From positions 1 to 26,369 of IMG/VR virus record IMGVR_UViG_3300033141_006320: a stretch of 26,369 nt of DNA. One strand, given 5' to 3'. The position numbers were made by a program, and so were the translations under genes. The notes under the pieces are model-generated. The model ran no database searches. It had not been told where the DNA came from and saw only the letters and a program-made list of their open reading frames with translations. Shown here piece after piece: positions 1-26,369 of this stretch (positions are counted from its first letter, which is position 1; every line of letters starts with the position of its first letter). Origin of the DNA: a virus.

Positions 1-219
1 ATGATATTAAACTTAAGCATATTTAAGCCTAAAAAAAACAAAAAAATTAGTGCACAGATAAAATCCGAACTCAACAAAGCAGGTATTACGCAAGCTGATG
101 TCGCTCGTAGTTGCGGCGTTAGTTCCGCTATGGTATCCATGGTCATATCCGGAAAGGCAAGGAGCAAAAAGATTGAGGAATATATTGAAAAAGCAACCGG
201 GAAAAAGTATTTCAAATAA
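1..219 (+). CDS. XRE/Ner-like helix-turn-helix DNA-binding protein
   Basis: A 72-residue basic protein. After a lysine-rich N-terminus, residues 17-60 form a five-helix HTH of the XRE/Cro type, with the pattern ITQADVARSCGVSSAMVSMV and then ISGKARSKKIEEYIE, in which the SSAMVSMV segment is the recognition helix. Small HTH proteins of this kind act as Cro/Ner-like repressors in phage early regions. The start codon is the first base of the window, so upstream control signals, or a longer N-terminus, cannot be judged. It is followed by a stem-loop and then the rightward early genes. The HTH call is firm; the exact role (repressor, Cro-like switch or activator) is inference. Confidence 0.75.
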   Translation: MILNLSIFKPKKNKKISAQIKSELNKAGITQADVARSCGVSSAMVSMVISGKARSKKIEEYIEKATGKKYFK

Positions 220-221
220 AA

Positions 222-260
222 AGCGGCAGGGCAAACCCGCCAAGACTCTCCCCTGCCGCT
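222..260. terminator. Stem-loop between the HTH gene and the early operon; possible terminator
   Basis: A perfect 10-bp inverted repeat, AGCGGCAGGG (222-231) and CCCTGCCGCT (251-260), encloses a 19-base loop. Rightward there is no T-run after the stem (CCGTCACC follows). Leftward the stem is followed by TTTTATTTGAAAT, so the terminator-like side faces left. It could stop leftward antisense transcripts or be an RNA structure affecting the gene at 294. Confidence 0.4.
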
Positions 261-293
261 CCGTCACCTCCCATCCTACAGGAAGGAGGCTAA

Positions 294-662
294 ATGTTTT
301 CCATTGAAATATTACAAAAATTTTTCAATCCTGAAAACCTCCATCCTGACGAAATCGCTGAAAAAATTAACATTCCAATCAATCTTTATATACGCGCTCG
401 CGCTGGATATCCTGTCAATATGGATATTTTCACAAGGATTGTTGACATATTTGGGTATAGAGAACACGCAAAGATACTGTATATCATTGATCGTATTGCC
501 GCATGTGTTGATAAACCTCTTTTTACTCCCCGGAATCTTCCTCTTAAGCTTAAACAGGCTGAAATATTCTATCAATACCATCGATTGTATAATATAAACA
601 AACAACAACAAAATCAAGGTGAGTCATGTACGAGAAAAAACCAAAAATCAAAGGTAGTTTAA
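294..662 (+). CDS. Hypothetical early phage protein
   Basis: A 122-residue protein with no family I recognise. The start is fixed by a near-perfect Shine-Dalgarno, AGGAAGGAGG, ending a few bases before the ATG. Residues 15-60 (DEIAEKINIPINLYIRARAG...NMDIFTRIVDIFGY) look like a helical HTH-type fold: the segment before RARAG could pack as helix-turn-helix with a poorly conserved turn. The C-terminus is basic and glutamine/asparagine-rich. Its last 37 bases overlap the next gene, which starts in another frame at 626, suggesting translational coupling. It sits between two regulators, so a regulatory role is plausible but not shown. Confidence 0.7.
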   Translation: MFSIEILQKFFNPENLHPDEIAEKINIPINLYIRARAGYPVNMDIFTRIVDIFGYREHAKILYIIDRIAACVDKPLFTPRNLPLKLKQAEIFYQYHRLYNINKQQQNQGESCTRKNQKSKVV

Positions 663-1150
663 AATTTTCTCAAATGTTCACCCAGGCGCTGCATATATCT
701 CGCCTGAGTATGGATCAAATAGCAGACAGAGCGAATATTGTTAATAAGTCTGGAGAGGTTTCTCCGAATAAATTGTATTTATTTCGGGACGGACGGATGG
801 CACCAACTCCCACAGAACTCCGGAATATCATTCGGGTGCTTAACGAAGCAGGAGACAGGAAAAGCATACAGATGATCGCCGATTGGTTTTTCGGAGATAT
901 TTTATCTTTCTCCTTCGCGGAATCTGGAGATACAAACGGATATCTCGAAGACGACATAATCAGGATGACGGCGAATCTTGGAACGATATCAAAAGAATTT
1001 TTAAATGCAATAGAAGACTCCGAAATAGATAAGACAGAAGCTATAAAAATATTAAACGCAATCAACAATCTACAGTACACACTACAAACAGCGAAAAAAG
1101 AACTAATTAACATCCTGGAGGAGAATCATGGGTCGAATAATATACACTGA
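626..1150 (+). CDS. Phage regulatory protein, CII-like
   Basis: A 174-residue protein. Residues 13-70 (MFTQALHISRLSMDQIADRA, then VSPNKLYLFRDGR) resemble the DNA-binding half of phage regulatory CII-family proteins (Phage_CII, common in P2- and Mu-like phages). The C-terminal part, with SEIDKTEAIKILNAINNLQ and a long helix, matches the helical tail typical of that family. The start has a moderate Shine-Dalgarno (AAGGTGAG) and lies inside the previous gene. The family call rests on pattern and layout, not a database search. Its likely job is control of early or lysogeny genes. Confidence 0.55.
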   Translation: MYEKKPKIKGSLKFSQMFTQALHISRLSMDQIADRANIVNKSGEVSPNKLYLFRDGRMAPTPTELRNIIRVLNEAGDRKSIQMIADWFFGDILSFSFAESGDTNGYLEDDIIRMTANLGTISKEFLNAIEDSEIDKTEAIKILNAINNLQYTLQTAKKELINILEENHGSNNIH

Positions 1151-1355
1151 AGAAGAAAAAGAGGTTCTGAGAAGAGTCTGGAAAATTCTGTTTAAATATC
1201 TCGATAAATATATTGACAAAGATAAAAATTCCCCCGGGTCGTCCAATACCGCACACGCACCATCCCCGCATTCCCCTAAGTCTTCTTTCCATTCTGCTAT
1301 GGACGACCCCTTCCCTCCCTCTAAAACAGACACAAACTGCAGGAGAACAAAATGA
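1128..1355 (+). CDS. Small hypothetical protein with Ser/Pro-rich tail
   Basis: A 75-residue protein started by a strong Shine-Dalgarno (CTGGAGGAGAATC before the ATG) inside the end of the preceding gene. Residues 1-34 form a charged amphipathic helix (EEEKEVLRRVWKILFKYLDK). The remainder is rich in Ser, Pro and His and probably disordered. Its stop codon overlaps the ATG of the next small gene (ATGA at 1352-1355), a coupled arrangement. No function is recognised. The good ribosome site and tight spacing make it a real gene rather than chance. Confidence 0.6.
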   Translation: MGRIIYTEEEKEVLRRVWKILFKYLDKYIDKDKNSPGSSNTAHAPSPHSPKSSFHSAMDDPFPPSKTDTNCRRTK

Positions 1356-1486
1356 AAGAATTTTTTATGGCGATATTTATGATCCCTCTGGCGACAATAA
1401 TGGGGATTATTTGTGGAATACTCTTCGGTATAGCGATATACATAAGATTGGCGATAGGGATAATTGATGAGATAATTAAAAAATAA
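1352..1486 (+). CDS. 44-residue membrane protein
   Basis: A short reading frame with a clear Shine-Dalgarno (AGGAGA at 1341-1346) six bases before its ATG, overlapping the previous stop by four bases. The product is almost entirely hydrophobic: residues 4-30 (FFMAIFMIPLATIMGIICG, then ILFGIAIY) form one or two transmembrane helices, followed by a second hydrophobic stretch (IRLAIGIID) and a basic KK end. It has no recognised family. Single-span micro-proteins in phage early regions may act in superinfection exclusion or host membrane takeover, but nothing here shows which. Confidence 0.65.
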   Translation: MKEFFMAIFMIPLATIMGIICGILFGIAIYIRLAIGIIDEIIKK

Positions 1487-1502
1487 ACAAAGAGGATAAG
1501 CT

Positions 1503-1748
1503 ATGAAGGTTCAACATAAAGAGGTTTCTGTTCTTGATATTGTTAGTGAATATCTCAAGGTGAATGGGTATGATGGTTTATTCAACGAAGATGCGGAGTG
1601 TGGTTGTGAAATTGGGGATTTATCTCCTGCAGGATGCATAAGTGAAGAATGTAAAGCGGGCTATAAAATTAAAAGTAAAGGTTGGATAAATGGTTGGATA
1701 ACAGGGATTCCATCACCGGCTGGGGTAAATGAGGAGGAGGCAAAATGA
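1503..1748 (+). CDS. Cys-containing conserved phage protein
   Basis: An 81-residue protein. The core pattern VSEYLKVNGYDGLFNEDAEC, followed by GCEIGDLSPAGC and EECKAGYK, resembles a small protein found in many temperate phages (form: L..NGYDGL...D..CGC...DL.PC....C.PGY). Its four cysteines (about residues 33, 35, 45 and 50) suggest metal binding, but this is inference. It starts after AAGAGGATAAG, a fair ribosome site, and its stop overlaps the next ATG (ATGA, 1745-1748). No function is known to me for this family. Confidence 0.7.
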   Translation: MKVQHKEVSVLDIVSEYLKVNGYDGLFNEDAECGCEIGDLSPAGCISEECKAGYKIKSKGWINGWITGIPSPAGVNEEEAK

Positions 1749-2110
1749 TAGGAGACACAAATTACCAGCTTAATTATAGGTCTGACACTGTCACATTAAA
1801 AGCAGTGTTAGAGCCTGCGTCATCGGCGGGGCATTATTTTGGTCCTAAAGTAATGAGTGCAATAGCCGAAAAAATTCTCAACAAAATTGGGAATAAGAGT
1901 ATTGATGCAGACTCTCTTTGTGAAGAGTATCGTGTAGATCATGAAAAAAACAAGGTTTTCTTTCTTGTTACCTGGCCTATTGGATCTGAAAAACGTAAGG
2001 ATATAGAAACTATTATTAAAAAAGCCCACGAAAGACTTATTCAAACTCTTGATGAGTTTGAGAGAGTAAAAAGTATAATCGAAATAGTAGAGAAAATGAG
2101 AAATGGCTGA
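1745..2110 (+). CDS. Hypothetical early phage protein
   Basis: A 121-residue protein with strong ribosome site GAGGAGG and a four-base overlap with the preceding gene. The N-terminal half is a mixed beta region (residues 5-75, including VFFLVTWPIGSE). The C-terminal half is a long, charged helix (RKDIETIIKKAHERLIQTLD and onward) that could form a coiled coil. It is not recognised as a known family. It lies in a run of small early genes upstream of the replication initiator. Confidence 0.65.
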   Translation: MIGDTNYQLNYRSDTVTLKAVLEPASSAGHYFGPKVMSAIAEKILNKIGNKSIDADSLCEEYRVDHEKNKVFFLVTWPIGSEKRKDIETIIKKAHERLIQTLDEFERVKSIIEIVEKMRNG

Positions 2111-2306
2111 TATGAAGAAATGTCCTATTACACAAGAACATTGCAAATATTATGAACCCCAAAAGAGAACATGTATATATGCTGATATCTCTGTAAAGCA
2201 TCTGGAAATGTGCGGAATTCTCTATACTAAAAAAGCTCTTGAAAACTTGAAGAAGCAAATAAATCAAAAACAAGAAGGGGAAATACAATGTCTGATTTTC
2301 CCGTAA
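2103..2306 (+). CDS. Small Cys-rich hypothetical protein
   Basis: A 67-residue protein with cysteines at 7, 14, 24 and 37 (MKKCPITQEHCKYYE, then TCIYAD and MCGILYTKK), which could bind one zinc ion. Either the ATG at 2103 or the one at 2112 may be used. Neither has a strong Shine-Dalgarno, so translation probably depends on coupling to the overlapping gene upstream. The last part overlaps the next gene by 19 bases. Function unknown; the Cys pattern recalls small phage zinc-binding proteins. Confidence 0.5.
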   Translation: MADMKKCPITQEHCKYYEPQKRTCIYADISVKHLEMCGILYTKKALENLKKQINQKQEGEIQCLIFP

Positions 2307-2725
2307 GATTTTGTGAAAAATGTAGAAGAGCATGGCAGGTACTGGATAGTTTCCATGGACTTAAAAGGGATTATGAATATTTACCGGATTTCCCTACGTA
2401 TAAATTAGAACGAAAAATATGTCCACAATGCAGGAAAGAAATCATATCAAAGATCAGGAAAACCAGGAAGAAAAAATCGAAGAAGCAGCTATTTCTCGAA
2501 TATATGGCAGATGGAAAGTGGCATAGCAACTGGGAACTCACACAAAAATTTGGATGGTCTTTCAACCAGAGGAAAAATGAACTCCAGAGAGAAACAGGAA
2601 TACAGTTTGAGAAAAAACAGAGTAAAAAAGCATCTTCTCTATGGTTTTATCGTCTTGTAACACCTCCGGAAGATATCGATTTTGAAAACTGCTGTCTGAA
2701 ATCTCAAATAGAGGAAGAAATTTAA
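2288..2725 (+). CDS. Zinc-ribbon plus winged-helix-like protein
   Basis: A 145-residue protein begun by AGAAGGGGAAATACA and an ATG. Residues 9-12 (CEKC) and 45-48 (CPQC) form two CxxC knuckles of a zinc ribbon. They are followed by a basic stretch (KIRKTRKKKSKKQ) and a region at 66-120 (LEYMADGKWHSNWELTQKFG, then RKNELQRETGIQF) that looks like a winged helix that senses or binds DNA. This kind of HTH occurs in small phage regulators and in recombination-associated proteins. A DNA-binding role is likely; the target is unknown. Confidence 0.65.
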   Translation: MSDFPVRFCEKCRRAWQVLDSFHGLKRDYEYLPDFPTYKLERKICPQCRKEIISKIRKTRKKKSKKQLFLEYMADGKWHSNWELTQKFGWSFNQRKNELQRETGIQFEKKQSKKASSLWFYRLVTPPEDIDFENCCLKSQIEEEI

Positions 2726-2726
2726 A

Positions 2727-2894
2727 ATGAAAATAACACATTACAACAGAGGAAATTACTATCATTGCATAATCTATGGCTCAGATAGAAAAGGAATCAT
2801 CGTGGGTTCCAGGAGTTTAGGTATCGCATTAATGAAAGGCATCCTGAAGTATTTCATATACAGAATAAGCTTAAAATTGAGATTTGAGTCGTGA
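2727..2894 (+). CDS. 55-residue basic hypothetical protein
   Basis: The ATG lies one base after the previous stop, with GAGGAAG (2711-2717) as ribosome site. The product MKITHYNRGNYYHCIIYGSD and onward ends in a basic amphipathic helix (LMKGILKYFIYRISLKLRF). It is small, basic and beta-rich at the N-terminus, with no recognised family. Good spacing and coupling make it a probable gene. Confidence 0.5.
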   Translation: MKITHYNRGNYYHCIIYGSDRKGIIVGSRSLGIALMKGILKYFIYRISLKLRFES

Positions 2895-3067
2895 AAAATA
2901 GAATTTCCAACGCCCCGGCCATACCACATTGCAATTCTCTCCATTTCCCTTTATCCTCTAAGGCTGGGGTTCTATCCACCTCAGAAAGTTCTCAAGTTTT
3001 CCCATTTTTTACTCAAAATCTAAAAGATTTAGTGGCTCAAATCCTGGTGACATATACAAAAACTTAA
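2891..3067 (+). CDS. Possible 58-residue protein with GTG start (weak)
   Basis: The reading frame stays open from a GTG that overlaps the previous stop (GTGA, 2891-2894) to a TAA at 3065. The product is rich in Ser, Pro, Phe and His and matches nothing I know. The only ribosome-site candidate is the weak TTGAG upstream. It contains a 15-base palindrome, AAATCT-AAA-AGATTT (3016-3030), which could equally be an operator in a non-coding gap. I rate coding and non-coding about equal; otherwise 2895-3086 holds no gene. Confidence 0.3.
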   Translation: MKNRISNAPAIPHCNSLHFPLSSKAGVLSTSESSQVFPFFTQNLKDLVAQILVTYTKT

Positions 3068-3086
3068 GAAAAAAGGGAGGGATAAA

Positions 3087-3269
3087 ATGTTAAGCTTAAC
3101 ATTAATTCAAGAGATTGAGAATGTTGAAGACAATAAGATAATTGACTTTGTTAGAGAGAATTACACGTTTGAAGACCTTTTAAATCGATGCAGAGAAGCA
3201 ATAATTAGCGAGTTTCGCAGAGATTACGAAAATTATAAAACCGAAAGAGAAATAATACTGGAGTGGTAA
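3087..3269 (+). CDS. Small acidic helical protein upstream of the replication initiator
   Basis: A 60-residue acidic protein with strong ribosome site AAGGGAGGG. It is predicted to be all-helical (LIQEIENVEDNKIIDFVREN, then EDLLNRCREAIISEF). Its stop overlaps the initiator's ATG by one base (TAATG, 3267-3271), so the two are co-translated. It could be a partner of the initiator or a helicase-loading helper by position, but no family is recognised. Confidence 0.65.
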   Translation: MLSLTLIQEIENVEDNKIIDFVRENYTFEDLLNRCREAIISEFRRDYENYKTEREIILEW

Positions 3270-4168
3270 TGAAGTGGTTTAAACACATGACAAACTCACA
3301 TAATGATGAGATTCTCTCTGAACTGATTGATGAATTTGGTCCGGCTGGTTATGGTGTCTGGTGGATTATTCTTGAAGTCATAGCAACTCACATGGATGAC
3401 ACAGATAGGACTTCAGCAAAGTATTCAATCAAAAAATGGTCAAATTTTTGCGGAATTTCGCCAAAAAAATTTCAAAAAATTGTAGAATTTCTGAAAAATC
3501 GTGGCAGAATTTTGGTAAAAAAAGAAGAAAATTATTTGATTTTAGACGTTCCAAATTTATTAAAATATCGTGATGACTATTCGAGAAAAAGAAAAAAATC
3601 TACGGACAAAGTCCGTACAAACTCCGGACAAACTCCTGACAAAGTCCAGAAAAAATCCGTAGAATGTCCGGCCCAAGAAGAAGAAGTAGATAAAGATATA
3701 GATATATATAAGGCTGGCGGGCCTAATAATAATGTTATACACATATATAGAGTGTATAAAGACAAAAATCATGCCAGCCAGCCAGCCGAATATATAAATT
3801 TTGATAAAAGACCATCTGATGGACTGCTTAACTGGTTTAAACAAAAATTTCTTACAGAGTTTCACATGGAGCTTCCAAATCGTGCTGTAGATATTCTCAG
3901 TAGTATGCTTGCGAGGGATTCTGATATGATAATTCGGGAATATGGTAACTATAAGATATTTCTGACTGTTGCACTAAAAAGAATGCATGACATTGCGTCC
4001 CGAAAAAGGATTCCTGATCCTGATCGTTTTTTGCTGGCAGGATTGTTTGGTAAGCAAAGGTACCTCTGGGAGATGACTCCGGAGGAAGAAGAAAAGGGAA
4101 GTTATGTAAAGCCTTTACTTCAGGAATGGGATAGGGTCGTAAGTGAGAAAATTGAAAGTAACGTATGA
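3269..4168 (+). CDS. Phage replication initiator-like protein (Lin1244/Lin1753-type N-terminal domain)
   Basis: A 299-residue protein. The ATG at 3269 is preferred over an in-frame GTG at 3263 because GGAG (3260-3263) sits five bases upstream of it. Residues 1-110 (MKWFKHMTNSHNDEILSELI, EFGPAGYGVWWIILEVIA) match the DNA-binding domain called Lin1244/Lin1753 or DUF4373, found in phage replisome organisers and related to DnaD-type proteins. A charged, low-complexity linker (about 112-195) joins it to a helical C-terminal domain (about 200-285). This layout is like lambda O, whose gene contains the origin. The linker-coding DNA here holds 11-bp iterons and a DnaA-box pair. The role in starting phage DNA replication is a family-level inference. 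Confidence 0.7.
   Translation: MKWFKHMTNSHNDEILSELIDEFGPAGYGVWWIILEVIATHMDDTDRTSAKYSIKKWSNFCGISPKKFQKIVEFLKNRGRILVKKEENYLILDVPNLLKYRDDYSRKRKKSTDKVRTNSGQTPDKVQKKSVECPAQEEEVDKDIDIYKAGGPNNNVIHIYRVYKDKNHASQPAEYINFDKRPSDGLLNWFKQKFLTEFHMELPNRAVDILSSMLARDSDMIIREYGNYKIFLTVALKRMHDIASRKRIPDPDRFLLAGLFGKQRYLWEMTPEEEEKGSYVKPLLQEWDRVVSEKIESNV
3606..3671 (+). repeat. Six tandem 11-bp iterons inside the initiator gene
   Basis: Contiguous units, all 11 bp: ACAAAGTCCGT, ACAAACTCCGG, ACAAACTCCTG, ACAAAGTCCAG, then the diverged AAAAAATCCGT and AGAATGTCCGG. The consensus is ACAAASTCCGG. The period of 11 is not a multiple of three, so the repetition is kept at the DNA level and not for the protein. One period is close to one helical turn, so a protein could bind each unit on the same face. 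The best reading is binding sites for the initiator that the gene itself encodes. Confidence 0.75.
3684..3787. other. Candidate replication origin unwinding region with DnaA-box pair
   Basis: Right after the iterons the sequence becomes very AT-rich (3687-3711 and 3723-3770). It holds TTATACACA (3735-3743), which matches the DnaA-box consensus TTATNCACA. An inverted partner, GTGTATAA (3752-3759), makes a perfect 8-bp inverted repeat around a 9-base spacer. GC-rich inverted arms, GGCTGGC (3712-3718) and GCCAGCC (3773-3779, repeated in register to 3787), flank this block. Iterons, an AT-rich melting zone and DnaA sites in the initiator gene are the known parts of theta-type phage origins. The assignment is inference. 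Confidence 0.6.
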
Positions 4169-4379
4169 TAAACAGGGGTGTGGCTTGACTTTTTATATTG
4201 AGCAATTTGGCTGGGGATATAGAGCATTTATCAATGCAATCAAAAGGGAGATCCCGCCCGAAGGTAGGGCTTATTTCCCTAAGGAAAAACGCTGGTACAT
4301 TCACCCGGCATATGTGGATAAATTTATGGCGATATACAATCGTATGTTTCAAAATCCAAACCAAAAAAAATTATTTTGA
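4143..4379 (+). CDS. Hypothetical protein downstream of the initiator
   Basis: A 78-residue protein with a GTG start at 4143 that overlaps the end of the initiator gene, with AGGG (4133-4136) as ribosome site. It has a compact alpha/beta appearance: MRKLKVTYDKQGCGLTFYIE, then AYFPKEKRWYIHPAYVDKFM. The aromatic-rich motif KRWYIHPAY suggests a small nucleic-acid or protein-binding fold, but I do not recognise a family. Position suggests a helper in replication or recombination. Confidence 0.6.
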   Translation: MRKLKVTYDKQGCGLTFYIEQFGWGYRAFINAIKREIPPEGRAYFPKEKRWYIHPAYVDKFMAIYNRMFQNPNQKKLF

Positions 4380-4388
4380 GGGGGGAAT

Positions 4389-5069
4389 ATGACCAAGGAA
4401 GAATTAATTCGTCAGGTTATTCGTTTAGGTCAGCGTGAAGGATGGACGTATGATGATACGGCGGATTTTATTAGACAAGTCAGGAAAGGATTGAGGTTGA
4501 AGCCTCCAAAGAGGTCCCGGAGATTACCGGATATCATGACGGAAAGCGAAGAAAAGAAATTTTTCAGTACTCTTGAAAAATATTACTCCTGGGAGAAAGT
4601 ATTGTTTTTTACTTTGCTGCGATATACCGGTCTGCGTGTTGCCGAGGCATGCAGGTTGCGGAAAAGGGACATAGATTTTGAGCGGCTTATTATTCGTGTT
4701 GAGAAAGGGAAAGGCGATAAAGATAGATACGTTCCTTTTCCGGAGAGAATGAGTAAAGATCTGCGTCATATTTTCGAGCTGTATCCAAAGCATGATTATG
4801 TTTTTGTGAATCGCAATACTGGTCAACCATACACACCAAGGAGATTTCAGCAGATCGCTGCGGATGTATGCAAGAAAGCGAAGATCCGGGATATACGCAT
4901 TACTCCCCACACGTTTCGACATGCGCTCGCCACTGAACTCCTAAACAGAGGTTTGGACATCCGCATAGTCCAGGAAATCCTTGGTCATGAATCGATCATG
5001 ACCACGGAAGTTTATACACACATTGCTATTGAGAAAATCCAGGAAGAGTATCAAAGGGTGATGGCGTGA
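4389..5069 (+). CDS. Short tyrosine recombinase (integrase/Xer-type)
   Basis: A 226-residue tyrosine recombinase with all active-site residues: R83 (TGLRVAEAC), K107 or K109 (VEKGKGDKDRY), H174 and R177 (HTFRH), H200 (LGH) and the nucleophile Y209 (TTEVYTHI). The catalytic domain fills residues 46-226, so the N-terminal core-binding domain is reduced to about 45 residues, shorter than in usual phage integrases (300-400 residues). It starts after GAGGGGGGAAT and ends overlapping the next gene by four bases. It may resolve dimers, invert DNA or act as one of two integrases; a second, full-length recombinase lies at 6163. Confidence 0.9.
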   Translation: MTKEELIRQVIRLGQREGWTYDDTADFIRQVRKGLRLKPPKRSRRLPDIMTESEEKKFFSTLEKYYSWEKVLFFTLLRYTGLRVAEACRLRKRDIDFERLIIRVEKGKGDKDRYVPFPERMSKDLRHIFELYPKHDYVFVNRNTGQPYTPRRFQQIAADVCKKAKIRDIRITPHTFRHALATELLNRGLDIRIVQEILGHESIMTTEVYTHIAIEKIQEEYQRVMA

Positions 5070-5392
5070 GTAAAGAATTGTACTACAAAGCAATCTGTCC
5101 TAAGTGTCATTGGTCTTTAACTGTTGGCCATTTAAGAGACTTAGAGACACCTATTAAAGAGCATTTTGAAATTTGCGATGCTGATAACATGATAATCTAT
5201 ATAGAGGCTGGTAGTTCTGGTGGTTCTATCCTTCAAGAAGGGGATGTAGTTGTTGTGAAAATGGACGGTGAAGAATTTGAGGCTGTTATTGAAAGTTTCA
5301 ACGATGATGACAGTATAACTGTTAAGTCTGAGCTGACAGGCAGAAGGTATAGAGTTAGCAAGGATTCTATAAAGGGAGCACAAGATGAGTAG
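5066..5392 (+). CDS. Small zinc-knuckle protein with SH3/Tudor-like C-terminus
   Basis: A 108-residue protein with a GTG start overlapping the recombinase stop (GTGA). Residues 11-14 (CPKC) with H33 and C37 (EHFEICDAD) could bind zinc. Residues 58-105 (QEGDVVVVKMDGEEFEAVIE, then TVKSELTGRRYRV) look like a small five-stranded barrel of the SH3/Tudor kind. It is encoded between a tyrosine recombinase and the DUF5131 gene and overlaps the latter by eight bases. It could assist either protein in DNA binding; no function is known. Confidence 0.6.
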   Translation: MSKELYYKAICPKCHWSLTVGHLRDLETPIKEHFEICDADNMIIYIEAGSSGGSILQEGDVVVVKMDGEEFEAVIESFNDDDSITVKSELTGRRYRVSKDSIKGAQDE

Positions 5393-6182
5393 AACAAAGA
5401 TAGACTGGTGTGATTATGCCTGGAATCCAGTTTGGGGATGTTTAAACAACTGTAAATACTGTTATGCAAGAAAAATTGCTAAAAGATTCGCAAGAAAAAT
5501 GGCTGAGCAGCAGTTTGTCGATTATGTTATAGACCCTACCGAAGGAGTTGACATTTATGACATCAAACGGTGGAAAGAAAGTCTGACAGAAAAGGTAAAA
5601 TACTTTCTGCCAGTATGGTTGCCTGCAAATTACGAAAAGAAGTTTCCCTCAAAACCCTCAAAAATCTTCGTTAATTCTATGTCTGATATATATTGGTGGA
5701 AAGATGAATGGCTTAAAGCTGTTTTAGAGAGAATTAGAAAATACCCTCAACACGACTTTCTATTTCTCAGCAAATTTCCTCATCGGTATGATCCAACTGA
5801 ATACAAATATCCATCAAACTGTTGGCTTGGGTTAACAATAGATAAAAAAGTTGCTAATAATATATTGAACATGCAGATATACGGTCTTATGAATTATTTG
5901 ACCGACAATATAAAATTTGTATCGTTCGAACCATTGAATTTTGACCCCGAAATTGTATTTGATTATCTTGATGTAGATTGGATCATCATCGGTGCTCAGA
6001 CAAATCCTTATAAACCACCTGAGCGTAAGTGGATAGAAAAAATTATTGATTTTGCTAAGTCTTTTGGTATACCCGTGTTCACAAAAAATAATCTTATAAG
6101 AGCTTATCCTGATTTGGTTTATAAAGAGTTTCCTGAAGATAGGAAATTGATGATAAAGAAGTATGTACGAGAAAATACTTGA
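5385..6182 (+). CDS. DUF5131 / phage Gp37-Gp68 family protein, radical-SAM-like
   Basis: A 265-residue protein with ribosome site AAGGGAGCAC. The N-terminal motif MSRTKIDWCDYAWNPVWGC is followed by the cysteine cluster C19-x3-C23-x2-C26 (GCLNNCKYCYARK), the iron-sulfur signature of radical SAM enzymes. The later segments FVNSMSDIYWW, HDFLFLSKFPHRY, NCWLGLTID, FVSFEPLN and DWIIIGAQTN match the DUF5131 (Gp37/Gp68) pattern. The family is widespread in phages and mobile elements; its substrate is not established to my knowledge. The TcmP-type partner sometimes found next to it is absent here. The gene ends inside the next recombinase gene (20-base overlap). Confidence 0.85.
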   Translation: MSRTKIDWCDYAWNPVWGCLNNCKYCYARKIAKRFARKMAEQQFVDYVIDPTEGVDIYDIKRWKESLTEKVKYFLPVWLPANYEKKFPSKPSKIFVNSMSDIYWWKDEWLKAVLERIRKYPQHDFLFLSKFPHRYDPTEYKYPSNCWLGLTIDKKVANNILNMQIYGLMNYLTDNIKFVSFEPLNFDPEIVFDYLDVDWIIIGAQTNPYKPPERKWIEKIIDFAKSFGIPVFTKNNLIRAYPDLVYKEFPEDRKLMIKKYVRENT

Positions 6183-7176
6183 TCAGTGGGGGCAGTATCT
6201 ACTGGTAGTTAAAAGTCTTCGAGAGTCCACTATCCGGCAGTACCGGCGGTTTGTGAAATATCTATTTGACTTCACCGGTAAAGATCCCGAGAAGATCACA
6301 CAGCAAGATATCGTTGATTATGTTATTGACCTGAAGCTTAAAAAGGTTGACGTTAACACTCAGGCACTCAGGGCCACGGCGATCCGGAGATTTTTTCAAT
6401 GGTATTCCAGAACGTATAAAATCTCCAACCCTGCTAAAGAATTACAGCCTATTAAGCGAAAATATCCTGAATTCAATATGATCACTCCCGATGATCTGCT
6501 TAGGATTGTAGAGTATTGTTACAAAAAAATGATCCGGGCGAAGAGTGAGAGGAATAGGTTCAGGTACCATAGAGATGCTGCTATGTTTGTTTTCATGGCC
6601 GATACAGGTGTCAGGGTTACGGAGTTGATTCAGCTTAGCATAGGTAATATTCGTGTAGAAGAAAATAAATATTATGTGATAATTCCGCCCGGAAAAGGTA
6701 GAGTTGGGCGTCAGTTCCCGTTTGGTCTTTTAGCGGAGCGGTCCCTTGTGGGAGAAGTATTTTCATCGTACTGGCTTATGCGAACAATCAACATGAAAGC
6801 AAAACCTACTGAGCCATTGTTCCCACAGACATACAACTGGCCCGAGTTGAGATATTACACACATTACAATGCGATAGATAAGAAGTGCAAAAGACTGGGA
6901 AAGATTTTGGGTATCAAGATGAATCCACATTCGTTCCGCCATTTTTACGGAACGTGGTCAATCATTAATGGGATTAATATATACGTGCTGAAGGAGAATA
7001 TGGGACATGCATCCCTGACCAGCACAGAGAAATATATCCACATAGCAGAGCGATTAAAAGATACCACGCTTCAACATTCACCAACGAAGGGATTGAAGTC
7101 TCCTCAGGGATTTAGTGGGTTCACAAAGCTGCAAAGAGAGATAATAAAAAAGGGTTTAAAAGATGTATTTCCTTGA
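6163..7176 (+). CDS. Phage tyrosine recombinase (integrase)
   Basis: A 337-residue, full-length tyrosine recombinase. Residues 5-88 form the SAM-like core-binding domain (LLVVKSLRESTIRQYRRFVK, then ATAIRRFFQWY). The catalytic domain follows with R151 (DTGVRVTEL), K179 (GKGRVGR), H256 and R259 (HSFRH), H282 (MGH) and Y291 (TEKYIHI). All are present, so the enzyme should be active. It starts inside the DUF5131 gene with a modest ribosome site (AAAGAAG). It is the more likely integrase of this phage; the adjacent gap with inverted repeats (7177-7499) is the natural place for its attachment site. Confidence 0.9.
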   Translation: MYEKILDQWGQYLLVVKSLRESTIRQYRRFVKYLFDFTGKDPEKITQQDIVDYVIDLKLKKVDVNTQALRATAIRRFFQWYSRTYKISNPAKELQPIKRKYPEFNMITPDDLLRIVEYCYKKMIRAKSERNRFRYHRDAAMFVFMADTGVRVTELIQLSIGNIRVEENKYYVIIPPGKGRVGRQFPFGLLAERSLVGEVFSSYWLMRTINMKAKPTEPLFPQTYNWPELRYYTHYNAIDKKCKRLGKILGIKMNPHSFRHFYGTWSIINGINIYVLKENMGHASLTSTEKYIHIAERLKDTTLQHSPTKGLKSPQGFSGFTKLQREIIKKGLKDVFP

Positions 7177-7432
7177 AACACACATTAAACAAACAGTACA
7201 GATGTGTAAAACACTCATATCATCGCGTCAAGACAGATGTTTCCTGAAAAGATGTAAAAAAATGTGCCACATACCCGAGTTAATTACTTCGCTTTTTGTA
7301 CTTATTGCGAAGTGTTTTGCTTGTTTATTTGGTGATTTAGGGATTAGAACGCTTGTTTTTGGTACTGATTTCACACTAATAAACCAAAAGCGAAACAATC
7401 AAGAGCTGAGGGATCAGAGGTGGGGGCTTTGA
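7163..7432 (+). CDS. Possible Cys-rich 89-residue protein (weak)
   Basis: An open frame starting inside the end of the recombinase gene after AAAGGG (about eight bases before the ATG). The product has cysteines at 15, 26, 31, 35, 51 and 54 and a hydrophobic stretch (LITSLFVLIAKCFACLFG) that could span a membrane. It resembles nothing I know. The same DNA carries inverted repeats that fit an attachment or control region better, so coding is uncertain. Confidence 0.3.
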   Translation: MYFLETHIKQTVQMCKTLISSRQDRCFLKRCKKMCHIPELITSLFVLIAKCFACLFGDLGIRTLVFGTDFTLINQKRNNQELRDQRWGL

Positions 7433-7499
7433 GTTTTTGGCTTTTGTCTTTGATTTTTCTCCGGGTCGAAAATTCACAGGGTATTTTTGAGGAGTTGCT
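7177..7499. other. Gene-poor stretch after the integrase with two inverted repeats; candidate attachment or terminator region
   Basis: Two inverted repeats are visible. ACTTCGC (7286-7292) pairs with GCGAAGT (7307-7313) around a 14-base loop, followed by GTTTTGCTTGTTTATTT, a poor rightward terminator. TTTTGGT (7357-7363) pairs with ACCAAAA (7383-7389), extendable to an 11-bp stem with wobble pairs. The region lies directly after the integrase and before an excisionase-like gene, the usual place for attP, but no core site can be fixed without the host junctions. The weak open frame at 7163-7432 covers part of it. Confidence 0.35.
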
Positions 7500-7724
7500 A
7501 TGGCTGTGAGAACACTTAGCGATATCAAGCCAGATGAGTTATATACAGTTGGTGAAGTCGCAACAGTTTTGCGTAAAAGCCAGTCCGCGATATATCGCTA
7601 TATCAAAACTAAGCGTGTTTTAAAGGCGCATATAGTAGGTGGCGAATACAGGATTCTGGGTAAAGATGTGCTTAAATACTGGAACGAGACAATGATTGCA
7701 AATCAAGACAAGGCGGAATTATAA
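7500..7724 (+). CDS. HTH_17/MerR-like DNA-binding protein (excisionase or late regulator)
   Basis: A 74-residue protein with ribosome site TGAGGAG. Residues 15-62 (LYTVGEVATVLRKSQSAIYR, then VLKAHIVGGEYRILGKDVLK) match the winged helix of the HTH_17 / excisionase type: helix-turn-helix with recognition helix SAIYRYIKT, then a short wing with GGEYRI. Family members are recombination directionality factors or regulators. It lies between the integrase and the control region at 7947-8125, so it could be the excisionase or the protein that binds the repeats before the packaging genes. Its end overlaps the leftward gene by six bases, tail to tail. Confidence 0.75.
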   Translation: MAVRTLSDIKPDELYTVGEVATVLRKSQSAIYRYIKTKRVLKAHIVGGEYRILGKDVLKYWNETMIANQDKAEL

Positions 7725-7946
7725 TTTTGGTTTACCTTCAATATGCTTCAAAGTACTTCCATCAATATTTACATCAACTGCGAAACCAGAGGGGGTAGAA
7801 TTAGAAGGGCGAATAGAGATGATTTCTCTGATGCCATCGGCTATTTCTCCGCAAATATTAATTGCCTTTCCATCTTTACTGACATTGGCCTCTCGACTTG
7901 AACCAAGGAGATCAGCAAAAAGTCCAAATGCATTTAGTTCTTCCAT
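7719..7946 (-). CDS. Lone leftward hypothetical protein
   Basis: A 75-residue protein and the only leftward gene I can support in the window. Its ATG (complement of 7944-7946) has a strong ribosome site, AAGGGAGGG (complement of 7953-7961). The sequence (MEELNAFGLFADLLGSSREA, ISIRPSNSTPSGFAVDVNID) is beta-rich in the second half and not recognised. It is divergent from the packaging operon and reads out of the same intergenic repeats. Phage genes set against the main direction are often expressed in the prophage (lysogeny control, immunity or accessory genes), which is inference here. Confidence 0.6.
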   Translation of the reverse strand: MEELNAFGLFADLLGSSREANVSKDGKAINICGEIADGIREIISIRPSNSTPSGFAVDVNIDGSTLKHIEGKPKL

Positions 7947-8001
7947 TTTGCTTCCCTCCCTTCTTAACTACTGATTGAACGTTCCTGATATATATTTGTT
8001 C

Positions 8002-8079
8002 CCATCTTTATGCATATTCGCAAATATCGCCATCTTTATTCAAATTCGCCATCTTTATGCATATTCGCAAATATCGCCA
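8002..8079. repeat. 31-bp direct repeats with palindromic core; candidate operators
   Basis: Two perfect 31-bp copies at 8002-8032 and 8049-8079, starting CCATCTTTATGCATATTCGC, lie 47 bp apart start to start. A partial third copy (about 8030-8050, CCATCTTTATTCAAATTCGC) lies between them. Inside each full copy is ATATTCGCAAATAT, an imperfect palindrome (ATATT-N4-AATAT). The array ends seven bases before the -35 box of the rightward promoter and lies upstream of the leftward gene, so a bound protein could control both directions. Confidence 0.7.
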
Positions 8080-8086
8080 CGCATGA

Positions 8087-8114
8087 TTGACAAATTCATG
8101 ATCATAATTATAAC
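8087..8114 (+). promoter_or_regulatory. Sigma70-type promoter for the packaging/morphogenesis genes
   Basis: TTGACA (8087-8092), a perfect -35 box, and TATAAC (8109-8114), a good -10 box, are separated by 16 bases. Transcription would begin near 8120-8122, only a few bases before the ATG at 8126. The message for the first gene would then have almost no leader, in line with the absence of a Shine-Dalgarno there. The upstream repeats suggest control. Confidence 0.6.
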
Positions 8115-8125
8115 ATTATTCAGAA

Positions 8126-9040
8126 ATGGAGAAGAATTCGAATAAACCGACATACTCCTATTTTTACTGCAGAGCTTGTCAGATACCGTTAAAGCTGACA
8201 GAGGACGAACTTATATTTGACAAGAATGGCAAGCCGGTGGTTCTCTGTCCAGGATGTAATAAGCCGATGGTGGAAACCACTTGGCGGGTGATGAATGCCG
8301 TCAAAGGTTTCAAAAAAGCTACCGGTCCCAAGACGGAAGAAGGCAAAAAGAAGGTAGCTAAAAATCTGGATGGCCACCGCGGGATATATACGGACCGGCA
8401 GACCTGCAACAACTGGAAAACTGGTAGGTACGCTAAAGCAAATCGTATTCTCGCTCCTGCTATTGCCGGGCGTTTTGAAGAATGTAACGATTGTGAATTG
8501 TATAACGATTGCAAGGAGAAAAAAATCAAGTGGTGTCCGGTTCAGATTCAACCGCTCCTTCGCTTTTTGCAGGCACATAAAGAAAAGGATCCATCTCAGT
8601 TGCAGGAGCTTGTGGGACTTTCACATGCGAGGTTGTATAGCATTTTCCAGATGGGGCTAAAAGAAGTTTTTGAACGTGGTGCTGTGGTAGATGATGTAAA
8701 AATACTTCATAGCAATAAAGACAAACAGGTTTTACAAATAACTAAAAAATCGCATCCTTTTATTCGGACCGCTCTGGACATTCTGGAGACCATAGGATTT
8801 ACGGCAGATCAGCAGAATATGACACCAGCTAAGCAGGACGAACAGGATACACTTAAAGGGTTTCTGGATATGGAGACTGACAAAAACAAATCTATTTCCG
8901 AGGTGGTAAACGATATCAAAGCGATGGCTGAGGACATGAAGCAAGCTATACAAAAAGCAGCGAAATTGCGCGCTCAGGATGATGCTTTGAGAGAGTATGA
9001 AAACGAGAAGAACCTGGAAAGGGATGATGAGGCGGAATAA
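8126..9040 (+). CDS. Zinc-ribbon protein, putative terminase small subunit
   Basis: A 304-residue protein. A zinc ribbon is formed by C15/C18 and C41/C44 (CRAC, CPGC). Residues 66-80 (TGPKTEEGKKKVAKN) carry a motif common in phage packaging-associated proteins. A second cysteine group, C120, C123, C129 and C137 (ECNDCELYNDC), follows. The C-terminal part (HPFIRTALDILETIGFTADQ, then a long helix) resembles terminase small subunits of the P27 kind. Together with its place directly before the large terminase, this supports a DNA-recognition role in packaging. The ATG has no ribosome site and lies next to the promoter, so the transcript may be nearly leaderless. Confidence 0.6.
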   Translation: MEKNSNKPTYSYFYCRACQIPLKLTEDELIFDKNGKPVVLCPGCNKPMVETTWRVMNAVKGFKKATGPKTEEGKKKVAKNLDGHRGIYTDRQTCNNWKTGRYAKANRILAPAIAGRFEECNDCELYNDCKEKKIKWCPVQIQPLLRFLQAHKEKDPSQLQELVGLSHARLYSIFQMGLKEVFERGAVVDDVKILHSNKDKQVLQITKKSHPFIRTALDILETIGFTADQQNMTPAKQDEQDTLKGFLDMETDKNKSISEVVNDIKAMAEDMKQAIQKAAKLRAQDDALREYENEKNLERDDEAE

Positions 9041-9098
9041 TGTTATTCTTGCGATCGTATGGCTGTTTTTCTGTGTATGGACAATTCAGGGGAATACC

Positions 9099-10691
9099 AT
9101 GAAAAAAAGCCATATCAAACTGGCTAACCGAGCGGAAAAAGAGATAAAGAAATTTGTAGATAATAATTATCTCTGGCTAAAGCATATCTGCAATTTCGAG
9201 TGTCGTCCCCCGCAGGTGGTGTGGGCTGATGAGATAGAGAAAAATCCCTATATCGTAATAATGGCGCCGCCAAGGTTTGGAAAGACGAATCTGGTGGAGC
9301 TGATGTGTCTTAAGGATACTGCCACTCATCCGTGGGAAGAAGGACGCACCTGGGCGCCAAAAGAAGATCAGGCAAAGAATTCTCTTAAATATCAGCTCTC
9401 CGCCATTGAGAACTCTGAAGTACTTTCCGCTTATATCGCCGTTAGAGATGGAAAACGACAGAAATCTACAAAGCATTATGAGTTCTGGAATGGGTCCAAC
9501 TGGAAGATTTTTGGGCAGAATTCCAACTTCGAGGGTGAAAACGCCACCATTATCCGGGCGGAAGAGTTCGATGACATGGATTGGGATATCTGGACGAAGC
9601 GAATTATAGAACGTGGTTCTGCGAAAAACCGCAATGGCCTTCCTACGCGGATTCGGATTACCGGGACAATTCAAGAAGGTAAGGGAAATATGTATCGTGT
9701 AGTAGAAGATCCAGAGTATTATACAGCGACATTATTTGATGTATATGACGGTCTGGCTCTTGGTATCTATGACGAAAAGCTTATAGAACATGCAAAGAAG
9801 CAAACTTCCCCGGAGGATTGGCTTCGTATTTATCTTCTGAAGTTTACTGAGGCAAAAAATTATCTCTGGGAAAAATGGATCCGTCACGCACAGAAGCGTT
9901 CAATTGAAATCAATTATGAAGGTGTACCCTATGAACCCGGTGGAAGATATGATGCTCAGGGCAGAGTAGTTGCCGGATTGGACATGGGGCATTCCGGAGA
10001 GAGCAAAACAGCATCCTACTATTCGTTTCAGGTCTGGGAGATCATTGGTAATACTGCAGTGTGGCTAAATGGTAAGCGTTGGCCACCGACTGCAAATACT
10101 AAACAAATCAAGGAAGAAGTCATAGCCTGGTGGGATTTTTATCGTATAGACTATGCATATGGGGATGCCTTAAAGGCAGATATGATTGCTGATATCAACG
10201 ATATGCTATATGCTGAACGGCTGATTTCTGTGGACCGCTCCGCCTTTCCAGAAAATTCGCCATCTAACTGGAAAAATTGGGTGTTTTCCCCTGTCTGGAA
10301 TACAGGGCAGACGAAATGGAATGGCGCTCAAATACTTCAATCAAAGCTTCGCAATGGTGAAATGATAATTCCGTATTTTGCAAAGGATGATGATGGCGAT
10401 ACTGCAAAAGCCGCCCGGTCCCTGGTGGCTAATTTTAAAAATATAAAGCAGGGAAAATCTAATGCCAGATATGGAATACTGGAACCCATTAAGCCAGAAA
10501 TAGGTGACGATGATTTTGATGCCTCCTGGATGGCTTTATTGTGTGCAAATGATCGCTTACCTACTATCGTGAATCTTGATAATCTTGGCAGAATAAATAA
10601 GCAAACAGTTATAACGCCGCCAACCTGCTCGATTGTTGAAGAACTAAAAAACGATTTGTATTCAGAACTGGATATTGAGAGGAATTTTTAA
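9099..10691 (+). CDS. terL: Terminase large subunit
   Basis: A 530-residue packaging motor. The ATPase half has a Walker A, A56-PPRFGKT-63, and a Walker B region near residues 150-160 (TIIRAEEFDDM). The nuclease half has the RNase H-like acidic residues D295 (AGLDMGHSG), D356 (YGDALKADM) and the final GDDDFDASW cluster. I chose the ATG at 9099 because AGGGG (9088-9092) precedes it. The frame is open further upstream to an ATG at 8997, but that part encodes a hydrophobic stretch unlike a terminase N-terminus. The protein cuts concatemeric phage DNA and pumps it into the procapsid. It ends one base into the portal gene. Confidence 0.9.
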   Translation: MKKSHIKLANRAEKEIKKFVDNNYLWLKHICNFECRPPQVVWADEIEKNPYIVIMAPPRFGKTNLVELMCLKDTATHPWEEGRTWAPKEDQAKNSLKYQLSAIENSEVLSAYIAVRDGKRQKSTKHYEFWNGSNWKIFGQNSNFEGENATIIRAEEFDDMDWDIWTKRIIERGSAKNRNGLPTRIRITGTIQEGKGNMYRVVEDPEYYTATLFDVYDGLALGIYDEKLIEHAKKQTSPEDWLRIYLLKFTEAKNYLWEKWIRHAQKRSIEINYEGVPYEPGGRYDAQGRVVAGLDMGHSGESKTASYYSFQVWEIIGNTAVWLNGKRWPPTANTKQIKEEVIAWWDFYRIDYAYGDALKADMIADINDMLYAERLISVDRSAFPENSPSNWKNWVFSPVWNTGQTKWNGAQILQSKLRNGEMIIPYFAKDDDGDTAKAARSLVANFKNIKQGKSNARYGILEPIKPEIGDDDFDASWMALLCANDRLPTIVNLDNLGRINKQTVITPPTCSIVEELKNDLYSELDIERNF

Positions 10692-12901
10692 TGCTAAAAA
10701 GGCTTGTAAATATATTTTCAGAAAAGCAGAAACCAAATTTACGAGAAATTGGAGCCGTTAAGTCCAAAATTCAGTATAGTTGGGATCCCAATCCCGATGA
10801 GGTTATACAGAAAAAGGGGATACGATATTTAAAGTCAGTCGCAAGAGACACGCATGTATCTTCCTGTCTTAGAACACGTAGGCAAAAACTTCTAAAGACA
10901 CCATGGGATATCTTTCCTGCTGCAAAAAATGATGAGGCGATTTTCTGGGCTGAGTTCGCAAAGTGGAATTTAGACAATATGGAAGGTGAGTTTCTCCAGG
11001 ATCTGGCGGGAATGCATAAAGCAATTGGTTTTGGTTTTAGTATTTCTGAGATAAACTGGAAAATCATTGAAGATGGTCCGTATAAGGGAATGATAGGGAT
11101 AAAATCCATTCGGTATAAACCAGTGGAGAATATTAAGTTTAAGACGGACAAATTCGGATATGTAACGGATATTTTACTTTTCAATAATTACGGATTTGAT
11201 CCTGTATCGCTTCCTAAGAATAAAGTCATTCATGTTGTCTATGGTGATAACGATGAGAATCCTTATGGTGATCCCACGCTTTCCCGTGTGGCTTTCTGGA
11301 CATGGCTGAAGAAGAACGAAGCGCAATTCTGGGCAATTTTCTCTGAGAAGTTTGGAATGCCTACCGCTACGGCAAAGGTTCCTAATAATGCAACAGAGGC
11401 ACAAAAACAAGCTATACGAGATATACTTAAAAATCTGCAGGCGGAGTCTGGGATAGAAATTCCTGAAGGGTTTGAAATAGGTTTTCTGGAAGCAGTCAGA
11501 CGGGGTGAGGTTGGATATGATAATTTTATCGAGCGATGTAATAAGGAAATCTCAAAAGAAATTCTTGGTCAGACGCTTTCTGTGGAAGAAGGCAAACGCG
11601 GTCAGGGTTCTTATGCGCTTGGTACTGTCCATGCAGCCACATTGAGTGATTATGTTGCTTTTGATGCAGCTCTCATACAGACGGCAGTCACTGAACAATT
11701 GATATGGCGTCTTATGCGGTATAACTCAAACACTCGGTATTTGCCGAGGTTCGTTTTCGTGAATGAAATCGATTCTCTTACTCTGGTTCAGAATTTTCCC
11801 GCTATCTCCAGTGCAATTGACATCCCAGAAGAATGGCTATACCGAAAATTGGCTATTCCTATGCCAGGACCGGGTGACAGAGTGATCCGTTCATCTTCAT
11901 CTGCGTCCCTACCACAAAAAGGCATAGACAACAAAGCCAAATCAGTCTTTTATGAGTTTGCTGAATCTGAGCCTAAGATTATGCAACAACGGGAAGCTGT
12001 GATGAAGAAGTTTGACATTCAGGCGCTTAACAAATTAGCTGAAGAAATAGACGCTGTTTTTCAGAGTGTTTTCAAACAGTTTAAAAAGAAGCTAAGAGAA
12101 AGCGAGGCGATAGAATCTCCGCCTAAATATGCCGTGAATGTCTCCGGGATAAAGAACACGCTTATCAATTCTGCCGTTTATTACTATTGCATTGGGAAAT
12201 ATTTTGCGCGTGAGCAAATCAAAAAACATATAGATATAGGAAAGCCATCTCCAATCAAAAAATTCGCTGAGTTCGATATTGATATAGAATTTAAATCTCC
12301 GGAAGATGCAATTAAGTTTTTCTCAGGTCTAACTAATATCACAAAGAAGGAAATGGAAACACTGCTGGCGCTTTATGAGGAGCGGTATTTCACTGTTGCT
12401 GGTTTGATACAGAGTGATATCAAAAAGATTTTCGATAATATCGTCATTGGACTGGAAAAGGGCTGGAATTGGCCCACTTTTGAGAATGCAGTAAATCAGG
12501 AGAAAATTCGCTATACAGGCGAAGTCTTTGGAACGGATTTAACAAATGAGCCATTAAAAGCTAACCATTTAAAAGTGATCTTCCAGAATAACATGATGAG
12601 AGCGTATCAGGAAGGAGCGGACGCATTATATAATGATCCAGCGGTAGATGAAGAACTCTGGGGCTTTATGTACGTAGCCGTTGGCGATGACAGAACCAGG
12701 CCTTCGCACATGAAACTGAACGGTATAGTACGCCCCAAGGATGATCCCTTCTGGCGTAAATACAAACCGCCATGGGATCATGGTTGTCGATGTGATAGAA
12801 TACCGGTATTTCGGCATCAGATCGCCAGCGGCGAATATGTGAAGACTGAAAAATTACCACAATTAGATCCTGAAGAAGGATTCCCAACGAGGAGGATATA
12901 A
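10691..12901 (+). CDS. Portal protein (DUF935, Mu gp29-like) fused to Mu F-like head morphogenesis protein
   Basis: A 736-residue two-part protein. Residues 1-410 match the DUF935 portal family (HVSSCLRTRRQKLLKTPWDI, HVVYGDNDENPYGDP, EILGQTLSVEEGKRGQGSYA). Residues 480-736 carry the Mu F / SPP1 gp7-like domain, with DDRTRPSHMKLNG from residue 666, then DDPFWRKYKPPWDHGCRC ending in the Cys pair C699/C701. In Mu these are separate genes (29 and 30). Here one frame runs through both, joined by a helical linker. The portal forms the DNA channel at one head vertex; the F-like part is a minor head protein. The start follows GAGAGGA and overlaps the terminase stop (TAATG). Confidence 0.9.
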   Translation: MLKRLVNIFSEKQKPNLREIGAVKSKIQYSWDPNPDEVIQKKGIRYLKSVARDTHVSSCLRTRRQKLLKTPWDIFPAAKNDEAIFWAEFAKWNLDNMEGEFLQDLAGMHKAIGFGFSISEINWKIIEDGPYKGMIGIKSIRYKPVENIKFKTDKFGYVTDILLFNNYGFDPVSLPKNKVIHVVYGDNDENPYGDPTLSRVAFWTWLKKNEAQFWAIFSEKFGMPTATAKVPNNATEAQKQAIRDILKNLQAESGIEIPEGFEIGFLEAVRRGEVGYDNFIERCNKEISKEILGQTLSVEEGKRGQGSYALGTVHAATLSDYVAFDAALIQTAVTEQLIWRLMRYNSNTRYLPRFVFVNEIDSLTLVQNFPAISSAIDIPEEWLYRKLAIPMPGPGDRVIRSSSSASLPQKGIDNKAKSVFYEFAESEPKIMQQREAVMKKFDIQALNKLAEEIDAVFQSVFKQFKKKLRESEAIESPPKYAVNVSGIKNTLINSAVYYYCIGKYFAREQIKKHIDIGKPSPIKKFAEFDIDIEFKSPEDAIKFFSGLTNITKKEMETLLALYEERYFTVAGLIQSDIKKIFDNIVIGLEKGWNWPTFENAVNQEKIRYTGEVFGTDLTNEPLKANHLKVIFQNNMMRAYQEGADALYNDPAVDEELWGFMYVAVGDDRTRPSHMKLNGIVRPKDDPFWRKYKPPWDHGCRCDRIPVFRHQIASGEYVKTEKLPQLDPEEGFPTRRI

Positions 12902-13254
12902 TGGCAGATTTGAGAATGTTCTCAGTTGAAAATGCATTAAACGTAGACATCTCTGGCGATTGGAAAGTATCTGAGCGATTGAATATATCAGACCAATCTC
13001 ATGCATGTAAAAAAATTTCTGAAGGCACAATGCATATAGTCATCTGGAGTGATTCAGATATTTATATGAGATGGGATAATGCTGAAGTAGATACAATCGA
13101 TATAAACAATGACATAATAATTCCGGGAGAAACCTTGGTAATATGGAGAGTTCCAAATGCTCTGAAGGGATCTGGGAAAAATAAAGATATATATGTTCAT
13201 TTTAAACAAGTAATATCGGCGCCTGATAAATATTTGAGGCTTGTGGAGGTGTAA
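12901..13254 (+). CDS. Small beta-rich protein next to the DGR-type lectin
   Basis: A 117-residue protein, ATG overlapping the previous stop (TAATG) after AGGAGG. It is predominantly beta (GTMHIVIWSDSDIYMRWDNA, then IIIPGETLVIWRVPNAL and KDIYVHFKQVI), like small virion-surface proteins. I know no family for it. Its position directly before the lectin-fold gene suggests a virion-associated partner such as an anchor or cement protein, which is inference only. Confidence 0.6.
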   Translation: MADLRMFSVENALNVDISGDWKVSERLNISDQSHACKKISEGTMHIVIWSDSDIYMRWDNAEVDTIDINNDIIIPGETLVIWRVPNALKGSGKNKDIYVHFKQVISAPDKYLRLVEV

Positions 13255-13255
13255 T

Positions 13256-14539
13256 ATGGCTTTAACGGGAGGGATAGGTAACGTATTAGGGGCAGGAAAG
13301 ATAGGAAAGATAGGAATTCAAACAGAAGTACGAATAAGAAAAGGACGTTTACTAACTCCTGTGGGTGAGCATAATCTGTTACAGTATAACGGTTTGACAA
13401 ATAATCGAATACTTTATGACCAATATGAGATTCCAGGTGTATATGTATTTATACCTAAATTTAACTGGGATCCAGAAAATGGATTTAATTCATCTGAAGT
13501 TCATCCTGCATTTATATGGGATGGGGTAGAACATGACGGCTTTTGGGTTAGTAAATATCAAAATACTGCTGTTAAGATAATAGATGGAAGTATAAAAGAA
13601 ACTCCTACAGCCTCCTGGGATATAACAGGATATATAGCGGCTTCAATACCTTTTGTTGATCCCATCACATACGTATCATTAGATGACGCAAAGCAGCTTT
13701 GCTGGAATAAGAATAGTTCTGACATGATTGCTACAGGAAATTGCTTTCACCTTATGACTAATGCGGAACGAGCAGCAATAGCGTTATGGACATATCAAAT
13801 GGTGCAAGACGGTATATTACAACATATGCCATATGGTAATAACAATTATTGTCGAGATGTAAATGCGAAAGGCATTGTAGGGATACCGCTAAATCCAGCA
13901 CTTACAATTGGGAGTAATGGTGGAACATATGGTCCTCCATATTATGGAAGATGGAGAACCGGTAGTGGAGGCCCAAAGACAGCGCATAATCTTGATCTAT
14001 CTGGTGTTTTTGATCTAAATGGTAATGTATGGGAATGGATTGATGGCGCAAGGCTTGTAGATGGAGAAATACAAATTATAGAAAATAATGACGCTGCACT
14101 AGGAAGAGATACATGGGCAGCAATAGATCAAGGAGGGAACTTAGTTACTCCTGGAAGTACAGGAACACTAAAATACGATATTACTGGGGCAGATGACGGT
14201 GTAGAGCATGATGTAGGTGAGGTGAGTATAGATATCTCTATTTCTAATTATGTATCTATATCTTTTGCCCATAGCGCGTTTAAAGACATGCAGTATGGGA
14301 TTGCGTCGGTACCTTCTTTAGTTAGAAAACTTGCTCTTGTACCATTGTTAGCTTCGGATCAGGATGGATGTATGTTTGTGCGTAATTCTGGAGTAAGAGT
14401 AGTAAGTTATGGGGGGCACTTCTATAATGGTTTAGTAGCAGGATTGCATGCTTTACACCTACTGGCTGACTTTACGACGATATCTCTATCGATAGGTTTC
14501 CGTTCATGCTACATAGGAGATATTTCAGCTGTTACATAA
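13256..14539 (+). CDS. Formylglycine-enzyme/C-type-lectin-fold protein with DGR-like variable C-terminus
   Basis: A 427-residue protein. The ATG at 13256 follows GGAGGT; a TTG at 13241 is in frame but lacks support. The signature GVFDLNGNVWEWIDG (near residues 245-259) identifies the FGE-sulfatase/C-type-lectin fold used by DGR target proteins. The C-terminal segment (GVRVVSYGGHFYNG, LVAGLHALHLL, IGFRSC) has the same plan as known DGR variable regions: conserved G-G, N-G, A-G, A-L and IGFR anchors with varied residues between. The N-terminus (MALTGGIGNVLGAGKIGKIG) looks like a virion-binding segment. It is probably a displayed receptor- or ligand-binding protein whose specificity is, or was, altered by mutagenic reverse transcription. 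No RT is in the window. Confidence 0.8.
   Translation: MALTGGIGNVLGAGKIGKIGIQTEVRIRKGRLLTPVGEHNLLQYNGLTNNRILYDQYEIPGVYVFIPKFNWDPENGFNSSEVHPAFIWDGVEHDGFWVSKYQNTAVKIIDGSIKETPTASWDITGYIAASIPFVDPITYVSLDDAKQLCWNKNSSDMIATGNCFHLMTNAERAAIALWTYQMVQDGILQHMPYGNNNYCRDVNAKGIVGIPLNPALTIGSNGGTYGPPYYGRWRTGSGGPKTAHNLDLSGVFDLNGNVWEWIDGARLVDGEIQIIENNDAALGRDTWAAIDQGGNLVTPGSTGTLKYDITGADDGVEHDVGEVSIDISISNYVSISFAHSAFKDMQYGIASVPSLVRKLALVPLLASDQDGCMFVRNSGVRVVSYGGHFYNGLVAGLHALHLLADFTTISLSIGFRSCYIGDISAVT
14390..14535 (+). other. Putative DGR variable region (VR)
   Basis: The 3' end of the lectin-fold gene. The conserved anchors GVRV, GG (14411-14416), NG, AG, AL and IGFRSC frame varied codons. Several varied codons in a row end in C or T (CAC, TTC, TAT, AAT at 14417-14428), the outcome expected when adenines of AAY template codons are replaced. 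The limits are approximate, since the template repeat is not in the window. Confidence 0.55.
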
Positions 14540-14554
14540 TGGAGGGAGATAAAC

Positions 14555-14884
14555 ATGTATAAATATTTTAAAAACGAAAAAGGAGAAATCATTAACGAAG
14601 TTATACCAACGGATAAAATGGTGAATAGAGAAGTCGTGCGAAAAATAAGGCAAAAATATGATATTAATAAAGAATTTCAGATGCAGCGGTTAGGAATGAT
14701 TGACCCGGCAAATGCTGAATATCAGGAATATTTGTCTTATGTAGAAGAATGTATTACATGGGGAATTAATAGAAAGTTACAAGCACGTACAGATAGAGAG
14801 AAATGGAAAGATTATCAATGGAATGAAGAAGTAGAAACAAGAGAGGAATTTATACAGAGATTAAAAGAAGCAGGAATGATTTAA
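14555..14884 (+). CDS. Hypothetical protein downstream of the DGR-type lectin
   Basis: A 109-residue protein with ribosome site GGAGGGAG. The first 25 residues (MYKYFKNEKGEIINEVIPTD) look like a small beta unit; the rest is helical and charged (QKYDINKEFQMQRLGMIDPA, EYQEYLSYVEECITWGIN). Proteins of this plan are often found after phage tail-fibre or lectin genes, but I cannot name a family. It does not look like the DGR accessory protein Avd. It may be a chaperone or anchor for the lectin. Confidence 0.6.
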   Translation: MYKYFKNEKGEIINEVIPTDKMVNREVVRKIRQKYDINKEFQMQRLGMIDPANAEYQEYLSYVEECITWGINRKLQARTDREKWKDYQWNEEVETREEFIQRLKEAGMI

Positions 14885-14896
14885 AAAGAGGAAAAC

Positions 14897-15112
14897 ATGG
14901 ATGTAATTATCACAGCAGTAATATCAGCAGGAATTCCACTTATTAGCGTTGCAGTAGGGTATGGTGTTCTAAAAGCGAAAACAAACGAGCATGAAAAACG
15001 TCTTGCAGTAATTGAGAGGCAAAAAGTTGATAAAGAGGTGCTTGAAGAGATTGTAAAACGATTAGAGGAAAAGCTCGACTTTTTAATAAATCAGCACAAG
15101 AAAGGGGTGTAA
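14897..15112 (+). CDS. Small membrane/coiled-coil protein, lysis-associated
   Basis: A 71-residue protein with ribosome site AGAGGAAAA. Residues 3-25 (VIITAVISAGIPLISVAVGY) form one transmembrane helix, followed by a charged coiled-coil (EHEKRLAVIERQKVDKEVLE, then KRLEEKLDFLI). This membrane-anchored coiled coil recalls phage hemolysin XhlA-like or spanin-like lysis helpers. It is the first of three genes ending in the endolysin, so it is a holin or holin partner by context. Confidence 0.65.
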   Translation: MDVIITAVISAGIPLISVAVGYGVLKAKTNEHEKRLAVIERQKVDKEVLEEIVKRLEEKLDFLINQHKKGV

Positions 15113-15113
15113 A

Positions 15114-15392
15114 ATGGAGTGGTTAGAGGCATTATTCACATGGAAAAACTTTTTGTACTTTTTAATAATAGTGCTGGGCGCTTTTTTGACGGTTGTAAGT
15201 GCCAAATATCGTAACCTGGTTAAAGAAATAAAAGAAGCGGCAGAAACGGTTAGTCGGGCAATAGATGAAAAAAGCCCCGGGGGAAAGGAAATTACTAAAG
15301 AGGAGTATGAAAAAATCATGAAGGAAATATTGGATATATTTGCGGCTTTGCTAAGGCTTGTGTGGAGACCTTTTAGAGTGGGGATAAAATGA
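15114..15392 (+). CDS. Putative holin
   Basis: A 92-residue membrane protein starting two bases after the previous gene, ribosome site AAAGGGG. Residues 11-29 (KNFLYFLIIVLGAFLTVVSA) form a transmembrane helix, then comes a basic/acidic helical tail, and a second hydrophobic stretch lies near the end (LDIFAALLRLVWRPF). Size, membrane segment and direct coupling to the endolysin (four-base overlap) support a holin role, but holins have little sequence conservation and no family was recognised. Confidence 0.6.
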   Translation: MEWLEALFTWKNFLYFLIIVLGAFLTVVSAKYRNLVKEIKEAAETVSRAIDEKSPGGKEITKEEYEKIMKEILDIFAALLRLVWRPFRVGIK

Positions 15393-15817
15393 CTCGATAT
15401 GAAAAGGTAGAATTTATGATAGAGCTTGCACTGGGAATGGCAAAAGAGGGTATTCCCTATCGCTGGGGAGGTTCTAATCCGTTGACTGGTTTTGATTGTT
15501 CCGGGTTAATTGTGGAACTTCTAAAGAGTGTTGGTTTGGTTCCAGATAAATTTGATACGAATTCCAGGGGATTGTACCAGATGTTTAAGGATAAAGAAGT
15601 AAAGAAGCCTGATCGAGGATGTCTTGTGTTTTTTGGACCTTCGAAAGCGAAGATTAATCATATAGGACTTATGATAAATGACGAGCTGATGATTGAGGCA
15701 GGTGGTGGTGGTTCAAAAACTCGAACCCTGGAAGATGCTGCTAAACAGGGAGCCTGGATAAGAGTGCGTCCTTACAAAAGACGCTCTGACGTGGTCGCAT
15801 TCGTGAGTTTATTATGA
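15389..15817 (+). CDS. Endolysin, NlpC/P60 cysteine peptidase
   Basis: A 142-residue single-domain enzyme. Residues 24-45 (YRWGGSNPLTGFDCSGLIVE) carry the catalytic C37 in the classic FDCSG motif. H91 (INHIGL) is the catalytic His; the third polar residue is probably E103 (MIEAGGG), where many relatives have His, Asn or Gln. There is no separate cell-wall binding domain and no signal peptide, so it needs the holin to reach the wall. NlpC/P60 enzymes cut peptide bonds in peptidoglycan stems. It starts in a GGGGATAAAATGA overlap with the holin gene. Confidence 0.85.
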   Translation: MTRYEKVEFMIELALGMAKEGIPYRWGGSNPLTGFDCSGLIVELLKSVGLVPDKFDTNSRGLYQMFKDKEVKKPDRGCLVFFGPSKAKINHIGLMINDELMIEAGGGGSKTRTLEDAAKQGAWIRVRPYKRRSDVVAFVSLL

Positions 15818-15827
15818 GGAGGTGATT

Positions 15828-17300
15828 ATGCCCTGGGAGGAGACTGAAAAGGAAATTAGGCATCGTCTGAAAGATCCTCAGTTATATGAAACATGCCGCT
15901 CAAAAGATCTTGGTGGTGGTGTGAGAATGATTTATTGCAAAAGAAAAGATAATGGAGAGTGGGAAGCTCAGGCGCTGCGGTTTGATAAAGAAAAATTCAC
16001 AGTGAAACAGGCGAAAAAGTGGCTGGAAGAACATAAAGACAGTTTCGCAGAAAAAGAATTGTTTGACGAATCTGACGAGGAAATCACTATGGAAAGCGAA
16101 CAGTTTGAGGAGATCAAGGGGCTGGAAATTTTTAAGATAGGTACCGCGGAAACAAAAAATTACACTATAAAAGACCTGGATAATATGGTTAAAAAAGCTG
16201 AGGAAGGAATTCACGAAGCACCGGTTGTTATCTCTCATGATGAAAACCAGGATTTGCTCGCTGCGGATAAACTTCCGGCTGCTGGATGGATTAAGAAGCT
16301 TTATCGGAAAGGGAAATCACTTTTTGCGGATATTGTAGATGTCCCGAAAGTTGTTGCTGAGCTTATCCGCAAAAAAGCACTGAAAAAGCGTTCCGTGGAA
16401 ATCTATCATGATTTTGTTGATGATGCAGGGAAGCATCATGGCAAAGTAATTCGCCGTCTTGCTCTTCTGGGAGGTGCTATCCCCCGGATCAAGTCCCTCA
16501 GCGATCATCTGGCGCTGTATGAAGAAACAAAGCAGGAATTTTCCACTGTGTCCTTTTCTGAGATGGATGAGTCCATCGAGGGGACAATGAAACAAGATGA
16601 ATTCAGCCGGAAACTGGATGATATATATTGGATTTTCCGTGACAAGCTATGGAAAGTCTGGTGGGATCAGGAAGCCACGGATGATGAAAAGAAAACCAGA
16701 TTTAAATCTTTAATAGATGAATTCGCATCTCTGATACAGGAGATCTTTAAGGATACCATTGGAAGCTTTTCAGAAAATAACAGGGAGGATAATCAAATGA
16801 GTACGGAAAACAAAATGAAAATTGAAGAGGAAGCGAAAAAGAGATATGTCGAAGAGTTTGCAGAAAAATACGGAATCTCTCCAGAGGAAGCGGTTCAAAA
16901 GATGAAGGAGATGGAGAGAAAGCAAAAAGAGGAAGAGATCAACAGATTCTGTGAGAATCTGAAGCGCGAAGGACTGGCACCTGTGATTGTGGATCAATAC
17001 AAGGAAATTCTTACCAAAGCCACATTTGATTCCTTCACTGAAGGTGAATCTCTCAATGAGAGATTAAATCAGCTGATGGCTGATATCGCCAAACACGTGA
17101 AGGAAGGTACTGCCTACGTGGAATTTCAGGAGAAGGGTAAAGTAGGCGCCAATGGTGCTGATGTCGATAAGGATACGAAAAAGTTCGGCGAGAATGCAGT
17201 GAATATTGATCTGATGAAGAAAGCAAAAGCTTATGCAAAGGAGCACAAAATAAGCTTCGCTGAAGCAATGCAAGTTGTAGCAAATGAGGAGGAGGAATAA
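15828..17300 (+). CDS. Head maturation protease with C-terminal scaffold (Mu I-like)
   Basis: A 490-residue protein. The ATG at 15828 has AGGAGG (15817-15822) five bases upstream; the in-frame GTG at 15822 overlaps that site. Residues 1-75 form a small domain seen before many phage proteases (RHRLKDPQLYETCR, QALRFDKEKFTVKQAKKWLE). Residues 100-235 resemble the Mu gpI protease region (EAPVVISHDENQDLLA, PAAGWIKKLYRKGKSLFADI, KRSVEIYHDF). From residue 324 on the sequence is a charged helical scaffold. The protease trims the scaffold during head assembly. The catalytic residues cannot be assigned with confidence from sequence alone. Confidence 0.8.
   Translation: MPWEETEKEIRHRLKDPQLYETCRSKDLGGGVRMIYCKRKDNGEWEAQALRFDKEKFTVKQAKKWLEEHKDSFAEKELFDESDEEITMESEQFEEIKGLEIFKIGTAETKNYTIKDLDNMVKKAEEGIHEAPVVISHDENQDLLAADKLPAAGWIKKLYRKGKSLFADIVDVPKVVAELIRKKALKKRSVEIYHDFVDDAGKHHGKVIRRLALLGGAIPRIKSLSDHLALYEETKQEFSTVSFSEMDESIEGTMKQDEFSRKLDDIYWIFRDKLWKVWWDQEATDDEKKTRFKSLIDEFASLIQEIFKDTIGSFSENNREDNQMSTENKMKIEEEAKKRYVEEFAEKYGISPEEAVQKMKEMERKQKEEEINRFCENLKREGLAPVIVDQYKEILTKATFDSFTEGESLNERLNQLMADIAKHVKEGTAYVEFQEKGKVGANGADVDKDTKKFGENAVNIDLMKKAKAYAKEHKISFAEAMQVVANEEEE
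16797..17300 (+). CDS. Nested in-frame scaffold protein (Mu Z-like)
   Basis: Within the protease gene and in the same frame, AGGGAGGATAATCAA precedes an ATG at 16797, an excellent ribosome site in an otherwise coding region. The product would be the 167-residue C-terminal part: charged, helical (KMKIEEEAKKRYVEEFAEKY) and ending in EEEE. This copies the Mu I/Z and lambda C/Nu3 arrangement, where the same end is made alone as the internal scaffold of the procapsid. The nested start is inferred from the ribosome site and the homologous layout. Confidence 0.65.
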   Translation: MSTENKMKIEEEAKKRYVEEFAEKYGISPEEAVQKMKEMERKQKEEEINRFCENLKREGLAPVIVDQYKEILTKATFDSFTEGESLNERLNQLMADIAKHVKEGTAYVEFQEKGKVGANGADVDKDTKKFGENAVNIDLMKKAKAYAKEHKISFAEAMQVVANEEEE

Positions 17301-17302
17301 CT

Positions 17303-17698
17303 ATGGCTCTTTATTCTGGTGTATATAAAACAGTTACCAAGTCCTGGATAGCTGAAGAGGATGTAGATCCGTTTAGGACAGTTAAATTTGGCACGGATAC
17401 CAATGGGGTAGTATATACGAACGCACAGGGCGAAAAAGCGATCGGTGTAACTCTACATGAGGCAAAAAAAGGACAGCCCGTGGAGGTATTGCATCTGGGA
17501 ATCTGTCCTGTTGTAGTGGCTGCCGCTGCCGGACTCAGTAGAGGTAGCAATATCACTCCATCAGCGACTGCTGGAAAGGTAGAGGTTGCAGCAGCTGGTG
17601 ATTATGTAATTGGGACTCTCCTGGATGTGCCATCCGCAGATGGAGATCAAATCTTAGCATTCATCGATTGTTTAAAATTCGAGGCAACGGTAGCATAA
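17303..17698 (+). CDS. Capsid decoration protein (DUF2190-like)
   Basis: A 131-residue beta-rich protein, ATG after GAGGAGGAATAACT, two bases past the protease stop. The pattern (VYTNAQGEKAIGVTLHEAKK, GQPVEVLHLGICPVVVAAAA, GDYVIGTLLDVPSADGDQI) fits the small glycine- and alanine-rich cement proteins (DUF2190 or head-decoration type) that sit on HK97-fold capsids and stabilise them. Its place between protease and major capsid genes is standard. Confidence 0.75.
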   Translation: MALYSGVYKTVTKSWIAEEDVDPFRTVKFGTDTNGVVYTNAQGEKAIGVTLHEAKKGQPVEVLHLGICPVVVAAAAGLSRGSNITPSATAGKVEVAAAGDYVIGTLLDVPSADGDQILAFIDCLKFEATVA

Positions 17699-17717
17699 AA
17701 TAGGGAGGAATTAAACC

Positions 17718-18668
17718 ATGCCAGTACCTGAGAACTATCATATAGATGCAGCTCTTACCACCTTTGCGGTGGAAATAGGTGCAGGTGGTCCTTTTGTTGC
17801 AGACAAAATTTTTCCTATCGTAGAGGTCAAAAAGGAAAGTGACAAATACAAGATATATCCTAAACCGGAAATTCGGGATGATGTAGAAACAATCCGTAGC
17901 GCCAGTGGGTTGGCTCCAGAGATAGACTGGAAGCCATCCGAAGATACGTATTCATGCAAAGAACATGCTCTGCGTCGATTCATTCCCGATCGAACCAGGA
18001 ATAATGCTGATAATCCTATCAAGCTGGAACAGAATACTATACGAAAACTTCTGCATAAGATTCGCCTGGGAATAGAAAAGCGAGTAAAATCCATTGGGAT
18101 GTCTCCTTCATACATCACTAACAACGCGACTCCTTCGGTTAAATGGGATAGTACAACCAGCACACCTGAAATTGAAAAAAACATCGACACGGCAAAGGAG
18201 GCTGTCGTTAAGCAGTGTGGTTTTGAACCTAACATTATTGTTATACCGCCTGCTGTCGCAAAAGTGATTAAAAGAGATCCTTCTATCCGGGAGTTGATAA
18301 AATACACAAACAGTGATCTCCTGGTGAATGGAGACCTACCTCCGACAATCTTTAATCTGAAAGTAATAATTCCAGGAGCGATTGAAGATATATCCAATCC
18401 TGCACAGGCTCAGGATTTAGCAAGAATATGGTCTGAGGATAACGTGCTAATTGCTTATGTCGATCCTGAAGCCGACGATACGGACACAATCACCCTGGGA
18501 AAGCAGTTCAGATGTAAGATGACCGCGCACCAGGTTGATGAATTGATTGCGGTGTGGCGGTACAGAGAGGAAGCCAGACACGGAGAGTGGTTTGAGGTAG
18601 GACTTCTGAACGATGAGAAGCTAATTTCCGCGGCGTGCGGATTCTTGCTAACTGATGTTTTGGCATAA
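17718..18668 (+). CDS. Major capsid protein
   Basis: A 316-residue protein with ribosome site AGGGAGGAATT. It matches a phage capsid family by pattern: MPVPENYHIDAALTTFAVEI, VADKIFPIVEVKKESDKYKI, RRFIPDRTRNNADNPIKLEQ, and the C-terminal region with CGFLLTDVLA. In the HK97 fold this N-terminal part is the extended arm and the rest makes the shell. It follows the protease and decoration genes and precedes a stable stem-loop. It should be the most abundant virion protein. Confidence 0.85.
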   Translation: MPVPENYHIDAALTTFAVEIGAGGPFVADKIFPIVEVKKESDKYKIYPKPEIRDDVETIRSASGLAPEIDWKPSEDTYSCKEHALRRFIPDRTRNNADNPIKLEQNTIRKLLHKIRLGIEKRVKSIGMSPSYITNNATPSVKWDSTTSTPEIEKNIDTAKEAVVKQCGFEPNIIVIPPAVAKVIKRDPSIRELIKYTNSDLLVNGDLPPTIFNLKVIIPGAIEDISNPAQAQDLARIWSEDNVLIAYVDPEADDTDTITLGKQFRCKMTAHQVDELIAVWRYREEARHGEWFEVGLLNDEKLISAACGFLLTDVLA

Positions 18669-18675
18669 GTTAACG

Positions 18676-18738
18676 TTATCCCGGCGGCTTTTCTGCTTTC
18701 AAGACCACTTCTGTTGTACTACTCAGCCGCCGGGATAA
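18676..18738. terminator. Strong GC-rich inverted repeat after the capsid gene
   Basis: A perfect 14-bp inverted repeat, TTATCCCGGCGGCT (18676-18689) and AGCCGCCGGGATAA (18725-18738), encloses a 35-base loop in the gap between the capsid gene and the next ATG. It has no T-run on either side, so it is not a textbook rho-independent terminator. It may partly terminate, pause or serve as an RNase site that lowers expression of the tail genes relative to capsid. It is much richer in GC than its surroundings. Confidence 0.5.
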
Positions 18739-18757
18739 TGGAAACCGGGAGGTGATC

Positions 18758-19042
18758 ATGAAGGTCTTTAAAACTAATGTGATGTATGGACATATACTTC
18801 TCAAAAAAGGTACTCCAGTGGATTCATATAAGAATCTTTCTACTAAAGATATCAGGGTACTTGCGTCCTTCATAGAAGAAGTTAAAGAAGAAACTAAGGA
18901 TAATACCAAAGAGGCAACTGAAGAAAAGGATCTCACAAAATTGAGCTATAAAGAGCTAACCAAGCTTGCGGAAAAGAAGGGAATCCCTGGATATAAAAAA
19001 CTTAAAAAAGCAGATTTGATTAAAGCGCTAATGGGTGAATAA
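18758..19042 (+). CDS. Small head-tail region protein with HeH/SAP-like C-terminus
   Basis: A 94-residue protein. I chose the ATG at 18758, with GGGAGGTG just upstream; a GTG at 18752 would lie inside that site. Residues 1-35 (MKVFKTNVMYGHILLKKGTP) form a small beta unit, 40-62 an acidic, Thr-rich linker (EEVKEETKDNTKEA). Residues 63-92 (LSYKELTKLAEKKGIPGYKK) form a helix-extension-helix of the HeH/SAP/Rho-N kind that binds DNA or structural partners. Its position between capsid and connector genes is usual for this type of phage protein. Confidence 0.65.
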   Translation: MKVFKTNVMYGHILLKKGTPVDSYKNLSTKDIRVLASFIEEVKEETKDNTKEATEEKDLTKLSYKELTKLAEKKGIPGYKKLKKADLIKALMGE

Positions 19043-19521
19043 TGCCTGTTTATACAACTATTGAAGCCGTGGAACAGTGGACTCCTTCCAATCTACCGGA
19101 CACAATCGATAACACATTCAAAACAAATGCTATAGCGCAAGCATCTGAAGAAATTGATGCAGCGCTAACTAAATTTGGACTGGCATATAAATCCAATACG
19201 CAAAAATTCCCGGATATCACGGATTCTCCACCTACACCTGTAATCATACAAGAGGTAGCTCAGTGGTTGGCTGCATATAGATATTATGTTAAGCTTAAGG
19301 AAATTAATAAGAACATGGAGATGAAGCAGGGATTTCTCTTGCGGGATATGGCGAAAAAGCGGCTGGAACGTATTAACAACGGCGAAATGGACGTGATTCT
19401 CAGCGATGGTACAAAAATCGAAAGATATGTGAATGATATTTATCACACGAAAGATGGCGTTGAACCACGTATTAACGATACTAACGTTAGCGACTTTGAT
19501 CCATTTGCACAATATGAGTGA
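19042..19521 (+). CDS. Head-tail connector (DUF1320, Mu gp36-like)
   Basis: A 159-residue protein that starts one base into the previous stop (TAATG). The pattern YTTIEAVEQWTPSNLPD, AIAQASEEIDAALTKFG, and then IIQEVAQWLAAYRYYVKLKE and AKKRLERINNG fits the gp36 / DUF1320 adaptor family, all-helical proteins that form the ring between portal and tail. The C-terminal part (residues 120-159) is longer than usual. It overlaps the next gene by eight bases. Confidence 0.75.
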   Translation: MPVYTTIEAVEQWTPSNLPDTIDNTFKTNAIAQASEEIDAALTKFGLAYKSNTQKFPDITDSPPTPVIIQEVAQWLAAYRYYVKLKEINKNMEMKQGFLLRDMAKKRLERINNGEMDVILSDGTKIERYVNDIYHTKDGVEPRINDTNVSDFDPFAQYE

Positions 19522-20026
19522 GATAACGACACGTATTAAATTTGAAAAGGCATTAGCTGAATTACGACAGACGGTAATAAAAGTTGTAAACTTACGGACG
19601 CCTCTGAAACAGTTTGGTGTATATATGATTCAGCGAACAAAGCAAACATTTATAATGTTAGGCAAAGGCGGAACTTTCCGGGGAGTAACATGGAAACCCT
19701 TTGCTAATCAGTACGTACGCAAGGATGGAACAGTTATTCCAGCCTGGGGAGGTATAGAGAAAGTTAAGGGAAAAGGTAAAGTCCTGGGCAGACTTCGTCC
19801 CAGCAAGAAGCGAGTTACCGAACAATCGGAACTCCTTCGGGATACCGTGCAATTATATGCCGCTATTCCTTCAGGTATGATAGTAGATGATGAGGGTTTG
19901 CATATTGCTACATCCAAAGAATATGGCGTATACCAGCAAAGGACACGTCCATTTTTATTTTTCGAAGTACCTAAGGATATTAATGAATTACGAAAGTTTA
20001 TTATTGCGAGGCTGAATCATGGCTGA
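19514..20026 (+). CDS. Phage virion morphogenesis protein (Mu gpG-like)
   Basis: A 170-residue protein. I chose ATG 19514, inside the previous gene; an upstream in-frame ATG at 19433 would add 27 residues and a much longer overlap. The match is to the phage virion morphogenesis family (Mu gpG): KQFGVYMIQRTKQTF, GVTWKPFANQYVRKDG, SELLRDTVQLYAAI and EYGVYQQRTRPFLFF. Family members act in tail completion or joining. No Shine-Dalgarno is seen before the ATG, so translation likely depends on the overlap. Confidence 0.75.
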   Translation: MSEITTRIKFEKALAELRQTVIKVVNLRTPLKQFGVYMIQRTKQTFIMLGKGGTFRGVTWKPFANQYVRKDGTVIPAWGGIEKVKGKGKVLGRLRPSKKRVTEQSELLRDTVQLYAAIPSGMIVDDEGLHIATSKEYGVYQQRTRPFLFFEVPKDINELRKFIIARLNHG

Positions 20027-20474
20027 TGAATACAATGAACTAGAGTCGAGCATTGCCTCTGCGTTACAAATGGATGAGTGGCTCGGTAATAAAACCAATG
20101 TAGCCGTAATAGAGGAAAAATTTACCAGAGAAATAGAAAGTGCATATGAACATCAGCTCCCCCGGATTGGTGTTCTGGTGATTGGAGAAGAATCAGAGAG
20201 CGACATTGGGCAGGCATATTATCGCAGGACATTTAACATTCTGATAGAAGTAATATGCGCAGGCGGATATTCGCCACAGGTGGATACTGATTTAAAACAT
20301 ATTCTGGCGGAAGTACGGAGGTTTTTCAGGGAAGAAAATAGAAAGGATATCCGGCTGAATAATCCTGATATTATTGAGATAAGTAATGGTGATATGCACA
20401 TTAATTACAACTTTGAAAGTGAACACGTGCATGTAGGTTATACGAACGTAAAAGTAACAATTAACCAACAATAA
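20019..20474 (+). CDS. Tail terminator-like protein (Mu gp37-like)
   Basis: A 151-residue alpha/beta protein; its ATG overlaps the previous gene by eight bases. The order ELESSIASALQM, HQLPRIGVLVIGEES, RRTFNILIEVICAGG, DTDLKHILAEVRRFF and VGYTNVKVTI is that of the tail terminator / gp37 family: a four-stranded sheet against two helices. Such proteins cap the tail tube and join it to the head. Position (after gpG, before the tube) agrees. Confidence 0.7.
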   Translation: MADEYNELESSIASALQMDEWLGNKTNVAVIEEKFTREIESAYEHQLPRIGVLVIGEESESDIGQAYYRRTFNILIEVICAGGYSPQVDTDLKHILAEVRRFFREENRKDIRLNNPDIIEISNGDMHINYNFESEHVHVGYTNVKVTINQQ

Positions 20475-20486
20475 GGAGAGGTAGCC

Positions 20487-20900
20487 ATGGCACTGGATCC
20501 ATCAAAAGTAGTATATGGGCCGTTTAATGTTAGCTTTAAAGATAGTACCCCAGCGGAAGTCTTCGGGGTTACCGGATTGAAATATGATGCTGTTAAGTTT
20601 TCTGGAGAGACGAAAGAAGGCAGTATCGAACTGGAAGACGGAAAAGAAAAATTCTGGACAGAAGGCAGAAAGCTTGTTGTTGAGATTACTGTTACTCAGT
20701 TAGACACAAGTGATTTAGCAAATATTGAAGACAATTCGATTGTGTCAGTAGAGCTCACTTTCTTACAAGCTAACAAAACAATCACAATTTCTAATCCTGA
20801 TCAGATAGTCACACACATTGACGAAGGATTTAAGACTCGCATTAAGATTACAAAGACCGGAGACGTTTCACAGGCCTGGGGAGACATTCTTAGTCTATAA
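20487..20900 (+). CDS. Major tail tube protein (probable)
   Basis: A 137-residue beta-rich protein with strong ribosome site AAGGAGAGGTAGCC. The N-terminus MALDPSKVVYGPFNVSF, then GVTGLKYDAVKFSGETKEGS and TQLDTSDLANIEDNSIV, resemble tail tube proteins of siphoviruses (jelly-roll-like hexamer subunits). It stands directly before the chaperone and tape measure genes, the expected place. No sheath gene precedes it. Confidence 0.65.
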   Translation: MALDPSKVVYGPFNVSFKDSTPAEVFGVTGLKYDAVKFSGETKEGSIELEDGKEKFWTEGRKLVVEITVTQLDTSDLANIEDNSIVSVELTFLQANKTITISNPDQIVTHIDEGFKTRIKITKTGDVSQAWGDILSL

Positions 20901-20914
20901 TCAATGGAGGCAAT

Positions 20915-21067
20915 ATGGCTGGTAATAAATGGGTATGGCTAATTGACCCCACTGGTGAGCCGTGTAAAGTAAGAGCTGAGGTAGTGGAAGATCGCCTTGC
21001 GAATGGATGGAAAAAACCTGAAGAGAGACCAGAAGAGAAAAAGGATAAAGAAGGGAAAAGCAAATGA
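20915..21067 (+). CDS. 50-residue small protein between tube and chaperone genes
   Basis: Begins with ATG at 20915 after TGGAGG and ends at 21067 with an ATGA overlap with the next gene, so it is well placed for translation. The product (MAGNKWVWLIDPTGEPCKVR, then LANGWKKPEERPEE) has a short beta domain with a lysine/glutamate tail. Short proteins with this W.W..DP.G pattern occur in many tail or head-tail regions. Function unknown. Confidence 0.6.
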   Translation: MAGNKWVWLIDPTGEPCKVRAEVVEDRLANGWKKPEERPEEKKDKEGKSK

Positions 21068-21480
21068 AAGAAAAATATACCTACGTCTGGATCGTCCCAT
21101 CTTCTGGAATCTTCAGGCGGAAAAGAAAGGTTACTGCATATCAGGAAGAGCTAACCCTCGGACAGGAGGTCGAGCTCGTGAAAATATTATATGAATTTGA
21201 CATCGGCACAGTGAGCGATTTGACAAAACTGAATCTATCTGATGTAATCAGGCGCCTTGTGGAATCAGGGTTAATATATGATATGCTTCAGATTATTCTA
21301 CGACCGAAGCTCAATAAGAAAGAGCTACAGGCAATTCCAACGCTGGTACTTGGGAGGATTATTCGTGATTTTTTCGAATTGAACGCCGGATTGGTCATGT
21401 TGTTCAGGAGTTTCGCCGAAGGAATCGCATCTGGACAGAAACAAGGAGTGGAGGGAAACGATTTACAGTCGAGCGATTAA
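21064..21480 (+). CDS. Tail assembly chaperone, short form (G-like)
   Basis: A 138-residue helical protein starting in an ATGA overlap. It has a short beta N-terminus (YTYVWIVPSSGIFRRKRKVT) then helices (LGQEVELVKILYEFDIGTVS, NLSDVIRRLVESGL, ELNAGLVMLFRSFAEGIASG). Position between tube and tape measure genes, and the frameshift site near its end, mark it as the G part of a G/GT chaperone pair. These proteins coat the tape measure during tail assembly and are absent from virions. Confidence 0.7.
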   Translation: MKEKYTYVWIVPSSGIFRRKRKVTAYQEELTLGQEVELVKILYEFDIGTVSDLTKLNLSDVIRRLVESGLIYDMLQIILRPKLNKKELQAIPTLVLGRIIRDFFELNAGLVMLFRSFAEGIASGQKQGVEGNDLQSSD

Positions 21481-21590
21481 TGTACTGTCTGGCGCGTGGA
21501 AATCCTGCGGATATACTCAGAATTGCACAAATGAAACGAAGCGAAGCATACTGCTGGGCATTATTGATGGGAGAAAGAAATGACATCTGA
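21064..21590 (+). CDS. Tail assembly chaperone, frameshifted long form (GT-like)
   Basis: A -1 shift at the slippery heptamer (21453-21459) replaces the last six residues of the short form with a 43-residue extension coded by 21459-21587 (RFTVERLMYCLARGNPADIL, then RIAQMKRSEAYCWALLMGER). The total is about 175 residues. The extension is helical, as expected of a T domain that binds tail tube subunits, while the G part binds the tape measure. It ends overlapping the tape measure start by 11 bases. The extension is supported by open frame, phasing and position. Confidence 0.7.
21453..21459 (+). promoter_or_regulatory. Programmed -1 ribosomal frameshift site GGGAAAC
   Basis: The heptamer G-GGA-AAC lies in the chaperone frame in the proper X-XXY-YYZ phase, six codons before the 0-frame stop. 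Slipping back one base re-pairs as GGG-AAA. The new frame then stays open to 21590, inside the tape measure gene. This is the classic slippery site for G/GT-type tail chaperones. Confidence 0.75.
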
Positions 21591-23496
21591 TATTATCACG
21601 CAGATAGTACTCGAAGTTTTATATAAAGACAAAGCATCAAGACCTGCGCAGGAAACGGAACAGAAACTGCGGCAAGTATTTGGAAACATTAAAAACTTCA
21701 TGAAAATCTCATTTGGTACATATACCCTTAAGCAGGTAACTGATTTTATAGTGGAAACAGCACGACTTGCCGGCGAAAATAAAGCTCTGGAAAGCTCCTT
21801 TCACGAATTAGCAGAAGCACAGGGAGAAAATGCAAATGTAATGCTTTCAAAGATGAAAGAGGCTGTCCGGGAAACTGTTGATAATATGGAGCTAATGAAA
21901 GCGGCAAACCAGGCAATGTTACTGCAACTCCCAGCCACGGCGGAAGATATGGCGTTCCTTGCGGAAGCAGGTTATAAACTTGGAAAAGCTGTTGGAAAAG
22001 ACGCCACCTACGGTCTTCAGTCACTAATTGAAGGTCTTGGGAAAGGCTCTCGAGAAATGCTGGATAATCTGGGAATTGTGATAGATACTAACGCAGCTTA
22101 TGAAGAATATGCTCAAAAAATTGGGAAAACTGTTGATGAATTGACTGAAGCGGAGAGGAAGACGGCATTTTATGAGGCAGGAATTAAACAGGTCAAAGCC
22201 AGCCTGGAAAAAATGGGAGAGGTTCAGGAAGATGTAACGGATCAGATGCTACAGGCACAAACGGCAATAACTGAAGCTAAAATAGCTCTGGGGGAACTTT
22301 TTGCTCCTGCAGTTGCTGCAGTCAGCAGAGAAGTAGCCAACTCTGCGAAAACTTTAAAAAGCTGGTTTGATTTACAGAAAAATCAGATAGATCTCACAAG
22401 TGAAAAGTGGCAAAAACTCGAAAAGGAAACGAAAATAGCATTATTAAAACAGCGAATTGCTATACTTGAAGAAGCAATAGCTCGGACCAGCGATCCATCT
22501 TTTCTTGAGATGCTTAAGAACGCATTTATTGAATTAGTCTCAGGAAGTAGCCCTGTCCCTCTGGGCTTAGAGCACTTAACAACAAAACTGATAAATCTCC
22601 AGGATGAATTAAATAAGCTTCAGCAGGAATTGAAAAGTTTACGAAAAGAGGGTGGAGACACAGCTGAATCTTTTGAGGAGCTTAATAATAAATTAGAATT
22701 CAAAATTCGATATCCTAAAAAAGATCTCGAACATGAATTAAAACACCTGGAGATATTAAAACTTAAAGCACAATACTCTGAAGAATATAAAAATGAGTAT
22801 ATAAATGCTATTAGAACCATTATGATGGCATTGGCAAAGCAAGGGGGAACCGAAACAGAGCTTTATTGGCAACTTAAGAATACCCTGAAGGATTTAACGG
22901 AAAGCACAGAAAATTATGCAGAGCGTACAGTAGATGCTTTTGGCCTTATAATATCCTCAATTAATGCTATAGGCTACGAGCTTGGACAAGCTTTAGCTGG
23001 AGTAGAAGAAGGCTGGAAAAATGTTTTAAAAAGAATGCTCTTTATAGTGATTGATGCAATTGAACAATTAGTTCTTCTTGCGAAAATTAAAAGAGCTGTA
23101 GAGGATATAGGACTTGGGCAAGGAGGAATATTCAACCCTGCAAATTGGGCTAAATTTGCAGCAAATAATGCTTTCCTTTTGGCACAGCTTGCAGCCCTGG
23201 AGGTTGCTCGGGGTGCGGTGGCTGCAATGGCAAAAGGGGGAATTGTTACCAGCCCCACATTATCATTAATAGGTGAAGCAGGGCCAGAGGCAGTTATACC
23301 TTTGAGTAAGCTTCCTGAAGTCACAAATGTAGTGAAGACAGATGAAGTCGTACGGGAGATATCTTTGCTGCGAATGGATATACGAGAGATGAACCAGAAT
23401 CTGCAAAAAATGAAAATAGTTATGAGGATCAATGATAAGGATATATATGGTGCATGGCAGAATGAACAGAATAGGATGAACAGGATGTCACTATGA
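21580..23496 (+). CDS. Tape measure protein
   Basis: A 638-residue, mainly helical protein. Features: long coiled-coil parts (RPAQETEQKLRQVFGNIKNF, KLEKETKIALLKQRIAILEE), a middle part of the kind seen in tape measures (LGKGSREMLDNLGIVIDTN, QEDVTDQMLQAQTAITEAKI), a hydrophobic stretch near residues 520-550 (NNAFLLAQLAALEVARGAVA), and the common C-terminal motif LIGEAGPEAVIPLSKL. It sets tail length; at the usual ~1.5 angstrom per residue a tail near 95 nm is expected (rule of thumb). Its start is overlapped by the chaperone extension. Confidence 0.85.
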   Translation: MTSDIITQIVLEVLYKDKASRPAQETEQKLRQVFGNIKNFMKISFGTYTLKQVTDFIVETARLAGENKALESSFHELAEAQGENANVMLSKMKEAVRETVDNMELMKAANQAMLLQLPATAEDMAFLAEAGYKLGKAVGKDATYGLQSLIEGLGKGSREMLDNLGIVIDTNAAYEEYAQKIGKTVDELTEAERKTAFYEAGIKQVKASLEKMGEVQEDVTDQMLQAQTAITEAKIALGELFAPAVAAVSREVANSAKTLKSWFDLQKNQIDLTSEKWQKLEKETKIALLKQRIAILEEAIARTSDPSFLEMLKNAFIELVSGSSPVPLGLEHLTTKLINLQDELNKLQQELKSLRKEGGDTAESFEELNNKLEFKIRYPKKDLEHELKHLEILKLKAQYSEEYKNEYINAIRTIMMALAKQGGTETELYWQLKNTLKDLTESTENYAERTVDAFGLIISSINAIGYELGQALAGVEEGWKNVLKRMLFIVIDAIEQLVLLAKIKRAVEDIGLGQGGIFNPANWAKFAANNAFLLAQLAALEVARGAVAAMAKGGIVTSPTLSLIGEAGPEAVIPLSKLPEVTNVVKTDEVVREISLLRMDIREMNQNLQKMKIVMRINDKDIYGAWQNEQNRMNRMSL

Positions 23497-24929
23497 CGCT
23501 ACATGGGAATGAACTTTTAAAACATCTTATTGAGGACCCCTTTGAGAATTATGAAGAAGTATATGAACATGAAGATTTTCAGGTTAAGGCTTGTGAAATT
23601 GAACTTCACACAGATATATCAACGGCTAAAAAATTGAAATACAATGATAAAATCAAACTGACCAAAAATGGAATAACCATCGAAGGTTATATTCGCGGAC
23701 AAAAACGTAATCCATTAAAAAATACCTGCACGATTCGAGTACAGAACAGCAACATAAAAGCGAAAACAGAAATACATTCCATGACCGGATTGCCGGAATC
23801 TTATTTACATATATTTTCTCAAATGTGGCGGAAGCCACAGGAAATCTTACCTTTATTGCTGAACCGGGATAAAGAACTCCAGCAGATTTTCTCTATTATT
23901 GACGTTCAACTCGGGGAATATCCAATCGAAGATCAAAGCGAAATTTTTCGTGCACGTGGTTGCATGAGAGCTAATGTTGATCCAAAAGAAAAACTACAAA
24001 TCTCTTTATACGAAGAAGCTATTATATCTCCTCTACGGGACTGGTTAATACAGTTAACATATAACAATAAAAGTACTAAATACCTGTATAGACGACGCGA
24101 AAATCAAATATTTCCAGTTGACTATAGCCCTGATCCTCCCGATAGTGATAGATGGCTTAAATCCTCTATTGAGGAAGTGACTGGTACTTTCTTTCAACAT
24201 TACCTACCTCGAATATTGTATGAGCATATACCCCAAATAATAATAGACATGTTTGATATCAAAAACATCAAAAATCTTTCAACAGCCTGTCTGATAAAAG
24301 ATCAGAATAATTGTATTGCCATAATGGAGAATATACAAACAAATGAAGATGAAGATGAGGATGAAAAGGGTGAAATATTTTTCCATGTGTTTCTTATAAA
24401 AAATTACGCTACTATGAAACTTGATAAACTTTGCTGTTATTGGAAAGAACAGCCATTTTCGAATATCATATCGGATTTATGTTTCCTCTACGATTCATAT
24501 TTTCAGGTTAGAAACTTTGATCAGTTGTATATTCGTCCTAATAACATCGGAATAAACACCATAGATATTCGCAATTACATACGAAATATCATTGATTACA
24601 ATCAGGAGGTAAGTGAATATTCATTCCCGGAATATAGTTTTAAAGCTATAGATACAAATGGCGGTAACGCCTTTGGACTTCCACCTGAGGTTGAAGAGTT
24701 GCTTAACAATACATATAGCAGCAAAGTAAAAGGAATATTGAAAACTGTATTGAAAATCTATAGGGGAGATTTTCCTATTGTACACATAAATGATCAAATA
24801 GTTGATCGGAATTATAATTTCGGTATAGTGAAAAAAATAGAATACCAGAAAGAAGGAAAGGTATACGTACTGACTATACACAAAAGATTGGACACTATAG
24901 AAAATTTTAACGATTGGTGGGAGATTTAG
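23493..24929 (+). CDS. Tail tip/baseplate hub-like protein (unassigned)
   Basis: A 478-residue protein, ATG overlapping the tape measure stop. It starts with a beta-rich domain (HEDFQVKACEIELHTDISTA, KKLKYNDKIKLTKNGITIEG); the middle is mixed, with an acidic run (TNEDEDEDEKGEIFF) and an aromatic-rich C-terminus (IENFNDWWEI). No clear family is recognised. Proteins in this slot, directly after the tape measure, are distal tail or hub components in tailed phages, so a tail-tip role is inferred from position. Confidence 0.55.
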   Translation: MTLHGNELLKHLIEDPFENYEEVYEHEDFQVKACEIELHTDISTAKKLKYNDKIKLTKNGITIEGYIRGQKRNPLKNTCTIRVQNSNIKAKTEIHSMTGLPESYLHIFSQMWRKPQEILPLLLNRDKELQQIFSIIDVQLGEYPIEDQSEIFRARGCMRANVDPKEKLQISLYEEAIISPLRDWLIQLTYNNKSTKYLYRRRENQIFPVDYSPDPPDSDRWLKSSIEEVTGTFFQHYLPRILYEHIPQIIIDMFDIKNIKNLSTACLIKDQNNCIAIMENIQTNEDEDEDEKGEIFFHVFLIKNYATMKLDKLCCYWKEQPFSNIISDLCFLYDSYFQVRNFDQLYIRPNNIGINTIDIRNYIRNIIDYNQEVSEYSFPEYSFKAIDTNGGNAFGLPPEVEELLNNTYSSKVKGILKTVLKIYRGDFPIVHINDQIVDRNYNFGIVKKIEYQKEGKVYVLTIHKRLDTIENFNDWWEI

Positions 24930-24931
24930 CA

Positions 24932-25393
24932 ATGTCTGTGTATGGAACAGGGGTACCAGCAGTAAAACTGGTTAAAAAAGACGAAAACAATAATTACACA
25001 GAAGTTTTAACGATAATACTGCCCCGGCCAACAAAGCGCAAACAAACTCCGGTGATAGAAAGCATAGAGGTGACAAATTTTAAAGGAGAAGTACTTTACA
25101 GAAAAAATGAATACAGGTTCAAGATACTATTGCAGTGGGATAAAATTTCAGTAAATGAATTCTATGACATAATAAAAATCACTAATTGGATTGGTGAAAT
25201 ATGGTACTATCCCGATAAAGATATTTCGTATTACAAAGAGACTGTTATAGTTGAAGATTTTACTTACTTCTATGTGAAAGATAAGATTTATTACAATGGG
25301 GTGACATTAAGTTTAAAATCAATTCTCCGCAGACCTAAAATACAAACACCTGATAGTTTGTTAATGGGAAAGTTAAGAACTTCAATACAGTGA
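24932..25393 (+). CDS. Tail-tip structural protein (unassigned)
   Basis: A 153-residue beta-rich protein. The ATG at 24932 follows GGTGGGAGA; a GTG at 24914 is also in frame but lacks a site. Regions: KLVKKDENNNYTEVLTIIL, PVIESIEVTNFKGEVLYRKN, YRFKILLQWDKISVNEFYDI and YYPDKDISYYKETVIVEDFT. The repeating strand pattern and place between the hub-like gene and the tail fibre suggest a small tail-tip structural protein. I do not recognise a family. Confidence 0.55.
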   Translation: MSVYGTGVPAVKLVKKDENNNYTEVLTIILPRPTKRKQTPVIESIEVTNFKGEVLYRKNEYRFKILLQWDKISVNEFYDIIKITNWIGEIWYYPDKDISYYKETVIVEDFTYFYVKDKIYYNGVTLSLKSILRRPKIQTPDSLLMGKLRTSIQ

Positions 25394-25400
25394 GGTGGGT

Positions 25401-26369
25401 ATGAGCGCGAGATTTTCCATTACATTACTTGATCAAAGCGGTAATGCTAAAACTGGTCTGGATGTGGATTTATATGCAGGTGATGGAACGACTGGACAAA
25501 AAGTAGGGGACTTTATAGATAATGGAGACGGTACATATTATATTGATATAGCCAGCAGTGGTGTCTATACTGTCCTTGTAAATGGTGTTATTCAAACCGA
25601 ATTACAGTCTATATTCATTGCTGTAGATGATACTCTAACAACTTCAGATGTTGTCAATAATCTGGTTTCCACCGATACAGATAAACCTCTCTCAGCTGCA
25701 ATGGGAAAAATCTTGCAGGATAATAAGGCAGATATTAATCATACGCATAATGCATCAGACATAAATATCGTTGATGAAGGAGGTCATTTCAGCAGCAATA
25801 ACGCAGAGGATGCACTTCAGGAAATAGGAGAAATAATTGGAGATTTCGATCTAAAAGAAACAACATATATAAACAATTTGACAAATATAACTGCATGTCT
25901 AAGAAAAATAGATAGTTTAATTAAATATTTTGAAAATTATAGTACTTTCAACCAAAATATTTCTATCAAAAAAATATTATATTCCCATAAAAAAGAAAAT
26001 TTATCTCCAACTGGTCCCATCTTTTTAGATAATTTTATTATTTTGAACAAAGATAGCTTCGTTGACTTAATCAAACTATGTCACTATAAAATTTCAACAG
26101 ATAATAAAATCACTTTCAATTTCATGGCAAGACATGAAGCTCCTTTAGATTACAAAACTGGAAATGAAAAAATACGTGTCGGAATAGGTGGTACATATCA
26201 AGAAATCGAAATAGCTGACGAATCTTTCGACGACAACGACTTTGGTTACAGTGTGGACATCTACTTAAGTGATTTAAATAATGACTTATATATGGTTTAT
26301 TTTCAAGCTAAAAATCCAAGCCCGGATTATGGTTTATATATTTGGGGAATCGAAATCACACTCACTTAG
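25401..26369 (+). CDS. Tail fibre / receptor-binding protein
   Basis: A 322-residue protein that ends with the window (TAG at 26367-26369). I chose ATG 25401 over GTG 25395, which overlaps the ribosome site GAGGTGGG. Residues 1-80 form an Ig-like or beta-sandwich unit (FSITLLDQSGNAKTGLDVDL, NGDGTYYIDIASSGVYTVLV). Residues 90-150 carry fibre-type motifs, SAAMGKILQDNKADINHTHN and GGHFSSNNAEDALQEIGE, typical of tail fibre shafts. The C-terminal part is a beta-rich tip (KIRVGIGGTYQEIEI, YGLYIWGIEITLT) that may bind the receptor. It may be followed by further fibre or DGR genes beyond the window. Confidence 0.75.
   Translation: MSARFSITLLDQSGNAKTGLDVDLYAGDGTTGQKVGDFIDNGDGTYYIDIASSGVYTVLVNGVIQTELQSIFIAVDDTLTTSDVVNNLVSTDTDKPLSAAMGKILQDNKADINHTHNASDINIVDEGGHFSSNNAEDALQEIGEIIGDFDLKETTYINNLTNITACLRKIDSLIKYFENYSTFNQNISIKKILYSHKKENLSPTGPIFLDNFIILNKDSFVDLIKLCHYKISTDNKITFNFMARHEAPLDYKTGNEKIRVGIGGTYQEIEIADESFDDNDFGYSVDIYLSDLNNDLYMVYFQAKNPSPDYGLYIWGIEITLT

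Follow-up and report, generated by a model that had tools for sequence, protein, structure and literature searches.

A putative replication origin of 11-bp iterons within a Lin1244-type initiator gene of a phage

The window analysed here, a 26,369-base linear virus record that is a linear fragment, contains an initiator gene with an array of seven 11-nt units, and we conclude that the array is very probably a phage replication origin located inside the gene of its own initiator and bound by the encoded protein. The argument draws on an 11-nt signal found across the family, a unit sequence that changes with the clade, natural swaps among Escherichia coli prophages, and the predicted winged-helix fold of the N-terminal domain. 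A first-pass annotation had proposed an in-gene iteron origin read by the N-terminal domain, and this core of the proposal stands; the DnaA-box pair and GC-rich arms that accompanied it do not, and neither is needed for the origin reading. As the record is a linear fragment, there may be another origin elsewhere.

Features of the gene (window coordinates; strand)
3269–4168; plus; initiator gene with a Lin1244_N (PF14297; DUF4373) N-terminal domain, from Pfam, PHROG and the conserved start
3269–3580; plus; part coding for the predicted winged-helix DNA-binding domain, from an AlphaFold2 model and structural matches
3597–3673; plus; iteron array of seven 11-nt units (AAASTCCGGAC), from direct reading and from relatives with conserved 11-nt arrays in the corresponding position
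3597 (start); unit 1, AATCTACGGAC, weaker than the middle units
3608 (start); unit 2, AAAGTCCGTAC
3619 (start); unit 3, AAACTCCGGAC
3630 (start); unit 4, AAACTCCTGAC
3641 (start); unit 5, AAAGTCCAGAA
3652 (start); unit 6, AAAATCCGTAG
3663 (start); unit 7, AATGTCCGGCC, weaker than the middle units
3674–3711; plus; purine-rich (AGANNN)n tract that may serve as an unwinding element, 79% A+T; a tract is present in relatives
3712–3779; no strand; inverted repeat with arms GGCTGGC (3712–3718) and GCCAGCC (3773–3779), not conserved
3719–3772; no strand; A+T-rich zone, 74% A+T, holding the DnaA-box-like pair
3735–3743; plus; DnaA box TTATACACA, perfect
3751–3759; minus; inverted partner TTATACACT, one mismatch off the DnaA-box consensus
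3797–4165; plus; C-terminal domain, entirely helical in a low-confidence model; no homologue found

The initiator gene and its relatives

The Lin1244/DUF4373-type assignment made in the first-pass annotation is confirmed by a Pfam Lin1244_N match of 27.2 bits (curated cut-off 25) and by relatives up to 59–62% identical, and the gene also matches phrog_186 (DnaD-like helicase loader) and phrog_2562 (replication initiation). Lin1244_N is the only Pfam domain matched; the RepA_N domain was not found in the protein, nor was any Pfam or PHROG match of the lambda O type (Phage_rep_O). Because the relatives begin MKWFKH, translation probably starts at the ATG at 3269, with the GTG at 3263 also possible. 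The N-terminal domain is modelled by AlphaFold2 as a winged helix (pLDDT 81) with a recognition helix at residues 65–77 and wing strands at residues 82–86 and 89–93. Its best structural matches are 4pql (Z 9.6), 4pt7 (Z 9.3) and 5kbj (Z 8.7), which we take to be the N-terminal domains of RepA_N-type plasmid initiators, their titles in the search tool naming an initiator or a Rep–DNA complex; the best initiator matches range from 9.6 to 8.1, a modest margin given that CRP, ORC2 and other winged helices of general type also score Z 8 to 9. Matches in a viral structure library are to Lin1244 proteins and replisome organisers, and a search of solved structures by sequence gave no significant match. 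The single-sequence fold of the C-terminal domain (pLDDT 63.5) is too weak for a structure search, and searches with this domain found no relatives and no family; its role is probably to recruit the host replication machinery.

A single-sequence search with the whole window protein found nothing in viral contigs, genomes or plasmids. For the N-terminal domain, kin were found in phages of Vibrio, Pantoea, Pseudoalteromonas and Escherichia, and an alignment of these kin used as the query recovered 110 loci (80 viral and 30 genomic), up to 59% identical. Annotated or recognisable neighbours of several of these relatives include 'replication protein P', IstB-like, P-loop NTPase and replicative helicase genes, with DnaC-like or DnaB-like neighbours recognised by eye; the window itself shows neither a recognisable helicase loader nor a P-like gene. 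In a Pfam search of whole genomes, Lin1244_N was present in 19 of 148 genomes of a class that includes a Clostridium genome, and was rarer elsewhere. Among structural phage neighbours, the window's portal was found in none of six close relatives; the replication module may therefore pass from one phage to a different one, although an empty answer of this kind is weak.

Elsewhere in the window, a CII-like transcription activator (phrog_101) is encoded at 626–1150, which suggests that this phage, whose portal is of Mu type, has a lysogeny switch like that of lambda. Two different tyrosine-recombinase genes (4389–5069 and 6163–7176) lie either side of a DUF5131 radical-SAM-like gene (5385–6182), and an intergenic tandem repeat of period 28/19 (CCATCTTTATGCATATTCGCAAATATCG) occupies 8002–8079, directly before the gene at 8126.

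Repeats behind the DNA-binding domain

The first-pass annotation described six contiguous 11-bp iterons in the linker; the repeat is real and in strict 11-nt register, with the count revised to seven. Tandem Repeats Finder reports period 11 at 3603–3659 (score 65). The period-11 score of the window gene (28.4) was reached by none of 3000 synonymous-codon permutations and none of 3000 codon-order shuffles, and across periods 7–40 the observed maximum was reached by none in 1000 permutations. Because neither randomisation ever reproduces the score, the repeat is kept as DNA and not as protein, as had been claimed.

The signal is shared by the family. Synonymous permutation of 82 non-redundant Lin1244-type genes shows period 11 to be the dominant DNA signal (mean Z 2.91; 51/82 at P≤0.05 and 37/82 at P≤0.01), with periods 8, 9, 13, 14 and 16 flat, period 22 raised because it is a multiple of 11, and periods 10, 12 and 15 raised because of the purine tract. 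For 308 other ORFs from the same loci the period-11 mean Z is 0.10 (0.3% at P≤0.01), and a raw score of at least 10 is seen in 0/308 of them versus 48% of the family. In the relatives the array starts at a median codon of 111, right behind the DNA-binding domain. Classified by thresholds, 46 of the 82 genes have an 11-nt array, six more a 21/22-nt array, five more repeated cores only, and 25 none; the last include some Bacteroides members, which may not be initiators. Identical cores are spaced by 11 nt 49 times, 10 nt six times, 21 nt nine times, 22 nt seven times and other distances four times, a spacing that, judged from the sequences, is that of sites on one face of the helix. Adjacent units are 79–97% identical at core positions versus 33–52% in the spacer, figures of which only the contrast matters, the core being partly preselected. 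Clostridial Lin1244_N genes (L131, L132, L135–L137, L142 and L145) have 21-nt arrays, equal to two turns, mostly followed by an AAAGT/AAAAG pentamer tract.

An AGA-anchored 5- or 6-nt repeat lies 3' of the 11-nt array in all 43 scorable relatives, the median gap being 11 nt, and precedes the array in none of the 43; in one further gene the two overlap. Since a repeat of 5 nt does not fit whole codons, the tract too is partly kept at the DNA level, and we infer that it is the stretch that opens. These positions bear on the suggestion that the array is an operator through which the encoded protein regulates its own operon, with the origin elsewhere. Winged-helix sites one helical turn apart would suit a repressor too, and in several clades the core of the iteron unit is palindromic, but the array is some 330 nt inside the gene and far from any start, the A+T-rich purine tract is at its 3' side in every scorable gene, the adjoining genes in relatives are helicases and loaders, and the closest folds are those of plasmid initiators with in-gene origins. 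We consider an operator unlikely, and an origin bound by its own initiator to be the better reading of the array.

The DnaA-box pair had been put forward as an origin element, and in a DnaA-dependent origin host DnaA would bind the TTATACACA pair and open the A+T-rich zone, the iterons being minor. The window does contain a perfect and a near-perfect box facing each other in this zone, but boxes are absent at this place in close relatives, the linkers of the family are not clearly enriched (4 per 18.7 kb versus 5 per 47 kb in the remainder of the genes), and the six matches in the window (3.45 expected; as many in 14/100 shuffles) are near chance. The pair, not being conserved in relatives, was rejected as a core element, and an origin of this type is very improbable. 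The GC-rich arms are present as described, but close relatives are without them, and hairpins downstream of the tract in relatives are not in excess over shuffles (6.7% of genes at P≤0.05, the chance rate). Such arms or hairpins were considered as a third conserved element and rejected, being striking in L014, L029 and L105 but occurring family-wide at the rate of chance. In L015 there is a strong hairpin (ATACAATTACCTGACGGTAATTGTAT) directly 3' of the purine tract, at about codons 143–153 of the gene at 3001, and hairpins resembling it are present in L014 and L029, with no family-wide excess. The cumulative GC-skew change proposed as a check is missing; no switch was found at the array, and the skew is positive along nearly the whole window.

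Units, DNA-binding domains and their exchange

The core of the unit differs by clade (TCCGGAC, TCATGAC, TCCCGAC and others), and the units of the family include TCCGGACAAAC, TCATGACTCAA and TCCCGACAAAG, as well as unrelated ones such as CAGTTCCTTTC or GCAAAAACAGA. Mapped on a tree of the N-terminal domains, the core class requires 28 changes versus 43.2 in shuffles, with 0/200 shuffles as low, although such clustering is expected from descent alone.

Prophages of E. coli provide a second comparison. A prophage gene resembling the initiator of phage MagusPhagus (L006) is present in 34 of 5,426 E. coli genomes, and seven of these matches begin only at nt 496–532 of the gene, past the iterons and the tract. 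In five of the seven late-starting matches, together with seven full-length variants, one near-identical C-terminal half follows three different N-terminal domains, and each of these comes with iterons of its own: a Lin1244_N domain of the L006 type with 11-nt GGTCATGA units, a diverged Lin1244_N domain (L155) with 11-nt AACCATG units, and an HTH_36 domain (PF13730) with 22/23-nt GGGTAGTGTCAGAGAGACACC units. The HTH_36 initiators (L151–L154 and L161) have a C-terminal domain near-identical to that of the Lin1244 prophage initiators and share the in-gene array behind the DNA-binding domain, but differ in the length of the units and in their unrelated N-terminal domain. In these genes the iterons are coupled to the DNA-binding domain rather than to the C-terminal half, and the covariation of iterons and N-terminal domain that had been offered as a check is thus borne out by both the swaps and the tree clustering. 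No recognition-helix residues that set the core (TCATGA in L006 versus CCATGG in L155) were pinned down. The 22/23-nt iterons of L151–L154 and L161 are palindromic, and the L152 gene is split into two annotated CDS.

Among close E. coli variants the AGA tract changes in length by 6-nt steps and the number of iterons is constant. The former would suit repeats that arose merely through slippage during replication, in a protein linker under no constraint, as would the variable and probably disordered nature of the linker, but slippage does not account for a constant iteron number beside a tract of changing length, for many unrelated units that are all exactly 11 nt, for cores that are kept while the spacers between units diverge, or for the lack of such arrays in any of the 308 other ORFs. 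We regard this explanation as extremely unlikely.

About ten relatives have an 11-nt array that falls inside the coding part of the DNA-binding domain itself, where the recognition helix ends and in the wing. These (L028, L032, L038, L042, L050, L052, L096, L099, L100 and perhaps L029) were picked after seeing the data, and their array scores are above those of all 308 background ORFs. The units (L028, 3214–3297; L038, 3259–3306; L042, 3220–3282; L096, 3265–3324; L099, 3274–3366) are unlike those of the linker array; L028, L029, L096 and L099 have a clear second array, of another unit, in the linker, and in L052 the linker contains two weak units at most. A two-level origin code for Lin1244 is a speculative and rather doubtful proposal, in which an 11-bp or 21–22-bp helical-turn array would nucleate a one-sided assembly of the initiator on double-stranded DNA, the downstream (AGANN)n or (AGANNN)n tract would be captured single-stranded, and, where the array lies in the wing codons, the binding site would be the DNA of its own reader, the two being mutually constrained.

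Known in-gene origins and a possible mechanism

The plan of an origin within an initiator gene is already known from lambda O, SPP1 gene 38 and pSK41 rep. In pSK41 the N-terminal domain of Rep binds four Rep boxes that lie mid-gene in rep, the linker encoded by the origin can be deleted from Rep, and the C-terminal domain is host-specific; pPR9 is a module-swapped variant with a phage-like HTH_36 N-terminal domain (PMC5703833). The RepA_N/pSK41 system, which gives the best structural match of the window domain, resembles the window in its winged-helix N-terminal domain and mid-gene repeats, and differs in being a plasmid with four Rep boxes, whereas the window is from a phage with seven 11-bp units.

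Lambda has four 19-bp iterons (PMC3985674). The first-pass annotation ascribed the lambda O/ori plan to the window, and the layout does agree, in that the initiator gene contains the origin, A+T-rich DNA comes after the iterons and, in relatives, a helicase loader lies downstream; however, the closest fold is RepA_N, the units are 11 nt and not the 18–19 bp of lambda iterons, and the window is without a P-like gene. As to an inverted repeat beyond the A+T-rich part, as in lambda, the window has the arms, and hairpins in relatives are not in excess. The replisome organisers of SPP1 (gene 38) and 80alpha (ORF20) also have the origin in the initiator gene, and G38P and lambda O are treated as unrelated (PMC5499656); the window is likened to them by layout.

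We propose that the encoded protein would bind the 11-bp units through its N-terminal winged helix and, because these units are one helical turn apart, that bound subunits would stack on one face of the DNA in an ordered complex similar to the lambda O-some. Such a complex would strain and open the adjoining purine-rich, A+T-rich tract downstream, and the C-terminal domain would then recruit a replicative helicase or primase, either that of the host or, in relatives, with the aid of a phage loader or helicase from an adjoining gene. DNA-binding domain, iterons and tract would be inherited and exchanged as one cassette.

The Lin1244 family as an origin carrier and the helical-turn array both appear to be undescribed; in the open-access literature searched, we found nothing tying Lin1244/DUF4373 to phage replication and no 11-bp in-gene array. 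Phages and prophages of hosts that include Proteobacteria and Clostridia carry genes of the DUF4373/Lin1244 type, and a readable in-gene origin would give the family a function and make origins locatable from sequence alone. The matched pairs of domain and site, with their natural swaps, would offer a route to how winged helices choose their DNA and how phages exchange replication specificity.
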